Below are positions 1 through 64,000 of a stretch of DNA of 64,000 nt, in pieces. The stretch covers positions 1 to 64,000 of the forward strand of contig NZ_GL883811.1 in NCBI RefSeq assembly GCF_000205165.1, in the 5' to 3' direction. A program made the translations under genes and the position numbers. Source of the stretch: Paraprevotella xylaniphila YIT 11841. Lineage in GTDB: Bacteria > Bacteroidota > Bacteroidia > Bacteroidales > Bacteroidaceae. Under the pieces are notes generated by a model. It was given only the letters and a program-made list of their open reading frames with translations, was not told the DNA's origin and did not search any database. How positions within the stretch are numbered: position 1 is the stretch's first letter; each line of letters opens with the position of its first letter.

Positions 1-29
1 AACCCGTCCAACTTTTTGGGGGCACTTCA
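1..29. mobile_element. Probable terminal inverted repeat of an IS3-family element
   Basis: Read on the minus strand, the stretch ending at base 29 begins TGAAGTGCCCCCAAAAAG and continues TTGGACGG. This resembles the terminal inverted repeats of IS3-family elements (IS150 group), which begin TG and have a CCCCnAAAAGTTGGAC core. If so, the element lies off the left edge and its last base is about 29. No transposase is inside the window, so this rests on the end sequence alone. It could be a solitary remnant. Confidence 0.45.
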
Positions 30-82
30 AACTCCATGCAAGAAGGATTCTTTTTTTAGGTAAAGAAATAAAAGAGCCTTGT

Positions 83-994
83 TTAGAACAGCTTTTCTGG
101 GTATTCTCCTGCTGCTACTAAGGAGGCAATCTTTTCTACTGTGGCTTCACGGTCGGCTGCGTATGTTACACCGAACCATTTGCTGGTAGTGTCGAGCACT
201 TCTACCGTAGCGGTACCTTCGTTGATGAGCTTATTCACCATCAGCGGGATGAAGAACTCGGCTTTCGGGTTTTCCATGTTCTTCGGATTACTCAGGAACT
301 CTTTGAAATATTCTTCGCTATGTTGGAAGTAGTCGGGAGTGAAGCCCCACATGTTCATGCTGACCGGTACGTTTTCTTCCAACGGAATCCATTTGCCTTC
401 TTCGTCTTTGTAGCAGATAGGACCGTCCACACGCATGATTTCCGTACGTTCCACCACATCTTTCAAGTGATGATGGTCGTCGTACATGCAGACACCACGT
501 GCTACGGAGCCGTTTTCGCTGAGCGTATTGCAGCAACGGAAGCCCACCATGGCGTATGTGTTTTGGCTGCCTTCCGGCAATTCGCTCAGGAACTTTCCGA
601 TGGTGGCGAATGCGTCGCGGCCGTAGAAGTCATCACAGTTGATGACACAGAACGGTTCTTTGATGACATCTTTACCCATCAACACGGCATGGTTCGTACC
701 CCATGGCTTTACACGGCCTTCCGGGCACGTAAAACCTTCGGGCAGCGCGTCCAGACTTTGGAATACCAACTCAGCCGGAATCTTTCCTTCGTATTTTGAA
801 AGGATTTGTGTGCGGAATTGTTCTTCAAAGTCTTTGCGGATGACAAAGACGATTTTGCCGAAACCGGCACGGATGGCATCATAGATAGAATAGTCCATGA
901 TGGTTTCGCCATTCGGACCCAGTCCGTCCAATTGTTTCAAACCGCCATAACGGCTGCCCATTCCGGCAGCCAACAAGAAAAGTGTAGGTTTCAT
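83..994 (-). CDS. Sugar-phosphate nucleotidyltransferase-like protein
   Basis: A complete 303-residue protein of the nucleotidyltransferase fold. Residues 8-21 carry the nucleotide-binding loop LAAGMGSRYGGLKQ, close to the GxGxR...K signature of GlmU/RfbA-type enzymes. An Asp-Asp pair at 121-122 (NCDDFYG) sits where these enzymes hold the catalytic metal. Family members transfer NMP to a sugar phosphate to make activated sugars in the cytoplasm. The precise sugar cannot be read from sequence, and no sugar-pathway partner is adjacent. The gene stands alone, ending about 50 bases from a probable IS end. A -7 box lies about 40 bases before the ATG. The fold assignment is firm; the substrate is unknown. 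Confidence 0.8.
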   Translation of the reverse strand: MKPTLFLLAAGMGSRYGGLKQLDGLGPNGETIMDYSIYDAIRAGFGKIVFVIRKDFEEQFRTQILSKYEGKIPAELVFQSLDALPEGFTCPEGRVKPWGTNHAVLMGKDVIKEPFCVINCDDFYGRDAFATIGKFLSELPEGSQNTYAMVGFRCCNTLSENGSVARGVCMYDDHHHLKDVVERTEIMRVDGPICYKDEEGKWIPLEENVPVSMNMWGFTPDYFQHSEEYFKEFLSNPKNMENPKAEFFIPLMVNKLINEGTATVEVLDTTSKWFGVTYAADREATVEKIASLVAAGEYPEKLF

Positions 995-1034
995 ATTCGT
1001 TCGTTTAAAAGTTAAATATTTACGTTCTGTATTG

Positions 1035-1042
1035 CAAAAGTA
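1035..1042 (-). promoter_or_regulatory. -7 promoter box for the nucleotidyltransferase gene
   Basis: Minus strand TACTTTTG matches the Bacteroidota consensus TAnnTTTG, about 40 bases before the ATG. A TTG lies 16 bases upstream, closer than the ideal 19-20. Confidence 0.5.
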
Positions 1043-1140
1043 GCTTTTTTATTTGAGACAACCGTCCTTTCTTCTTCCTTTTTTTATGCGGTATATGAGT
1101 GTGCAGGCAAACGTTGTACCTAATATGGTATCCCGTAAGT

Positions 1141-3636
1141 TTAGAAAGGATAACCTACGGCAAAATGGTATCCCAGACTGTCTTTGAATTTCGGCATGTT
1201 GTAATAGCCGCTCTTTCCTGTGTCGTAAGGAGCGTGAAGTCCCACTCCGACATCGAAACGCAATACGAGGAAATCGAGGTCGCAACGAATACCCAATCCT
1301 GTGCCTAAAGCCAAGTCCTTGCCGAATCTTGAAATGTCGAAAGTTCCTCCCGGACGATTTACGTCTGCATCCAGAAGCCAAACGTTTCCTGCATCCAGGA
1401 ATACGGCTCCGGAAAGCATAGAAACGATGGGGAAGCGATACTCAGCGTTCATTTCGATTTTGAAGTCTCCCATCTGGTCGATATAGGAATAGGCCGACGC
1501 GCCCGGAATATAGCTACCCGGCCCCACGCCTCGGACGGTGAACGCACGGATACTGTTGGCACCACCTACGCTGAAGAGGTCGTTGTAAGGAGCTGCGGTA
1601 GAGTTTCCGTAACTGAATATCACGCCGGTTCCCACTCGCGTGGCGATGCTTGTGCGGGGAGTAAGTCGGAATTCTTCCCTGAACTCGGCCAGGAAACGGA
1701 TATACTGTGCAAAAGGCACGTTGAAAAGTTTCTTGTCTTTTTGGTTGAACGGTTTGCCGAAAGCAGCGTAAATACCGGAAGTGACGTTTCCGCTTTCTTT
1801 CACTTCAAAAATGAAAGTACGCGGATTACGTGCTCTGCGCGGACTGGAGTAAGTGAAAGTGTAGCGCATGGAAGGCACGAACTGGTCGCGCATGCTTACG
1901 TAGAGGGCCTGGTTGACGTTCATGATAGAGTCGAAAGTAGCGGTTGTACTCAACAGTTCGTCGTAATCCAAGCGGAACGGGACGAATTCGTGTTTGATGG
2001 TAGGACGTGCTTGGTAAGTATAGGCTGCCCGTGCGCTCAAAGACACCATGCCGAAATAGTTGGCCCGGTTCATCCATGTAGCATCCAATACGAACGAGGT
2101 GCTCGTTTTGGCGCGTCGGGAGAACTTACGTGCCCCGGGAAATATCAGTCGGGGATAGTCCAATGACAATGAAGTACCGTATTCGTAGGAGTTGATGACG
2201 GAACTGCGTCCTTTTACGGTAGAGTTGGTTTGCCATTCGTATGAACCGTGTACTTCGAATTTCAATTTTTCAGCACCCCGGAAAGCATTACGTTTGGACA
2301 TGCTGAACGAGAGGCCCGGCCCAATCTGCCCGTTGCTTTTAGAGGTTACCTTTGTGGTGAACTCCCCATCGTAAGGTTTGTCCAGGATTCCAGTAATTTC
2401 GATGTCGAGCGTATCGTTGAGCGCAGTGGTGTCACGCGGAACGTATTTCAGGTTTACCGTGCTGAACACATTCATTTCGGAGAGTTGCTGTTGTACGAAG
2501 CTCATGATGTCCTGTCGGTAGAGCATGCCTTTCCGATAGAACAGGTTGCGTCGTAGGGCACCGAAGCGCAAGGGAATTTTTCCTTTCTTTCCTCCATTAT
2601 AATATAAGGTGTAGTCGCGAAACCGTAGCGTGTCGGTCAGTTCGTAAGATTCATTGTTGAACAGGTTGACGGTGGTTCGTCCAAGGTAATACCTTTTGTT
2701 GGCCGATGCAGGAATGCCGTCGGCCGGCACGACTTGCAGTTGTACGAATCCCGGTCGCTGTATGGTGTCGGCACGGTAGGTAATGTATTCTGGTTTATAG
2801 TAGAAATAACCGGAATTACGGAACATGTTATAAATACGTGTTCTTTCGGCATCGAGATTGATTACGCTGAACGGATCACCGCTGAAAAGGGTACGTTGCC
2901 GGAACGTTTCCCGTATCAGGCTGTCGCCCACAGCCGGAAAGCGAAGGTAGGCTATGGAGTCCAGGCGAAACAAGTTGCGCGGTCTGATGGTATAGCTGAT
3001 TTTGGCCTTTTTGGGGTTCTTTTCCGGTAGGATTTCATAATCCACGGTGCCGTTGAAATAACCGTAGTTCCTGAGGGTGTTTTGTGCCACGAGTGCACGG
3101 GTCTTCGGGTTGACGGTGCTGATGAAAACCGGAGTACCTGCAAATGTGTCGAACAGCCATTTTGCGAAGCGTGACTTCTTACCCACCAAGGCGTTGTATA
3201 TCCACAGTCCGGTGGGGAACGGAATACGGTAGGACGAACTTCCGAAAAGAGCGTTGTTGGGGGCGTAAGCCAGTGCCGCATCCACTTCTTCCTTCGCCGT
3301 TTCATACGCCTCTTCTTCGATACGTTGCACGGCGGCGATGGAATCCTTTTGCTCCTGTGTCAATTCCTCTTTCCGTTTCAGCACGGACAAATCTCTTTGT
3401 GTGAGTAAGTCGTCTACCGCTTTGTAAGCATCGGCAAGAGAGGTAATGACTCCCTCTTCCTCCTTTTGTTTGGCCTTTTTCTTGGCTTTCTTTTTCGATT
3501 TTTGGCCATAGTCTATTTCCTTGATACCGGTGTACAGAACCTCTTCTTCGGGAAGGTTCTTGGTCGTTGAGCAACCTGCGGCCAAACCGCAGCATAGGAT
3601 AATGCCACAATATATCTTCAGTCTTGCCTTCATCAT
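1141..3636 (-). CDS. tamL: TamL, lipoprotein-type TamA/BamA-family outer-membrane protein
   Basis: 831 residues. The N-terminus has a lipoprotein signal with lipobox LAAGC (Cys 22), then a Lys/Glu-rich segment at about 45-65, POTRA-like repeats (about 200-450) and a C-terminal 16-strand Omp85 barrel ending in an aromatic (GYPF). Omp85 proteins insert or export proteins at the outer membrane. In Bacteroidota the TamA partner is a lipoprotein, called TamL, which matches this N-terminus. The start overlaps the tamB stop by 4 bases (ATGA), so translational coupling is likely and the two products should form one TamB-TamL complex across the periplasm. BamA itself is unlikely because of the lipobox and the tamB partner. 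Confidence 0.88.
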   Translation of the reverse strand: MMKARLKIYCGIILCCGLAAGCSTTKNLPEEEVLYTGIKEIDYGQKSKKKAKKKAKQKEEEGVITSLADAYKAVDDLLTQRDLSVLKRKEELTQEQKDSIAAVQRIEEEAYETAKEEVDAALAYAPNNALFGSSSYRIPFPTGLWIYNALVGKKSRFAKWLFDTFAGTPVFISTVNPKTRALVAQNTLRNYGYFNGTVDYEILPEKNPKKAKISYTIRPRNLFRLDSIAYLRFPAVGDSLIRETFRQRTLFSGDPFSVINLDAERTRIYNMFRNSGYFYYKPEYITYRADTIQRPGFVQLQVVPADGIPASANKRYYLGRTTVNLFNNESYELTDTLRFRDYTLYYNGGKKGKIPLRFGALRRNLFYRKGMLYRQDIMSFVQQQLSEMNVFSTVNLKYVPRDTTALNDTLDIEITGILDKPYDGEFTTKVTSKSNGQIGPGLSFSMSKRNAFRGAEKLKFEVHGSYEWQTNSTVKGRSSVINSYEYGTSLSLDYPRLIFPGARKFSRRAKTSTSFVLDATWMNRANYFGMVSLSARAAYTYQARPTIKHEFVPFRLDYDELLSTTATFDSIMNVNQALYVSMRDQFVPSMRYTFTYSSPRRARNPRTFIFEVKESGNVTSGIYAAFGKPFNQKDKKLFNVPFAQYIRFLAEFREEFRLTPRTSIATRVGTGVIFSYGNSTAAPYNDLFSVGGANSIRAFTVRGVGPGSYIPGASAYSYIDQMGDFKIEMNAEYRFPIVSMLSGAVFLDAGNVWLLDADVNRPGGTFDISRFGKDLALGTGLGIRCDLDFLVLRFDVGVGLHAPYDTGKSGYYNMPKFKDSLGYHFAVGYPF

Positions 3637-6600
3637 TTTTTCTCTTTTTCGTGTTGAGGTTCATTCTTTTTTCTGTTCTTGAAGATGAACAGTTCCCCTA
3701 AACGTGTCATTTTGCGTCTTAGTACGAGACCGGCTCCCATTTCGGTGATTTCGCCTTCCAACAAAGATTCATAACTCTTGTCATAGAATAGGGTGACATA
3801 ACGAGTGGCACTCTTGTCCAAGCGGTATTCTAACGATACATTGTCTATTAATGACTGGCCGGTATTTTCCACATTCTCGCCCGTAGACACTTTGCCGCCC
3901 ACGATGATGCTCACGCGGTTGCCCCAGAAGCGTTTGGCAAAGCGGAATGAATAATCCGTGCGTTCCGTTCCCTCGGCCGTAGTTTCTTGGTCTACGCCGA
4001 GGCTCAAGTCTATGGTTTCAAGAGCCTTGCCTGCAATGTTGGTGATTTCGCTTTGCAACAGGGCATTCAGGGCATTGGTCGTGGAGAACCCTCCGCTTTC
4101 ATTATCCCCCAACAAGTACATGCCGGTGGCCAACATGGTGACGGCCACTTTCCCGCGCTCCTCTATCGACATGGCTGCGAGTTGGTTCTGCACGGTCATG
4201 TCTTCGGGGGCGGCGATGGTGAATTCCAAGCCCATGTTTTCCAACGTACGCGTGATGGACAGCCCCACTTCGAAGGAAACGGTGCGCGGGGTATCGTTTT
4301 CCGTTACGGTGGCACGCATACGTTCGGATGCCGAGATGTTCAAAGTAGGATTCAGGATAGGTCCGTTGAAATCCACATAACTGCCCGAGGCGATGGTGAA
4401 TGTCTTCAAAGGGATAACCGGAAGTGAGTATTTCATTTCTCCGTTCAGCACCGTATAACGTCCGGTGAGCGTCAGTTCTCCCTGCGGAGTATAGTTCATG
4501 GTCAGCTCGCCGCCACCTTCCAGGTCCACGTATTTGGAGCGGTCGGCACTTAGCAGGCAGTGTACCTGTGTACCCTGGTCTATGCTGATTTGCATCATCA
4601 CGTTCATGTTCATGGGCTGTACTTCTTCCTGGGTTGCCACGGTCGTAGTATCGCTGAAGTCCACGAACGTGACCAGACCGCTCAATCGGTCTTCCGATGA
4701 AAGCGGCGTGTCTTTCAGCACGTATGTCACATCGGTGCTTCCCAATACCCCCAAACGTCCGTTGATGTTGATATTGTTCAGATTCCCGGCCATCCGTGCA
4801 TTGACATCCACGTATACTTTTCCGTAGGCTGATGCCTGTTGGGTACGTTTGGCGTTGATAAGTTCGAAGTTGGATGCATTCATTTTCAGGTCGAGCAAGA
4901 TATTATCGAAGTTGGCGAAATCCACTGTTCCGTCGAACACGAGCGGGTTCTTTCCTGTGGAATATACGTTCAGCTTGTCTAAATTCAGGTGGCTTTGCCT
5001 TACTTTGATGGTGTCATCCTCCAGACGCAGGTTCAAACTGTATTCGGACGACGTTATTTTCATGGCTTTGGTGGCCAACCATCCTTCTACGACGGGACGG
5101 TCGGTCGGGCCGCTCACCTTCATGCAGCCGTCGGCCATTCCGCCTAACGCTGCCATTTGGGCCGGGACAAAACCGTTGGCCAACGACAGCGGGAACTCAG
5201 CCAAGTCCAAGTCCGCCTCTATCGTTCCGCTTTTGCCGTTGTCCTTGTAAGCTCCTGAAAGCGTAAGTACTTCTGTTTCATTGTGCGAGATACGTGCATC
5301 TACGAAATGTGTCCCGTCGTTGTTAGGCAGATAAACCAGTCCCAGTCCGATGTTTCCCAAAGGGGCTTCTTCGTATGCCATGTTTTCGACTGAAACGTCT
5401 GCTACGACGGACAGGTTTTCCTCCGTTTGTATCAAGTGGGCATCGGTTTGCATTAATCCGGAGATACGGGGTGCGTATGGAATGACGGCAGTCAGTTCCT
5501 TTAGGTTCACATGGTTCAGGTTGACAGACAGGTCTTGCAAGGCTTCCGGATTGGGCGTCGAGTAAACCCTGGCTCCCGTGCCGTCGTCGGCAAGCATATT
5601 CACATCCGCTTCCACCCGTCTGTCATTTCCCAGGAATATGTAGTTATCCTCGTTGATATCGAATTTTCGATAGGCGATAATCGGATGAATTTGTGAGAAC
5701 ACGACCTTTATGCCATTGTCTTGCACGTCGGCTCTCAGTCCCAGATCCACTCCTTTTTTACGCTTGTCATCCAAATAAATCAGATTGATTCCCGCTCCGG
5801 TGGAGTGCAGATAAGCATTCAGCCGGGACTCGAATACGAATTGTTTGTTCTTAGGGCCGTTTCGTACCCGTCCATCCATTTTTACGCCGGTCGTATCCTG
5901 AAAGATGTGCATCTGTATCGTATCCAGTAAGATGCCTCCTGCATTCATCGTGTAAATATGGCCGCCTCCGTTCAGGCCGATTTCAGGGTCGGCGTTCAGG
6001 TTTAGCTTCAATTCGTTGAGAGAATATCCCATGGCCGTCAGATAGTTGGCTACGGGATTGTTTTTCCCCGATTCCATATTGAGTGTCATGCGTGGCAGGA
6101 ATATTTTGAGTGAATCCTGGTTCAGGTGCCGGCGTTGCATTTGTTGGTCGGCCACGGCCATGAATTCTTCACCTTTCTGCATCAGGGTTTCGTATCCGTC
6201 GCGTCCGTCAAGATGCAGTTTGAAGTCGCCGGCCGAAATGTCGGCATACGTGGTGTCCGGAAGAGCCAGCACATTCATGGCCAAATCTTTGGGGCGGAAT
6301 ACCGAATCTAGCATCATGAGGGATATGTCCGATATGGTTCCGTGTACCGTATGGGCGTTTTTTAGGTTCGTACTGCCGTCCATGTGCAGGCACATACCCG
6401 CCTTGAACGGTTTGTCAGTCAGTCGCAGGGCATACAGGTCGATGCTGCGCATATCCATACTGAAAGTCAGGTCGGTATTATGTCGGCTTAGCAGCGCGTC
6501 GATTCTGGAGCGCATATCCAATAGCGGGTTATGGCTGTCGAGCGCGACGTGACCGTTGCCTTTTTGCAATCCGGCATCCAGTTTGATGTCACTGAGATGC

Positions 6601-8225
6601 AGTTGTCCGTATTGCAGGCTTTCCAATGTCATGTCGGCCTGCATCCGGGTATGTCGGCTGAAGAAATCCGTTCCGACGCCCTTGGCAGATGCCGTGAGGG
6701 ACAGGCCGTACAGGGAATCTTTGGGTAAGAAATGACGGAGTTGCAGGTCCTTTATGGCCAGTTTTGCCTGGTAGGCCATGCGTGCTGCGTCGAATCTTCC
6801 TTTTACTTGCACGCTTCCTTTTCCTTCCCTTAAACGGAGGTCGGCGGTGTATTTTTGTCCGTCCAACCCCACATTTCCGTCCAGTCGCATCGGGGGCAGG
6901 GCTATGTCTTCCAGAGCCTCTTCTCCGGCCAATGCCCTCGCAAAATCGAGATTGCGTGTACGCAGGGCCAGATTCACGTGGCCCGACCTTCGTACGGAGT
7001 CTGTCAGCCGGAACATCTTTCCGTCGGCTTTCAGCTCGAAAGCGCCGGCCAACCGTGCTTCTGCGGTCGTGAGGTTCAGCGTATCCAGATTCCCGTCGGC
7101 CGATAACCGTAAGATGATGGGGGAGTTGGGATAAGCCTTGACAAAGGCAGGGGGCAATCCTCCGGCAAACAATAATACGTCCTGTTTGCCCAGTTCTCCC
7201 ATAAGCCGGGCGGACATTTTCCCTTGGGGCTGTTCGGCTACGGAGGCAAGGTCCATGTCAGCCTGTGTCCTGATGTAAGAATCCGGGGTGCGGAGTACCA
7301 GTCCGGATACATGCAGGGAAGTAGAATCCATATTGAAGTGCCCTGTCAGCGAACGGATTTCCAGACCGCTTTTTTCTTTCATGTGCGTTTCGCGTAACGC
7401 CAATGAAAGTCCTAAGGTATTTCCGTCGAATGTGATACTGTCGATGCCCAAACCAATGTCCCCGAGTGCAATATGGTTGACATCCAGGCCTTCTGCGGTT
7501 TTCTCGTATGGCAGGTCGTAGAATAGCGAATCGGCCTGCAAGTCGAAAGTTTCCACTGTGTACAGGGCTTGTCCTAAGTCTATGAGACCGTTCCGCAGGG
7601 TCGCCGCAAGGATTCCGCCCGAAACGGTCATGCTGTCGCCCGGCATGCTGAACCGTACCCGGGTGCGTGCCAGATCCACTTGCCCAAGGGCGATTTTCCA
7701 GTTCACTGGCGAACTGGCGGTCGTATCTTCCGTCGTGGAATCGGTCAGAGCGATGGCCACGTCGGCATCCGAAAGCAGGGCCGTATTCACCGTCACCATT
7801 TCCTGTGGGATTTCTATACCATGGGAGTTTATAAAGAAGCGTCCTATGCTACCCTTGATTTCCACCCCGGCAATCATGGATTTGGTGTTGACTGCGGCAC
7901 GGGTCAGTTCGATGCCTTCCACGTCAATTTCCCCGTGGAGCAGGGACGCGAAACTCAAATCCACGTTCAGGCGTTCTACGTCCAACAGGCTGTCGTCCTG
8001 CCCGTCTTTTATCTGTACGTCCTGCAAGTCGATATCGAAAAGGAAGGTCAACCGCAACCGGCCCACATGCACTTTCATGCCAGTGGTCTCGGACAGATAG
8101 GCCGTAGCCTTGCGTACGGCAAAATCTTGTATGGGAGGAAGATAAAGCAGTGTAGCCGATATGAAGAATAGTATGATGGGGGTGAGTAAAATGCCGATTA
8201 CCCATTTCAGGATTCTTTTTTTCAT
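3633..8225 (-). CDS. tamB: Translocation/assembly module protein TamB
   Basis: 1530 residues. A single membrane anchor lies at residues 9-28 (IGILLTPIILFFISATLLYL), followed by a very long periplasmic region of beta-rich AsmA/TamB-type repeats. The last ~350 residues form the TamB (DUF490) domain, with the GxxVSIIVGGKVSTG type pattern near the end. TamB-like proteins form a hydrophobic groove between the membranes and are implicated in lipid transport and outer-membrane protein assembly. The length is typical for TamB. The gene heads the tamB-tamL pair. Upstream, the minus strand has TTCCTTTG at 8247-8254, a one-mismatch -7 box. No frameshift is seen. Confidence 0.9.
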   Translation of the reverse strand: MKKRILKWVIGILLTPIILFFISATLLYLPPIQDFAVRKATAYLSETTGMKVHVGRLRLTFLFDIDLQDVQIKDGQDDSLLDVERLNVDLSFASLLHGEIDVEGIELTRAAVNTKSMIAGVEIKGSIGRFFINSHGIEIPQEMVTVNTALLSDADVAIALTDSTTEDTTASSPVNWKIALGQVDLARTRVRFSMPGDSMTVSGGILAATLRNGLIDLGQALYTVETFDLQADSLFYDLPYEKTAEGLDVNHIALGDIGLGIDSITFDGNTLGLSLALRETHMKEKSGLEIRSLTGHFNMDSTSLHVSGLVLRTPDSYIRTQADMDLASVAEQPQGKMSARLMGELGKQDVLLFAGGLPPAFVKAYPNSPIILRLSADGNLDTLNLTTAEARLAGAFELKADGKMFRLTDSVRRSGHVNLALRTRNLDFARALAGEEALEDIALPPMRLDGNVGLDGQKYTADLRLREGKGSVQVKGRFDAARMAYQAKLAIKDLQLRHFLPKDSLYGLSLTASAKGVGTDFFSRHTRMQADMTLESLQYGQLHLSDIKLDAGLQKGNGHVALDSHNPLLDMRSRIDALLSRHNTDLTFSMDMRSIDLYALRLTDKPFKAGMCLHMDGSTNLKNAHTVHGTISDISLMMLDSVFRPKDLAMNVLALPDTTYADISAGDFKLHLDGRDGYETLMQKGEEFMAVADQQMQRRHLNQDSLKIFLPRMTLNMESGKNNPVANYLTAMGYSLNELKLNLNADPEIGLNGGGHIYTMNAGGILLDTIQMHIFQDTTGVKMDGRVRNGPKNKQFVFESRLNAYLHSTGAGINLIYLDDKRKKGVDLGLRADVQDNGIKVVFSQIHPIIAYRKFDINEDNYIFLGNDRRVEADVNMLADDGTGARVYSTPNPEALQDLSVNLNHVNLKELTAVIPYAPRISGLMQTDAHLIQTEENLSVVADVSVENMAYEEAPLGNIGLGLVYLPNNDGTHFVDARISHNETEVLTLSGAYKDNGKSGTIEADLDLAEFPLSLANGFVPAQMAALGGMADGCMKVSGPTDRPVVEGWLATKAMKITSSEYSLNLRLEDDTIKVRQSHLNLDKLNVYSTGKNPLVFDGTVDFANFDNILLDLKMNASNFELINAKRTQQASAYGKVYVDVNARMAGNLNNININGRLGVLGSTDVTYVLKDTPLSSEDRLSGLVTFVDFSDTTTVATQEEVQPMNMNVMMQISIDQGTQVHCLLSADRSKYVDLEGGGELTMNYTPQGELTLTGRYTVLNGEMKYSLPVIPLKTFTIASGSYVDFNGPILNPTLNISASERMRATVTENDTPRTVSFEVGLSITRTLENMGLEFTIAAPEDMTVQNQLAAMSIEERGKVAVTMLATGMYLLGDNESGGFSTTNALNALLQSEITNIAGKALETIDLSLGVDQETTAEGTERTDYSFRFAKRFWGNRVSIIVGGKVSTGENVENTGQSLIDNVSLEYRLDKSATRYVTLFYDKSYESLLEGEITEMGAGLVLRRKMTRLGELFIFKNRKKNEPQHEKEKK

Positions 8226-8318
8226 AATCTCAGTTATAGTGTACTACAAAGGAACGGCTTTTTTTTGAATTCGGGAATATTTTTTCACTAAAATAAAACA
8301 AAAACTCCCCATATTCAT

Positions 8319-8326
8319 TATTTTTG
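8319..8326 (+). promoter_or_regulatory. -7 promoter box for the cyclophilin gene
   Basis: TATTTTTG fits TAnnTTTG and lies 30 bases before the ATG. No good -33 TTTG is visible at the expected spacing. Confidence 0.45.
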
Positions 8327-8355
8327 CAGGATAATAATCGTCATCCGTCGGTTGC

Positions 8356-9180
8356 ATGAAATTGAAAAGTATGATTTATATCGCGTGCTGCATGACTGTA
8401 ATGTCTTGCGGTCCGCAAAAGAAGAAAGCAATGGAAGAGACTGAAGTACTGATAGAAACCTCTATGGGCGACATGAAAGTGAAGTTGTATAACGATACGC
8501 CCAAGCATCGTGATAATTTCATCAAGTTAGCCCGGGCAGGGGCGTACGACAATATTTTGTTTCATCGTGTCGTACGAGGCTTTATGGTGCAGACCGGAGA
8601 CCCCGCTCTCAAACCCGGGGGAATGAAACCGGCCGTGGATACTGCGGCCTACCGTTATACGATTCCGGCGGAGATCCGTTATCCGCACCATTTTCATAAG
8701 AAAGGCGCATTGGCGGCAGCCCGTATGGGGGATGACGTGAATCCCGAAAAGGCCTCCAGCGGTACACAGTTCTATATCGTGACGGGGAAGGCCTATACGC
8801 CAAGTTCGTTGATGGAGCTTTATTCTGCCATTTACCAAAGCCGGGTGGATACGCTTTACGAGGAACTTTCGCGAGGGCATCTCAAAGAAATGTACCTGAT
8901 GCGCCGTCGTGGCGAAACCGAAAAACTGGAAAGTCTGAAAGACTCTTTGTTGCATGAGGCGGAAGCAAAGGTAGCTGCCCATCCGCCTGTGCCGTTTAAC
9001 GAGGCGCAGAAACAGGCCTATACCACAGTAGGCGGTGCGCCCCATTTGGATGGAGAATACACCGTGTTCGGCGAGGTGGTGGAAGGGCTGCAAGTGGCTG
9101 AGGCCATAGAAAAAGTGCGTACGGCAAAAGAGCGTCCTTTGCAGGAGGTCGTGGTACGCAAGGTGACGGTATTGGAATAA
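8356..9180 (+). CDS. Cyclophilin-type peptidyl-prolyl isomerase, lipoprotein
   Basis: 274 residues. The signal ends in a lipobox-like VMSC (Cys 18), so the enzyme is probably a periplasmic lipoprotein. The cyclophilin domain starts at about residue 31; FHRVVRGFMVQTGDP carries the catalytic Arg/Phe/Gln region, followed by SGTQFYIVTG. An insertion of roughly 65 residues, rich in charged amino acids, separates that motif from the closing HLDGEYTVFGEVVEG segment, making the protein longer than single-domain cyclophilins (about 165 residues). Cyclophilins speed cis-trans isomerisation of Xaa-Pro bonds during folding. It is a single gene, convergent with its downstream neighbour three bases away. 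Confidence 0.88.
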   Translation: MKLKSMIYIACCMTVMSCGPQKKKAMEETEVLIETSMGDMKVKLYNDTPKHRDNFIKLARAGAYDNILFHRVVRGFMVQTGDPALKPGGMKPAVDTAAYRYTIPAEIRYPHHFHKKGALAAARMGDDVNPEKASSGTQFYIVTGKAYTPSSLMELYSAIYQSRVDTLYEELSRGHLKEMYLMRRRGETEKLESLKDSLLHEAEAKVAAHPPVPFNEAQKQAYTTVGGAPHLDGEYTVFGEVVEGLQVAEAIEKVRTAKERPLQEVVVRKVTVLE

Positions 9181-9183
9181 CCG

Positions 9184-9963
9184 TCAACCGTATTTCACGT
9201 ACCCTAAACGCGTATATTTTACGCCCCGGCTCTCGTAATGCCCCATGACGCGGGCGGAGAGCGTGATGTCCATGCCGGGTGAAAACTGGCGGCTGAAGCA
9301 GCTCAAAGCTTTGGGCGTCTGGCTTTTTCCGGCCGCTTTTTCGGTGAAGATATAACGGTTTCCTTGGCTGTCTGCGGCCAAAATGCGTTGGTCGATATAA
9401 AAGTCTGGCTTGTAAGTGTCCACTTGCTGCTTGACGAATAGGATTTTCAAGCGGAGGGCTTCCAGTTTTTCTCCTATCTCCCCGATGTAACGGCTAGGCG
9501 AACGGTAGGCAGGCCGTCGCGGGGGACTGAGTTCCGCATGTACCACGGCGAAACATTGTGCGGTTTCTTTCAGTTTCAGGAGCTTTTTCTTTTCCGGCTC
9601 GAAGCGGTTGGCCATCCACAGGACGTAGTTCGGGTCGATGTAGTAGACTTCCGCGATGCGTTTGCCCCGGTATTTTCCGAAGGGCAGCGTGTCGTAAGTC
9701 TGTTCGTAATAAGGAATGAAAAAAGTATTGTCCACCCACTTCAGGGTTACCTTGCAGTACTTCAGCAAGTCCATAGCTTTGCCTGCGGCCATGACGAATG
9801 TATCAGCCAACGTACGGATAAAGAGGGGAGGGCGTTCGTCTGCGAATATGCGCCACAAGGCATAATACCGCCGGTAAGGTGTGGCGATGCTGATGGCATA
9901 AAAACCGTTTTCGGATGTCCGTCCGGAATTGAACGCTGCGACGGTAGCCGTGACGCGTGCCAT
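9184..9963 (-). CDS. Protein with an ExoX C-terminal-like domain
   Basis: 259 residues, no signal peptide or membrane segment. Residues about 95-130 read LPFGKYRGKRIAEVYYIDP then NYVLWM, which resembles the short domain found at the C-terminus of exodeoxyribonuclease X and in small proteins of the DUF3820 type. No DEDD exonuclease motifs are visible, so I do not call it a nuclease. The N-terminal ~90 residues and the C-terminal half are not recognised. The frame stays open for about 19 codons upstream of the chosen ATG, but no ATG lies there. A strong consensus promoter is upstream, so the gene is probably expressed on its own. Confidence 0.6.
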   Translation of the reverse strand: MARVTATVAAFNSGRTSENGFYAISIATPYRRYYALWRIFADERPPLFIRTLADTFVMAAGKAMDLLKYCKVTLKWVDNTFFIPYYEQTYDTLPFGKYRGKRIAEVYYIDPNYVLWMANRFEPEKKKLLKLKETAQCFAVVHAELSPPRRPAYRSPSRYIGEIGEKLEALRLKILFVKQQVDTYKPDFYIDQRILAADSQGNRYIFTEKAAGKSQTPKALSCFSRQFSPGMDITLSARVMGHYESRGVKYTRLGYVKYG

Positions 9964-10039
9964 GTCCGTTTCCGGAACCGGTTCGTAGAATCGTATGCTG
10001 TTCTTGGTTGCTCCTTTCTACGGCATGTATCACCGTATG

Positions 10040-10071
10040 CAAATATACAAAAAAAAGAAATCGTTTCCAAG
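10040..10071 (-). promoter_or_regulatory. Consensus promoter for the ExoX-C-like gene
   Basis: On the minus strand CTTG (10071-10068) is followed after 20 bases by TATATTTG (10047-10040), the Bacteroidota -33/-7 pattern. Predicted transcription start is about 10033, 70 bases before the ATG. Confidence 0.65.
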
Positions 10072-10242
10072 TAATTTTGCAGGGAATAGAGGGTAAAAGG
10101 TTGTCATTTTGTTACTTTTTGCATCCCATTTTGGTGATGGAAAACCGTTTTCAGTCCTTTTTAGGTTTTTTGTTTTGAATAAATATCCGTGTACGGAGCC
10201 GGTTATGCAACGATATTCCGTATATATGCAATTCATCATGAG

Positions 10243-10294
10243 GAAGAAAATTTTTCGTTTGCAGGCGAATGAAAAATCATTTGGCGCAGAACGG
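10243..10294. repeat. Intergenic repeat, copy A
   Basis: Contains GAAGAAAATTTTTC (10243-10256), also found at 31476-31489, and a 27-base unit at 10268-10294 that recurs at 54038-54064 with one mismatch. A related inverted copy lies at 42655-42686. The unit starts AATGAAAAATC and ends GGCGCAGAACGG. It lies in a 690-base gap without genes. Confidence 0.65.
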
Positions 10295-10533
10295 TTTCAC
10301 GGGGTGGATAAAAACGGGGACGAATGCCTGGAAAATGGAGGAAAGACAGGAGGAAAAGTCCGTTTTTTCCTCTATTTGGAGACCGGAAAGTGTCGTCATC
10401 CGTGTGTCGTTTTGTCATGATAGGCGTGCGGATGCTGACGGGTTTACATGGGGATGCGGACGGTTGGGCATGCCGGGTATCCGGATGAAAGCCGGATAAG
10501 GTATCGGCTGACTTTTTGTTTATGGGTAAACGT

Positions 10534-10590
10534 GCGAGAATGGCGTATTTGCACCGTTTGTCCAGTAGGGCAGCAAATACGCCATTCTCG
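10534..10590. repeat. 18-bp perfect inverted repeat
   Basis: Bases 10535-10552 and 10573-10590 are perfect reverse complements (CGAGAATGGCGTATTTGC) around a 20-base loop; G-U pairs extend it outward by a few bases. The left arm recurs at 42330-42347. It sits 65 bases beyond the end of the LtaS-like gene, so it could act as a transcript-end hairpin, though no T tract follows on either strand. Confidence 0.7.
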
Positions 10591-10600
10591 TGCGCTTGGG

Positions 10601-10625
10601 TTTGACATTCTGACAGAATGTCAAA
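10601..10625. repeat. 11-bp palindrome
   Basis: TTTGACATTCT and AGAATGTCAAA are perfect complements around a GAC loop. It lies between the larger inverted repeat and the stop codon of the LtaS-like gene, so it may be the first hairpin in that transcript's 3' end. No T tract is present. Confidence 0.6.
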
Positions 10626-10654
10626 TTCAGGAAGGAGGGAGCCGGATCCGTTTT

Positions 10655-12643
10655 CTACCGCTTGTCCCCATGGGGATAGTTGAGGGTTTGTTGCCGCTGC
10701 ACCAGTGTTTCGGCACATTGGAGCATGGCAAAACCGTATTGCTTCATGTCGCGGAAAGCCGGGTCGTCCTCGGCAGCCTGTACCGACGTGCCCTCCGTGC
10801 GGTATCGGATTTCCTGTTGCGTGTCCGGAAAATAAAGGAACAGGCGCGACGAGTCCCTCACGCCGATGAGGTTGTCGGCTGTGAAATACATATATGGACG
10901 CTTCTCTTTCAGCAAGTCCACACCGAAATCGTTTTGCACGTAGCTGATATCCAACAGCCCCAAAAGGGTCGGGGCCAAATCCACCTGCCCGCCGTAAGCG
11001 TCCACGATGCGCGGGGGTATGTCCCGCCCGTAAATCATGAGCGGGATGTGGTTATACGATTGCGGGCTTTCGCATTCGGGCGTGCCCACCAGTTTGCCAT
11101 GGTCGCCCAAGAGGACGAATAGCGTATGGTCCGCCCAAGGGCGTTTGAGGGCCTCCGTCATGAAGTTCCGGATGGACCAGTCGGCATATTCCACGATTTG
11201 TTCTTCGGTCGTCCGGCTGCGCGGATGGAAATAGGGCGGGATGATGTAAGGCGGATGGTTACTGATGGTGAGCAGGACACTGAAAAACGGTTGTCCGCTC
11301 CGGGCCTGCCGGTCGAGCACGGGCAGGGCGTATTGGAACAGGAAGTCGTCTTGTACGCCGAATCCGTTGACTACCTTGTCCGCCGGATAGTTTTCCTGCG
11401 AATAAATGTCGTCGAAACCGTTGGTACGGAAAAAGGCGTTCATGTTATCGTATTGCGATTCGTGCGTCATGAAGAACATGTTATGGTAGCCGTTTTCTTT
11501 CAGCACGGTGGGCAGGCCGGAGTAGACCGGAATGACGGAACCTTTCATGGCGTTGCGCTTCATCATGGCCGGGAACGAATAGAGCGAGGAATACATGCCA
11601 TGGTTGGTATGGATGCCGGATGAATAGAAATGGCTGAAGCTGAGCGACTGTTGCCACAGGCTGTCGAGGAAGGGCGTAAGGCTGGTTTCGTGACCGAAAG
11701 TTTGCATCAGGTGAGCCGACATGGACTCCATGAGGATGACGACCACGTTCCGGCGTGTCGGCTGGCTGTCGGCTTCCACGCGGCGTGCGATGGGCGAGAT
11801 GCCGTCCATGCCTTGCCGGCCGAGGAGGGTTTGCACGCGGGCTATGGCTTCGTCTTCCGCCATGAGGTGCAGGCGGCGGTTTTCCTTCCGGTTGTCGTCG
11901 ATGGCACTGGTCATCAGGTTGAATACCGGATTAATCCCTAATTGGTTCAGGAAGGCATCATTGCAGTAATACGCCTGGCTTACTTTTATGGGGTTATAAC
12001 CCCGCCGTCCGCGGATGCCGAAAAAGCACAATCCTATAAGGGCGGCTCCGGCCACAAACGTAAAGACGGCGGCTTTCCATTTGTTTACCGGGGGCGCGGC
12101 GTTCCGGCTTAAAAGGAAGAACGTGCGCGACAGCCGGAGGGTGATGTAGGCAAAAGCCGCGATGGCTGTCAGGCCCAAGGTGATGGGGAAGTAATAGGAC
12201 GATTCCCCGAATACCATCCCTGCCGTGGTGTCCATGTATCCGAACCAGTTGAATATGGAGGAATTGATGGGCTTGAAGAAGTAGGCGAAATAAGGGATAT
12301 TGGCTGCGGAAATGATAAAACACAGCGAATAGAAAAAGATGAAGAAGAACGCAGAGGAGCGGTAAAGCCAACGGGCGGTGTAGCCGAACCATCCGGCTAT
12401 CCAGAACACCGCCAATGGCAGCAGCAGGATGTAACAGGCGATGACGTTGTCGAACCAGAGGCCGCGCAGGAACGCCATGCTTTGCAAGGCATAGTCTTCC
12501 GATATTTCTTTGGGGAAATCATAGTCTGTGGCGATAAAAAGCGCGACACGGAATCCGAAGAAGAACAGCAATGCTACGAGATGTACACTTAAAAGATAAC
12601 CTATCGAGCGGGTGAAACGCCCGGCAAAAAGTCTTTTCATCAT
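10655..12643 (-). CDS. LtaS-type membrane phosphoglycerol transferase/sulfatase family protein
   Basis: 662 residues. The N-terminal ~215 residues hold five or so membrane segments; a large extracytoplasmic alkaline-phosphatase/sulfatase-superfamily domain follows (about 295-600). VVVILMESMSAHLMQTFG carries the metal-binding Glu and the region of the catalytic Thr/Ser, and FVLLGDHGKLVG carries the late metal-binding Asp-His. Family members move phosphoglycerol or phosphoethanolamine head groups onto glycans or lipids at the outer face of the inner membrane. Bacteroidota lack lipoteichoic acid, so the acceptor is unknown. A near-consensus -7 box (TAAATTCG, minus strand, 12685-12678) lies about 35 bases upstream. 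It appears monocistronic. Confidence 0.85.
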   Translation of the reverse strand: MMKRLFAGRFTRSIGYLLSVHLVALLFFFGFRVALFIATDYDFPKEISEDYALQSMAFLRGLWFDNVIACYILLLPLAVFWIAGWFGYTARWLYRSSAFFFIFFYSLCFIISAANIPYFAYFFKPINSSIFNWFGYMDTTAGMVFGESSYYFPITLGLTAIAAFAYITLRLSRTFFLLSRNAAPPVNKWKAAVFTFVAGAALIGLCFFGIRGRRGYNPIKVSQAYYCNDAFLNQLGINPVFNLMTSAIDDNRKENRRLHLMAEDEAIARVQTLLGRQGMDGISPIARRVEADSQPTRRNVVVILMESMSAHLMQTFGHETSLTPFLDSLWQQSLSFSHFYSSGIHTNHGMYSSLYSFPAMMKRNAMKGSVIPVYSGLPTVLKENGYHNMFFMTHESQYDNMNAFFRTNGFDDIYSQENYPADKVVNGFGVQDDFLFQYALPVLDRQARSGQPFFSVLLTISNHPPYIIPPYFHPRSRTTEEQIVEYADWSIRNFMTEALKRPWADHTLFVLLGDHGKLVGTPECESPQSYNHIPLMIYGRDIPPRIVDAYGGQVDLAPTLLGLLDISYVQNDFGVDLLKEKRPYMYFTADNLIGVRDSSRLFLYFPDTQQEIRYRTEGTSVQAAEDDPAFRDMKQYGFAMLQCAETLVQRQQTLNYPHGDKR

Positions 12644-12752
12644 GATGACGAGGATGTTAATTTTCTGTAATTGGTCGCGAATTTAGGAAAAAAGATTGTA
12701 TCTATATAAAATTAGCCGTTACTTTTTTCTTTTTAAAAGTTGAAAAATGCTT

Positions 12753-12781
12753 TTTGCCTTGGCAGAAAAGAATTATCTTTG
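12753..12781 (+). promoter_or_regulatory. Promoter for the anchored coiled-coil gene
   Basis: TTTG at 12753-12756 and TATCTTTG at 12774-12781, spacing 17. Expected start about 12788, giving a 54-base leader. Confidence 0.6.
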
Positions 12782-12841
12782 CGTCCGTTATTATAAATAA
12801 GTTTGGGAGCGCGTGCGAGGAACGCGAAAAACACTTCAACT

Positions 12842-13720
12842 ATGGACAAGAAAAAGATAATCATCATTGCTTCGGTCGTAGTCTTGCTCCTTTGTGCGGG
12901 ATTAGGCTACATGGTCTATTCTTACATGCAGGAGAGTGCGGAGAAAGAGGAAATGCTGAAACTGGCGGAAATGGACAAAAGGGAAATGGAAAACGAATAT
13001 GCCCGTTTTGCCCAACAGTACAGCGAAATGAAAACGCAAATCAACAATGATTCGTTAATCGCCCAGTTGGACAAGGAACAGCAACGGACGGAAGAGCTGT
13101 TAGCCGAACTGAAGAAGGTGAAAGCCACCGATGCGGCTGAAATCATGCGCCTGAAAAAAGAATTGGCCACATTGCGCAACATTTTGAAAAGCTATGTGCA
13201 TGAGATAGATTCGTTGAACCGGGTAAACGAGCAGCTTCGTAGCGAGAACCAACAAGTGAAAGCCCAGTACACCCAGGCAACACAGACCATCACGAACTTG
13301 TCCACGGAAAAGGAAACGTTGAGCGAGAAAGTGGCCATCGCTTCCCAACTGGATGCCACGGGAATTTCTATGGTCGGACAGAACAAGCGTGGGAAGAAGG
13401 CCCGTAAAGTCAAAGATGTGAAGAAGTTTGTCATCAGCTTCGTCATTGCGAGGAATATTACGGCACAAGCCGGCAACCGGAGTATTTATGTGCGTATTAC
13501 CAAACCGAACAACGAAGTGCTGACAAGCGGAGGAACGTTTGTCTATGAGAACCGGAATTTGGAGTATTCGGCTAAAAAGGATATCGAATATAATGGAGAA
13601 GCTACGCCGGTGACTGTATATTGGGATGTCAATGAGTTCTTGAGCAAGGGTACTTACCGCGTGTCGGTTTTTGCCGATGGACATAATATCGGAAACGCAA
13701 GCTTCAACTATGAGAAGTAG
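12842..13720 (+). CDS. Membrane-anchored periplasmic coiled-coil protein, unknown function
   Basis: 292 residues from the ATG of MDKKK; an earlier in-frame start would add a 13-residue unlikely extension. One membrane segment (about 5-25, IIIIASVVVLLLCAGLGY) anchors the protein with the rest outside. Residues about 30-160 are strongly heptad-like, rich in Glu/Lys/Leu, with repeated A-E-L-K patterns, so a long coiled coil is expected. The last ~110 residues, from KKFVISFVIARN onward, look like a beta-sandwich. I do not recognise the family. Strong hairpin terminator 28 bases after the stop, so probably monocistronic. Confidence 0.75.
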   Translation: MDKKKIIIIASVVVLLLCAGLGYMVYSYMQESAEKEEMLKLAEMDKREMENEYARFAQQYSEMKTQINNDSLIAQLDKEQQRTEELLAELKKVKATDAAEIMRLKKELATLRNILKSYVHEIDSLNRVNEQLRSENQQVKAQYTQATQTITNLSTEKETLSEKVAIASQLDATGISMVGQNKRGKKARKVKDVKKFVISFVIARNITAQAGNRSIYVRITKPNNEVLTSGGTFVYENRNLEYSAKKDIEYNGEATPVTVYWDVNEFLSKGTYRVSVFADGHNIGNASFNYEK

Positions 13721-13748
13721 AAATGTTGTGGAATATGCAATATGTACG

Positions 13749-13783
13749 AAAATAGGTTAAATCATGAGGATTTGACCTATTTT
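13749..13783. terminator. Bidirectional-type hairpin terminator
   Basis: A 15-bp stem (one G-U) with a 5-base loop: AAAATAGGTTAAATC pairs with GATTTGACCTATTTT. A runs on one side and T runs on the other, as expected of an intrinsic terminator for the coiled-coil gene. Confidence 0.75.
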
Positions 13784-13788
13784 TGTGA

Positions 13789-13796
13789 TACTTTTG
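13789..13796 (+). promoter_or_regulatory. -7 promoter box for the efflux operon
   Basis: TACTTTTG directly after the terminator hairpin, 59 bases before the tolC-like ATG. The -33 match is poor. Confidence 0.5.
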
Positions 13797-13854
13797 CATC
13801 GTTGCCTATGCAATTTTCAGGCGACGCTCAAGCAGAATATTAAAAACAGACAAG

Positions 13855-15345
13855 ATGAAAAGACTTTTCGGCTTTTTGATTCTCGCGGCTTTTTCCTGCA
13901 TGTTGCATGCGCAGCGTGTGCTCAGTCTGGATAGTTGCCGGAATATGGCCATTGCAAACAACAAGAGCCTGCTGATAGCCAAGGAAAGGATGCAGAAGGC
14001 GCATTATGACCGGAAAGCGGCATTTACCAACTTCCTGCCGGATTTCTCGGCCACGGGAACGTACATGTACTTCAGTGATGAAATTTCATTGCTGAACGAC
14101 GGGCAGAAATCGGCTCTGAACCACATGGGAACCTCGTTGCAGCAAGGGCTGACGCAGGCGGCTACTCCTATCATCCAGCATATCGCACAGACGAATCCCC
14201 AGTTGGCGGCTTCTCTGCAGCAGGCCATACAGAGCGGAAAACTGGACGGTATGTCCACGGCTTTAAACCAGTTGGGCAATGAACTGACGGATGCCTTGAG
14301 GACGGATACCCGTAACGTATGGGCCGGGGCTGTGACGCTGATGCAACCATTGTATATGGGAGGTAAAATCAGGGCTTACCACCGTATCACGAAGTTTTCC
14401 GAAGCATTGGCGCGTACGCAGCATGATGCCCAGTTGCAGGATTTGATTCTCAACACGGACGATGCCTATTGGACAGTCGTGTCTTTGAGCTATAAGAAAA
14501 AGATGGCCGAGAGCTTCCTGGACTTGGTGAACCGTCTGGACGGCGATGTGGAGAAGATGATAAGGGAAGGAGTAGCTACCAAGGCAGACGGATTGACGGT
14601 AAAGGTGAAAGTAAACGAAGCTGAAATGTTATTGACTAAGGTTGACAATGGTTTGGCTTTGTCTAAAATGGTGCTTTGCCAGTTGTGCGGCATGGATTTG
14701 GACACGAAGTTCACGCTGACGGACGAGGACCGGACGGATTTGCAGGTGTCTGAGACGGTACCCGATGATGCCGTACAACGGGCGTGGACTTATCGTCCGG
14801 AATTGAAAAGTTTGGATTGGGCTAACAAGATATACGAAGACAAAGTGCGGGTGGTTCGCTCGGAAATGCTGCCTTCGTTGGCTTTGACCGGTGGGTATTT
14901 GGTCTCCAATCCTTCGTTGTTGAACGGTTTCGAGAATAAGTTCCGTGGGATGTGGAACGTGGGCATCATGCTTTCCGTGCCTGTTTTTCATTGGAATGAG
15001 GGTATATATAAGGTAAAGGCTGCCAAAAGCGAAGTCAATATCGCCCGTTTGCAACAGACCGAAGCACAGGAAAAGATAGAATTACAGGTCAACCAAAGTC
15101 TGTTTAAAAATACGGAAGCACAAAAGAGACTGGCTTTGTCGGAGAAGAACATGGAAAAAGCGGAAGAGAATCTCCGTTATGCCGATAAGGGATTCAAGGA
15201 AGGAGTGATTCCTGTGACGAATGTCATGGAGGCCCAAACGGCCTGGCTTTCCGCCCAGTCGGATAGGATTGACGCACAGATAGATTTGAAGTTGGCACAG
15301 ACTTACCTGCAAAAGGCCATGGGTACGTTAGGCCCGGGATTATAA
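13855..15345 (+). CDS. TolC-family outer-membrane efflux channel
   Basis: 496 residues with a signal peptide (cleavage after about MLHAQ) and two copies of the TolC/OEP helical-hairpin domain (about 25-250 and 290-490), with the long amphipathic helices typical of the periplasmic tunnel. TolC-type trimers form the outer-membrane exit duct of tripartite pumps. First gene of a five-gene run with gaps of 41, 13, 6 and 9 bases: TolC, HlyD, two ABC-2 permeases and a secreted propeller protein. Length is normal. The transported substrate is not evident. Confidence 0.9.
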   Translation: MKRLFGFLILAAFSCMLHAQRVLSLDSCRNMAIANNKSLLIAKERMQKAHYDRKAAFTNFLPDFSATGTYMYFSDEISLLNDGQKSALNHMGTSLQQGLTQAATPIIQHIAQTNPQLAASLQQAIQSGKLDGMSTALNQLGNELTDALRTDTRNVWAGAVTLMQPLYMGGKIRAYHRITKFSEALARTQHDAQLQDLILNTDDAYWTVVSLSYKKKMAESFLDLVNRLDGDVEKMIREGVATKADGLTVKVKVNEAEMLLTKVDNGLALSKMVLCQLCGMDLDTKFTLTDEDRTDLQVSETVPDDAVQRAWTYRPELKSLDWANKIYEDKVRVVRSEMLPSLALTGGYLVSNPSLLNGFENKFRGMWNVGIMLSVPVFHWNEGIYKVKAAKSEVNIARLQQTEAQEKIELQVNQSLFKNTEAQKRLALSEKNMEKAEENLRYADKGFKEGVIPVTNVMEAQTAWLSAQSDRIDAQIDLKLAQTYLQKAMGTLGPGL

Positions 15346-15386
15346 TGAGAATGAAACCTTGACGATAATAAAATGTAAATGGATGT

Positions 15387-16373
15387 ATGGAACTCAAGAA
15401 ACAAAATAATAATGTGATATGGGCGTTGGTAACGCTCGTGGTGGTCATTGCGGCTGTAGCTGTGGCAGGAATGCTTCTGTTGGGGCACGACGATGAGTCG
15501 GTCCAGGGACAAATGGAGGCGTCTGAATATAGGGTTTCCAGTAAGGTGCCGGGCAGGATATTGCATTTCTATGTGAAGGAGGGCGATCATGTGAGAGCCG
15601 GGGATACGTTGGTCGTATTGGAGGCTCCGGATGTGGCGGCCAAACTGTCACAGGCCGAAGCGGCCGGTCAGGCAGCCCAAGCTATTAAGGAAAAAGCCGA
15701 CCGCGGGACGCGGGCAGAACAGTTGCAGGGGGCATACGAGATGTGGCAAAAGGCAAAAGCCGGTTTGGATATTGCGGAAAAGTCTTATCATCGCGTCAAC
15801 CGTTTGTTCGAAGAAGGAGTGATGAGCGCACAGAAGCGTGACGAGGCTTATGCAAACTATCAGGCGATGAAAGCCACGGAACGCGCCGCCCGGGCACAAT
15901 ACGAAATGGCACGTAATGGGGCGCAGCGTGAGGATAAGGAAGCGGCAGCCGCACAAGTCGCACGTGCGAAGGGGGCGATTGCCGAGGTGGAGTCTTACAT
16001 GAGAGAGACTATATTATTGGCGCAGATGGACGGTGAAGTCTCCGAGATTTTCCCCGAGACGGGAGAATTGGTCGGTACGGGAGCGCCTATCATGAACATT
16101 ACGATGTTGGACGACCGTTGGGCGACATTCAATGTGCGTGAAGATTTGTTAAGCGGTTTGGCCGTGGGAAAAGAATTCACGGCGTACGTGCCTGCTTTCG
16201 GTAAAGACATCAAACTGAAAGTGACTTACATGAAGGACAGGGGAACTTATGCGGCATGGAAAGCAACCAAGACCACCGGACAATTCGACTTGAAAACGTT
16301 TGAGGTGCGTGCGGTTCCGGTGGGGGTGAAGGAAGTGCTTCGTCCGGGCATGTCGGTCATCATCAAACGATAA
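15387..16373 (+). CDS. HlyD-family periplasmic adaptor (membrane fusion protein)
   Basis: 328 residues. One N-terminal membrane segment (about 9-31) is followed by a biotinyl-lipoyl-like half (VSSKVPGRILHFYVKEGD), a long coiled-coil hairpin (about 75-200) and a beta-barrel half (GEVSEIFPETGELVGTGAP). This is the usual order for adaptors linking an inner-membrane transporter to a TolC channel. It lies 41 bases after the tolC-like gene and 13 before the first permease, so it is certainly part of the same pump. Confidence 0.9.
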   Translation: MELKKQNNNVIWALVTLVVVIAAVAVAGMLLLGHDDESVQGQMEASEYRVSSKVPGRILHFYVKEGDHVRAGDTLVVLEAPDVAAKLSQAEAAGQAAQAIKEKADRGTRAEQLQGAYEMWQKAKAGLDIAEKSYHRVNRLFEEGVMSAQKRDEAYANYQAMKATERAARAQYEMARNGAQREDKEAAAAQVARAKGAIAEVESYMRETILLAQMDGEVSEIFPETGELVGTGAPIMNITMLDDRWATFNVREDLLSGLAVGKEFTAYVPAFGKDIKLKVTYMKDRGTYAAWKATKTTGQFDLKTFEVRAVPVGVKEVLRPGMSVIIKR

Positions 16374-16386
16374 GGAGGTAACGGGC

Positions 16387-17556
16387 ATGCAGGAGTCTCA
16401 TGGTATAGCAGGCATTATGGTGCGTGAGTTACGGCGGCTGGTTTCCCGGCCGTTGTACCTTTGTTGCATGGTAGCGGCTCCACTCCTTTGTTGCCTTTTC
16501 TTTACCACGCTGATGTACGAGGGGCTACCCAAGGATATGCCCGTGGGAGTGGTGGACGAAGACAATACGTCCACGACGCGGGAAATATTGCGTAACATGG
16601 ATGCTTTCAGCCAAGTGCACCTGACAGAAGATTATGCCTCGGTCAGTGAGGCGCGGCGAGCCATGCAACAAGGTAGAATTTATGCTTTCTACTATATCCC
16701 GGAGGGCACTACCGAAAAGATTCTGTCGAGCCGGCAGCCCACGGTGTCTTTTTATACCAATAACAGCCTGCTTATTGCCGGTTCATTGATATATCGTGAT
16801 TTACGTACGATGTCCGTGTTGGCCAATGCTTCGGTCGGCTTGCAGACGTTGCAGGCCAAAGGAATGGACGAGCGTACGGCTATGGCTTTCTTACAACCGA
16901 TCGTCATCGACACGCACGCTTTGTCCAATCCGTGGCTGAACTATTCGGTCTATTTGAACAATACGATTCTGCCCGGCATCCTGATGATGATGATATTCAT
17001 GGTCACGGTCTTTGCCATCGGGAGCGAAATCAAGGAGGGTACGGGGAAAGAGTGGTTGGCCATGGCGGACAATCGGATGTGGAATGCCCTTGTAGGCAAG
17101 TTGCTTCCTCATACGGTCATCTTTTTCAGCGTAGCCGCAGCTTACGACGCTTACCTTTATGGCATACTGGGTTTTCCGTGCCATAGCGGTATCGGTCCGC
17201 TGTTATGTGCTGCTTTTTTGATGGTGTTGGCATCGCAGTCCTTCGGAGTATTTCTCATTTCTGTCCTGCCCACGTTGCGGTTGGCTCTGAGTTCCAGTTC
17301 GCTGTGGGGGGTCGTGTCGTTTTCCATTTCGGGTTTTTCGTTCCCGGTGATGGCTATGCATCCGGCTTTGCAAGTGCTGAGTAACTTATTCCCGTTGAGG
17401 CATTATTTCCTGATTTATGTCAGTCAGACGCTGAACGGTTACCCGATGGTTTATGCTTGGAAGCCTTATTTGGCTTTGTTGTTGTTCGTTCTACTTCCGT
17501 TACTATTGCTCAGGCGGTTGCGTACGGTAATGTTGAACTATGATTATATACCTTAA
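16387..17556 (+). CDS. ABC-2 type transporter permease (first of two)
   Basis: 389 residues with the ABC-2 permease layout: a membrane segment at about 18-38, a periplasmic domain of about 140 residues, then five membrane segments from about 195 to 385. The region following YLNNTILPGILMMMIFMVTV matches the core of YbhS/YhiH-type permeases. Such permeases normally pair with a cytoplasmic ATPase to drive export; none is encoded in this operon. It is followed after 6 bases by a second, related permease, so the two probably form a heterodimer. Confidence 0.85.
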   Translation: MQESHGIAGIMVRELRRLVSRPLYLCCMVAAPLLCCLFFTTLMYEGLPKDMPVGVVDEDNTSTTREILRNMDAFSQVHLTEDYASVSEARRAMQQGRIYAFYYIPEGTTEKILSSRQPTVSFYTNNSLLIAGSLIYRDLRTMSVLANASVGLQTLQAKGMDERTAMAFLQPIVIDTHALSNPWLNYSVYLNNTILPGILMMMIFMVTVFAIGSEIKEGTGKEWLAMADNRMWNALVGKLLPHTVIFFSVAAAYDAYLYGILGFPCHSGIGPLLCAAFLMVLASQSFGVFLISVLPTLRLALSSSSLWGVVSFSISGFSFPVMAMHPALQVLSNLFPLRHYFLIYVSQTLNGYPMVYAWKPYLALLLFVLLPLLLLRRLRTVMLNYDYIP

Positions 17557-17562
17557 TCTGTC

Positions 17563-18777
17563 ATGAGAACGATAAAAGAATTGCATATCCTATTCCGTGA
17601 GGCTGTCAGTGATACGTTTTTTATATGGCGTAAGGAAGCCGGTCGTGTGGTGCGTGACCAGGGAGTACTGATCTTTTTTATTCTGGTACCGGTACTTTAT
17701 CCCTTGCTCTATGCTTTTATTTATACGGGAGAAACGGTCAGGGAAGTCCCGGCGGTGGTGGTCGATGGGGCGAATACGGCTCTCAGCCGCGACTTTGTCC
17801 GCAGGGTCGATGCTTCTCCCGATGTAAAAGTCGTGGCGCGGACGGGAAATATGGAAGAGGCGAAAGAATTGATGCGCCGCACGAAAGCGTATGGCATCAT
17901 CCGTATTCCGGATGATTTCAGCCGTAAGGTCAACCGGATGCAACAGGCGTATGTCGGTTTGTACTGCGATATGAGCGGATTGCTTTACTACAAAGCGCTG
18001 CTGACGGCGTGTACGGACGTGTCTTTGGATATGAACACCGAATTGCAGATCAAACGGATGGGGAATACCACCGTGCGGCAGGATGAAGTGTCTACCGCAC
18101 CTTTGTTGTACGAGAGTGTGGCTTTGTTCAATCCGACGAACGGGTTTGCCAGTTTCCTGATTCCGGCTGTGTTGATGCTGGTCATCCAGCAGACGCTGCT
18201 TCTGGGTATAGGACTGATAAACGGTTCTGCCCGCGAACGGGCCACGTTGCATACCCAACTGGTTCAAGGGACAGGGAGAGGTACGGTGCGTTTGGTGTTG
18301 GGCAAAGCTCTGTGTTACCTGATGCTGTATGCTTTGGTGAGCGTGTGGGTGTTGATTGTAGTGCCACAACTGTTCCATTTAGCTCAAATACCCCAAACGT
18401 CTGACTTGTTGGCGTTCATGGTGCCTTATTTGTTGGCATGTATATTCTTTGCCATGACGTGTTCCATTCTGGTGTGCCAACGTGAGACTTGCATGTTGGT
18501 ATTCGTGTTCACCTCCTTGCCTTTGTTGTTCATTTCGGGTATTTCATGGCCGGGAGTGGCTGTGCCCGATTTCTGGAAATATGTATCCTGGTTGGCTCCT
18601 TCTACGTTCGGCATCAACGGTTTCGTACGTATCAACACGATGGGGGCTTTATTGGAGGATGTGGCATTCGAGTACGTCGGCCTGTGGATTCAGGCCGGGG
18701 TATATTTCTTGACGGCTTGCGCGGCTTATTATTACATGATAAATGAAAGCCGTAGAAAGGCAAATACATTAAACTAA
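17563..18777 (+). CDS. ABC-2 type transporter permease (second of two)
   Basis: 404 residues, same architecture as the preceding permease: first membrane segment about 31-52 (VLIFFILVPVLYPLLYAFIY), a periplasmic domain with VVDGANTALSR (the paralogue has VVDEDNTSTTR at the equivalent place), then a C-terminal membrane block of five segments. The shared VVD-x-x-NT motif suggests the pair arose by duplication. It lies 9 bases before the BNR propeller gene. ATPase partner not found nearby. Confidence 0.85.
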   Translation: MRTIKELHILFREAVSDTFFIWRKEAGRVVRDQGVLIFFILVPVLYPLLYAFIYTGETVREVPAVVVDGANTALSRDFVRRVDASPDVKVVARTGNMEEAKELMRRTKAYGIIRIPDDFSRKVNRMQQAYVGLYCDMSGLLYYKALLTACTDVSLDMNTELQIKRMGNTTVRQDEVSTAPLLYESVALFNPTNGFASFLIPAVLMLVIQQTLLLGIGLINGSARERATLHTQLVQGTGRGTVRLVLGKALCYLMLYALVSVWVLIVVPQLFHLAQIPQTSDLLAFMVPYLLACIFFAMTCSILVCQRETCMLVFVFTSLPLLFISGISWPGVAVPDFWKYVSWLAPSTFGINGFVRINTMGALLEDVAFEYVGLWIQAGVYFLTACAAYYYMINESRRKANTLN

Positions 18778-18786
18778 TCCATATTC

Positions 18787-20694
18787 ATGAAAAATTTATT
18801 ATTGATTGCGGTGACCCTTTGGGTCGGATTTGTAGGGACGGCGGCTGCACAAAACCATCTTTTTCCCGCCGAGGCTACGGTTTACGAAGGTAAAAAATTG
18901 GCCGACGAAGGCGCATGGTGTTGGTTTGCCGACCCGCGTGCGTTGCATTATGAGAATGAAAGCGGCACGATAAACAGCAGTTATGTCGGTTATATCGACG
19001 TGCATGGGGCTGTGAAGGCTGTGCAGTATGATTTTCTGAAGGGGCGGAGGTCGGAGGTGTTGGTACGTTCTTACTTCCAACCGGACGACCATAACAACCC
19101 GACGTTTCTGGTATTGCCGGACGAACGTATCATGATATTCTATTCGCGCCATACGGATGAGCCGTGCTTCTATTACCGCATATCGCATGCCCCCGGCGAC
19201 ATTACGACGTTGGGCGAAGAGAGGAAAATCCTGACGAAAGACAATACGACCTATCCTTCTCCTTTCATATTGTCCGACGACCCGGAACATATCTACTTAT
19301 GTTGGCGCGGTATCCGTTGGCACCCCACCATCGCGCGGTTGTCGTTGCCGGATGAGAACGATGAAGTGCAGATAGATTGGGGACCTTACCAGATGGTGCA
19401 GTCCACGGGCGCACGTCCGTATGCCAAATACTATTCCAACGGGAAAGACCGTATCATGTTTACCTATACGACCGGTCATCCGGATAACGAAAATCCGAAT
19501 TGGTTATACCTGAACAGTGTCAACATCAAAACCTTGCAATTAGAAGACGTACAGGGCAAGGTCTTGTCTACTATTGCCGACGGACCGTTTAAGGTGAACC
19601 GTACGGAGCAGCATGCCGTAGATTACCCGGTAGCGGTCGTAGATCATACGCCCGGTGTGCGCGACTGGGTGTGGCAGGTGGCTACCGACAAGCAGGGCCA
19701 TCCGGTAATAGCCATGGTCAAAATAAGTGGGGACAAGACGCGGCATGATTATTACTATAAGTATTGGGACGGACAAGCTTGGAAGGAAATCTTCTTGGCG
19801 CATGCAGGAGGTCATTTTCACCAGACGCCGGATATCGAACGTTGTTACAGCGGCGGCATGGCCATAGATCCGGCACATCCGGAGGTTGTGTATTGTTCTG
19901 TGCCCGTCAGTGGGGCGTTCGGGCGTGTGTATGAGATTGTCAAGTACACGGTAGATGTCCGCAGTGGGGACGTGAAGGCAGAGCCTGTTACCCGCCATTC
20001 CCGTAAGAATAACGTGCGGCCTTACATTCTTCCGGATTCCGAAAGTTCGCCTTTACGTCTGGCATGGATGCATGGTGACTATTTCGATTGGATTGTCAGT
20101 TCAGCACGTCCGGGGTATCCCACTTCCGTTTACAGCGATTTCCGGTGGACGGAAGAACCTGTGGATTTGGACAAGGGTGTGGTGGCAGGTAAATGCGCCG
20201 CAGGCGGGCAGATGCAGGAAAAAGGAAAAGGGATTAAAGTGGATGTCCCACGCGAATGGCAGAAAGGCGATTTCACGGTTTTCATCTCGGTGGCGACAGA
20301 CGGCATGCCTTTACACGGTACTGTCTGCGAGGCAGACGGTTGGTCGTGGGCAGCCGATTCCGTTTCGTTCAAGCCTTGTTTGACGATAGGGCAGAAAGCC
20401 GTCCGGAGTTGCAACGTGTTGGGAACGGCGGACAGTTGGTCACGTTATGGCCGGGGGACGAACGGCAAGTGGTATCCCGTGGTGTCTTATCCTCGCCTCG
20501 CGTTGGCCATTGTGTCTGAAAACGGGCGTTTGACCACTTATGTCAATGGCTTGGTTGACCAAACCATCGAAGGCGATTGCGGTTTGCGCCGTTTGGTCTT
20601 GGACGCTTGCAATGGCCATATGGAAAGTTACACGGTCTACCGTCGAGCCTTGAATCCGGATGAGATTGCCCGCCTTGGTTCATGCAGGTACTGA
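18787..20694 (+). CDS. Secreted BNR_4-type propeller protein with C-terminal LamG-like domain
   Basis: 635 residues with a signal peptide ending at about Ala 21. Residues ~30-450 fit the BNR-4 repeat family (WCWFADPRALHYENESGT near the start, then propeller blades); residues ~455-630 look like a LamG/concanavalin-type domain (RLTTYVNGLVDQTI). Relatives of this propeller family in Bacteroidota are found among polysaccharide lyases and glycosidases, so a glycan-processing role is plausible, but I see no assigned catalytic residues. It is not in a SusC/SusD locus; it follows the efflux permease after 9 bases, which is odd. A hairpin lies 41 bases downstream. Confidence 0.75.
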   Translation: MKNLLLIAVTLWVGFVGTAAAQNHLFPAEATVYEGKKLADEGAWCWFADPRALHYENESGTINSSYVGYIDVHGAVKAVQYDFLKGRRSEVLVRSYFQPDDHNNPTFLVLPDERIMIFYSRHTDEPCFYYRISHAPGDITTLGEERKILTKDNTTYPSPFILSDDPEHIYLCWRGIRWHPTIARLSLPDENDEVQIDWGPYQMVQSTGARPYAKYYSNGKDRIMFTYTTGHPDNENPNWLYLNSVNIKTLQLEDVQGKVLSTIADGPFKVNRTEQHAVDYPVAVVDHTPGVRDWVWQVATDKQGHPVIAMVKISGDKTRHDYYYKYWDGQAWKEIFLAHAGGHFHQTPDIERCYSGGMAIDPAHPEVVYCSVPVSGAFGRVYEIVKYTVDVRSGDVKAEPVTRHSRKNNVRPYILPDSESSPLRLAWMHGDYFDWIVSSARPGYPTSVYSDFRWTEEPVDLDKGVVAGKCAAGGQMQEKGKGIKVDVPREWQKGDFTVFISVATDGMPLHGTVCEADGWSWAADSVSFKPCLTIGQKAVRSCNVLGTADSWSRYGRGTNGKWYPVVSYPRLALAIVSENGRLTTYVNGLVDQTIEGDCGLRRLVLDACNGHMESYTVYRRALNPDEIARLGSCRY

Positions 20695-20735
20695 TTCCAC
20701 AGTCCATATAAGGACGAAAAAAGAATAGGGATGGA

Positions 20736-20773
20736 CAGGAACAAGTAGAAAACGATGTTTTCTTTTGTTCCTG
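20736..20773 (+). terminator. Hairpin at the end of the efflux operon
   Basis: Bases 20736-20753 pair with 20757-20773 (17 pairs, one bulged base, GAT loop). No T tract follows. The right arm contains the -33 TTTG of the next promoter, so end and start signals overlap. Confidence 0.6.
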
Positions 20774-20795
20774 CGCCTGCCTTTCACTATCTTTG
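20764..20795 (+). promoter_or_regulatory. Consensus promoter for the ABC-F gene
   Basis: TTTG (20764-20767), 20-base spacer, TATCTTTG (20788-20795). Expected start about 20802. The first in-frame start codon (TTG 20793) lies inside this promoter, which rules it out. Confidence 0.75.
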
Positions 20796-20813
20796 CAACA
20801 AAATTATAGAGCA

Positions 20814-22757
20814 TTGGTATCAGTTGAAAAGTTAAAGGTGGAGTTCGGGGCGACCCCGTTGTTTCAGGACGTTTCGTATGTCATCAATGACAAAGACCGT
20901 ATCGCCCTCGTGGGAAAGAACGGGGCCGGGAAGTCCACCATGTTGAAGATTATAGCCGGATTGCAACAGCCCACCTCGGGGACGGTGGCTGTTTCCGGCG
21001 GTTCCACCATCGGCTATCTGCCGCAGGTGATGGTGTTGAGCGACGAGCATACGGTGCGTGAAGAGGCAGAACAAGCCTTTTCCCATATCAGCCAAATGCA
21101 GGAACGGCTCGACCGGATGAACCAGGAACTGGCCGACCGTACGGATTACGACAGTGAAAGCTACATGGCTCTCGTGGAAAAGTTTACGCATGAGAGCGAG
21201 CGTTTTCAGATGATGGGCGGTATGAATTATCAGGCCGAACTGGAACGCACTTTGATGGGGTTAGGGTTCGTGCGCGAGGATTTCGACCGTCCCACCCGTG
21301 AGTTCAGCGGAGGATGGCGTATGCGTATAGAGTTGGCCAAGTTGCTGTTGAGGAGACCCGACGTGCTGTTGCTCGATGAGCCGACCAATCATTTGGACAT
21401 CGAGAGCATACAGTGGCTTGAAAATTTTCTGGCCACTAAGGCCAATGCCGTCGTCTTGGTGAGTCATGACCGCGCCTTTATCAATAATGTAACCAACCGA
21501 ACCTTGGAAATTTCCTGCGGCCGCGTGTTCGATTACAAGGTAAAGTATGACGAGTACGTGCGGTTACGCGCAGAACGTCGCGAGCAGCAGCTTCGTGCAT
21601 ACGAGAACCAACAGAAAGAAATAGCCGACATCAAGGAGTTTATCGAAAGGTTCCGCTATAAACCCACTAAGGCCGTGCAGGTACAGAGCCGCATCAAACA
21701 GCTTGAAAAGATGGTGCCGATAGAGGTTGATGAGGTGGATAACTCGGCTTTGAGGCTGAAGTTCCCGCCCGCCTTGCGTAGCGGCGACTACCCTCTGATT
21801 TGTGAAGGCGTGAGAAAGGCATACGGGGAACATGTCGTGTTCCATGATGTGGACTTGACCATCAAACGCGGCGAGAAGGTGGCGTTTGTCGGAAAGAACG
21901 GCGAAGGAAAATCTACCTTAGTTAAATGTATTATGGGTGAGATTCCTTTCGAGGGGAGTTTGAAGTTGGGGCATAACGTGCAGATAGGTTATTTTGCACA
22001 AAACCAGGCGCAACTTTTAGACGGCGAACTGACGGTGTTCGACACGATAGACCGTGTGGCCAAGGGAGACATCCGCTTGAAGATACGCGACATATTGGGA
22101 GCATTCATGTTCGGCGGCGAAGCTTCCGAGAAGAAAGTCAAGGTGTTGTCGGGGGGGGAACGGAGCCGTTTGGCCATGATTAAGCTCTTGCTCGAACCCG
22201 TGAACTTCCTGATTCTCGACGAACCTACGAACCACCTGGACATGCGTTCCAAAGACGTATTAAAGGATGCCATACGGGATTTCGACGGGACGGTGGTTGT
22301 CGTAAGCCACGACCGCGAATTTCTTGACGGCCTCGTCTCCAAAGTGTATGAGTTCGGCGGGGGAATGGTCAAGGAACATTTGGGAGGCATCTATGACTTC
22401 TTGCAGCGTAAGAATATCGAATCTTTGAACGATTTGCAGAAACCTTCACTTTCCACATCTTCGACGGTGGTTTCTTCTGTGGAGGAAAAAACAGGAGCTT
22501 CCAATCGGTTGAGCTACGAACAGCAGAAAGAACAACAGAAAAAAATCCGTAAGTTGGAGAAGGCTGTGGAGCAGTGTGAAGCCCGAATCGAGGAGTTGGA
22601 GGCCGCAGTGAAAATGTTGGAAGAGCAGATGGCTACACCGGAAGGGGCTGCCGATGTTTCGATTTACGAACGCCATGGTGCGTTGAAGAAGCAGTTGGAC
22701 GAGGCCGTCAATACGTGGGAAGAGACTTCGTTGGAACTTGAAGAGGCACAATCTTGA
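20814..22757 (+). CDS. ABC-F family ATPase (Uup-like)
   Basis: 647 residues from a TTG start that gives MVSVEKLKVEFG, the usual beginning of this family; the promoter overlaps the earlier TTG and no ATG is available. Two ABC domains: Walker A GKNGAGKST and GKNGEGKST, signatures FSGGWRMR and LSGGERSR, Walker B LLLDEPTNHLD and LILDEPTNHLD, separated by the arm/linker typical of ABC-F. The last ~90 residues form a coiled coil, as in Uup. ABC-F proteins act on ribosomes, not in transport, and it has no membrane segments. Despite its position after the permeases it has its own promoter and is not their ATPase. The M13 peptidase gene follows after 23 bases. Confidence 0.9.
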   Translation: MVSVEKLKVEFGATPLFQDVSYVINDKDRIALVGKNGAGKSTMLKIIAGLQQPTSGTVAVSGGSTIGYLPQVMVLSDEHTVREEAEQAFSHISQMQERLDRMNQELADRTDYDSESYMALVEKFTHESERFQMMGGMNYQAELERTLMGLGFVREDFDRPTREFSGGWRMRIELAKLLLRRPDVLLLDEPTNHLDIESIQWLENFLATKANAVVLVSHDRAFINNVTNRTLEISCGRVFDYKVKYDEYVRLRAERREQQLRAYENQQKEIADIKEFIERFRYKPTKAVQVQSRIKQLEKMVPIEVDEVDNSALRLKFPPALRSGDYPLICEGVRKAYGEHVVFHDVDLTIKRGEKVAFVGKNGEGKSTLVKCIMGEIPFEGSLKLGHNVQIGYFAQNQAQLLDGELTVFDTIDRVAKGDIRLKIRDILGAFMFGGEASEKKVKVLSGGERSRLAMIKLLLEPVNFLILDEPTNHLDMRSKDVLKDAIRDFDGTVVVVSHDREFLDGLVSKVYEFGGGMVKEHLGGIYDFLQRKNIESLNDLQKPSLSTSSTVVSSVEEKTGASNRLSYEQQKEQQKKIRKLEKAVEQCEARIEELEAAVKMLEEQMATPEGAADVSIYERHGALKKQLDEAVNTWEETSLELEEAQS

Positions 22758-22780
22758 ATATTCTACAAATATTATCTTAA

Positions 22781-24823
22781 ATGAATGATATGATGAACTT
22801 AAAACAATTTATTCCGATGATGGCCTTTGCTTCTTTGGCATTGGCGGGCTGCGGCGGGCCGACTTCCAAGACGGGAATCGACCTGGCTAACTTGGATCAG
22901 ACGGCAAAGCCGGGAGACAATTTTTATCAGTATGCCTGTGGCGGTTGGATCAAAGCCCATCCACTCACAGGCGAGTACTCGACTTACGGGAATTTTGAGG
23001 TCTTGATTGAGAACAATAACAAACAGTTGCGCGGTTTGATTGAAGCCATGGCCAAAGGACAGCACGAAGTCGGGACATTGGAGCAGAAAATCGGTGATTT
23101 GTATAACATCGCCATGGACAGCGTGAAACAGAACAAGGACGGTTATGCCCCGATTAAAGAGGACATGGATGCTATTGCGGCCATCCAGGACCGCAAGGAA
23201 ATCATAGCCCAGATGGCCAAGCTTGGCCGGAAGGGGCTTCCCGGTTACTTCGGCTTCTACATCGATGCCGACATCAAGAACAGCAGCATGAACCTCCTTC
23301 AAATCATGCAAGGCGGTTTAAGCTTAGGCGAGAAAGAGTATTATCTGGACAATGATTCGGCCACGGTGCATATCCGTGAATCATTCAAGGCATATATGGA
23401 GAAGATGTTCACCTTGTGCGGCTCTACTCCAGAAGAGGCCAAACGTAAGATGGAGGCCGTGATGGGCATTGAAACCCGTATAGCCGTTCCTTCTTATTCG
23501 GCTGTGCAGCAGCGTGATCCCGAAGCGAATTACCATAAGATGACGTACGAGGAACTGAAAAAAGACTATTCCGGAATAGATTGGGACGTGTTTTTCACGA
23601 CGATGGGTATTCAGGGACTGAAAGAAGTCAGCGTAGGCCAACCCGAACCGATTCATGAGGTGGAAAAGATATTGGCCGAAACGCCGGTAGAGGACCAGAA
23701 AGCGTTCATGGAATGGAAGTTGATCAATTCGTCGGCTTCCTATCTTAGCGATGAACTCCGTGCCTGCCGTTTTGATTTTTATGGCAGGGTGATGAGCGGG
23801 AAGCAGCAAGACCGTCCGCGTTGGAAGAAAGCCGTGGCTACCGTGGAAGGCGTATTGGGCGAAGGGTTAGGCGAGAAATATGTAGAGAAATACTTCCCCG
23901 CAGCAGCCAAAGAACGTATGGTGAAACTGGTGAAAAACCTGCAAGACGCTTTGGCTGAACGTATCAAAGTACAGGATTGGATGAGCGACGAGACGAAGAA
24001 AGTGGCTTTGGACAAATTGGCTTCTTTCTATGTCAAGGTGGGCTACCCCGACAAATGGCGCGACTATTCGGGTTTGGAAATCAAGGATGACAGTTACTGG
24101 GCCAACATCGTGCGCAGCAATGAGTTCGATTTGGCATATATCATCGACAAGAAGTTGAATAAGCCCGTCGACCGTGACGAATGGTACATGACTCCGCAGA
24201 CTGTGAACGCTTACTATAACCCGACGACCAATGAAATTTGCTTCCCGGCCGGTATCCTTCAGCCGCCGTTCTTCGATATGGAGGCCGACGATGCTTATAA
24301 TTATGGTGCCATAGGTGTGGTTATCGGTCATGAGATGACGCACGGATTCGATGACCAGGGCCGTCAGTTCGACAAGAACGGAAACCTGACCGATTGGTGG
24401 GCACCGGGTGATGCGGAACGCTTCGAAGCCCGTGCCAAAGTGATGGAGGATTTCTTTAACAATATAGAGGTGTTGCCCGGTTTGAAAGGAAACGGTGCTT
24501 TGACCTTGGGTGAGAACCTGGCCGACCATGGTGGTTTGATGGTTTCATATACGGCATTCCAAAATGCGATGAAAGAGAAGCCTTTGCAGACGGAAGACGG
24601 TTTCACGCCCGAACAGCGGTTCTTCCTGGCTTATGCGAACCTGTGGGCCGGAAACATCCGTGATGAGGAGATCCGCGTACGGACGAAGAGCGACCCCCAT
24701 TCATTGGGACGTTGGCGTGTGGACGGTGCATTGCCCCATATCGACGCTTGGTACGAGGCTTTCGGTATCACTGAAAAAGATTCGATGTTTGTGCCGAAAG
24801 AAAAGCGCGTGACGATTTGGTAA
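22781..24823 (+). CDS. pepO: M13-family zinc metallopeptidase (PepO-like), lipoprotein
   Basis: 680 residues. Lipoprotein signal with lipobox LALAGC (Cys 24); two Met codons at 4 and 5 are alternative starts. Residues ~35-420 form the M13 N-terminal domain. The catalytic domain has VIGHEMTHGFDDQG (HExxH at about 517-521) and GENLADHGGL (third zinc ligand Glu and the conserved Asp). Neprilysin-type enzymes cut small peptides; PepO-like versions sit in the periplasm or on the surface. Full length. It follows the ABC-F gene closely and is probably cotranscribed, with a strong hairpin 30 bases after its stop. Confidence 0.92.
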   Translation: MNDMMNLKQFIPMMAFASLALAGCGGPTSKTGIDLANLDQTAKPGDNFYQYACGGWIKAHPLTGEYSTYGNFEVLIENNNKQLRGLIEAMAKGQHEVGTLEQKIGDLYNIAMDSVKQNKDGYAPIKEDMDAIAAIQDRKEIIAQMAKLGRKGLPGYFGFYIDADIKNSSMNLLQIMQGGLSLGEKEYYLDNDSATVHIRESFKAYMEKMFTLCGSTPEEAKRKMEAVMGIETRIAVPSYSAVQQRDPEANYHKMTYEELKKDYSGIDWDVFFTTMGIQGLKEVSVGQPEPIHEVEKILAETPVEDQKAFMEWKLINSSASYLSDELRACRFDFYGRVMSGKQQDRPRWKKAVATVEGVLGEGLGEKYVEKYFPAAAKERMVKLVKNLQDALAERIKVQDWMSDETKKVALDKLASFYVKVGYPDKWRDYSGLEIKDDSYWANIVRSNEFDLAYIIDKKLNKPVDRDEWYMTPQTVNAYYNPTTNEICFPAGILQPPFFDMEADDAYNYGAIGVVIGHEMTHGFDDQGRQFDKNGNLTDWWAPGDAERFEARAKVMEDFFNNIEVLPGLKGNGALTLGENLADHGGLMVSYTAFQNAMKEKPLQTEDGFTPEQRFFLAYANLWAGNIRDEEIRVRTKSDPHSLGRWRVDGALPHIDAWYEAFGITEKDSMFVPKEKRVTIW

Positions 24824-24853
24824 GCCATTCGGCGCAGGCATATATTTTTTAGG

Positions 24854-24890
24854 CAAGCGGAACGATAAAGATTCTAAATCGTTCCGCTTG
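24854..24890. terminator. 13-bp hairpin after pepO
   Basis: CAAGCGGAACGAT (24854-24866) pairs perfectly with ATCGTTCCGCTTG (24878-24890), 11-base loop. A T tract is lacking, but the position suits transcript termination. Confidence 0.65.
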
Positions 24891-24927
24891 TTGCGTTAAA
24901 ATGGTAGGCGTTTCGGTAAGATTTTGC

Positions 24928-24935
24928 TAATTTTG
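24928..24935 (+). promoter_or_regulatory. -7 promoter box for metA
   Basis: TAATTTTG, 32 bases before the metA ATG. No clear -33. Confidence 0.5.
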
Positions 24936-24967
24936 CGTGGTCATAGAAACGATAAAACCGATTATAC

Positions 24968-25885
24968 ATGCCATTAAATTTACCAGATAAGCTTCCGGCC
25001 ATCGAGTTGTTGAAAAAAGAGAACATCTTTGTCATCGACACTTCGCGAGCCTCTTCGCAGGACATCCGCCCGTTGCGCATTGTCGTATTGAACCTCATGC
25101 CGTTGAAAATTACGACAGAGACCGACCTTGTCCGTCTGTTGTCCAACACGCCTTTGCAGGTCGAGGTCTCTTTCATGAAAGTGAAGGGGCACACGTCGAA
25201 GAATACGCCGGTGGAGCACATGAAAGCTTTCTACCGTGATTTCGAACTGATGAAGGAAGAGAAGTTCGATGGTATGATTATTACCGGTGCGCCAGTAGAA
25301 CATCTCGATTACGAGGAGGTGAACTATTGGGACGAAATCAAGGAGATTTTCGACTGGGCACGCACCCATGTCACTTCCACCCTTTATATCTGTTGGGCCG
25401 CCCAAGCCGGATTATACCATTATTATGGCGTACCCAAATACAAGTTGGACCGGAAGATGTTCGGTGTTTTCAAGCAATATCCGTTGGCTCCCATGCTGCC
25501 GATATTCCGCGGTTTCGATGATGAGTTTTATATGCCGCACAGCCGCCATACGGAGATACGGCGCGAGGACGTGCTCCGGGTGCCCGGCCTTGAGGTCATT
25601 GCCGAATCTCCCCAGTCCGGGGTGTGCATGGTCATGGCGCGTGGCGGACGGGAGATTTACATCACGGGGCATGCCGAGTATTCCCCCTATACCTTGGATA
25701 CGGAATACCGTCGCGATTTGGAGAAAGGTTTGCCGATAGACATGCCGGTGAACTATTACTGTCACAATGTGCCGGAAGAAGGACCGTTGGTGACGTGGCG
25801 TGCTCATGGGAACCTGTTGTTTTCCAACTGGCTGAATTATTACGTGTATCAGGAAACTCCTTACGATATTAACAGTATCCGATGA
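24968..25885 (+). CDS. metA: Homoserine O-acyltransferase MetA, probably acetyl-CoA-specific
   Basis: 305 residues, collinear with E. coli MetA. Catalytic Cys is residue 142 (YICWAAQAG), with His 235 and Glu 237 in GHAEY, exactly the family numbering. Residue 111 is Glu (ITGAPVE); in characterised MetA enzymes Glu at 111 goes with acetyl-CoA use and Gly with succinyl-CoA, so this is more likely a homoserine O-acetyltransferase. It makes the activated homoserine for methionine synthesis in the cytoplasm. First of three overlapping genes: its stop overlaps the next start by 4 bases. No SAM riboswitch is visible in the short leader. Confidence 0.93.
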   Translation: MPLNLPDKLPAIELLKKENIFVIDTSRASSQDIRPLRIVVLNLMPLKITTETDLVRLLSNTPLQVEVSFMKVKGHTSKNTPVEHMKAFYRDFELMKEEKFDGMIITGAPVEHLDYEEVNYWDEIKEIFDWARTHVTSTLYICWAAQAGLYHYYGVPKYKLDRKMFGVFKQYPLAPMLPIFRGFDDEFYMPHSRHTEIRREDVLRVPGLEVIAESPQSGVCMVMARGGREIYITGHAEYSPYTLDTEYRRDLEKGLPIDMPVNYYCHNVPEEGPLVTWRAHGNLLFSNWLNYYVYQETPYDINSIR

Positions 25886-27750
25886 TCAGACAAAGACCAG
25901 TAGAGCTTCTGGCTCCGGCCCGTAATGTGGAATGTGCCATGGCGGCAGTGGACCACGGGGCAGATGCCGTGTATATCGGTGCTTCCCGTTTCGGGGCAAG
26001 GGCGTCGGCGGGCAATTCCGTGGAGGACATCGCCCGTGTGGTGGAGTATGCCCATACGTTCCGTGTCAAAGTGTATGTCACGGTCAATACGATATTGAAG
26101 GACGAGGAATTGCCCGAGACGGAAAAGTTGGTGTGGGCCTTGTATCGTGCCGGAGTGGATGCGCTCATCGTGCAGGACATGGCTTTGTTGGAACTCGACT
26201 TGCCGCCCATCCCTTTGCATGCCAGCACGCAGATGGACAACCGTACGCCGGATAAGGTGAAGTTTCTCCACGGTTTGGGTTTCAGCCAGGTGGTGTTGGC
26301 ACGTGAACTGTCTTTGGCCGAGATTCAGGCCGTTCATGCGGCTTGCGACGTGCCGTTGGAGGTTTTTGTGCACGGGGCACTCTGCGTCAGTTACAGTGGA
26401 CAGTGCTACGTGTCGCAACATTGTTTCGGGCGGAGTGCCAACCGGGGAGAATGTGCCCAGTTCTGCCGGTTGAAATTCGATATGGTAGACAGTGACGGAC
26501 GTATGATAGAACAAGGCCGCCACTTGCTTTCTTTGAAGGACATGAACCGGGGATCGGATTTGGAACGCTTGTTGGATGCCGGTGTGACTTCGTTGAAAAT
26601 CGAAGGACGTTTGAAGGATGTGGCATACGTGAAAAACGTGACTGCGTGGTACCGCAGCCGTCTGGACGAAATCTTCAAATGCCGTCCGGAGTACCGCCGG
26701 GCTTCATCGGGGCAGGTCTCTTTGGCGTTCACACCCTGTTTGGAGAAAAGTTTCAACCGAGGATTCACCCGTTATTTTCTGGATGGCCGTACACCTGATA
26801 TTTTTTCGTTTCATACGCCCAAATCGTTGGGTGAAGAAGTGGGAACGGTGAAAGACGTCCGTGGAAGGTGTATTGTCGTATCCGGAGTCAAGCCGTTTGC
26901 CAACGGTGACGGACTGTGCTTTTTGGACGAGCAGGGTAACTTGCAGGGATTTCGCGTGAACCGTGTGGAAGCCAATAAGATTTATCCGGCGGAAATGCCG
27001 CGTGTCCGTCCTCACGCCCGTCTGTACCGCAATTTCGACAAGGCGTTCGAGGACGTGCTGTCCCGTCCGTCCGCTGTCCGCAAAATCCGGGTGGAATGGA
27101 CGTTGGGCGAGTATGCCGAGGGTTTCACGTTGGAGGTGCGCGACGAGGACGAGGTGTCGGTAACCGTAGCTTTCCCCTATCCCAAAGAAAAGGCACGCAG
27201 CTCGCAGGCCGAAAACATCAAGGCCCAGTTATCCAAGTTAGGAAATACGCCGTTCGAGGCGGACGGAGTGGACATTCGTTTCCGTTCCGACTGGTTTATC
27301 CCTTCTTCCGTATTAGCCGATTGGCGCAGGACGTTGGTAGGACGGTTGCTGTCGGCACGCAAAATGAATGAGTTGCGAGAGGTGCGCCCTCTTCCGACAG
27401 CCTTTACGCGCAGCCGGGATGAAAAGCAAGGGAAGGCTCCGGTGCGGTGGGTTCCGGAAGAGGTGACGTATCTGGCCAATGTGATGAACCGCAAGGCTGA
27501 GGACTTCTACCACCGGCAAGGGGCAGTGTGCATTGCTCCGGCTTTCGAGAAACGGGAACCTGCCGGTGCCGTGCTGATGTTTTGCCGCCATTGCCTGCGT
27601 TACAGCATGGGATGGTGTCCGCGTTACGGGGGAGAGAAGTCTCCTTTCCGTGAACCGTATTATTTGGTTTCGTCCGACGGACGCCGTTTCCGTTTGTCTT
27701 TCGACTGTAAAGCCTGCCAAATGAAAGTCTGTGCCGATGCGGAAGAGTAG
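25882..27750 (+). CDS. Peptidase U32-family protein (RlhA/TrhP type)
   Basis: 622 residues. The N-terminal ~280 residues are the U32 core, beginning PVELLAPARNVECAM and holding the family signature with conserved cysteines (HGALCVSYSGQC, then CFGRSANRGECAQFC). C-terminal cysteines (CRHCLRYSMGWCP, CKAC) suggest a metal or Fe-S site. E. coli members (RlhA, TrhP/TrhO pathway) are needed for hydroxylation of 23S rRNA or tRNA, so RNA modification is more likely than proteolysis. Translationally coupled to metA (4-base overlap) and overlapping the next gene by 14 bases. Confidence 0.85.
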   Translation: MIRQRPVELLAPARNVECAMAAVDHGADAVYIGASRFGARASAGNSVEDIARVVEYAHTFRVKVYVTVNTILKDEELPETEKLVWALYRAGVDALIVQDMALLELDLPPIPLHASTQMDNRTPDKVKFLHGLGFSQVVLARELSLAEIQAVHAACDVPLEVFVHGALCVSYSGQCYVSQHCFGRSANRGECAQFCRLKFDMVDSDGRMIEQGRHLLSLKDMNRGSDLERLLDAGVTSLKIEGRLKDVAYVKNVTAWYRSRLDEIFKCRPEYRRASSGQVSLAFTPCLEKSFNRGFTRYFLDGRTPDIFSFHTPKSLGEEVGTVKDVRGRCIVVSGVKPFANGDGLCFLDEQGNLQGFRVNRVEANKIYPAEMPRVRPHARLYRNFDKAFEDVLSRPSAVRKIRVEWTLGEYAEGFTLEVRDEDEVSVTVAFPYPKEKARSSQAENIKAQLSKLGNTPFEADGVDIRFRSDWFIPSSVLADWRRTLVGRLLSARKMNELREVRPLPTAFTRSRDEKQGKAPVRWVPEEVTYLANVMNRKAEDFYHRQGAVCIAPAFEKREPAGAVLMFCRHCLRYSMGWCPRYGGEKSPFREPYYLVSSDGRRFRLSFDCKACQMKVCADAEE

Positions 27751-28735
27751 CTTTTTTCTGATTTACCTGTTATTAGGCAGTTTGTTGTCGGTCGGTTGTT
27801 ATTACCAGAAGCCCGATTATTCCGACGAGTGGGATTTGACGGAGAAACGGAAGGATTCGCTTGATTTTGAGGCTTCCCATCATTATAACCGGAATTATAA
27901 TTTCGTGGTGGTGGAAGATTCTTTGTGCCTGCAAACCGTACATCCCGTCCATAATCCGGTACATGCAGGTGTGCCGGAAGACACCGTGGCTGTATTTGCG
28001 GACGACCGTCTCGTCGTGGCTGAAGTCATGATTGTGCCGGAGGACACGGTGGATTCGGTTTGGGTGAAAGTAGCCCGCGACCAGTCCACCATGGGTTGGG
28101 TGCACGAGCAGGATTTGTTGGCACGGGTTGTTCCGGATGATTCCATTTCGCAGTTTATCCATGCTTTCAGCAATACGCACCTGATATATTTCCTGTCCGT
28201 TTTAGGCGTGCTGTTGGTATTGTGGTTGGTACGCCGTATGCGTCGCAAGCGTTTCCATATCGTGCATTTCGATGACATCGGAAGTTGTTACCCTACTTTG
28301 CTATGCCTGACGCTGTCTGGTGCCGCAACGCTTTATGCCAGTATGCAGAATTTTGTACCCGATACATGGACGGAGTTTTATTTCCACCCGACACTCAATC
28401 CTTTCGGATTGCCGTTTATTTTGGGCTTGTTCGTGGCTTCCGTGTGGCTGATAGTCATTCTGTCCATAGCATCGGTGGAGGACGTTTGCCGGCAACTCCC
28501 TTTTCAGGAAGCCATGCTGTACTTGTTTGCCTTGTTGGGCGTATGTGCGGGGTGTTACCTGTTCTTTTCGCTCACCACGTTGTATTATCTCGGCTATCCT
28601 TTTTTCTTGTTTTACGTCGGTTGGGCGTTGTGGCGTTATTTCCGTTATGCCCGTTGTCCTTACGTTTGCGGGCGTTGCGGGGCCAAGCTTCACAGCAAAG
28701 GGCGTTGTCCGCATTGCGGTGCATGGAATGAATGA
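27737..28735 (+). CDS. Lipoprotein-like membrane protein with SH3-like segment and C-terminal zinc ribbon
   Basis: 332 residues from the ATG of MRKSS; a GTG two codons earlier is possible. The N-terminus looks like a lipoprotein signal (LLSVGC). Residues ~70-130 resemble a small SH3-like domain (VWVKVARDQSTMGWVHEQDL). Four or five membrane segments follow (about 145-300). The tail is a four-cysteine zinc ribbon (CGRCGAKLHSKGRCPHCG), which should face the cytoplasm. I do not know the function. Third gene of the metA group; the link to methionine or RNA modification is not obvious. Confidence 0.7.
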   Translation: MRKSSFFLIYLLLGSLLSVGCYYQKPDYSDEWDLTEKRKDSLDFEASHHYNRNYNFVVVEDSLCLQTVHPVHNPVHAGVPEDTVAVFADDRLVVAEVMIVPEDTVDSVWVKVARDQSTMGWVHEQDLLARVVPDDSISQFIHAFSNTHLIYFLSVLGVLLVLWLVRRMRRKRFHIVHFDDIGSCYPTLLCLTLSGAATLYASMQNFVPDTWTEFYFHPTLNPFGLPFILGLFVASVWLIVILSIASVEDVCRQLPFQEAMLYLFALLGVCAGCYLFFSLTTLYYLGYPFFLFYVGWALWRYFRYARCPYVCGRCGAKLHSKGRCPHCGAWNE

Positions 28736-28758
28736 CCCGTCTGTCTTGCGGGGGAGAG

Positions 28759-31191
28759 TCAGAAATGCAGGCTGACATCCACTCCGAACTGTAACGGATT
28801 GCCCCGTTGTCCGAATTTCATGTTGCGGGTGGTAGCGGCCGAAGTAAAAAAGAAAGCGTCGTAGTCCGTATCCGTCAGGTTTTTGCCCCAGATGTCGATG
28901 CGTATGGAGCCGAAGTCCAGACCGGCATGGGCATTCAACAGCGCGTAAAACGGTTGGTGGTAAGCATTGTCCTCGCTCCAGTAGATTTTTCCGGCTCCCG
29001 TGGTATTCACGCCGAAGAAATAGCTTTTTATCTTATGGTGTTCCAAAGGTTGTTCGTATTCCACACCTGCCGCGAGCGTGTGCATGGGGACAAAAGGCAC
29101 ATGGTTGCCGTCATAGTTCACCGCCTCTTGCGCTGTTTCCGTCCGGGCTTCCTGCGCTTCATAGCGTTTGAATACGGAGTGCGTGTAGCCGTATGACGCA
29201 TGCCACGTCAGGCGGTTGTCCAACCATCCGCCGCGCAGTCCTATTTCCGTACCGCAACTCCGTCCCCGTCCGGCGTTGACCATGACACGCCCCAATCCGC
29301 TGCTCACGAATTTGGAAATCTGTTGGTCGTACACGTCCATGTAGAACACGGCGGCATCCAGTTGTATCTTGCCGTCCGAGAACGAGAAGTGCCCGCCTGC
29401 CTCATAATTATAACTGTATTCCGGTTTGAAGCGGGTCTGTGCCGGAGTTCCGGAAAACTCCTCCTGCGGAATTTGGCTGACAATCATCTGTTTCACGGCT
29501 TCCGGCATGTGGGCGTACATCGGTCCGTCCAGCGTCTCCGCCGTCTTGTCCTTGACGGAGCGCATCATCCGGCTTTTCAAATCGCCTTGCACCAGGTCGC
29601 TGAACATCTGTACGTTGTATCCTCCGCTGCGGTAGCCCTTGCTCCAACTTACGTACACGTTGTTTTGCGCCGAAAAGTGGTATTGCAAGGCCACCTTGGG
29701 TAACCATTGCACGTAATCGTGTTTCAGGCTGCCCCGGAAATGGCTGTCGTCCGACAGGCCTTCGAGGACGAGCGGCATCATAGGGGAAGTAAGCTCCACG
29801 CCGTAGTCCATGCGACCACCGTAATCGTAGTCCAACCTCATTTTTTCATATTCCACGCGCAGGCCGGCCACAAGGCTCAGCCCTTCCGTCCCGAACAAGT
29901 CGTTGAACGTGCTTTGGTGGAAAGCGGCAAGGTCGGTGGTCGGGGTGTCGAAAGCCCCGTCGGCCACGTAGGGGGAAACTGGCATATCTAATGTAAGTCC
30001 CATACCCATCGGGCTGATGGCGGCATTGGCTTTGTCGAACACGGTGTTCATGAACTCGCGGGTCAGAGATACCGGACTTTTCGTGTGTAGGGTCTGGCGC
30101 ATGGCATAGATACCTCCTATCCATTCCCAACGGCGGTTACTGCGGCTTTTGAAAGTCAGTTCTTCGCTCCAGGAGTTGATGCGTTGCTTTTGGGTCAGGC
30201 TGAAATAGTCCGCTTCCGTGAAATCCTGATCAAGCGTCATGTTGTCGTTCAGGTTTTGGTAGGCCGTGACGGACGACAGGATGAACCGGTCGGCAGTATA
30301 TTGCGCGTTGAGGCTGCTGTTCAGCAAGCTCCGGCGGTAGAATGAAGGACGGTTGTAGAGGATGCGGCCTATACGGTCGGGACGTGGCTCTTCTCCTTCG
30401 GTGACACCCAAATAGCGGTAGGGGTAACCCCGGTCTTCACGATACGAATAATCTGTAGAGAAGTCCAGTTTCCAAGCCTCTGCCGGAAAGTAAATGACCC
30501 GTACGCGTCCGCCTCCGGTTTCGCTTCCTCCCACCGTTTCATGCCGGGTGACGTTTTCGAAGAATCCTTCCGAATGCTTATAAAATCCACTCAAGGCGTA
30601 TGCCATCCTGTGGCTTGTCTTTTGGTAATGAGATGCCGACAACCGGTAACCCTTGTCTTTTATCGAAGTTCCCATGCGGATGTCCGTGCCTTGATAATGG
30701 AACGGGTTGCGGGTAAACACGCGGAGCAGGCCGCCCATGGCATTCCGTCCGTACAGTGTGGCCTGCGGGCCGCGCAACACGTCCACGCGTTCCACGTCTA
30801 GCAATTCAATGTCGTAGGCACTTTTGTCTGCATATCCTACGTTGTCCACGTACAATCCCACGGCCGGGGTGTTGATGCGCGAACCGATGCCGCGTATGTA
30901 AGCCGCCGAGGTCAGGCTGCTGCCGTAGTCCGGCATGTAGAAGTTGGGTACGAAAGCCGAAAGTTCTTTCAGCGAAGCAGTATGTTGGTCGTCTAATGCC
31001 GTCCGGTCGAAAAGGGAAACGGCGATGGGAGCTTGCCGTAATTTGCCGGTTTCTTTGGGAGAATATACGATGACCACCTCTTCGATGTCTTTTACCCGTG
31101 CGCTGTCTTCTGCCGTTTCCTCGATGGGGAGCGCGTATGAAGGTGCGCCCGAGAGGAATAATATTGCTGATATGATGCTCAATCTGTCCAT
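28759..31191 (-). CDS. TonB-dependent outer-membrane receptor
   Basis: 810 residues with a signal peptide (cleavage near ALP at ~22), a plug domain (about 45-165, with LDVERVDVLRGPQATLYGRNAMGG) and a 22-strand barrel that ends in an aromatic (SLHF). There is no CarboxypepD-like N-terminal extension and no SusD partner, so it is not a SusC-type glycan receptor; siderophore or other small-ligand receptors fit better. It stands alone, with its own promoter, convergent with the zinc-ribbon gene. The ligand cannot be told from the sequence, and no iron-regulatory site was recognised. Confidence 0.88.
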   Translation of the reverse strand: MDRLSIISAILFLSGAPSYALPIEETAEDSARVKDIEEVVIVYSPKETGKLRQAPIAVSLFDRTALDDQHTASLKELSAFVPNFYMPDYGSSLTSAAYIRGIGSRINTPAVGLYVDNVGYADKSAYDIELLDVERVDVLRGPQATLYGRNAMGGLLRVFTRNPFHYQGTDIRMGTSIKDKGYRLSASHYQKTSHRMAYALSGFYKHSEGFFENVTRHETVGGSETGGGRVRVIYFPAEAWKLDFSTDYSYREDRGYPYRYLGVTEGEEPRPDRIGRILYNRPSFYRRSLLNSSLNAQYTADRFILSSVTAYQNLNDNMTLDQDFTEADYFSLTQKQRINSWSEELTFKSRSNRRWEWIGGIYAMRQTLHTKSPVSLTREFMNTVFDKANAAISPMGMGLTLDMPVSPYVADGAFDTPTTDLAAFHQSTFNDLFGTEGLSLVAGLRVEYEKMRLDYDYGGRMDYGVELTSPMMPLVLEGLSDDSHFRGSLKHDYVQWLPKVALQYHFSAQNNVYVSWSKGYRSGGYNVQMFSDLVQGDLKSRMMRSVKDKTAETLDGPMYAHMPEAVKQMIVSQIPQEEFSGTPAQTRFKPEYSYNYEAGGHFSFSDGKIQLDAAVFYMDVYDQQISKFVSSGLGRVMVNAGRGRSCGTEIGLRGGWLDNRLTWHASYGYTHSVFKRYEAQEARTETAQEAVNYDGNHVPFVPMHTLAAGVEYEQPLEHHKIKSYFFGVNTTGAGKIYWSEDNAYHQPFYALLNAHAGLDFGSIRIDIWGKNLTDTDYDAFFFTSAATTRNMKFGQRGNPLQFGVDVSLHF

Positions 31192-31213
31192 CCGTGGTTT
31201 TTGTTTCGGGATG

Positions 31214-31244
31214 CAAAGTTACGATGAATCGTCGGGTGGGGCAA
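31214..31244 (-). promoter_or_regulatory. Consensus promoter for the TonB receptor gene
   Basis: Minus strand TTG (31244-31242), 20-base spacer, TAACTTTG (31221-31214). Transcript start about 31207, so a leader of only about 15 bases. Confidence 0.65.
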
Positions 31245-32049
31245 TCCTTATTTATTAGGATTTTCCGCCGGAAGCAAAGGCATACGGAAGTGGTCATGGA
31301 ATAGATTTTGTATATTGTTTTCTTTATCCTTAGCCTGCGGTTTCCTCTATTTTATTCTGTTTTTCCTTGTTTTTTCACGCCAAAACAGGAGTTAATGGAA
31401 CTGTAAAACCGTTGCCGAATGTGAAAAATGACGGATTCAGTGCGCGTTTACCTTCAATTTCCCGTTTTTTATGAAGAAGAAAATTTTTCATTCGGCTGAG
31501 AAAACATTTTTTTTCTCCGCAGATTTTCCGGTTTTTCTCCGCAGGAAGTGGAGGAGTTTGAAGCCGGACGAGATGAAAATGTGCTGAAAACCTCGATATT
31601 TCTTCTAATTGATGGAGAATGGGATGCAAAAAACGAATGTCGTTTTGTCGGCAGAACGTGCCGTAGGCTGACACATGGCAGCACGCCCTGCGGACGAAAT
31701 CTGCCCAGGTCGTACAGATTGCAGGTGTGCGGAAGCGAAAGGGATACGATGTGTTTTGCGTCCGGTGCGTGAGAATCGCTCCGAAACCGTCACGTCGGGT
31801 TTGGGGTGGAAATACGCGAATCTTGGGTAAGGTTGTGTGGGGGTAAAGAGATGGTAACACGAAGGTTTGTTTAATGTTTTGCCTAAGTATAGTACCTGTT
31901 TATGAAAAGTGGCCTTAAAGCTAAAATAAACACCAAAAATTCAGCCTTCAAAATACGATGCAAATTCTTTTTTTGATAGGATTTTTGTAACTTGTACATA
32001 TTCAATTAGATAGAAAAAATCTCGATATCTGAAAATGCAAACTCAAATA
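31245..32049. other. Gene-free gap with intergenic repeats, copy B
   Basis: No convincing gene is seen here. GAAGAAAATTTTTC at 31476-31489 repeats copy A. AATGGGATGCAAAAA at 31618-31632 recurs inverted at 10116-10130. GGAGTTTGAAGC (about 31552-31563) and the inverse of AATCTGCGGAGAA (about 31512-31524) recur in the gap at 42.6 kb. From about 31860 the sequence becomes very AT-rich. Confidence 0.6.
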
Positions 32050-32082
32050 TTGGGTTTCTACTCAAAAGTATGCTTAACTTTG
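32050..32082 (+). promoter_or_regulatory. Promoter for the accessory secreted-protein gene
   Basis: TTG at 32050-32052 and TAACTTTG at 32075-32082, spacing 22. The implied leader is about 115 bases. Confidence 0.5.
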
Positions 32083-32202
32083 CGATGTGAGAATTAAATA
32101 TATGTGGAACATGAATAAGAATATTGCCTATGGAATGAAACATTAATGCAATGGTAGTGTGTAGAGTGAACAGATATTTAAAAACTAAAAAAAAAGAGAA
32201 CG

Positions 32203-32934
32203 ATGAAAAAAGCAAAATATATTGTAGCAGTCATGAGAAAAGTTGTATTTTTATTGTTTGTGCTTTTGGGGCAAGTTTGTTTGGCACGGAGCGAGGCTGC
32301 TCCAAAGTCCTGGGAATCATTGGACAAGGAGACCGGTTCTTCTTTCTGTCCCCTTGATTCGATACCGGATTGGGTAAAAGAAAAAACAACCCAAAAAGAA
32401 TACGAATTGTGGAAAAAGGCATCCCGATATTACCAAGTGGATTATTCCGTATTGCAAAAAGACTTGTCCAAAGACCAGAAACGGAGGCTTTACGAAAGTT
32501 TGGCAGAGGCTTGTGAAAAAATGGAGGTTCGTGGGAAACAAGACGGGGCGGGTGAAATGCTCACTTTTGCGTTACCTGCGCCAATAGATTCCACTATCGT
32601 ATGGAATACGTGCAGTTACGTGAAAATAGATGAAAATCTGTCTTTCCGGAAGATTGAAGGAGTCGTGTTCCATTCAAAGGACTATCCCGAAGCCCAAGTG
32701 AAAGTGATTGTGTGGTGTGTGTACGACAAAGCCAAAAACAGCGTGCAGGTCATCAAAGAAGATATGCAGAAAGCAGGGCAGGCCATCGAAGTGAATGGTT
32801 CCCATACTGTCGGTTATGACTCGGCGAACGGTCGGCTGTATGGTTCTTGCGCAGGCTCTTTGGTCTATTGGGATGAGCATAAGGCTTATCAGAGCGAGGA
32901 TTTCCACAAGGGATATAACATCCCATTGGAATAG
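32203..32934 (+). CDS. Secreted protein of unknown function
   Basis: 243 residues. The hydrophobic stretch at ~11-28 (MRKVVFLLFVLLGQVCLA) is a signal peptide; Met 11 is an alternative start, but a purine-rich tract precedes the first ATG. The mature part has a charged helical region (~45-110) and a beta-rich C-terminal half (~120-243) with three scattered cysteines. I do not recognise the family. The gene is AT-richer than the flanking core genes and leads into the O-antigen-ligase-like gene after 22 bases, so the two probably share a transcript. A role linked to that membrane protein is only an inference. Confidence 0.65.
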   Translation: MKKAKYIVAVMRKVVFLLFVLLGQVCLARSEAAPKSWESLDKETGSSFCPLDSIPDWVKEKTTQKEYELWKKASRYYQVDYSVLQKDLSKDQKRRLYESLAEACEKMEVRGKQDGAGEMLTFALPAPIDSTIVWNTCSYVKIDENLSFRKIEGVVFHSKDYPEAQVKVIVWCVYDKAKNSVQVIKEDMQKAGQAIEVNGSHTVGYDSANGRLYGSCAGSLVYWDEHKAYQSEDFHKGYNIPLE

Positions 32935-32956
32935 GGATATTGGATGAGGGCAAAGC

Positions 32957-34442
32957 ATGGCACTATATAGATGGGTTTGTTTTGTACTTATTTTGATAGG
33001 ACTTTATGAATTAGGGGTTGGATTGTTCCAATGTATTCAGGTAATGAGGTTGGGTATGCCTTATTACACGGTTTGCGGAACATTTGAAAATCCAGCCCCT
33101 TATTCTATTTTGATTGTCCTTATTTTGCCCTTGGCCTTGGACTATGCGTTGTTTGTGAGGTTTAGACATGGGCAAAAGGTTACAAATATGCTTTTTTATC
33201 TTTCTGCTTTTTATCTTTTGTTTTCCGTAGTCATACTCGTCAAGTGTGTAAGTCGGGCAGCTTGGGTGGCGTCTGTAATCAGTTTGATGTCAATGGTTTG
33301 GTTACGGATGAAGTGTGCGTGGATAAAAAAGTGTTTTGTATTGTTGGCTGTATTCGTTCTTTGTGTTCCTTTTTTGTATGGCATGTATGTGCTGAAAAAA
33401 GATTCGGCAGACGGTCGTTTGTTCATCTGGAAAATCTCTTATCCGGTGGCTAAACAACAGATATTTTCCGGGGTGGGAATAGGCGGTTTCCCGTATGTTT
33501 ATGGGGAAGCACAAGAAGCGTATTTTCGGGATAAGAAAGGGACACAGGATGAGGAAATGTTGGCTGGTGGCCCCGGATTATGCTTATAATGAATATTTGC
33601 AGATATGGATAGAACTTGGACTGCCGGGAGTTTTGTCTTGTTTGTGCCTTATGGCTTATGTCTATATACGCCTTCTTAGGTGTCGGAATGTTGAGGTTGT
33701 CGGGTTATGTGGTGCAATGGTGAGTTTTATGGTGGTTTCTTTTTTTTCTTATCCTCTTCGATATTTTGCCACATGCTTATTATCTTTGTTTATTTTATTA
33801 TGGGCTGCGTGGATGCCAATGGTGCTTGATGAAAAGAAACGGAACAGAAAGCTTGGAATGATGTTCGGTTTGTTGTTGGTGGTTGGAGTGGAGGCGATGG
33901 TGTGTGTCCGGTTTAATAAATCTTACCGAACGTGGGTGGCCGTGAGGCATTGGGATATGGTGCGGCCATATTTTGATAGGGAAAAATATGAGGGCATAGA
34001 GAATTGTTACAGGGTTTTGTATCCCGATTTGAAGAAAGATGTTGGTTTCCTTTTTGAGTATGGAATGTGTTTGTCGTATAATGGTCATTACGAAGAAAGC
34101 AACATAATATTAAATGAAGGGTCAAAACGAAGTTCTGACCCCATGTTTTTTAATCTCATGGGAAAAAACTTTCAAGCTCTTGGCAGGTTTGAGGAGGCTG
34201 AAGAAATGTTTTATAAGGCTTATTATAGAGTTCCCCACCGTATTTACCCTTTATATCTGTTGATGGGGTTGTATGAAAAAGAGGGGCGGGATTTGGAAAT
34301 GTTGGAGAAGGCTCATCAAATAGTAGGGAAGAAAGAAAAAGTACCTTCTTCTTTGACGGAATATCTTAAAAAAGAAGCAGGGCTTAAATTGCAAGAATAT
34401 GAAAGAAACAATGGGAAGGGGAAAAATATGGAAATAGATTGA
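32957..34442 (+). pseudogene. O-antigen-ligase-like membrane protein with C-terminal repeats, frameshifted
   Basis: Two overlapping frames make one protein. The first (32957-33589) has four or five membrane segments and the motif GTFENPAPYSILIVLILPLA, typical of Wzy/WaaL-like proteins in Bacteroidota, and runs to DEEMLA. The second resumes with VAPDYAYNEYLQIWIELGLPG, the family's H/YNxYLQ...ELG motif, then more membrane segments and a TPR-like tail (about residues 330-480). Reading one base fewer in GCTGGTGGCC (about 33564-33573) joins them into about 494 residues. This is either a real inactivating frameshift, a sequencing error or rare recoding. Family members transfer or polymerise glycan chains at the inner membrane. 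Confidence 0.7.
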
Positions 34443-34482
34443 TTTTGATTGGAGAAAACTAAAAGTTTACAAGAAATACTCT

Positions 34483-35100
34483 TCAGATGCGGTCGGCCTC
34501 TATGTACCCGTTCATGACGGCATAGATAGTCAGTCCCGATACGGAGCGGACATTGAGTTTTTCCATGATGTTCTTGCGGTGGGAGATAACGGTGGTAGTG
34601 CCGATACACAAGTGGTCGGCAATTTCCTTGTTCGTCAGTCCGCGTACAATGAGTATGAGCACTTCTATCTCGCGTTGACTGAGTCCGTTGGGGTCGGTAG
34701 AGGCAGTGGTTCCCGATATGGGCTTCCTCATACCTTGGGGCAGATGTCGTCCGTGGGCATGCGCATACTGTTGCAGTTGCAGCAATGCACGCACCATATT
34801 GTCTTCGTTCTGGTAGATATTCAACGTATGGAAGTGGGAGGTTTGAGGGGTGCCGGTTGTCCCATTGGTAAGCACAATGGTTTTTTCTTTCCGTTCCACA
34901 AAGAAGGCGCTGTGCTCCACAAGGGTCTGGGCTGAAATAAAGTAGTGGAAATACATGTCCGGTGTGTCGCGCATCAGTTGTTCAAAACTGTTGAACGTGC
35001 GGACGACAGCTTGTGGCATCATCCGTTCAATGAGGCCGCGTAGTCCCATACAGGTCAATGTGTTGGCTTCTATAATGGCAATTTCGGGGGATAGTTTCAT
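34483..35100 (-). CDS. LuxR-family transcriptional regulator with receiver-like N-terminus
   Basis: 205 residues from the ATG of MKLSPEIAII; an earlier TTG and another ATG fall on or beside the promoter. Residues ~1-120 look like a degenerate response-regulator receiver: the fold pattern is there but the expected phospho-acceptor Asp is not evident. Residues ~140-205 are a clear LuxR/GerE helix-turn-helix (LSQREIEVLILIVRGLTNKEIADHL, with ISHRKNIMEKL as recognition region). No sensor kinase is adjacent, so it looks like an orphan regulator. It lies between the ligase-like gene (convergent) and the 47-residue peptide gene on the same strand, so one of these is a plausible target. Confidence 0.85.
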   Translation of the reverse strand: MKLSPEIAIIEANTLTCMGLRGLIERMMPQAVVRTFNSFEQLMRDTPDMYFHYFISAQTLVEHSAFFVERKEKTIVLTNGTTGTPQTSHFHTLNIYQNEDNMVRALLQLQQYAHAHGRHLPQGMRKPISGTTASTDPNGLSQREIEVLILIVRGLTNKEIADHLCIGTTTVISHRKNIMEKLNVRSVSGLTIYAVMNGYIEADRI

Positions 35101-35121
35101 GTTCACGCTCATATTTCCATG

Positions 35122-35129
35122 CAAAGTTA
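35122..35129 (-). promoter_or_regulatory. -7 promoter box for the LuxR gene
   Basis: Minus strand TAACTTTG; predicted start about 35115. This places the TTG at 35124 inside the promoter and favours the ATG at 35100. Confidence 0.5.
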
Positions 35130-35158
35130 CTCAAATCTCGTCGTATCTTAAAAAGAAA

Positions 35159-35185
35159 TAAGGATGCCTTATTCCAGACATCCTT
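35159..35185 (-). terminator. Intrinsic terminator of the 47-residue peptide gene
   Basis: On the minus strand AAGGATG and CATCCTT form a 7-bp stem with a 13-base loop, followed by ATTTCTTTTT. It begins about 45 bases after the peptide stop codon. Confidence 0.65.
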
Positions 35186-35230
35186 ACCTTATCAAAAATT
35201 TAATTGGTTTCAAACTAAGGTGCATTGCAC

Positions 35231-35374
35231 TTAACAAGCTGCACCTGCATTCAGGTTTTTATTACCGAACAACATTGAAGTACTTGAACCCAAGAACTTA
35301 CCGTTGCTCTTCTTTGAACCTGTTGCAACTGCCATAGCTACTACGACCGCTGCGATAATCATTAATCCTGTCAT
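35231..35374 (-). CDS. 47-residue peptide with hydrophobic N-terminus and C-terminal cysteine
   Basis: An ATG-started frame of 47 residues: hydrophobic helix at 2-19 (TGLMIIAAVVVAMAVATG), then a basic and glycine/serine/asparagine-rich tail ending NLNAGAAC with the only cysteine last. The case for a real gene is context: a consensus promoter about 115 bases upstream, a small hairpin (GCTCC/GGAGC, 35424-35438) in the leader, a purine-rich AAAGG about 9 bases before the ATG, and an intrinsic terminator just after the stop. The family is not recognised. It could be a membrane peptide, a secreted signal, or a precursor processed at the helix end. The LuxR gene lies directly downstream. Confidence 0.6.
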   Translation of the reverse strand: MTGLMIIAAVVVAMAVATGSKKSNGKFLGSSTSMLFGNKNLNAGAAC

Positions 35375-35481
35375 AATCTTCTTACCTTTCTTTTTTAATC
35401 TAACAATCTTTTACCTAAACATTGCTCCTTCACGGAGCTAAATACCTAAAAACTAAATATCTTTTGTTCCTTATGACACTA

Positions 35482-35513
35482 CAAAGGTACGGCGATTCTT
35501 CCTGCAAAACAAG
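35482..35513 (-). promoter_or_regulatory. Strong consensus promoter for the 47-residue peptide gene
   Basis: Minus strand CTTG (35513-35510), 20-base spacer, TACCTTTG (35489-35482). This is an ideal Bacteroidota pattern. Transcript start about 35475, leaving a leader near 100 bases. Confidence 0.75.
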
Positions 35514-35514
35514 T

Positions 35515-35548
35515 AAAAGGGCATTTGTTATCATTTAAATGCCCTTTT
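35515..35548. repeat. 12-bp perfect palindrome between divergent promoters
   Basis: AAAAGGGCATTT (35515-35526) pairs with AAATGCCCTTTT (35537-35548), 10-base centre. It abuts the -33 of the peptide promoter and lies 25 bases upstream of the -33 of the btu promoter. It may be an operator (for example for the nearby LuxR protein) or an insulating terminator; sequence alone does not decide. Confidence 0.6.
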
Positions 35549-35573
35549 CTTGATATAAATCAATGAAAAGGTC

Positions 35574-35602
35574 TTGGGATACTGATTTTTTTAATAACTT
35601 TG
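35574..35602 (+). promoter_or_regulatory. Promoter of the B12 import operon
   Basis: TTG (35574-35576), 18-base spacer, TAACTTTG (35595-35602). The transcript would begin at about 35608, just before the riboswitch. Confidence 0.65.
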
Positions 35603-35607
35603 CAACG

Positions 35608-35800
35608 TTTTGTTCTGCCCGGCCTATGGGAAAGCCCTTTCAGGTCGGCAGATGAAAAGGGAATCGGGTGGAAATCCCGGACAGTCCCGCTGCTGTGAAC
35701 TCATTGTGCGGTTTGTTTCAAACCTCAAGCCACTTCCTTATTTATAATAATAAGGTGGGAAGGCCAACAAGCCGGAGTAAGTCAGAAGACCTGCAAAACG
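35608..35800 (+). promoter_or_regulatory. Cobalamin riboswitch
   Basis: Conserved blocks appear in order: GGGAATCGGGTGGAAATCCC then GGACAGTCCCGCTGCTGTGA, the GCCACT and GGGAAGGCC elements, and the B12 box AAGTCAGAAGACCTGC (35779-35794). These match the AdoCbl riboswitch core. It lies 5' of btuB with about 95 bases between B12 box and ATG. No long T-tract terminator follows, so control of translation start is more likely than of termination. B12 excess should lower expression of the whole btu operon. Confidence 0.93.
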
Positions 35801-35891
35801 TAGTCATGCCGGAATCTCCGTGGGATGGGAGGAAGGTGTCTTGAGTGAAGAATGAAGATAATAAATGGGCGTATACAAGGAATCTCATAAA

Positions 35892-37874
35892 ATGAGAGGA
35901 TGGTTGCTTGTGTCATTTTGTATGGAGACTGTGTTCGTGCTCGCACAAAATGGTGTAGATAGCGTGGATGTGGGGCTGAAACAGATGAAAGGTCTGACGG
36001 TGACCGAGAAGGCTTTGCCTGCCACCGTACGTTCGGGTGCTCCTGTGCAGACGCTTGATAAGGCGGAGTTGGAACGTATGGGCGTGTTGGACGTGTCGGA
36101 TGCCGTACGGCATTTTTCGGGGGTGACCCTGAAGGATTATGGCGGTGTGGGAGGGTTGAAAACTGTTTCCGTACGCAGTCTGGGCGCACAGCATACAGCC
36201 GTGCTCTACGATGGTGTGGCCATAGGGGATTGCCAGTCGGGACAGGTGGACATCTCCCGTTTCTCGTTGGATAATGTTTCTTCATTGACGTTGACTATCG
36301 GGCAAAGCGACAATATTTATCAGACGGCACGCATGTCAGCTGCTGCAAGCGCGTTGAGCATCGAAACGAGCCGGCCTGATTTTGAAGGCCGGGATTTTAG
36401 TTTTTCGGCGAAGGTGAAGGCGGGGTCTTACGGTTGGGCCAACCCCTCATTGTTCTATGCCCATCGGTTCACACCGCGTTTGTCTTGTTCTCTTTACGGT
36501 GAATATTTACGTGCCGACGGGAATTATCATTTTACGATGATGAACTTGGATAAACAGATAAAAGGACGGCGTAACAATAGCGACATAGGGGCATACCGTG
36601 CGGAGGTGAATCTTTTTGCCCATTTGACAGAACGTCAGGATTTGGATGTGAAGGGGTATCTGTTCGATTCCCGTCGAGGATTGCCCGGTAGTGTCGTATA
36701 TGACAATCCCTATGCGGCGGAACGGCTTTATGACCGTAATTATTTCGGCCAGTTGAGGTATGAGAACCGTTTTTCGGAGAAGTGGAAACTGAAGGCTTCC
36801 GGGAAGTTCAATTATAGTTGGAACAAAGATACGGACAAGAAGGCTGCCGGGCCGACGGAAGACCGTTTTCGCCAGACGGAGACCTACCTGACCGCGACGT
36901 TATGGGCGATGCCCGTGAAAAACCTTTCTTTTTCGTTGGCGCAGGATTTTGTGTATAACGATTTGGCCACGACGTTGGACCAATGCCAATACCCGGAACG
37001 TTATACCAGTCTGACGGCCTTTTCAGCACAATACCGCCATCCGCGATTTCAGGTGACGGCTTCCTTGCTGAATACTTTCATTACCGAACGAGTTTCTTTA
37101 GGGATGGCTGCCGACGACCGTAAGCGGCTTTCTCCGGCGGTAAGCCTGGCGTGGCGCCCTGTGAAAAAGGCGAGTTGGCGTTTGCGCGCGTCTTATAAAG
37201 ACATATTCCGTGTCCCGACTTTCAATGACCTCTATTATCTGCTCATTGGGAACAGCCGCTTGCGTCCGGAAACAACGTGCCAATGGAATATAGGGACCAC
37301 CTGGGCCGGACGTATGGGAAAAGTGGCGGATTACGTGAGCTTTTCGTTGGATGCTTATTATAATAAGGTGAAAGACAAGATTGTGGCAGTTCCGACGATG
37401 TTCGTATGGAAAATGTCCAACGTAGGCAAAGTGGAGACTTACGGCGTGGATGCCAATCTGGCTGCCGAATGGGCTTTGGCAAAAGCTTGGAATTTGAGTT
37501 TGACAGGAGCGTACAGTTTCATGCAGGCGGAAGACGTGACGAAACGCGGTAGCAAGTTGTGGCGTCATCAGATTGCCTATACGCCGAAACATTCCGGAGG
37601 TGGAAGTGTGGTACTTGAAATGCCGTGGATGAACGTGGCATATAATGTGGCGTGGAGCGGTGAACGCTATCGTCTGCCGCAAAACAAAAAGAGCAATCTC
37701 GTGAATGCCTATTCCGATCATAGCCTTTCCTTGTACCGTGTTTTCCGGTTCAGAGATCATAAGTTGCGCCTGCAGGTGGACGCGGCCAATCTGGGTGGAA
37801 GAAATTATGAGGTGGTGCGTTACTATCCGATGCCCGGGAGGAATTTTAAAGTGGCAATAACATATTCTTTATAA
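35892..37874 (+). CDS. btuB: TonB-dependent corrinoid receptor BtuB
   Basis: 660 residues from the ATG of MRGWLLVSF, which starts a normal signal peptide (cleavage after about VLAQ); an in-frame ATG nine codons earlier would add a charged extension. A TonB-box-like segment (KGLTVTEKAL) is followed by a plug (about 40-160, with VSVRSLGAQHTAVLYDGV) and a 22-strand barrel. The riboswitch directly upstream and the btuG/F/C/D genes downstream fix the ligand as cobalamin or a related corrinoid. Receptor at the outer membrane, energised by TonB. Single-copy here; Bacteroidota often have several. Confidence 0.93.
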   Translation: MRGWLLVSFCMETVFVLAQNGVDSVDVGLKQMKGLTVTEKALPATVRSGAPVQTLDKAELERMGVLDVSDAVRHFSGVTLKDYGGVGGLKTVSVRSLGAQHTAVLYDGVAIGDCQSGQVDISRFSLDNVSSLTLTIGQSDNIYQTARMSAAASALSIETSRPDFEGRDFSFSAKVKAGSYGWANPSLFYAHRFTPRLSCSLYGEYLRADGNYHFTMMNLDKQIKGRRNNSDIGAYRAEVNLFAHLTERQDLDVKGYLFDSRRGLPGSVVYDNPYAAERLYDRNYFGQLRYENRFSEKWKLKASGKFNYSWNKDTDKKAAGPTEDRFRQTETYLTATLWAMPVKNLSFSLAQDFVYNDLATTLDQCQYPERYTSLTAFSAQYRHPRFQVTASLLNTFITERVSLGMAADDRKRLSPAVSLAWRPVKKASWRLRASYKDIFRVPTFNDLYYLLIGNSRLRPETTCQWNIGTTWAGRMGKVADYVSFSLDAYYNKVKDKIVAVPTMFVWKMSNVGKVETYGVDANLAAEWALAKAWNLSLTGAYSFMQAEDVTKRGSKLWRHQIAYTPKHSGGGSVVLEMPWMNVAYNVAWSGERYRLPQNKKSNLVNAYSDHSLSLYRVFRFRDHKLRLQVDAANLGGRNYEVVRYYPMPGRNFKVAITYSL

Positions 37875-37893
37875 ACTTTTAATAACGAAAAAA

Positions 37894-39066
37894 ATGAAAA
37901 TGAAATGGTGTAAATGGGCCATAATGGCTCTGGCTTTAGGGTGTTTTACCGCTTGTAGCGAGGATGATGACACGGTTGGAGATGGTGGAAAGCCGGGAGA
38001 AGAGACTGGTGGAAATGGAGGCGGTGCCAATGGAAGTGACAGCACTGCGGTTCCTTCCCCCGTGGTCGCTTTGGGAGCTTATGTGTTGAATACCGGAAAT
38101 TGGGGTGGAAACGATGCCGGTATCCAATATTTGGATTTTCAGACCGGAGAGTTGAGCGAAGACCTTTATGCGGCTGCCAATGGCGAAGGGCTTGGCGACT
38201 TGGGGCAAGACCTTTGTGTGTATGGTTCGAAAATATACGTGACGGTGAGCGGTTCTTCCAAAGTTGTCATCATGGACCGTAAGTGCAAGGTTCTGAAATC
38301 CATTCCGGTGGCTACCGAAGACGGTACTCCGGTTGAGCCTCGCTACATGGCAGCGTGTGAGGGGAAGGTTTATTTTACAGCATACGATGGGACGGTTTCC
38401 CGTATCGATACGACTTCCATGGCCATCGATGGCAAACTGAATCTTATAGATGCCGGGGCACAAACAGGTTATGACCATCCCGAGGCCATTACCTCCGCCA
38501 ACGGCAAACTGTATGTCAATATTTCGGGGTATTCAAAAGGAAAGTGGCTGGCTGTGGTTGATGCAGCTTCTTTCACCAAGCTGAAGGATATTGAAGTGAT
38601 GCTCAATCCTTATACCCAGTGCATCACGGCAGAAGACGGGTATGTATACTTCGTGTCCAATGGCAACTATGCAGGAAGCCCGTCCTTGACTCCGGACCAG
38701 TATATTTACGGTACGATGCAACGTCTCGATCCGGAAACAGACCAAGTGGAACAGGTGTGCCGTGCAACTTATATCGCGAATGCCGGGGAGAAAATGTACA
38801 TCCTTTATTCAGAGTATTATATGCCGGAAGTGGCTCGTGCTTACGTCCGTGACTTAAAGACAGGAGATGAACAAGAGTTTATGGACATGGCTGATTTGCA
38901 GAGTGCCAACGGTTTGGCTGTTGATCCAGCATCTGGCGATGTGTATGTGTTTGACGTACCTTACGGTGCTGCATCCGACGTACATGTATACGGGGCGGAT
39001 GGAACTTATAAACGTACGTTTGAAGCCGGAATGTCCACCTCGAAGATGGTGTTTGTCACAAAATAA
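37894..39066 (+). CDS. btuG: BtuG-type surface corrinoid-binding lipoprotein (beta-propeller)
   Basis: 390 residues. Lipoprotein signal ends FTACS (Cys 21), followed by an acidic SEDDD stretch, which in Bacteroidota favours export to the cell surface, and a Gly-rich linker to about residue 50. The rest is a YncE/DUF5074-type propeller with repeated blades (LYVNISGYSKGKWLAVVD, GYVYFVSNGN). BtuG proteins bind B12 outside the cell with extreme affinity and hand it to BtuB; position directly after btuB under a B12 riboswitch supports this name. It ends 4 bases before btuF. Confidence 0.85.
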   Translation: MKMKWCKWAIMALALGCFTACSEDDDTVGDGGKPGEETGGNGGGANGSDSTAVPSPVVALGAYVLNTGNWGGNDAGIQYLDFQTGELSEDLYAAANGEGLGDLGQDLCVYGSKIYVTVSGSSKVVIMDRKCKVLKSIPVATEDGTPVEPRYMAACEGKVYFTAYDGTVSRIDTTSMAIDGKLNLIDAGAQTGYDHPEAITSANGKLYVNISGYSKGKWLAVVDAASFTKLKDIEVMLNPYTQCITAEDGYVYFVSNGNYAGSPSLTPDQYIYGTMQRLDPETDQVEQVCRATYIANAGEKMYILYSEYYMPEVARAYVRDLKTGDEQEFMDMADLQSANGLAVDPASGDVYVFDVPYGAASDVHVYGADGTYKRTFEAGMSTSKMVFVTK

Positions 39067-39070
39067 GGAG

Positions 39071-40207
39071 ATGAAGGTAAGTAGCCTTTTTTATGGTTTG
39101 TTTGCCGTTTTGCTTCTGTCCTCTTGTAAGGACGGGGGCAAGACGGCTTCCTTTTTGGACGAGGGCGGTGACACGTTGGATTTAAAGTATGCAGAGAACC
39201 TGAAGGTTGTGTCTTACGACGGTTACTGGGTGGCTACGCTGAGAAATCCGTGGGATACGTTGGAAATACTGCACACGTATGTGTTGGTCGGACGAGACGA
39301 GCCATTGCCCGACAGTCTGCCGCAAGGGACGGTCGTGCGCGTACCGTTGCAGAAAGCCGTCATTTATTCGTCTGTACATTGCGGGTTGATGGAAGAGTTG
39401 GGGGCACTGGCTGCCGTGGGCGGAGTGTGCGACCTCCGGTATATCGACCTGCCTTACGTCAAGGAAGGATGCCGCACGGGACGTATCGCGGATTTGGGCA
39501 GCGGGATGAATCCGGACATCGAGAAGCTTATGGCGTTGCATCCCGATGCCGTGATGCTTTCTCCGTTTGAAAACAGCGGGGGATATGGCCGGTTGGGCAA
39601 GTTGGACATTCCCATCATCGAATGTGCCGACTATATGGAAACTTCTTCGTTGGGGCGTGCCGAATGGATGCGTTTCTACGGCCTGTTGTTCGGAAAAGCA
39701 GCCGAGGCCGATTCTTTGTTTGCCCGGGTAGAAGCCGATTATCTCAAGTGGGCCGGAAAAGTGGCCGGAATGAAAGACAAGCCTACCGTGTTTGCCGATT
39801 TGAAGTCCGGAGCCACGTGGTATGTGCCGGGCGGACGCAGTACGGTCGGACGGACGTTTGCCGATGCCGGTGCCGACTATGTTTTCAGTGATTTGAAGAA
39901 CAGCGGCTCGTCTCCCCTGAGCTTTGAGACGGTGTATGAGAAAGCGAAAGATGCAGACATCTGGTTGATTAAATATAACATGCCGGAGGATAAGACTTAT
40001 CGGGATTTGAAAAACGATTATGCACCATACGCCGGATTCCGGGCTTTCCGTGAACGGCGCGTGTACGGCTGCAATACCGGAAAAGTGCCTTATTATGAAG
40101 AAACGCCCTTTCATCCCGAATGGTTGCTGGAAGATTTGGTAAAAATATTCCATCCGGAAGTGGCAAAGTCAGAAAGTGGCAGATATTTTCGTAAATTAGC
40201 GGACTGA
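39071..40207 (+). CDS. btuF: Corrinoid-binding lipoprotein BtuF (ABC importer)
   Basis: 378 residues from an ATG preceded by AAGGAG, 4 bases after btuG. The open frame extends back over 200 bases into btuG, but that part is a shadow. Lipoprotein signal with lipobox LLSSC (Cys ~18). The Fe3+/B12 periplasmic binding fold covers about 90-370 (ALAAVGGVCDL, LMALHPDAVMLSPFE, SVGRTFADAGADYV-like core). It would bind corrinoid delivered by BtuB and pass it to BtuCD. An N-terminal ~90-residue part precedes the fold. Followed by btuC after 5 bases. Confidence 0.9.
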   Translation: MKVSSLFYGLFAVLLLSSCKDGGKTASFLDEGGDTLDLKYAENLKVVSYDGYWVATLRNPWDTLEILHTYVLVGRDEPLPDSLPQGTVVRVPLQKAVIYSSVHCGLMEELGALAAVGGVCDLRYIDLPYVKEGCRTGRIADLGSGMNPDIEKLMALHPDAVMLSPFENSGGYGRLGKLDIPIIECADYMETSSLGRAEWMRFYGLLFGKAAEADSLFARVEADYLKWAGKVAGMKDKPTVFADLKSGATWYVPGGRSTVGRTFADAGADYVFSDLKNSGSSPLSFETVYEKAKDADIWLIKYNMPEDKTYRDLKNDYAPYAGFRAFRERRVYGCNTGKVPYYEETPFHPEWLLEDLVKIFHPEVAKSESGRYFRKLAD

Positions 40208-40212
40208 AAAAG

Positions 40213-41253
40213 ATGATTCCAGTGGAGCGTAAAGGATATATGTGTGGAGGAATATTGGTCGTTGTCATTTTAGGGTTGGCGGCGGCTAATCTGTTGTTCG
40301 GTTCGGTAGATATTCCGGTCGGGGCCGTTTGGCAGGCATTGACGGGCGGGACGGTGGAAAACGAGGCTTGGTCGTTCATCGTGTGGGAATCCCGCGTGCC
40401 TTTGTGCGTGACGGCCTGGTGCTGTGGGGCCGCCTTGGCCGCTTCGGGCCTGATGTTGCAGACGGTGTTCAACAATCCGTTGGCGGACCCGTCGATTTTG
40501 GGTATCAGTTCGGGGGCAAGCCTCGGGGTGGCCTTGGTCATGTTGGCCGGAGGCGGAATGGTGTCGGCCGGCACTTTTTCTTTTTCCGGTTTCCTGGCAG
40601 TGGTAGCCGGTGCTTTCGCCGGTGCCGTGTTGGTCATGGGGGTGATTCTTTTTCTTTCCACGCTGATACGTAGCAGCGTCATGCTGTTGATTGCCGGCAT
40701 CATGATGGGCTACGTGGCCTCGTCGGCCATTTCCTTGCTGAATTTCTTCGCCACGGCCGAAGGTGTACACTCTTACATGGTTTGGGGGATGGGCAACTTC
40801 GGGGGTGTTTCGTTGGAACAACTGCCGTGGTTTGCGGCTTTCACCTCACTCGGGTTGCTGATGTCCATTTTGTTGATTAAACCGTTGAACGCCTTGTTGT
40901 TAGGAGAACGTTATGCGGAGAACCTTGGGGTGAATGTGCGTCGTACGCGCAGCATGTTGTTGGTGGTTACGGGAATCCTGACGGCTGTGGTCACGGCTTT
41001 TTGCGGTCCGGTGTCGTTCATCGGGTTGGCTGTGCCGCATGTGGCCCGGTTGTTGCTGGGGACGTCAAACCACAATGCCCTTTTGCCGGTGACGTTGTTG
41101 AGCGGCGGGGCGGTGGCCTTGCTTTGCAATTTGATTTGCATCCTGCCCGGCGAGGCGGGACTTCTCCCCCTGAATGCCGTGACACCCGTGTTGGGTGCGC
41201 CGGTGATTATTTATGTCATTGTGAACCAACGTAGAATACAGTATTTCAATTAA
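40213..41253 (+). CDS. btuC: Corrinoid ABC transporter permease BtuC (FecCD family)
   Basis: 346 residues with about ten membrane segments, typical of FecCD permeases. Family motifs include NPLADPSILGISSGASLG (residues ~92-110) and FCGPVSFIGLAVPHVARLLLG (~260-280), the latter containing the coupling-helix region that contacts the ATPase. Inner-membrane channel of the BtuCDF importer. Its stop shares one base with the btuD start, so tight coupling is expected. Confidence 0.93.
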   Translation: MIPVERKGYMCGGILVVVILGLAAANLLFGSVDIPVGAVWQALTGGTVENEAWSFIVWESRVPLCVTAWCCGAALAASGLMLQTVFNNPLADPSILGISSGASLGVALVMLAGGGMVSAGTFSFSGFLAVVAGAFAGAVLVMGVILFLSTLIRSSVMLLIAGIMMGYVASSAISLLNFFATAEGVHSYMVWGMGNFGGVSLEQLPWFAAFTSLGLLMSILLIKPLNALLLGERYAENLGVNVRRTRSMLLVVTGILTAVVTAFCGPVSFIGLAVPHVARLLLGTSNHNALLPVTLLSGGAVALLCNLICILPGEAGLLPLNAVTPVLGAPVIIYVIVNQRRIQYFN

Positions 41254-42266
41254 TGGGAAAGCAGATAGTGCTCGAAGGTGAACGGATTGCTACGGGGTAC
41301 CGTCAGGGGAAACAGTTGACGGAAGTGCATCATGGGTTGGATTTCCGCTTGTCGTGCGGTGAACTGACCTGTTTGTTAGGATGCAATGGGGCCGGGAAAT
41401 CCACTTTATTGCGTACGTTAGCCGGCATGCAGCCCGCTTTGTCCGGTCGTCTGGCACTCATGGGACGACCTTTGGATGCTTATACCGCACATGAGCGTTC
41501 CAAGACCATAGGTGTGGTGTTGACCGACCGCATGCAGGCAGGCGGGTTGACCGTTTACGAACTGGTGGCTTTGGGGCGTCAACCGTACACAGGTTTTTTC
41601 GGCCGTCTGACTTCTGCCGACAAAGCCTTGGTATGGCGGGCGTTGGAAGAGGTCGGTATGGTTGGAAAGGCACGTCGTTATGTGGCCGAACTGTCCGATG
41701 GAGAACGTCAGAAAGCCATGATAGCCAAAGCATTGGTGCAAGAATGCCCGCTGATTCTCTTGGATGAGCCTACGGCTTTTCTGGATGTGGAAAGCCGTAT
41801 GGAGGTGATGCGCCTGCTCCGGAAACTGGCGGTGGAAGAACGGAAGGCCGTTTTGCTTTCCACGCACGATGTGGACCAGGCCTTGGCCATGTCCGATCGC
41901 TTATGGTTGATGACGCAGGAACGCGAGATGCTGTGCGGGACGACCGAGGATTTGGTGCTGTCGGGGGCGATGGACCGGCTGTTTGGCAGCACGTCCATCC
42001 GTTTCGACGCGGTTCGCGGCATCTACGCCCCGGAGAACCGTAACAACCGGGTGGTTCGTCTGGAAGCAGCCGATGAGGCTTTGCGTTATTGGGCACAGAA
42101 CCTTTTGGTGCGGCACGGTTTCCGCCCCGTTGCGCCGGACGAGGGCGGAGAAGGGGTTGCAAGTCTTGCGGTGGCAGGTCCGCAGGATATGGTGTGGACG
42201 CAAAACGGAATCTCTTCCTGCTTTTGTTCGTTTGCCGGACTGGCTGAAATGTTGCGTCCGTTATGA
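41253..42266 (+). CDS. btuD: Corrinoid ABC transporter ATP-binding protein BtuD
   Basis: 337 residues. Walker A GCNGAGKST, signature LSDGERQ and Walker B LILLDEPTAF are all present, with a switch His in LLSTHDVD. Powers corrinoid import with BtuC. Longer than E. coli BtuD (249 residues): about 90 residues follow the ATPase domain, ending with a cysteine pair (SSCFCSF). Such extensions occur in Bacteroidota FecE/HmuV-like proteins; their role is not known to me. Last gene of the operon; no clear terminator hairpin follows. Confidence 0.9.
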   Translation: MGKQIVLEGERIATGYRQGKQLTEVHHGLDFRLSCGELTCLLGCNGAGKSTLLRTLAGMQPALSGRLALMGRPLDAYTAHERSKTIGVVLTDRMQAGGLTVYELVALGRQPYTGFFGRLTSADKALVWRALEEVGMVGKARRYVAELSDGERQKAMIAKALVQECPLILLDEPTAFLDVESRMEVMRLLRKLAVEERKAVLLSTHDVDQALAMSDRLWLMTQEREMLCGTTEDLVLSGAMDRLFGSTSIRFDAVRGIYAPENRNNRVVRLEAADEALRYWAQNLLVRHGFRPVAPDEGGEGVASLAVAGPQDMVWTQNGISSCFCSFAGLAEMLRPL

Positions 42267-42329
42267 CGGACCTGCATCGGGTGGTAAACAGACAAAGTGT
42301 CAGAGTGCCAAAACGTCAGTTTGGAAGTG

Positions 42330-42347
42330 GCGAGAATGGCGTATTTG
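42330..42347 (+). repeat. Second copy of an 18-base intergenic motif
   Basis: GCGAGAATGGCGTATTTG is identical to 10534-10551. Here the inverted partner is missing; instead a loose direct copy (GAGAATGCGCACTATTTG) lies about 40 bases on. Confidence 0.7.
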
Positions 42348-42637
42348 TGCCCGGAAGGGAGCATGATGGGAGAATGCGCACTATTTGGAAAGCTGAGGTT
42401 GTACATGGAGAAAGCTTTCGGGGCGTTTTTATGGTCTTTTTGAAAATGAAAAGTGGGCATAAGGCGTGGGAAGATTGTAGAGGAGTAAGTTTGAAACGAA
42501 GTAAGCTTGCATTTTGTTTTTGTTTTTAGGGCGGTTGAAAAGCGTCAGTTAGAGAAAAAATCCGGCTTGACATCTCTTGTCTCGGGGGTATTCCTGAGTG
42601 TTTTAGCCTGAAAAATGGAGTTTGAAGCACCAATCTG

Positions 42638-42686
42638 CGGAGAATGGAAAATCGCTTTCAGCCAAATGGTTTTTCATTCTCAGCAG
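42638..42686. repeat. Intergenic repeat, copy C
   Basis: The minus strand of 42655-42686 carries GAATGAAAAACCATTTGGC, one mismatch from copy A (10267-10285). Together with the forward GAATGGAAAATCGC it can form an imperfect hairpin. Confidence 0.6.
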
Positions 42687-42946
42687 AAAAATGAGGCGAA
42701 ACGGGCAGAAATGACGGATAGAATCAGTTCTATTCCCACTTTTTTAACTTACGGGCTTCTAAACGGCACTCCATCTTCTTTTTTATTTCAACTGCAAAAC
42801 GCGGATTTGCTTTCCTTTTGTGATGAAACGAAAGTATCCGGAAACTTTTTGTCAATCGTGTGGTTTGGAAAAATTTTCTTCCGCATTTTTATGGTCACTC
42901 CGGAAAAACTCTGTACTTTTATCCTTTCAAAGAACAAGGAGATTCT

Positions 42947-44371
42947 ATGGCAAAGGATAAGACCGTCTATGTGTGTGCGAATTGCGGACAGGAATCACCG
43001 AAGTGGGTGGGGCGTTGTCCTGCGTGCGGGGAATGGAATACGTTCAAGGAATTCACTGTGCGTAAGGAGAGTGCGTCGGCCATCGTGTCGGGAGGATTTC
43101 ACCAGGCGTTGCCGGGGGAACCGTTGCGTAGGCGGCCCATTCCCGTGGGACAGATTGTGACCGACGAGGAGCCGAGGTTGGACATGCACGACGAGGAATT
43201 GAACCGCGTGTTGGGCGGTGGGTTGGTGCCCGGCTCATTGGTGCTTTTGGGTGGGGAACCCGGCATAGGGAAGTCCACTTTGGTCTTGCAGACCGTACTG
43301 AAGATGACGGACAAGCGTGTGCTTTATGTCAGCGGCGAGGAGAGTGCGCGGCAGTTGAAGTTGCGTGCCGACCGTTTGGTGCCAAGGGCAGGAGGAAAGG
43401 CGGACGGACAGGAAGGGTTCTTGTCCCGTTCGTCTTGCATGGTCGTGTGCGAGACTTCGCTCGATCAGATTTTCCTGCACGTCCGTAACGAGCAGCCGCA
43501 ATTGGTGGTCATAGATTCCATACAGACCATCATGACCGAGGCCGTGGACAGTTCGCCCGGCAGTATCTCGCAAGTACGCGAGTGCGCTGCGCTGTTGTTG
43601 AAATTCGCCAAGGAGAGCAACATTCCCGTGATATTGATCGGCCATATCAATAAGGAGGGGACACTGGCCGGCCCCAAGGTGTTGGAACATATCGTGGATG
43701 CCGTGTTGCAGTTCGAGGGCGACCAACATTATATGTACCGCATCCTGCGCAGTATCAAGAACCGTTTCGGCAGTACGGCCGAGTTGGGCATCTACGAGAT
43801 GCGGCAGGACGGTTTGCGGCAGGTGAGCAATCCTTCGGAACTGTTGCTCACCGAGAATCACGAAGGGCTGAGCGGCGTGGCCATCTCTTCGGCCATCGAA
43901 GGCGTGCGCCCCTTCCTCATCGAGACGCAGGCACTGGTCAGCACGGCAGCCTACGGCACGCCGCAACGTTCGGCCACCGGCTTCGACCTGCGCCGGTTGA
44001 ATATGTTGTTGGCCGTGTTGGAGAAGCGGGTTGGGTTCAAGCTGGCGCAGAAAGACGTGTTCCTGAACATAGCCGGAGGGTTGAAAGTGACCGATCCGGC
44101 CATCGACTTGTCCGTCATTTCCGCCGTGTTGAGCAGCAATGTGGACACAGGCATCGAAAGCGGTGTCTGCATGGCCGGGGAAGTCGGCTTGAGCGGCGAG
44201 ATACGTCCGGTGAACCGTATCGAGCAACGTGTGGCGGAAGCTGCCAAGCTCGGTTTCCGGCGAATGATTGTTCCGCGTCACAACTTGCAGGGATTCGACA
44301 CGTCGAAACTGAAGATAGAACTTGTCCCAGTGCGGAAAGTGGAAGAGGCGCTCCGTGCGCTTTTCGGTTAA
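42947..44371 (+). CDS. radA: DNA repair protein RadA
   Basis: 474 residues from the ATG of MAKDKTVYVC; an earlier in-frame start would add 29 residues encoded in the repeat gap. The N-terminal zinc finger has Cys 10, 13, 24 and 27. Walker A is GGEPGIGKST, the RadA motif is KNRFG (IKNRFGSTAELGIYEM), and the C-terminal ~150 residues form the Lon-protease-like domain. RadA processes recombination intermediates and helps branch migration. Complete. The FAD protein gene follows 22 bases later. Confidence 0.95.
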   Translation: MAKDKTVYVCANCGQESPKWVGRCPACGEWNTFKEFTVRKESASAIVSGGFHQALPGEPLRRRPIPVGQIVTDEEPRLDMHDEELNRVLGGGLVPGSLVLLGGEPGIGKSTLVLQTVLKMTDKRVLYVSGEESARQLKLRADRLVPRAGGKADGQEGFLSRSSCMVVCETSLDQIFLHVRNEQPQLVVIDSIQTIMTEAVDSSPGSISQVRECAALLLKFAKESNIPVILIGHINKEGTLAGPKVLEHIVDAVLQFEGDQHYMYRILRSIKNRFGSTAELGIYEMRQDGLRQVSNPSELLLTENHEGLSGVAISSAIEGVRPFLIETQALVSTAAYGTPQRSATGFDLRRLNMLLAVLEKRVGFKLAQKDVFLNIAGGLKVTDPAIDLSVISAVLSSNVDTGIESGVCMAGEVGLSGEIRPVNRIEQRVAEAAKLGFRRMIVPRHNLQGFDTSKLKIELVPVRKVEEALRALFG

Positions 44372-44393
44372 ACGAACAGATAACGATAAGGAT

Positions 44394-45992
44394 ATGATAG
44401 AAGAATACCAACTCAGGGTCTTGCCGGAAACGGCGGCCAACGAGCAGGCCTTGCGCCGTTACATTGCGTGCGAGAAAGGAAAGGACGAACGGACGCTGAC
44501 GGCCATTCGAGTGTTGAAACGCAGTATTGACGCCCGTCAACGCACGATATTCGTCAACTTGAAGGTACGGGTGTATGTCAATGAGCAGCCGGAGGACGAT
44601 GAATTTGTCCGTACGGCGTACCGGAATGTGGAGGGACGACCGCAGGTGGTCGTGGTCGGTGCCGGTCCCGGCGGGCTGTTTGCCGCCTTGCGCCTGATTG
44701 AAGCGGGGTATCGTCCCGTCATCGTGGAACGAGGCAAGAACGTCCGCGACCGCAAGTTGGATTTGGCTAAAATATCGCGTGAGCATAAAGTGGACAGCGA
44801 GAGCAATTACAGTTTCGGGGAGGGCGGTGCAGGAGCTTATTCCGACGGGAAGTTGTATACCCGGAGCAAGAAACGCGGGAATGCGGGGAAAATCCTGAAC
44901 GTGTTCTGCCAACACGGTGCCAGTGTGTCCATCCTGCAAGATGCCCATCCCCACATCGGGACGGACAAGCTTCCGAGAGTCATCGAGAATATGCGCAAGA
45001 CGATTCTGGACTGTGGGGGAGAAGTGCATTTCGAGACCCGTATGGATGCTTTGCTCATAGAGAAAGATAGGGTCGTGGGGATAGAAACGAACACGGGGAA
45101 AACATTCCGGGGGCCGGTCATCCTGGCCACGGGGCACTCGGCGCGTGATGTCTATCGTTGGTTGCATGCCCATGGTGTGGAAATCGAAAGCAAGGGCTTG
45201 GCGGTCGGTGTGCGTTTGGAGCATCCGTCGCTCCTCATCGACCAGATACAATATCACAACCGGAACGGGCGGGGAAAGTATCTTCCGGCTGCGGAGTATA
45301 GCTTTGTGCAACAAGTGGAAGGCCGTGGGGTGTACAGTTTCTGTATGTGTCCGGGTGGGTTCGTTGTTCCGGCTGCCAGCGGTCCCCGGCAGACGGTGGT
45401 CAACGGGATGTCGCCCAGCAACCGTGGGTCGAAATGGAGTAATTCCGGTATGGTGGTGGAGTTGCACCCGGAAGATCTGGAGGAGAAATCACTGGCCGAT
45501 TTTATGGCTGTTTCCGGTTGGCAGCCGGACGTGCGGCATCCGTTGGCCATGATGTTCTTCCAGGAAGCCTTGGAAGAACAGAACTGGCAGCAGGGGAATT
45601 GCCGGCAGACGGCTCCCGCGCAACGGATGGCAGATTTCGTGAACGGGCGTTTGAGTTACGACCTGCCCGCGAGTTCGTATGCTCCCGGACTGGTGTCCTC
45701 GCCTTTGCATTTCTGGATGCCGAAGTTCATCACGGCACGGCTGGCAGAGGGCTTCCGCCGTTTCGGCAAAGCCTCCCGTGGTTTCCTGACCAACGAGGCC
45801 GTGATGATAGGAGTGGAAAGCCGTACATCTGCGCCTATCCGCATTTCGCGTGATGGCGAAACGTTGCAGCACGTGCGGTTGAAAGGATTGTTCCCCTGTG
45901 GCGAAGGTGCCGGATATGCCGGAGGCATCGTGTCGGCCGCGATGGACGGGGAACGTTGCGCGGAGGCGGCTGCGGCCTACCTTGGGGGTTAG
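44394..45992 (+). CDS. FAD-dependent dehydrogenase of the COG2509 type
   Basis: 532 residues from the ATG of MIEEYQLRVL, just after radA; a longer frame overlapping radA is rejected. The first ~85 residues are a small domain; an FAD-binding Rossmann motif (VVVVGAGPGGLFAALR) begins at about residue 87. SNYSFGEGGAGAYSDGKLYTR and the closing GEGAGYAGGIVSAAMDG are strong family marks. Cytoplasmic flavoprotein; substrate unknown. Probably cotranscribed with radA. Its last 4 bases overlap the convergent barrel gene. Confidence 0.85.
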   Translation: MIEEYQLRVLPETAANEQALRRYIACEKGKDERTLTAIRVLKRSIDARQRTIFVNLKVRVYVNEQPEDDEFVRTAYRNVEGRPQVVVVGAGPGGLFAALRLIEAGYRPVIVERGKNVRDRKLDLAKISREHKVDSESNYSFGEGGAGAYSDGKLYTRSKKRGNAGKILNVFCQHGASVSILQDAHPHIGTDKLPRVIENMRKTILDCGGEVHFETRMDALLIEKDRVVGIETNTGKTFRGPVILATGHSARDVYRWLHAHGVEIESKGLAVGVRLEHPSLLIDQIQYHNRNGRGKYLPAAEYSFVQQVEGRGVYSFCMCPGGFVVPAASGPRQTVVNGMSPSNRGSKWSNSGMVVELHPEDLEEKSLADFMAVSGWQPDVRHPLAMMFFQEALEEQNWQQGNCRQTAPAQRMADFVNGRLSYDLPASSYAPGLVSSPLHFWMPKFITARLAEGFRRFGKASRGFLTNEAVMIGVESRTSAPIRISRDGETLQHVRLKGLFPCGEGAGYAGGIVSAAMDGERCAEAAAAYLGG

Positions 45993-46690
45993 AAGTCTAC
46001 CCCCAAGGACATCGTGAGATTGCCCGTGCGGATATGCCCGTCGAAGTCGTCGTAATGGTATTCGCTATAATTTCGTCCGGCGATATTGAACAATCCTATG
46101 TCATAGCCCATTTCAAAATAAAAATTCTGGAAAGCCATGCCGCAGCCGACCCGTAGTCCGGCATCGAAGCGTTTATAGCGGTCGGCTCCGAAAGGGTCTA
46201 TCTTGGTACGGGAATCGTAAAGTTTGGCCGTTCCGCCTACGCCTACGGCCATGAAACCACCGAAAAACGGTTGCACGGTAAAATCGTCGGCGTTAGTATT
46301 GAGCTTATATTTCAGGACAATGGGAATTTCCAGATACCTCATGTAGCATTTCTTAAACTCGACTTCCTCCGTGGCTTCTATTTCCGTCCCCTTTTCCGTG
46401 TAGATTAATCCGCTTTCCAAATAAAAGGGCAGTCCGTCTCCGAGCTTGTTCCCGTAAACCAACCCGATGTGGTAGCGCGGTAACGGGTTGGTCTGTGCTT
46501 CTCCTCCTGTCCCTTTGTATCGTACCGTAGGGACGTTCAGACCGAAACGCAGGCCGAAGTAAGAACTCCGCCGGTAATCCCTCCAACGGCTCGCATATAC
46601 GGGTTCTCCTTCATAGAAATCCTTTCCGGCGTTCACCGGCATGGCAATCAACAGTAATAAGATATAGGGAAGAAAACTTTTTTTTGTCAT
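45989..46690 (-). CDS. Outer-membrane beta-barrel protein (PorT-like family)
   Basis: 233 residues with a signal peptide (cleavage near NAG, ~22). After a short charged segment, alternating hydrophobic strands (SSYFGLRFGLNVPTV, FYLESGLIYTEKG, PIVLKYKL, FTVQPFFGGFMAVGVGG, FYFEMGYDIGLFN, TGNLTMSLGVDF) fit a small eight- to ten-strand barrel of the OMP_b-brl_2 type and end in an aromatic. Function unknown. Ends inside the last codons of the FAD protein gene (convergent). Confidence 0.78.
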   Translation of the reverse strand: MTKKSFLPYILLLLIAMPVNAGKDFYEGEPVYASRWRDYRRSSYFGLRFGLNVPTVRYKGTGGEAQTNPLPRYHIGLVYGNKLGDGLPFYLESGLIYTEKGTEIEATEEVEFKKCYMRYLEIPIVLKYKLNTNADDFTVQPFFGGFMAVGVGGTAKLYDSRTKIDPFGADRYKRFDAGLRVGCGMAFQNFYFEMGYDIGLFNIAGRNYSEYHYDDFDGHIRTGNLTMSLGVDF

Positions 46691-46775
46691 GTGAATGTAT
46701 ACTTAATGTCGATGATTTATTAGGCAAAAATACAAATTAATTTTATTTCATAAGCCTTTTTAGATAAATAATTGC

Positions 46776-46783
46776 TATTTTTG
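46776..46783 (+). promoter_or_regulatory. -7 promoter box for the threonine operon
   Basis: TATTTTTG, about 110 bases before thrA. The leader holds a hairpin (GTCTCG/CGAGAC, 46824-46842), but no Thr- or Ile-rich leader peptide is seen, so classical attenuation is not supported. Confidence 0.5.
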
Positions 46784-46891
46784 CGGATGTTATGTAACGA
46801 TAGAACAACTTTGAAATATTAAGGTCTCGGAGCGGTCGAGACAGGTGTTGTGGGCCTGCATGCAAAGAGATCCAATTCAGAAAACGTAGAT

Positions 46892-49321
46892 ATGAAAGTA
46901 TTAAAATTTGGGGGAACATCCGTAGGTTCCGTAGAAAGCATCCTGAGTGTTAAAAAGATTGTTGAGGCTGAAGAGGAGCCTGTGGTGGTCGTAGTATCTG
47001 CATTGGGCGGAATTACCGACAAGTTGATAAAGACATCTAAGTTGGCCTTGGCCGGAGACTTGTCTTACCTGTCCGAGTTTGACGAGATTGCCGAGCGTCA
47101 TCACCAGATGATAGAAACTGTAATTCCTTCCGGAGAAAATAAGGAACGTTTGTCGGAGACTATCGATGCCTTGTTGGATGAGTTGAAAAGCATTTATCAA
47201 GGCGTTTATCTTATCCGTGACCTTTCGCCTAAGACATCTGCTGCCATAGTCAGCTACGGGGAGCGGCTGTCGTCCAATATAGTAGCCGTGTTGATAGACG
47301 GAGCCAAATGGTTTGACTCTCGTACCTTTATTAAGACAGAGATTAAGTCGGGACGTCAGTTGTTGGCATCTGATTTGACGCACGAATTGGTCAAACAGGC
47401 TTTTGTCGACTTGCCGAAGGTCTCTTTGGTGCCGGGATTCATTTCCACGGATGCCGACTCCGGAGAGGTGACGAACTTAGGCCGTGGAGGGTCGGACTAT
47501 ACGGCCTCCATCATTGCAGCGGCATTGGATGCCTCTTTTTTGGAGATATGGACCGATGTGGATGGGTTCATGACGGCCGACCCTAAGGTGATTTCCACCG
47601 CTTATACCATCAATGAGTTGAGTTATGTAGAGGCTATGGAGCTTTGCAACTTCGGTGCGAAGGTGGTTTATCCACCTACCATCTATCCGGTTTGCGTAAA
47701 GAATATCCCGATTCTCATCAAAAATACGTTTAATCCTTCGGGAAAAGGCACGGTGATTAAGAGCGACATCGCCGAAGACCAGAAGCCTATCAAGGGTATT
47801 TCCAGTATAAACGGAACGACATTGATTACGGTTTCAGGTTTGTCCATGGTCGGTGTCATTGGGGTCAACCGACGGATTTTCTCGGCTTTGGCCAATAACG
47901 GTATCAGTGTGTTCCTCGTTTCGCAGGCTTCTTCCGAAAACAGCACCTCCATCGGTGTGCGCGATGCGGATGCCGATGCGGCTTGCGAGGTTTTGAATGC
48001 GGAGTTCTCCAAGGAAATAGAGACGGGAGCGATGTACAGGATGACGGCGGAAAGCGGTTTGGCTACAGTGGCCATCGTGGGCGAGAACATGAAGCACACG
48101 CCCGGTATCGCCGGTAAGTTGTTCGGAACGTTGGGGCGTAGCGGTATCAATGTGATTGCTTGTGCGCAGGGGGCATCGGAGACGAACATTTCTTTTGTGG
48201 TGGACGGACAGTTCTTGCGCAAGACACTCAATGTCATCCATGATAGTTTTTTTCTTTCGGAATACCAAGTCCTCAACCTTTTTCTGTGCGGAGTAGGGAC
48301 GGTGGGTAGCAGCTTGATTGCGCAGTTGGCGCAGCAGAGTGAGAAATTGAAGAAAGAACGGGGATTGAAGCTTAAGGTCGTGGGTATTGCCAGCGGGCAT
48401 AATGCGATGTTCGACCGAGAAGGTATCGGTCTGGAGAACTGCCGTGAACGGTTGACGCTTAGTGCACCGAGCGATTTAAACCGCTTGCGTGACGAAGTGA
48501 TTGGCATGAACATCTTCAATTCCGTGTTTGTCGACTGTACGGCCAGTGCCGATGTGGCCGGGCTGTATCAGGAATTCCTGGAGCATAACATCTCCGTGGT
48601 GGCGGCCAATAAGGCTGCGGCCTCTTCCGATTACGCTACTTATCAGAAACTGAAATCTACAGCCCGTAAGCGTGGGGTGAAGTTCCTGTTCGAGACGAAT
48701 GTGGGAGCCGGTCTTCCCATTATCCGTACCATGAACGATTTGCTGAACAGCGGTGATAAGATTTTGAAGATAGAAGCCGTATTGAGCGGAACTTTGAATT
48801 TTATATTCAACAAGATTTCGGCCGACGTCCCGTTTAGCGAGACCGTGCGGCTGGCCAAGGAAGAAGGATATAGCGAGCCCGATCCCCGTGTGGATTTGAG
48901 TGGAAAGGATGTCATCCGTAAGTTGGTGATTTTGGCGCGTGAAGCCGGTTACCGTATCGAGCAGTCCGATGTGGAGAAGCACCTGTTCGTGCCCGATTCG
49001 TTTTTCCAGGGCACATTGGATGAATTTTGGAAGAACCTGCCTTCCCTGGATGTCGATTTCGAACGGAGGCGTAAGGTGTTGGAGGGCGAAGGAAAACGTT
49101 GGCGTTTTGTTTCCCGTTACGAAAACGGCAAAGCCAGTGTGGAACTGTGTGAGGTAGGGCGCGAACATCCGTTCTATAATCTTGAAGGTTCCAACAACAT
49201 AATTTTGTTGACTACCGAACGCTATAAGGAGTATCCTATGCAAATCCAGGGGTACGGGGCCGGGGCCGGAGTGACTGCGGCCGGTGTTTTTGCCGACATC
49301 ATGAGTATTGCCAACGTATGA
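46892..49321 (+). CDS. thrA: Bifunctional aspartokinase / homoserine dehydrogenase
   Basis: 809 residues from the ATG of MKVLKFGGTSVGS, the standard aspartokinase start. The kinase domain spans about 1-290, two ACT regulatory domains about 300-450, and homoserine dehydrogenase about 460-809, with NAD(P)-binding LCGVGTVGSSLI and ETNVGAGLPIIRTM. It catalyses the first and third steps from aspartate to homoserine. The ACT domains imply feedback inhibition, most likely by threonine. It heads a three-gene operon with the phosphoglycerate-mutase-like gene and thrC. Confidence 0.95.
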   Translation: MKVLKFGGTSVGSVESILSVKKIVEAEEEPVVVVVSALGGITDKLIKTSKLALAGDLSYLSEFDEIAERHHQMIETVIPSGENKERLSETIDALLDELKSIYQGVYLIRDLSPKTSAAIVSYGERLSSNIVAVLIDGAKWFDSRTFIKTEIKSGRQLLASDLTHELVKQAFVDLPKVSLVPGFISTDADSGEVTNLGRGGSDYTASIIAAALDASFLEIWTDVDGFMTADPKVISTAYTINELSYVEAMELCNFGAKVVYPPTIYPVCVKNIPILIKNTFNPSGKGTVIKSDIAEDQKPIKGISSINGTTLITVSGLSMVGVIGVNRRIFSALANNGISVFLVSQASSENSTSIGVRDADADAACEVLNAEFSKEIETGAMYRMTAESGLATVAIVGENMKHTPGIAGKLFGTLGRSGINVIACAQGASETNISFVVDGQFLRKTLNVIHDSFFLSEYQVLNLFLCGVGTVGSSLIAQLAQQSEKLKKERGLKLKVVGIASGHNAMFDREGIGLENCRERLTLSAPSDLNRLRDEVIGMNIFNSVFVDCTASADVAGLYQEFLEHNISVVAANKAAASSDYATYQKLKSTARKRGVKFLFETNVGAGLPIIRTMNDLLNSGDKILKIEAVLSGTLNFIFNKISADVPFSETVRLAKEEGYSEPDPRVDLSGKDVIRKLVILAREAGYRIEQSDVEKHLFVPDSFFQGTLDEFWKNLPSLDVDFERRRKVLEGEGKRWRFVSRYENGKASVELCEVGREHPFYNLEGSNNIILLTTERYKEYPMQIQGYGAGAGVTAAGVFADIMSIANV

Positions 49322-49351
49322 CATATATATAATTAGGGTAAGGAGATAAAG

Positions 49352-50563
49352 ATGAAGCATATTATTATACTGGGCGACGGCATGGCCGATTGGAAAGTTC
49401 CGGCCTTGGGCAATAAGACGCTGCTGCAATATGCCCATACGCCTAATATGGATTGGATAGCCCGTATGGGACGCAACGGACTGTTGCAGACCGTGCCGGA
49501 GGGTTTTCATCCCGGTAGCGAAGTGGCCAATTCTTCCATTTTGGGCTACGACCAACACAAGGTGTATGAAGGGCGTGGCCCACTTGAAGCGGCCAGTATC
49601 GGAGTCGAATTGGCCGATGACGATTTGGCGTTGCGTTGTAATCTGATTTGCATTGAAGAAGGTAAGATAAAAAACCATTCTTGCGGAAGGTTGGAGACGG
49701 AAGAGGCGGATGTGCTGATTCGTTTCCTGCAAGAAAAGTTAGGTAACGGGCGCATACATTTTTATACGGGAGTGCAGTACCGCCATCTGTTGGTCATTAA
49801 AGGCGGAAACAAGCACCTGCGTTGTACGCCTCCGCATGATGTGCCGGGCACGCCTTTCCGTGACTGTTTGGTGGAGGCAGAAATGCCCGAAGCACAGGAA
49901 ACTGCGGACTTGCTGAACCACTTGGTTTTGGAATCGCAGAAATTGTTGGCCGACCATCCGTTGAACCTCCGCCGGATGAAGGAAGGCCGCGATGCGGCCA
50001 ACAGTATTTGGCCGTGGGGCGGCGGCAACCGTCCGGCCATGGTCCCGTTGACGGAGACTTATCCTCAAATCAAAAAGGGTGCGGTCATTACCGCCGTAGA
50101 CCTCATACGGGGTATCGGACGTTATGCCGGTTTGCGCGTCATAGATGTGGAAGGGGCTACCGGTTTGTACGATACGAATTATGAAGGCAAGGCCCAAGCG
50201 GCGATAGAAGCCTTGAAAGACGGTGATTTCGTGTATCTGCATGTGGAGGCAAGCGACGAAGCCGGCCATGACGGGAACGTGGAATTGAAGTTGCAGACGA
50301 TAGAGAATCTGGACCGCCGTGCCATCGGTCCGATTTTGGAAGCCGTGAAGGGTTGGGAAGAGCCGGTGGCCATCGCTGTGTTGCCCGACCATCCTACGCC
50401 TTGCGCCCACCGTACGCATACGCCCGACCCGATACCGTTTGCCATTTACTATCCGGGCATAGAGGCGGACAGCGTGCAGACGTTCGATGAGGACGCTGCT
50501 AAAGCCGGAAGTTACGGGTTGCTTCGGGGCGATGAGTTTATTCGTGAATTTATGAAACATTAA
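49352..50563 (+). CDS. Phosphoglycerate mutase-like (ApgM family) protein, probable homoserine kinase substitute
   Basis: 403 residues of the alkaline-phosphatase-superfamily ApgM family. The metal-site motif GDGMADW is at residues 8-14; GHDGNVELK and LPDHPTPCAHRTHT carry later metal ligands. By fold it would be annotated as cofactor-independent phosphoglycerate mutase. However, it sits between thrA and thrC, 30 and 13 bases from them, and no GHMP-type ThrB is present in the operon. In Bacteroidota such ApgM-like proteins have been proposed to phosphorylate homoserine, filling the missing step. I favour that role from context, not from residues. Confidence 0.85.
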   Translation: MKHIIILGDGMADWKVPALGNKTLLQYAHTPNMDWIARMGRNGLLQTVPEGFHPGSEVANSSILGYDQHKVYEGRGPLEAASIGVELADDDLALRCNLICIEEGKIKNHSCGRLETEEADVLIRFLQEKLGNGRIHFYTGVQYRHLLVIKGGNKHLRCTPPHDVPGTPFRDCLVEAEMPEAQETADLLNHLVLESQKLLADHPLNLRRMKEGRDAANSIWPWGGGNRPAMVPLTETYPQIKKGAVITAVDLIRGIGRYAGLRVIDVEGATGLYDTNYEGKAQAAIEALKDGDFVYLHVEASDEAGHDGNVELKLQTIENLDRRAIGPILEAVKGWEEPVAIAVLPDHPTPCAHRTHTPDPIPFAIYYPGIEADSVQTFDEDAAKAGSYGLLRGDEFIREFMKH

Positions 50564-50576
50564 TCGAACATACTTT

Positions 50577-51878
50577 ATGAAATATTATAGTACGAACGGT
50601 AAGGCCGACCGCGCTACGCTTCACGAAGCCGTAGTGAAAGGCTTAGCGAGCGACAAAGGTTTGTTTATGCCCGAGGTAATCCGGCATCTTCCGGAGTCGT
50701 TCTTCGACGAAATACAGGACCTTTCTTTTCAAGAAGTGGCCTACCGCGTGGCGGACGCTTTCTTCGGAGAGGATGTACCGGCCGATACATTGAAACAAAT
50801 CGTGTACGACACGTTGAGTTTCGACTGTCCGGTGGTGAAAGTGACGGCGAACATCTATTCCTTGGAACTTTTCCACGGCCCCACGTTAGCCTTTAAAGAC
50901 GTGGGGGCGCGTTTCATGGCCCGCCTTTTAGGATACTTCATCAAGCAGGAAGGGTGCAATCAGGTGAATGTGTTGGTGGCTACTTCCGGTGACACGGGGA
51001 GTGCCGTGGCCAACGGTTTTCTGGGTGTGGAAGGCATCCACGTGTATGTACTTTATCCGAAAGGCAAGGTGAGTGCCATCCAGGAATGCCAGTTTACGAC
51101 GTTGGGGCAGAACATTACCGCCCTCGAAGTGGATGGCGTGTTCGACGATTGCCAGGCTTTGGTGAAAAACGCTTTCATGGACGAGGAACTGAACCGTCAC
51201 ATGAAGCTGACTTCGGCCAATTCCATCAACGTGGCCCGTTTCCTGCCGCAGGCATTTTACTATTTCTACGCTTACGCCCAGATGAAGAAGCTCGGTAAGG
51301 CCGACGAGTTGGTGGTATGCGTGCCGAGCGGAAACTTCGGAAACATCACGGCCGGACTGTTCGGCAAGGTGATGGGTTTGCCGGTGAAGCGTTTCATTGC
51401 AGCCAACAATGCCAACGACATCTTCTATAATTATTTGCAGACGGGAGAATACCATCCCCGTGCGTCGGTGCAGACCATCGCCAATGCCATGGATGTGGGC
51501 GACCCCAGTAATTTTGCCCGTATTTACGATTTATACAAGGGAAGCCACGCGGCCATTACGGCTGAAATCAGCGGGGCGACTTATACCGACGCGCAGATTG
51601 CCGAGACGGTAAAGGCTTGTTATGAAACAAACGGTTACTTGCTCGACCCGCATGGGGCTTGCGGCTTCCGTGCTTTGAGCGAGGGGCTGCGTAAGGGTGA
51701 ATGCGGTGTGTTCCTCGAAACGGCACATCCGGCCAAGTTCCAAGCCACGGTGGAGAATATCATCGGTGGCTCGGTGGACATACCTGAAAAGTTGGCAGCC
51801 TTCATGAAAGGGGAGAAGAAGAGTATCCCGATGGGCAAGGATTTTGCCGGATTCAAGGCATACTTGATGAAACAATAG
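50577..51878 (+). CDS. thrC: Threonine synthase
   Basis: 433 residues, PLP-dependent fold type II. The PLP lysine is residue 107 (GPTLAFKDVGARFMAR), and the phosphate loop is ATSGDTGSAVANGF. It converts O-phosphohomoserine to threonine. Last gene of the thr operon, closed by a long hairpin with a T tract. Complete and typical in length for the bacterial long form. Confidence 0.95.
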   Translation: MKYYSTNGKADRATLHEAVVKGLASDKGLFMPEVIRHLPESFFDEIQDLSFQEVAYRVADAFFGEDVPADTLKQIVYDTLSFDCPVVKVTANIYSLELFHGPTLAFKDVGARFMARLLGYFIKQEGCNQVNVLVATSGDTGSAVANGFLGVEGIHVYVLYPKGKVSAIQECQFTTLGQNITALEVDGVFDDCQALVKNAFMDEELNRHMKLTSANSINVARFLPQAFYYFYAYAQMKKLGKADELVVCVPSGNFGNITAGLFGKVMGLPVKRFIAANNANDIFYNYLQTGEYHPRASVQTIANAMDVGDPSNFARIYDLYKGSHAAITAEISGATYTDAQIAETVKACYETNGYLLDPHGACGFRALSEGLRKGECGVFLETAHPAKFQATVENIIGGSVDIPEKLAAFMKGEKKSIPMGKDFAGFKAYLMKQ

Positions 51879-51896
51879 TTTTATCGTTTGTTGAAA

Positions 51897-51963
51897 GCAT
51901 CGCGTCCCTGTATGGCCGGACGTTTCCCGAAGAAATGTGCAATGGCATACAGGGATGCGATGC
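51897..51963 (+). terminator. Strong terminator of the threonine operon
   Basis: An 18-bp stem (one G-U): GCATCGCGTCCCTGTATG with CATACAGGGATGCGATGC, 31-base loop, followed by TTTTTGTTTATGTTTTTTT. Confidence 0.88.
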
Positions 51964-52022
51964 TTTTTGTTTATGTTTTTTTGCCGTGCTAATTGCACAG
52001 CATGTGATTCATGTCGAAAGGT

Positions 52023-52952
52023 TTATCTGATGATATTCGCAGTGTAGTCACGGACGATGTAGATGCCACTGCCGTCACTGGTGTTGAACGCACTCAGGCA
52101 CAGTTGGGTATGCTCGTCTTGTAATTGGCAATAAAGGCGGAGAGTACCGGCTTGGAGTTTTTGGCCAATCTCGTTCCTCCAATTTTCATTGTTCCAGTCT
52201 TCTTCGGCTATCGGGGTATGGAGGCCGGGAACTGAAGCATCGTCGTAATATGTGGCCTTCACTTCCATGTTGAATCTCCTTTGGGCATAGTTCAGCAGGA
52301 GATAGAATTTTCTGGCGTATGTCTTTACGTCCTTATTGGAGTAGATTTCATATTCCGTGATTTTCGACAGAACGTCGTTGTTGAATATGAAGGCGCGGTT
52401 GATGGTGGCGGCAGAACTGGAGGACAGTTTGTCCGCGAATGTGCCCAAATAAGTGCCGGGTTGCGATTCGTTTTCCGTGAGTTGGGGGTATACCTTCAGG
52501 GTGGTGGTTATATCATCATTCCAAAAACTGCTGAAAATGTTGCAGGTAATGACGGTATAGTCTAACGTACTGCTCATGTCCTTGTAAATATTGCCTTCCG
52601 CGTCAGGACCGAGGAACAAGTAACGGGCGTTAAACGATAAATTGTATTGCCCCGGTTCTTCGGGTGCGGTGAAGCTGAAATAGGCCGTGCCGTTTTCTTC
52701 CTTGTCCGAAGGATAGTTCAGGACACCCCATGTGTAAGTTGCTTCGCTGATGTTCTGCCCGCCTGTGGGGAGGGCGATGTAGGCTGTCAGGGGTTGGCCG
52801 GGGCGCACTTGGTCTTTGCCGGTGTTCAGGCTGATGGTACCGATTTTCGACGGTGCCACGCCGTGCAGGGTGGCATCTTCTTCACTACAGGCGCTTAAGG
52901 CCAATGCGGCGCAGCAAGCCGCCATGCAAACTTTGAACGTCATTTTCTTCAT
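52023..52952 (-). CDS. Lipoprotein of unknown function with Ig/PKD-like segment
   Basis: 309 residues. Lipobox ALSACS (Cys 22) followed by SEEDA, an acidic pattern that in Bacteroidota often marks surface lipoproteins. Residues ~45-135 look like a PKD/Ig-type beta-sandwich (QPLTAYIALPTGGQ, PGQYNLSFNARYLF). The remainder is beta-rich and not recognised. No SusC/SusD or enzyme neighbours; it stands alone on the minus strand, convergent with thrC across the terminator. A -7 box about 135 bases upstream may drive it. Confidence 0.7.
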   Translation of the reverse strand: MKKMTFKVCMAACCAALALSACSEEDATLHGVAPSKIGTISLNTGKDQVRPGQPLTAYIALPTGGQNISEATYTWGVLNYPSDKEENGTAYFSFTAPEEPGQYNLSFNARYLFLGPDAEGNIYKDMSSTLDYTVITCNIFSSFWNDDITTTLKVYPQLTENESQPGTYLGTFADKLSSSSAATINRAFIFNNDVLSKITEYEIYSNKDVKTYARKFYLLLNYAQRRFNMEVKATYYDDASVPGLHTPIAEEDWNNENWRNEIGQKLQAGTLRLYCQLQDEHTQLCLSAFNTSDGSGIYIVRDYTANIIR

Positions 52953-53087
52953 TTTCTGTTTTTGTTATATTAATAATGTATATGTCTGCGATACGTTCCA
53001 TCATTTCCTCGCGACTGGAAGGTGCGCCCTACCGGATATTTCTGCTTCGTCGGGTGATTGGGGATTGAAAGAAAAATAATCATGTTA

Positions 53088-53095
53088 CAAATATA
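53088..53095 (-). promoter_or_regulatory. -7 promoter box for the lipoprotein gene
   Basis: Minus strand TATATTTG, next to a small palindrome (AAGGATTTATCCTT, overlapping on its right). Leader about 130 bases. No -33 match. Confidence 0.4.
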
Positions 53096-53424
53096 AGGAT
53101 TTATCCTTGCGAAGTAAAATATAATGAAATAAAAAGAATAGAAAGAAAATGATAAACCGTTGATTGCTGACATTTTGTCGCTTCCTACGCCAATAGTGTC
53201 AGTCGGAAAAAAGAGTTGGTGCTAAAAAGGATTGCACAATTTTAAAATCAGTCCGTACAGGCTTAAAAAGGTTTTCAAAAGTTTAATCTCAGACGGCCCG
53301 ATGAAAGTTTGGAGTTGCCGGGTACGGGGTTTGTATTTTAATCAAGCGGACGGGGCAACCGGCAGGAAGGCCGTCCGGAAAGAAAAAAATGAATGTAAAA
53401 CTTAAAAGATAGGAGATGAAGATT

Positions 53425-53862
53425 ATGTCACCGATTAGAAAGTACAATGGACAGAATTGGTTACCGAGTTTGTTTAACGACTTTTTCGATAATGAATGGA
53501 TGGGCAAGGTAAACGCCACGGCACCGGCTATCAACGTGATAGAAAGCGACGCAGACTATAAGGTGGAAGTGGCCGCCCCGGGAATGACGAAAGAAGATTT
53601 TACCATCCATTTGGGCGAAGACGGAGAACTGGTTATCTCGATGGAGAAAAAGAACGAGGTAAAAGAGGAAGACAAGAAGAACAAACGCTATTTGCGTCGT
53701 GAGTTTTCTTACGCCAAGTTCCAACAGGCTTTGGTTTTGCCGGATGATGTAGAGAAAGACAAGATCAGTGCAAACGTGAGCGACGGAGTGTTGAACATCA
53801 CGCTTCCGAAACGCACGCCGGAAGAAAAAGCGAAAGTGAACCGTGTGATTGAAATACAGTAA
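53425..53862 (+). CDS. Small heat-shock protein, Hsp20/alpha-crystallin family
   Basis: 145 residues from the ATG of MSPIRKYNG, 9 bases after AGGAG (53411-53415); an ATG touching the AGGAG would be too close. The alpha-crystallin domain covers about 40-135: PAINVIESDADYKVEVAAPGM, then VSDGVLNITLPKR near the end. Small heat-shock proteins hold unfolding proteins in the cytoplasm. The leader contains a 7-bp hairpin (CGGACGG/CCGTCCG, 53347-53377). I saw no recognisable CIRCE element. The 470-base gap upstream holds this leader and the lipoprotein promoter only. Confidence 0.92.
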   Translation: MSPIRKYNGQNWLPSLFNDFFDNEWMGKVNATAPAINVIESDADYKVEVAAPGMTKEDFTIHLGEDGELVISMEKKNEVKEEDKKNKRYLRREFSYAKFQQALVLPDDVEKDKISANVSDGVLNITLPKRTPEEKAKVNRVIEIQ

Positions 53863-53899
53863 GCAGTTCTTCTCCTTCTTGGCATAAGGGGTAAAGTAG

Positions 53900-53935
53900 G
53901 GGGATGTTTCGGGGTGTACCGGGGCATCCTCTTTT
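53900..53935 (+). terminator. Terminator of hsp20
   Basis: GGGGATG pairs with CATCCTC (one G-U), followed by TTTT, 38 bases after the stop. Confidence 0.6.
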
Positions 53936-54010
53936 GGGTTGTCCCCGGTAGTGATGGCACGATACCGCCTTTCCGTTTGTAAGAGGACTTGAAGGCGCAT
54001 TTTCATCGTG

Positions 54011-54064
54011 CGCCAAACGGAAAATCGTTTGGCGTAGAATGAAAAATCGTTTGGCGCAGAACGG
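54011..54064. repeat. Intergenic repeat, copy D (tandem, with inverted piece)
   Basis: CGCCAAACG (54011-54019) is inverted at 54026-54034 (6-base loop). Two tandem units follow, about 22 bases each, both with AAAATCGTTTGGCG then AGAA. The second (54038-54064) matches copy A in 26 of 27 bases. Confidence 0.7.
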
Positions 54065-54065
54065 G

Positions 54066-54089
54066 AAATCAATCTCCTGAGATTGATTT
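54066..54089. repeat. Hairpin next to repeat D
   Basis: AAATCAATC pairs with GATTGATTT, 6-base centre (two further pairs possible). Purpose unknown. Confidence 0.5.
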
Positions 54090-54248
54090 TAAGATTGTAA
54101 TTTATTAGAATATAGTGTGTTGCGATTTCACAGTGCGAGGGCGTTTTGTTGGATAAAATGAACGTATGGGCTTTGCCATTGTTTCCGTCCGGTCATGGTG
54201 ACGGTTCATTTTTCAGACCTTTCATTTTTATTATCACGGGTTTCGCCT

Positions 54249-54256
54249 TAACTTTG
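54249..54256 (+). promoter_or_regulatory. -7 promoter box for cobQ
   Basis: TAACTTTG, 26 bases before the cobQ ATG. The region between this and repeat D has no B12-box sequence. Confidence 0.55.
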
Positions 54257-54281
54257 CGGCATAATCATCCATGATTCGTAT

Positions 54282-55778
54282 ATGGGAAAATTACATCCTT
54301 TCATGTTGGCCGGTACGGGGAGCGACGTGGGCAAGAGCGTACTGGCCGCGGCCTTGTGCCGCATCCTCCGGCAAGACGGGTACCGTCCGGCTCCGTTCAA
54401 GGCACAGAACATGTCGCTCAATTCGTATGCCACTCCCGAAGGGTTTGAGATAGGGCGGGCGCAGGCCGTGCAGGCCGAAGCGGCCGGCATACCGTGCCAC
54501 ACGGATATGAACCCCGTGTTGCTCAAACCGAACTCCGACCATACGTCGCAAGTGGTGCTCAACGGGCGACCCGTGGGGAACAGTTCGGCTTACGACTATT
54601 TCCGTCGAGGCGGACGCGAGGAACTGCGGGCGGCGGTGTGTGCAGCGTTCGACCGGCTCGCCATCCGCTATAATCCCATTGTGATGGAGGGTGCGGGCAG
54701 CATTGCCGAAATCAACCTGCGGGACCGCGACATCGTGAACATGCCCATGGCCCGCCATGCCAGGGCAGACGTGTTCTTGGTGGCAGACATCGACCGGGGC
54801 GGGGTTTTCGCTTCGGCTTACGGTTCCATCATGTTGCAGACACCTGAAGACCGTTGCCGGATAAAAGGAATCATCGTTAACAAGTTCAGGGGCGACCGTC
54901 GGTTGTTCGACGATGGTGTGCGGATGATGGAGGAAGTGTGCGGCGTGCCGGTACTCGGAGTGATACCTTATTTCCACGACATACAGATTGAGGAGGAGGA
55001 TTCCGTGGAACTGGAACAGAAGAACGGACGTGCCGTAGCGGGACGGGTGAATGTGGCCGTGGTGAAGTTGCTCCATCTGTCGAACTTCACGGATTTCGAC
55101 CGATTGGAACGCGACGACAGGGTGCACCTGTATTACACCGACCGGGCAGATGAGTTGCAGAAAGCGGATGTCATCGTGTTACCCGGCAGTAAAAGCACGT
55201 TGGACGACTTGCGCGAACTGAAACGCAACGGCTTGGCCGAGGCCGTGGTACAAGCAGCCCGGAGCGGCAAGACCGTCATGGGGATTTGCGGAGGCTATCA
55301 GATGATGGGCACGGAGGTGGCCGACCCCGACGGGGTGGAAGGCACACCGGCACGCTTGTCCGGTCTGGGGCTATTGCCCGTGCATACGGTCATCGGCCGG
55401 GAGAAAGTGACCCGTCAGGTGGAGTTCCGTTTTCACGGCTGCGGAACGCTGTGCCGGGGCTATGAAATCCACATGGGCAGGACGGTGGCCGACGAGGCAG
55501 GGCAATCCTTCATCCCCTTGAACCGATTGGCGGACGGGACAACCGACGGGTGTTATGTCCATGACCGTTGCATGGGGACTTACATCCATGGTATTCTGGA
55601 CAACCCTTCTGTCTTGGATTTCCTTTTGGCTCCTTATACGGAGGGGACAGCTTGCGGGACTACGGAGGACTATGCTGACTACAAAGAAAGGCAATACGAC
55701 CTTTTGGCCGCCCATGTTCGGCGGCATTTGGATATGAAGAAGTTCTATCGCATCTTGTCGTCAGAGGAGGTAGAGTAA
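54282..55778 (+). CDS. cobQ: Cobyric acid synthase
   Basis: 498 residues. An N-terminal P-loop-like amidoligase domain (MLAGTGSDVGKSVLAAALCR, GAGSIAEINLRDRDIVNM) is followed by a class-I-like glutaminase domain whose nucleophile Cys lies in GICGGYQMMG (about residue 330) and whose His is in GTYIHGIL (about 430). It amidates four side chains of adenosylcobyrinic diamide. Complete. It converges on cbiB, overlapping by 18 bases; cbiB and cobD on the other strand do the following step. Confidence 0.94.
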   Translation: MGKLHPFMLAGTGSDVGKSVLAAALCRILRQDGYRPAPFKAQNMSLNSYATPEGFEIGRAQAVQAEAAGIPCHTDMNPVLLKPNSDHTSQVVLNGRPVGNSSAYDYFRRGGREELRAAVCAAFDRLAIRYNPIVMEGAGSIAEINLRDRDIVNMPMARHARADVFLVADIDRGGVFASAYGSIMLQTPEDRCRIKGIIVNKFRGDRRLFDDGVRMMEEVCGVPVLGVIPYFHDIQIEEEDSVELEQKNGRAVAGRVNVAVVKLLHLSNFTDFDRLERDDRVHLYYTDRADELQKADVIVLPGSKSTLDDLRELKRNGLAEAVVQAARSGKTVMGICGGYQMMGTEVADPDGVEGTPARLSGLGLLPVHTVIGREKVTRQVEFRFHGCGTLCRGYEIHMGRTVADEAGQSFIPLNRLADGTTDGCYVHDRCMGTYIHGILDNPSVLDFLLAPYTEGTACGTTEDYADYKERQYDLLAAHVRRHLDMKKFYRILSSEEVE

Positions 55779-56732
55779 GACGCCCGTCAGGATCATCAGG
55801 ATTTCCGCACGCCGGTTGATGGCCACGGCCTGTCGCATGTCGGCAGTGGTGAGCGGGCGCTGGCGGTTTCCGATGTACGGTTTGAAACAATACTCGCCGA
55901 AGTAGTGGTGCGGCCCGCCGAAGCGGCAGTCCAATATGCCGGCCAACGCCGCTTCGGGGTAGCCGGAGTTCGGGCTAGCATGCATCCGGCCGTAGCGTCG
56001 GATGAAGCGCAGTTCTTCTTTCAGGTTGCGGGCGCTTTTGCCTTTCCGAAAGGGGATGCACGTGGCCAACGCCATCAGAAGGGCGGTGAGCCGGGCAGGC
56101 AAGTAGTTGGCGGCATCGTCTATCCGGGCGGCTGTGCGGCCGAAGTCCTTGAACCGTTCGGTGCGGTAGCCGAGCATGGAATCCATGGTGTTAATCATTT
56201 TATAGGTCAGCATCCCCGGGATACCTAGCACGTAGAGCCAGAATAACGGGGCGATGACACCGTCACTCAAGTTTTCCGCCAAGGTTTCCAAAGCGGCGGT
56301 GCGTATTTCCTGGTCGCTGAGGCGGCTTGTATCCCGTCCTACGATGCGGCTCACTTGCCGCCTTCCTTCTTCCAAAGAACGGTCGGCGGCTCGGAATACC
56401 CTGCGCACTTCCCGGACGAGCGTCGTGCCTGCCAGACAGTAAAAGATAAGTATGCCCGTCACGAGATAGTACAAATAAGTTCCCCAGATCTCCCATTGCA
56501 GGCAGGCTGCCCATAAGGTGGCCAAGGCGAGATGGGCGGATAGGAACAGGGTGCAGGGCGTGGCGATGGTCCAGAAAGTCCCTTTGGCACGCCGATGGTT
56601 CCCGTGGTTGGCTTTCCGTTCAAAAAAACTGATCCAACGGCCGAAAGCCACTATGGGGTGCGGTAGCCGGGCGGGGTCTCCGGTGCAGAGGTCCAACCCC
56701 CATCCGATGAGTAAAGGAATAATGCTGTGCAT
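55761..56732 (-). CDS. cbiB: Adenosylcobinamide-phosphate synthase CbiB
   Basis: 323 residues from the ATG of MHSIIPLLIGWGLD, which lines up with the known N-terminus of CbiB/CobD; a longer frame would overlap cobD. Family motifs: GDPARLPHPIVAFGRWI near the start, SRIVGRDTSRLSD and ENLSDGVIAPLFW in the middle, then HASPNSGYPEAALAG late. Integral inner-membrane protein with about five segments that joins cobyric acid to aminopropanol phosphate. It follows cobD after 8 bases, so they form an operon. Confidence 0.93.
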   Translation of the reverse strand: MHSIIPLLIGWGLDLCTGDPARLPHPIVAFGRWISFFERKANHGNHRRAKGTFWTIATPCTLFLSAHLALATLWAACLQWEIWGTYLYYLVTGILIFYCLAGTTLVREVRRVFRAADRSLEEGRRQVSRIVGRDTSRLSDQEIRTAALETLAENLSDGVIAPLFWLYVLGIPGMLTYKMINTMDSMLGYRTERFKDFGRTAARIDDAANYLPARLTALLMALATCIPFRKGKSARNLKEELRFIRRYGRMHASPNSGYPEAALAGILDCRFGGPHHYFGEYCFKPYIGNRQRPLTTADMRQAVAINRRAEILMILTGVLLYLL

Positions 56733-56740
56733 AGTCGTGG

Positions 56741-57757
56741 TTATATGGAAAACATCCACTCTCCGATGGCGGAGAGCAGGCGGTCGTCTTCTTCGGGGGA
56801 TTGTACGGCTATGCGGAAGTACCGTTCGTCCAATCCTTCAAAATTACCGGCATCGCGGATGAGCATGCCATGCGTTTCGGCCAAGTAGTCCTTCAGTGCC
56901 GAGGCCTTGCCCATCCGTAGCCGGGCCAACAGGTAGTGGGTCTCTCCTGGCCAAACTTCGGCTATGTGCAGGGCTTCCAATTGCCTGGCCATGCGTGCTC
57001 GCTCTTCTAATAAAGCTTGCAGGTCGAACCGAAAGTCTTTTTCATGTTCCGTCAGGAAGAGGGCGGCTTCCAATGCCAATGTGTTGACCGACCACGGCAT
57101 TTTGTTCTGCCGGACACGCGCCGTCCATTCCCGCCGGGCGGTCAGGTAGCCGACGCGCAATCCCGGGATGCCGAAACGTTTCGTCAGGGAATGGAGCAAT
57201 ATGACGTTAGGCAGTGCGGCGGCTTCATGCGGAGAAAACAGCCTGCGCAGGGTGAAATCCTCATAACTTTGGTCGATGACGAACAGGACATCCGGATGCT
57301 GCGCGGCTAACCGTTTCATCTCATCGTGGGGAAGGACGGCTCCGGTCGGGTTGTTCGGATTACAGATCCACACGATGTCCACATCCTCCGGCAGATGGTC
57401 GGTGGTATAGATGGATTGTACCTGATGGCCGTGCAGGCGGCAGGCATCCGCATATTCCGAAAACGTGGGGGACAGGATGCAGGAACGTCTTCCGGAAAAA
57501 GCCTGCGCAACCAGATAGATGGCTTCTGTGGCTCCGCTCGTCAGGCAGACCGATTCTGCGCTTATCCCCATCGCTTGGGCCAGTTTGTTTTCTACGGCAT
57601 ACGGTGACGGTTCGGGATAGGAACGTACTTGCTCCCAACAGTTCTCCAAATGCCGGAACAGGGGGGCAAGCGATGTATGGTGATATACATTGCTGCTGAA
57701 GTTCAGGGTTATCTTACGGTTGTACCGGTATGAGTCGTCTCCGTGTCCGTTGAGCAT
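56741..57757 (-). CDS. cobD: Threonine-phosphate decarboxylase / CobD-like aminotransferase
   Basis: 338 residues from the ATG of MLNGHGDDSY. An earlier in-frame TTG overlaps the promoter and is rejected. Fold type I PLP enzyme: the PLP Lys is in SLTKRFGIPGLRVGY (about residue 205), with CNPNNPTGAVLPH before it. Sequence resembles HisC, but the LNGHGDD-x-Y start and the place next to cbiB favour CobD, which makes aminopropanol phosphate from threonine phosphate. HisC-like specificity cannot be excluded by motif alone. Confidence 0.87.
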   Translation of the reverse strand: MLNGHGDDSYRYNRKITLNFSSNVYHHTSLAPLFRHLENCWEQVRSYPEPSPYAVENKLAQAMGISAESVCLTSGATEAIYLVAQAFSGRRSCILSPTFSEYADACRLHGHQVQSIYTTDHLPEDVDIVWICNPNNPTGAVLPHDEMKRLAAQHPDVLFVIDQSYEDFTLRRLFSPHEAAALPNVILLHSLTKRFGIPGLRVGYLTARREWTARVRQNKMPWSVNTLALEAALFLTEHEKDFRFDLQALLEERARMARQLEALHIAEVWPGETHYLLARLRMGKASALKDYLAETHGMLIRDAGNFEGLDERYFRIAVQSPEEDDRLLSAIGEWMFSI

Positions 57758-57775
57758 GGTGATTCCATTTTGGGG

Positions 57776-57783
57776 CAAAGGTA
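57776..57783 (-). promoter_or_regulatory. -7 promoter box for cobD-cbiB
   Basis: Minus strand TACCTTTG; predicted transcript start about 57769, 12 bases before the ATG. With such a short leader there is no room for a riboswitch. Confidence 0.6.
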
Positions 57784-57824
57784 CGTAAAAATGATAAGAT
57801 ATGAGAGGGAGAGGGTGGATAAAA

Positions 57825-57857
57825 AACGGGGACGTGCACTCACTGCATGTCCCCGTT
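57825..57857 (-). terminator. Terminator of the TolB-like/barrel operon
   Basis: A 14-bp stem (one G-U) around CTCAC: AACGGGGACGTGCA with TGCATGTCCCCGTT. Minus-strand reading ends in TTTTTT. It lies 30 bases after the barrel gene. Confidence 0.82.
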
Positions 57858-57886
57858 GGTTTAAGCCATGAAGAAACTTCTATGGA

Positions 57887-58645
57887 TTAGAAGTTATATC
57901 CTAATTTGACCATAAACTTGCTGGTTTTGGTCTTTTCCGTGATTTCATTGAAATCGAGAGCATAACCGATGCCCACGTTGAACTTGCTGATGTCGAGTGT
58001 GGCTCCGATTTGCCATCCGAACTGCACACGGTTCCATTTCCAGTCGTCGGAACCATACAATTCGTTTACGTCGTCTTTGTCGAACAAGTTATAGCTTTCG
58101 TCGTATTCGTAATCGCTTCTGTCAATGTAGTCTTCAAACTCTGATGGAATATTAAGAGTGAATTCTTCCTTTTCTTTTGCCATTAGATTTACACGCAGAT
58201 AGAAACCCGTGTAAGGCTTGATGGCCAACTGTTCGTTGATTTTTACGCCATAGACTAAATTTATGGGTATGTTCAAGCCTAATTGTGTGATAGAATTCTT
58301 GGATTCATATCCGACTGTATAGCCATAATATTCATCTGATTCGCTTTCACTGTCGCTATGGCGTGAGAAGTTGATTCCTATACCGGTTTGGATGAACAAG
58401 GGCAATTTCTTAGCGACTTTAAAAGCATGTTCGTAATCTACGGAGAATCCATTCATATCCAAGTCATCGGGGTCGTCGAAGTCTTGGTTGATGAATACGC
58501 GGTCATACGAGAACCGCAAACCTTTCCAAGCCTCTACGTCAGAAGATGATGAAGCTGATGAACCGCTGCCGTTCATGAACTGTGCGAAAGACATTGTAGA
58601 GCAACCCAACAACATCGCGGTCAATAAACACTTAAACTTTTTCAT
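57887..58645 (-). CDS. Outer-membrane beta-barrel protein, unknown function
   Basis: 252 residues with a signal peptide (cleavage after FAQ, ~22), a Ser-rich linker (GSGSSASSSSD) and strand-rich body with repeated hydrophobic alternation ending in an aromatic (MVKLGYNF), as in small OMP_b-brl proteins. An unusually acidic loop (about 150-215, many Asp/Glu/Tyr) stands out. Second gene after the TolB-like gene (40-base gap) and probably on one transcript with it, therefore under the putative invertible promoter. Function unknown. Confidence 0.72.
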   Translation of the reverse strand: MKKFKCLLTAMLLGCSTMSFAQFMNGSGSSASSSSDVEAWKGLRFSYDRVFINQDFDDPDDLDMNGFSVDYEHAFKVAKKLPLFIQTGIGINFSRHSDSESESDEYYGYTVGYESKNSITQLGLNIPINLVYGVKINEQLAIKPYTGFYLRVNLMAKEKEEFTLNIPSEFEDYIDRSDYEYDESYNLFDKDDVNELYGSDDWKWNRVQFGWQIGATLDISKFNVGIGYALDFNEITEKTKTSKFMVKLGYNF

Positions 58646-58685
58646 AATCCCAAATTTTGATGTTAGTAAATTATTTGATTAAACA

Positions 58686-59672
58686 CTAATAGTTGAATGT
58701 CATACGCCAGATGTTGGCTTTGGCTTCTTTGTTTCCACGTTGCGACACAAAGTAGATGTAGTGTCCGTCCTTGCTCCACACCGGGCTGAGGTCGTCTGCG
58801 GCATGGTAGGTGAGTTGGGCAAATCCCGTTCCGTCCAGACGCGACACGAACAAGTCGGTATTGTAGTAAGAAAAAGAGCCGGTTTCTATTTTACTGCTTC
58901 CCACGAACAACAACCATTGTCCGTCCGGTGAGATGGAAGGAGAGGTGAAGTCGCGATCGGGTTGCGAGACGATGCATTCCTCCACTCCAGTCTCGTAGTT
59001 GACCTTCCATATCTCGCTGTGTCCCGCAGCATTGGGGCGCACGCAGATGAATGCCGGTTCGCCTTTGACGGGGTAGGGGTTCAGGCCTTGGGAGTAGTTG
59101 GCTAAGAAGTTGTTTTTCATGTCATGGCTCCATATGCTGATGCTTTTGTTTTCCTGTCGGGCAAAGAATATCAAATTCATGTTCGCCGAATAAATCGGGG
59201 AATAGTCCATGTTGCCGGTTGTGATTTGGCGGCATACGAAACCCTTGTTGGCAGACGTTTGGAATATCTGGTTGGTCTTCCCGCGAGCCTCGGAGAACAC
59301 GATTTGCTTACCGTCGGGTGAATAAGAAAAGTCCAATACGGCAGTACGGTTGGTTTTCTGGATGGAAGAACCTTGTTTACTCAAATCTTTAATGAAGATA
59401 TTGGTCGTGTTGTTACGGAAAGACAGGTAGGCAATCTGGCTTCCGTCTGTGGAAATATCCAGAATGCGGTTGGAGAACCAACCGATGCCTCGGTTGCTTC
59501 GTTTGACTTCCGGCATGCACACATAATCTGTGGTCTGGGAAATTTGGGTGAAATCGGTTCCCGATTCTTCCGGAACAGACACCACCGAGTAGTCTACGCT
59601 TTGAGCCATAATTGATTCACAAGCTAAAGCGAGTAGAAAAAACATGCTATAAGGTTGTATTCCGAATCTCAT
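58686..59672 (-). CDS. Secreted TolB-like WD40/PD40 propeller protein
   Basis: 328 residues. Signal peptide ends at about IMAQ (24). Repeated PD40 blades: LDISTDGSQIAYLSF, FSYSPDGKQIVFSE, SPSISPDGQWLLFVGSS, LSPVWSKDGHYIYFVSQ. Such propellers bind proteins or glycans in the periplasm; the TolB N-terminal domain is missing, so it is not TolB itself. It has no good promoter in the 30 bases between its ATG and the inverted repeat. If the adjacent segment flipped, a strong promoter would start about 55 bases ahead of this ATG. Confidence 0.8.
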   Translation of the reverse strand: MRFGIQPYSMFFLLALACESIMAQSVDYSVVSVPEESGTDFTQISQTTDYVCMPEVKRSNRGIGWFSNRILDISTDGSQIAYLSFRNNTTNIFIKDLSKQGSSIQKTNRTAVLDFSYSPDGKQIVFSEARGKTNQIFQTSANKGFVCRQITTGNMDYSPIYSANMNLIFFARQENKSISIWSHDMKNNFLANYSQGLNPYPVKGEPAFICVRPNAAGHSEIWKVNYETGVEECIVSQPDRDFTSPSISPDGQWLLFVGSSKIETGSFSYYNTDLFVSRLDGTGFAQLTYHAADDLSPVWSKDGHYIYFVSQRGNKEAKANIWRMTFNY

Positions 59673-59702
59673 ATCTGTGTTTCCTTTTTTGGTTTAAATG
59701 TA

Positions 59703-59896
59703 TATCTCTTCATAAGAGAGCAATTGTGTGGCGTTTCATCTTGTTATATAGTATGATAGCCTTCTTGAAAAGACGGTTTCTCTTAACTTTCTCAACATTT
59801 TGTGCACATAATTTGTATTTTATCGGAAGATAATTTTGCGTTATACAATCTTTTGAATATTTTTGCATTAAATAGTTGCTCTCTTATGAAGAGATA
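59703..59896. repeat. Putative invertible promoter segment (phase switch)
   Basis: Perfect 21-bp inverted repeats at 59703-59723 and 59876-59896 enclose 152 bases. Each repeat itself contains the near-palindrome CTCTTCATAAGAG. The enclosed DNA is AT-rich and has no gene, but has a complete consensus promoter facing right. This matches the design of invertible promoters that Bacteroidota use for phase variation of surface structures. No invertase gene is in the window, and inversion is not shown by one sequence. Confidence 0.75.
59835..59865 (+). promoter_or_regulatory. Promoter inside the invertible segment
   Basis: TTTG (59835-59838), 19-base spacer, TATTTTTG (59858-59865), start about 59872, four bases before the right repeat. 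In this orientation it points at the barrel gene 210 bases away; inverted it would point at the TolB-like operon. Confidence 0.72.
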
Positions 59897-60027
59897 AATC
59901 AAATTCTTCCATCGTTTTTCTTATTAATTTTTACTTTCTTTTGTCCGTTTTGGATTTATTTGTTTCCAAAAAGTAGGATGAAGAATCTTTTTTCTCTGAA
60001 ATCTACTTCAGATAGATTTTATTTGCG

Positions 60028-60035
60028 TATATTTG
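60028..60035 (+). promoter_or_regulatory. -7 box nearer the barrel gene
   Basis: TATATTTG about 50 bases before the ATG. This would give the gene at 60086 a promoter independent of the invertible one. Confidence 0.5.
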
Positions 60036-60085
60036 TGTGAGGTGTGATAAATGCGCCGATATTGTTTAATTTAAAAACTTAATTT

Positions 60086-60703
60086 ATGAAAAAAATCTTT
60101 TTAATGTTGGTAGCAGCTTTCATGGTGGGGGCAGCTACGATGAATGCACAAGTGAAAGGTGGAGAATTCATCTTGCGTGGTGGTTTTGCGGCTAATAATT
60201 TCAAAGGGGACAATACCGCAGGGTTGGACATGTTGCCGAGCTACAATATTAGCTTGGATTATAACAAGAACTTTTATAAAGGTGCTTATTGGAATGTGGG
60301 CTTGATGTTTGGTACGCGTGGTTTTGAGGCCGACCACTCTGATATGAAATTTCGGGCACATAATTTCAATATCCCGGTAACCATTGGTTATAAGTACAAT
60401 TTGACAAACAACTTTGCCATTGACGGACGTTTCGGTGCTTTCTTCGGTGTTGATATGGGAGGCAAGATTAAATGGGACGTTGATGATGATTGGGAACATT
60501 GGGAAGAATTCGTGGATGATGAAATTAAGATTGGTGACATTGATGATTACAACCGTTGTGACGGAGGTATCTTGTTGGGCTTAGGCGTATGGTATAAACG
60601 TGTTAACTTTGAATACACCTTCAAGCGTGGTTTCGGAGAAGCGTGGGATGACGGCCCGGCCGGTGCGGTAAACCATATGATTCGTTTGGGTTACGCATTC
60701 TGA
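60086..60703 (+). CDS. Outer-membrane beta-barrel protein (porin-like small barrel)
   Basis: 205 residues. Signal peptide ends after NAQ (about 21). The body alternates hydrophobic strands and ends MIRLGYAF with a terminal aromatic; a very acidic and aromatic loop lies at about 130-155 (WDVDDDWEHWEEFVDDE). It resembles the barrel gene at 57887 in size and style, with low obvious identity. Separated from the divergent TolB-like gene by the invertible segment. Function unknown; a structural or adhesion role would be a guess. Confidence 0.78.
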   Translation: MKKIFLMLVAAFMVGAATMNAQVKGGEFILRGGFAANNFKGDNTAGLDMLPSYNISLDYNKNFYKGAYWNVGLMFGTRGFEADHSDMKFRAHNFNIPVTIGYKYNLTNNFAIDGRFGAFFGVDMGGKIKWDVDDDWEHWEEFVDDEIKIGDIDDYNRCDGGILLGLGVWYKRVNFEYTFKRGFGEAWDDGPAGAVNHMIRLGYAF

Positions 60704-60728
60704 TTTAGCAAATAAGGTAAGACTTTAT

Positions 60729-60760
60729 GCGGCTTGCACTTGTGTGTGGGCCGCTTTTTT
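60729..60760 (+). terminator. Terminator of the 60086 barrel gene
   Basis: GCGGC and GCCGC close a hairpin extended by G-U pairs and followed by TTTTTT. It overlaps the -33 region of the next promoter. Confidence 0.75.
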
Positions 60761-60769
60761 GTACCTTTG
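60740..60769 (+). promoter_or_regulatory. Consensus promoter for the phosphatase gene
   Basis: TTG (60740-60742), 19-base spacer, TACCTTTG (60762-60769). Start about 60776. Confidence 0.7.
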
Positions 60770-60800
60770 CGGAAATTTTGTTCGATTATAGATAATAAGG

Positions 60801-61466
60801 ATGGCGAAAATTACTACGGTCGTTTTTGACTTGGACGGTACGTTGCTTAATACGTTGGACGATTTGGCGGATAGTACGAATTATGCTCTGGTACAGTTCG
60901 GATTTCCTCCGCGCAGTGTGGAGGAGGTGCGCAGTTTTGTGGGTAACGGAGTGCGCAAATTGATGGAACGTGCCGTGCCAACCGGTACGGATAGTGGGCG
61001 GTTTGAGGCTGTTTTCGACTGTTTCAAACGCTATTATGTGGAACATTGCATGGTGAAGACCGGTTTATATCCGGGTATTGCGGATTTGTTGCATGAACTG
61101 AAAATGGCCGGTTATAAGATTGCCATTGTGTCGAATAAACTGCAAGGCGGGGTGGATGAACTCTATCGTCATTATTTTCAGGATACGGTACAAGTGGCCG
61201 TAGGAGAGCGTGCCGGCATACGTCGCAAACCGGCTCCCGACATGGTGGAAATTGCATTGCAGGAACTGGGGGTGGAAAAGGACGAAGCCGTTTACGTAGG
61301 AGACTCGGATGTAGACGTGGCTACGGCTGCCCATGCGGGGCTTCCGTGTATTTCTGTATTATGGGGTTTCCGCGACCGGGATTTCTTGGAACGAAACGGG
61401 GCCGTCCGTTTTGCGGACAGCCCTGCTGATATACCCGGTCTGTTGGAATCCATTTCCAGGTTGTGA
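60801..61466 (+). CDS. gph: HAD-family phosphoglycolate phosphatase-like hydrolase
   Basis: 221 residues. HAD motif I is DLDGTLLNT (about residues 11-19; Asp nucleophile and general acid), motif II IVSNK, motif III RRKPAPDM with its Lys, motif IV GDSDVDVATA. The cap has FVGNGVRKLMERA, characteristic of the Gph group. It likely removes phosphate from 2-phosphoglycolate, though HAD specificity is loose. Single gene with its own promoter; convergent neighbour 7 bases away. Confidence 0.88.
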   Translation: MAKITTVVFDLDGTLLNTLDDLADSTNYALVQFGFPPRSVEEVRSFVGNGVRKLMERAVPTGTDSGRFEAVFDCFKRYYVEHCMVKTGLYPGIADLLHELKMAGYKIAIVSNKLQGGVDELYRHYFQDTVQVAVGERAGIRRKPAPDMVEIALQELGVEKDEAVYVGDSDVDVATAAHAGLPCISVLWGFRDRDFLERNGAVRFADSPADIPGLLESISRL

Positions 61467-61473
61467 ACTCCGG

Positions 61474-62175
61474 TCAGTCCTCAAGCGAGTAGTCTATCGT
61501 CGTTACGACACGTACCTGTTTTATATAAGGTGTGTTCGGATCCCGGTTCTCGATGGAGAATTGTCCTTGGTAGGCGCGTTGTATGCTTCCCAAGCGGCTT
61601 TCCGAGTCTTTGGCAAACTTTTCGGCAGCCGTACGTGCATTTTTGGTGGCTTCCTCTATCATTTTTGGCTTGATGTCGTTGAGGCTCGTGTAGTCGTATG
61701 CCACGTTGTAGCGGTAATCTCCGGAAATGATGGCAACTCCTTGTTTGAGCAGTTCGCTTTGTTCGTTGATGAGACCTCTCACCAAGTCTACTTGTTTAGA
61801 GGTGACCGTGACGACCGTGGTTACATTGTAGCGGTAGGGTTGCACGGTCGTATTATAGCGTTCGGCTTTGGTGTCGATGATTTCCGGGGCGTTTATGCTA
61901 ATTTCATTCTCCTTGACCCCTTTGCTTTTCAGGAATGCGATGATTTTTGCATTGGATTCCTCTATCTCATTATAAAGGGATACCATATCGTTTCCCAAGA
62001 CTTTATAAGTCAGCGGCCACGTAACCTTATCGGCTTTTACTTCCATTTCGGCTAACCCCTTGACGGTTACTACACGGCTGTGGGATGAAAACTCGCTGAG
62101 GCCATTGCGTACGAATACGCCGGCTAATGACAATCCTACGGCCAAGATAATGGCCTCTATTCTCCAATTCTTCAT
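61474..62175 (-). CDS. SIMPL (DUF541) domain periplasmic protein
   Basis: 233 residues with an N-terminal hydrophobic segment (about 6-22) that is a signal or anchor. The rest is a DUF541/SIMPL domain: VVTVKGLAEMEVKADKVTW at the start, then VTTVVTVTSKQVDLVRGL and a C-terminal ATKNARTAAEKFAKDS helix typical of the family. SIMPL proteins occur across bacteria; no activity is firmly assigned. No operon partner. Confidence 0.85.
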   Translation of the reverse strand: MKNWRIEAIILAVGLSLAGVFVRNGLSEFSSHSRVVTVKGLAEMEVKADKVTWPLTYKVLGNDMVSLYNEIEESNAKIIAFLKSKGVKENEISINAPEIIDTKAERYNTTVQPYRYNVTTVVTVTSKQVDLVRGLINEQSELLKQGVAIISGDYRYNVAYDYTSLNDIKPKMIEEATKNARTAAEKFAKDSESRLGSIQRAYQGQFSIENRDPNTPYIKQVRVVTTIDYSLED

Positions 62176-62270
62176 GCGTTAAAGTTTTAATGAATACAAT
62201 CGTAAGAAGCAAATATAGCTGATATGTGGTGAATATGGCAAGGAGAAGTATGAAAAATCCTAAATATGCC

Positions 62271-62328
62271 CGAAAAAAATGTCCCATCTGTATTCCGGCC
62301 TTGTTAGAAAGACGTATACAGATGGGAC
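62271..62328 (-). terminator. Terminator of the fasciclin-domain gene
   Basis: A 13-bp perfect stem (GTCCCATCTGTAT with ATACAGATGGGAC, 22-base loop); the minus strand continues ATTTTTTT. Confidence 0.85.
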
Positions 62329-62350
62329 TATAGTTTGTTGCGGAACGTGT

Positions 62351-64000
62351 TTAATAGAGGTCTTCCCCGAGACCTCCGGCTCCGCAGATGTCTATCGGAA
62401 CCAGTTCCATGTAATCGAGGACGAAGTTTCCGCTTTCACTGCTTGAAAGCACGGAACGCAAACGTATGGTATGGTGGGTGTTTGCTTTTACTTCCACGTT
62501 ACAGATTTTACGACGCATCAAATCGTTCTGGTTATAATGAGTTACACAGACGCTTGCACTGTATCTTGGTGCGTCAGTTCCGTCGTTATTGTAGAACGCA
62601 CCCTTGGGGCCGCTGTAGTATCCGTTATTCTTCATGACACGTGCATTCTCTTCCAATTCCTCAGAAGTATAGATACCGCTGGAGTTTTCTTCTTTGTTTC
62701 TCCAACCCTTGAAGCCGTTGTAAAGGCCGCCTACTCTTGCGTCGCTAGGGCCGTATCGCATGTCTATAGGAATGCCTTGAGGTACGCCGTCCACATAAAC
62801 CTGTCCGATTCCGCGGTCGGCCAAGGCGCAATAACCTAAACGCAGTTCGTAGGTGCCGGGAGGCACATTAGGCAGGCGGAAGGTCACGTCGTAACTCGTA
62901 CCCAAAACGCCTAATACGTCTCCATGCAAACTCGACCAATATACGATGGGGCGCTGTATGAAGAAAGTGGTGTTTTCGCTGAATGTGGCATTCTTTAAGT
63001 AACCGGGTGGAAGATAATAATTGTAACCTCCGGCTTCTGTCCCGTCTTCGCTGTTGTCTCCGGCGTTATAGGCTTGTGTAGGATTACCGCACAAGCGGAT
63101 GTTGTTGTTGGTCAGTTCCGGCCACAACGTCATGAAGTCGATTCGCATACGGGTATTCATGACCTTGGCGCGCATGGTTTGGTCGTAGGCCAACACGTCG
63201 TCTATGTAGAAATAAGCCACATTCAACGAGAAGTTGTCGGTATTTTCAGGAGTCGTCAGATGGGCACCTCGGATGCGTTCATCATTGTTGTACGCGCTGG
63301 CATGACTATGGTTGATATAGTAATCACGTTCGTATTCTACCGCAGGGTCGATTGTACGGTAAACCCGTTCCAATTTTATTGTAGAAAAGTCTAACAAGGT
63401 GCCGACCCATTCCGTCGGGTCAAGATAAGCCGTATTGACTCCCCAACAGTTTACCAGTTTGGCCGTGCTAGTGAACAACCGGTCGAGGATATGGTAAGAC
63501 AGGAACATGTGCAGGGGGTTATATTGGCTCTTCAATGAAGATTTGTTCCAATAAAGTTCTTTGTATGTCTTTCCGGTAGAAGGGTCTGTCTTGTCTAACC
63601 CGAAGATGCTGGCAGAAGTGTTGTCATCGTATTTTTCTTCAGCTAAGTCATACAGGGCGTCGATCTTTTCATCCATGGTCATGCCCTCGTTGAAACGGTC
63701 GTTGTATTTCTCGTAAAGTACTTTGTCGGGTACGATGAGAAGCGTGAAACCGCTATATCGATGATCCGGACGTTTGCCTACATAGTTTTCATTTCCGATA
63801 CGCATGCTTTGTGTGAATGGAGCGTAGTTGTTTTTCCATTCTTCGTAGTCATCATCACGGTAGCGTGACAGGGAGTCGAGCAGTGCGGTCCGTTTGAGGG
63901 CTTCATAGAAGATGGTGAAATCTTCATGGTTCTCATCCAATAGGCTGGCTCCCAGACTGGTATTGGGTACTAAAACCTTGTCTACAGGATGTACTACTCC
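62351..64000 (-). CDS. Fasciclin-domain protein, N-terminus beyond the window
   Basis: Partial: 549 residues are readable and the frame is open at the right edge. The first residues in the window, GVVHPVDKVLVPNTS, are the closing motif of a FAS1 (fasciclin) domain. A second FAS1-like stretch begins DENHEDFTIFYEALKRT and shows YSGFTLLIVPDKVLYEKY; the C-terminal ~250 residues look like carbohydrate-binding-type beta-sandwiches (VPPGTYELRLGYCALAD). FAS1 proteins are usually surface adhesins; in Bacteroidota they often sit near SusC/D loci. The part outside the window may include a lipoprotein signal. A TTG at 63940 is not a real start. Confidence 0.75.
   Translation of the reverse strand, partial: GVVHPVDKVLVPNTSLGASLLDENHEDFTIFYEALKRTALLDSLSRYRDDDYEEWKNNYAPFTQSMRIGNENYVGKRPDHRYSGFTLLIVPDKVLYEKYNDRFNEGMTMDEKIDALYDLAEEKYDDNTSASIFGLDKTDPSTGKTYKELYWNKSSLKSQYNPLHMFLSYHILDRLFTSTAKLVNCWGVNTAYLDPTEWVGTLLDFSTIKLERVYRTIDPAVEYERDYYINHSHASAYNNDERIRGAHLTTPENTDNFSLNVAYFYIDDVLAYDQTMRAKVMNTRMRIDFMTLWPELTNNNIRLCGNPTQAYNAGDNSEDGTEAGGYNYYLPPGYLKNATFSENTTFFIQRPIVYWSSLHGDVLGVLGTSYDVTFRLPNVPPGTYELRLGYCALADRGIGQVYVDGVPQGIPIDMRYGPSDARVGGLYNGFKGWRNKEENSSGIYTSEELEENARVMKNNGYYSGPKGAFYNNDGTDAPRYSASVCVTHYNQNDLMRRKICNVEVKANTHHTIRLRSVLSSSESGNFVLDYMELVPIDICGAGGLGEDLY

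Follow-up and report, generated by a model that had tools for sequence, protein, structure and literature searches.

A probable phase-variable promoter of a TolB-like/beta-barrel operon in Paraprevotella, one of twelve same-core inverted-repeat pairs and probably served by an unlinked tyrosine recombinase

Our results suggest, with high confidence, that a 194-bp segment between two divergent genes of Paraprevotella is a phase-variable promoter (inverton) of an operon encoding a TolB-like protein and an outer-membrane beta-barrel protein, and that it is probably flipped by a tyrosine recombinase encoded elsewhere in the genome, most likely on contig C8, which would serve all 12 repeat pairs with the same core. 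The promoter-inverton reading was first put forward in an initial annotation of the window, by which we mean the whole 64-kb stretch of DNA that was analysed; it is supported by the 12 same-core pairs, by inversion at three of eight comparable loci and by assembly-gap signatures at three of the 12. Promoter invertons are already known, and what is most interesting here is the clean genome-wide set of sites together with an unlinked enzyme. The features of the focal locus, and the candidate enzyme, are listed in Table 1; the genome to which the window belongs (G000) is a 3.79-Mb assembly in 87 contigs.

Table 1. Features of the focal locus (window coordinates) and the candidate recombinase.
Feature	Position	Strand	Remarks
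Left arm, TATCTCTTCATAAGAGAGCAA	59703..59723	+	core TCTCTT-CAT-AAGAGA at 59705-59719
Right arm, perfect reverse complement	59876..59896	-	core at 59880-59894, centre ATG on +
Invertible segment, 194 bp including arms	59703..59896	.	between divergent genes
Bacteroidota-type promoter, TTTG-N19-TATTTTTG	59835..59865	+	now faces right; predicted OFF for left operon
Second -7-like box, TAATTTTG	59831..59838	+	27 bases upstream of first; double-box architecture
TolB-like PD40 beta-propeller protein, 328 aa, first gene of switched operon	58686..59672	-	Pfam PF07676, 77.1 bits
Outer-membrane beta-barrel protein (OMP_b-brl_2), 252 aa, second gene	57887..58645	-	Pfam PF13568, 32.3 bits
Right-hand outer-membrane beta-barrel protein, 205 aa	60086..60703	+	Pfam PF13568/PF13505
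Lone -7 box, TATATTTG	60028..60035	+	outside repeats, before right-hand gene; also in G013
Candidate recombinase B, 401 aa	G000:C8:18642-19844		PF00589, 29.8 bits (cut-off 27.1)

The two perfect 21-bp inverted repeats, 152 bases apart, that the initial annotation had reported are present, and the window contains no other perfect inverted repeat of 15 bp or longer with arms spaced 50 to 1,000 bp apart. A chance origin is ruled out by 50 first-order Markov resamples of the whole window, which gave 2 k-mer matches in total. Each arm is itself palindromic; the dyad CTCTTCATAAGAG had been proposed as the recombinase core, and the palindrome stands, but the core is longer and its three middle bases are specific to the pair. 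The complete promoter placed just inside the right repeat was found where it had been described, and no second promoter faces left, with zero leftward TAnnTTTG boxes between 59501 and 60200. Inverted repeats around a short intergenic segment, and a TTTG / TAnnTTTG promoter within it facing one side, are features of Bacteroidota promoter invertons. After inversion in silico the -7 box occupies 59734-59741 on the minus strand, at a distance of 62 bases from the TolB-like ATG (59672); if 7 bases are assumed between the -7 box and the start, transcription would begin about 55 bases before the TolB-like gene, in agreement with the distance first suggested. No match was found in a search of phage records with the focal locus.

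The segment is one of a set. The pattern TCTCTT-NNN-AAGAGA occurs at 26 exact sites in the genome, compared with 1 for a reversed-pattern control (29 versus 9 when one mismatch is allowed). Three of the 26 are duplicates across assembly gaps, and the other 23, together with an arm that has one mismatch, make up 12 inverted pairs; no exact N3 core in the genome was left unpaired in this search for the repeat at other promoters, which the initial annotation had recommended. A core with six middle bases, at C33:9745, is unpaired. The 12 segments are 179 to 231 bp long. A TAnnTTTG box is present in 11 of them (mean of 3.2 and maximum of 8 in 1000 dinucleotide shuffles), the C15 segment being without a consensus -7 box, and TTG-N17-22-TAnnTTTG is found in seven (mean of 0.56 and maximum of 4 in shuffles). 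Genes near the pairs encode a hybrid two-component regulator, glycosyltransferases of families 11, 90 and 8, two NusG-domain proteins (which we take to be UpxY-like), LRR proteins, a BACON/M6 protein, DUF3575, AsnA and the TolB-like operon, while some have no Pfam match. On one contig (L136:5389-7194, G000:C75) two invertons, with centres CCC and CGT, lie about 1.6 kb apart, each just before one of two consecutive genes.

The centre of the core is specific to each pair. Among 58 distinct pairs (12 from this genome, 14 from its sister genome G013, 4 from G017, 2 from G010 and 26 from recombinase-linked loci), many of which are orthologs and hence non-independent, the central triplet is identical within all 58, compared with matches at 27-28% for single central bases between loci. 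Each site was used once for this count, with the duplicates L258, L266, L285, L286 and L302 and the false pairing L300 left out; the search pattern itself dictated bases -7 to -2 and +2 to +7, which are uninformative here. On the segment side, flanking bases +8 and +9 match within 47 and 46 of the 58 pairs (about 80%), as against 26 and 19 of 57 (33-46%) for the outer bases -8 and -9. The 12 loci of this genome have 10 distinct triplets, ACT and CCT each occurring at two loci; by our own estimate from 32 classes about 10 would be expected, and no avoidance of repeated triplets was seen within the genome. A core of this kind, odd-centred and with its middle specific to the pair, is consistent with a tyrosine recombinase that has an odd overlap; it does not fit serine invertases, which use a 2-bp overlap. 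The overlap may be 7 bp, by analogy with published repeats of the form GTTAC-N7-GTAAC (PMC12118408).

Other arrangements of the core were also seen. Two loci, G233:C2:108675-108898 (L236) and L229, have three cores each, of which two stand in tandem on the same side, separated by 20-23 bp with no N-run between; in B. fragilis, IVp-I is likewise reported to have several repeats before its genes (PMC4747536). Three genomes of another family (f75) of the same phylum, G378, G538 and G394, hold 32, 27 and 22 core copies, and multi-site systems may, to judge from these counts, occur far outside the family of the window.

The initial annotation had suggested comparing strains; comparison with a sister species provided evidence of inversion at other loci of the set. 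Flanks and segment could be compared between this genome and G013 at eight of the 12 loci: the orientation of the segment with respect to its flanks is opposite at three (C23, C79 and C87b) and the same at the other five, the focal locus among these. For the C23 locus, short segment matches (50-66 bases) place G017 in the opposite orientation and G010 in the same orientation as G000. Assembly gaps are also concentrated at these sites. In 297,991 bases of G000 sequence (26 stretches) there are only three N-runs, each of 10, and all are at inverton arms; the repeated stretch flanking the gap is 15 bases at C23, 29 at C32 and 22 at C87b, and the inverted repeats there measure 15, 31 and 22. A de Bruijn assembler would be expected to leave such gaps where both orientations were present in the sample. 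In G002, three contigs (C19, C21 and C25) end exactly 62 bases from a core, the C21 end being the TolB-like locus, and these ends may share the same mixed-orientation cause.

The enzyme is probably not local. The initial annotation had advised looking for an adjacent invertase, and this candidate had to be rejected: none of the 19 PF00589 matches and 1 PF00239 match shares a contig with an exact N3 site. The likely flipper is instead an unlinked tyrosine recombinase of about 400 aa acting genome-wide, relatives of which adjoin such cores elsewhere. Candidate B has the phage-integrase catalytic domain expected of the enzymes of Tsr invertons, and R240, K276, R349, H372 and Y381, presumably the catalytic residues of a tyrosine recombinase, are invariant in 13 sequences. 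In a family sample of relatives, an exact core follows the recombinase stop codon at 11 of 30 fetched loci (11-36 bases past it at 10 of these; L219 has a mismatch in the near arm). In named genomes, 68 of 80 loci had enough flank, and an exact core was found at 35 of these, TCTC-N7-GAGA at 13 more and neither at 20; the two locus sets overlap, with at least 13 loci common to both. Six Paraprevotella orthologs form one supported clade, and no local core pair was found at any of the six, nor at the four Paraprevotella loci of the named-genome set, three of which are the same records. Many deep forks of the tree are unresolved, and the linked group nearest to the Paraprevotella enzymes is not discernible from it. 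One further locus (L333) is on a contig labelled as a Lachnospiraceae MAG, and its recombinase, which is accompanied by a TCTCTTAATAAGAGA pair, is of the Bacteroidales type; the contig is probably misbinned, possibly transferred.

Relatives of the enzyme are commoner in genomes with many sites. A relative at E<=1e-60 is present in 20 of 22 genomes with at least four sites versus 53 of 179 others (Fisher p 3e-8, the genomes not being independent). Within Paraprevotella, the six genomes with an ortholog (at least 69% identity) hold 8-28 sites, and the six others that are in both tables hold 0, 0, 0, 1, 4 and 6. No relative above 52% identity was found in G016 (6 sites) or G008 (4 sites), and none at E<=1e-60 in G043 or G112 (4 sites each); some sites can therefore be explained by other enzymes or by chance.

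In the mechanism that we propose, the tyrosine recombinase would bind both arms of each palindromic core (TCTC ... GAGA), cut around the 7-bp centre (TTNNNAA) and swap strands between two cores, and the segment would flip because the cores are inverted. A promoter facing left would turn the TolB-like operon ON, whereas a promoter facing right, as here, would leave it OFF. One enzyme, most likely candidate B, would serve all 12 pairs, with the matched middle triplets within a pair favouring exchange within a locus over exchange between loci.

It is rather unlikely that the promoter is flipped by another enzyme, of which three are encoded in the same genome: an Mpi-family serine recombinase (C66:69885) and the tyrosine paralogs A (C85:3343) and C (C63:150583). 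The serine enzyme (L094:4661-5314) scores 349 bits against the NCBIfam Mpi model (NF009949), but the odd-centred core is at variance with a 2-bp serine overlap. Mpi is a known global promoter invertase (PMC4747536); its sites, however, are reported as ARACGTTCGTN (PMC8375218), which is not how the arms of the focal repeats read. The serine homolog was rejected on these two grounds, core and site, and both paralogs were rejected because other repeats lie beside them or their orthologs. Beside paralog C, 28 bp past its stop codon, lies a separate local inverton (L098:4802-5001), with 24-bp arms and the core TCTCCTAATATGAGA (TCTC-N7-GAGA), an arrangement also found in G013 (L201). For paralog A, different local repeats were seen at its orthologs in G013, G017 and G002 and none at A itself, which is on a 4.7-kb contig. 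The exact core, by contrast, adjoins relatives of B in many genomes.

The direction of the switch can be judged from relatives. Of 18 Paraprevotella genomes, 10 have a match to the TolB-like protein at E<=1e-60; since the match in G006 (47% identity) and a second copy in G005 (42%) are distant, nine genomes have a close ortholog. In G005, G008, G010 and G017 the TolB-like gene is faced by a double -7 box, whose two boxes are 27 bases apart and of which the second has TTTG-N19, whereas in G000 and G013 the same architecture points away from it. In G017 the double box lies within an inverton with a 20-bp repeat, 79 to 268 bases upstream of the gene; no TCTC-N7-GAGA core was found in the 420 bases upstream of the gene in G005, G008 and G010. 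Local alignment of the 300 upstream bases scored higher against the flipped segment than against the unflipped segment for G008 (34 versus 18; shuffle maximum, 27), G017 (30 versus 19; only just above the shuffle maximum of 29) and G010 (24 versus 17; below the shuffle maximum of 28 and alone not significant). The scores for G005 were 26 and 17, without shuffles, and G016 scored lower against the flipped segment (17) than against the segment as it stands (20). The likeness to these distant relatives spans 35-37 alignable bases. In G009 and G016 just one -7-like box is directed at the TolB-like gene, and the G002 locus has one core and then the contig end. The prediction that the TolB-like operon is now OFF is supported, because a like double-box promoter faces the operon in four relatives. 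What is apparently one promoter would be fixed in some species and an ON or OFF switch in others.

A switch mainly for the right-hand barrel gene at 60086, ON at present, or one serving both genes alternately, is distinctly unlikely. The promoter now faces this gene with no gene between; against this stand the gene's own -7 box, which lies outside the repeats and is retained in G013, and the similar promoter directed at the TolB-like gene in the four relatives. No TTTG was found at the usual distance from this lone box, which is a candidate for the gene's own promoter. Because the right-hand gene probably has its own promoter, the switch is mainly one of the left operon, and the right-hand gene is probably not the main target.

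A relic, formerly invertible and now locked OFF, is very unlikely. The segment has the same orientation in both genomes with the focal inverton, G000 and G013 (a 149-column alignment of internal bases 13-160, 85% identical), and no assembly gap was seen at the focal locus within the window; because of this, we infer flipping at this locus from the promoter likeness with more distant relatives. However, the arms and the centre are perfect in both species despite differences in the surrounding DNA, the reading frame of the presumed enzyme is open and its G013 counterpart shares 95% identity, and other loci of the set show inversion. That the repeats are operator or terminator-like palindromes which never recombine is scarcely credible: each arm is a palindrome, as many operators are, but every exact N3 site is paired, the centres are pair-specific and inversions and assembly gaps occur at the same core.

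The preferred reading, an inverton flipped by candidate B, would place surface genes of a gut genus under the control of 12 or more phase switches, probably with a single master enzyme, and it supplies both a recognition core and an enzyme as testable candidates. We would give even chances to a further proposal, in which the sites are orthogonal: one unlinked tyrosine recombinase would act on a dozen promoters with the same arms, a three-base overlap address would confine exchange to one locus, and the Paraprevotella enzyme, without the local inverton that many of its relatives carry, would now be a genome-wide master switch. As triplets are reused within the genome, isolation between loci would be partial. 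The pair-specific centres offer a direct test of whether a natural invertase separates many promoters by overlap identity, and for engineering they provide candidates for orthogonal sites.

Invertons have been surveyed on a large scale (PMC11892184). A search of the running text of the literature did not turn up the core, which may already stand in a published logo. Nothing on the core site was found in PMC5903667, and the occurrences of AAGAGA in PMC12691588 are sequencing adapters. Among the matches listed, only PMC8748976 names Paraprevotella (P. xylaniphila, class 2, in a table). The IP-ARG invertible promoters of Bacteroidales described there have the same promoter consensus and lie just downstream of an invertase gene; these systems are local and on mobile elements, whereas the probable Paraprevotella enzyme is unlinked.

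Other parallels are found in the promoters of capsule loci and in the global systems of Bacteroides. The CPS promoters of B. xylanisolvens (GTTACTTCTTAGGTAACGGA) and P. distasonis (GCTACTYRGNRAGTAGC) likewise have palindromic arms around a 7-base centre, with an integrase or invertase upstream, but their arms differ in bases from the TCTC-TTNNNAA-GAGA of Paraprevotella (PMC12118408). The Mpi regulon of B. fragilis is also one of a single master enzyme and about a dozen surface-locus promoters (13 regions; PMC4747536). Mpi, however, is a serine enzyme with a different site (PMC8375218), whereas the odd-centred TCTCTT-NNN-AAGAGA described here is tied to tyrosine recombinases. Tsr19/BF2766 and Tsr0667 of Bacteroides fragilis are tyrosine recombinases that invert promoter or shufflon segments of surface genes, both nearby and at a distance (PMC4747536), as the Paraprevotella candidate would do. 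The repeats reported for the tyrosine systems of B. fragilis and B. thetaiotaomicron share GTTAC-GTAAC (PMC12118408) where those described here share TCTC-GAGA, and Tsr19 adjoins one of its promoters, whereas the Paraprevotella enzyme has no local pair.
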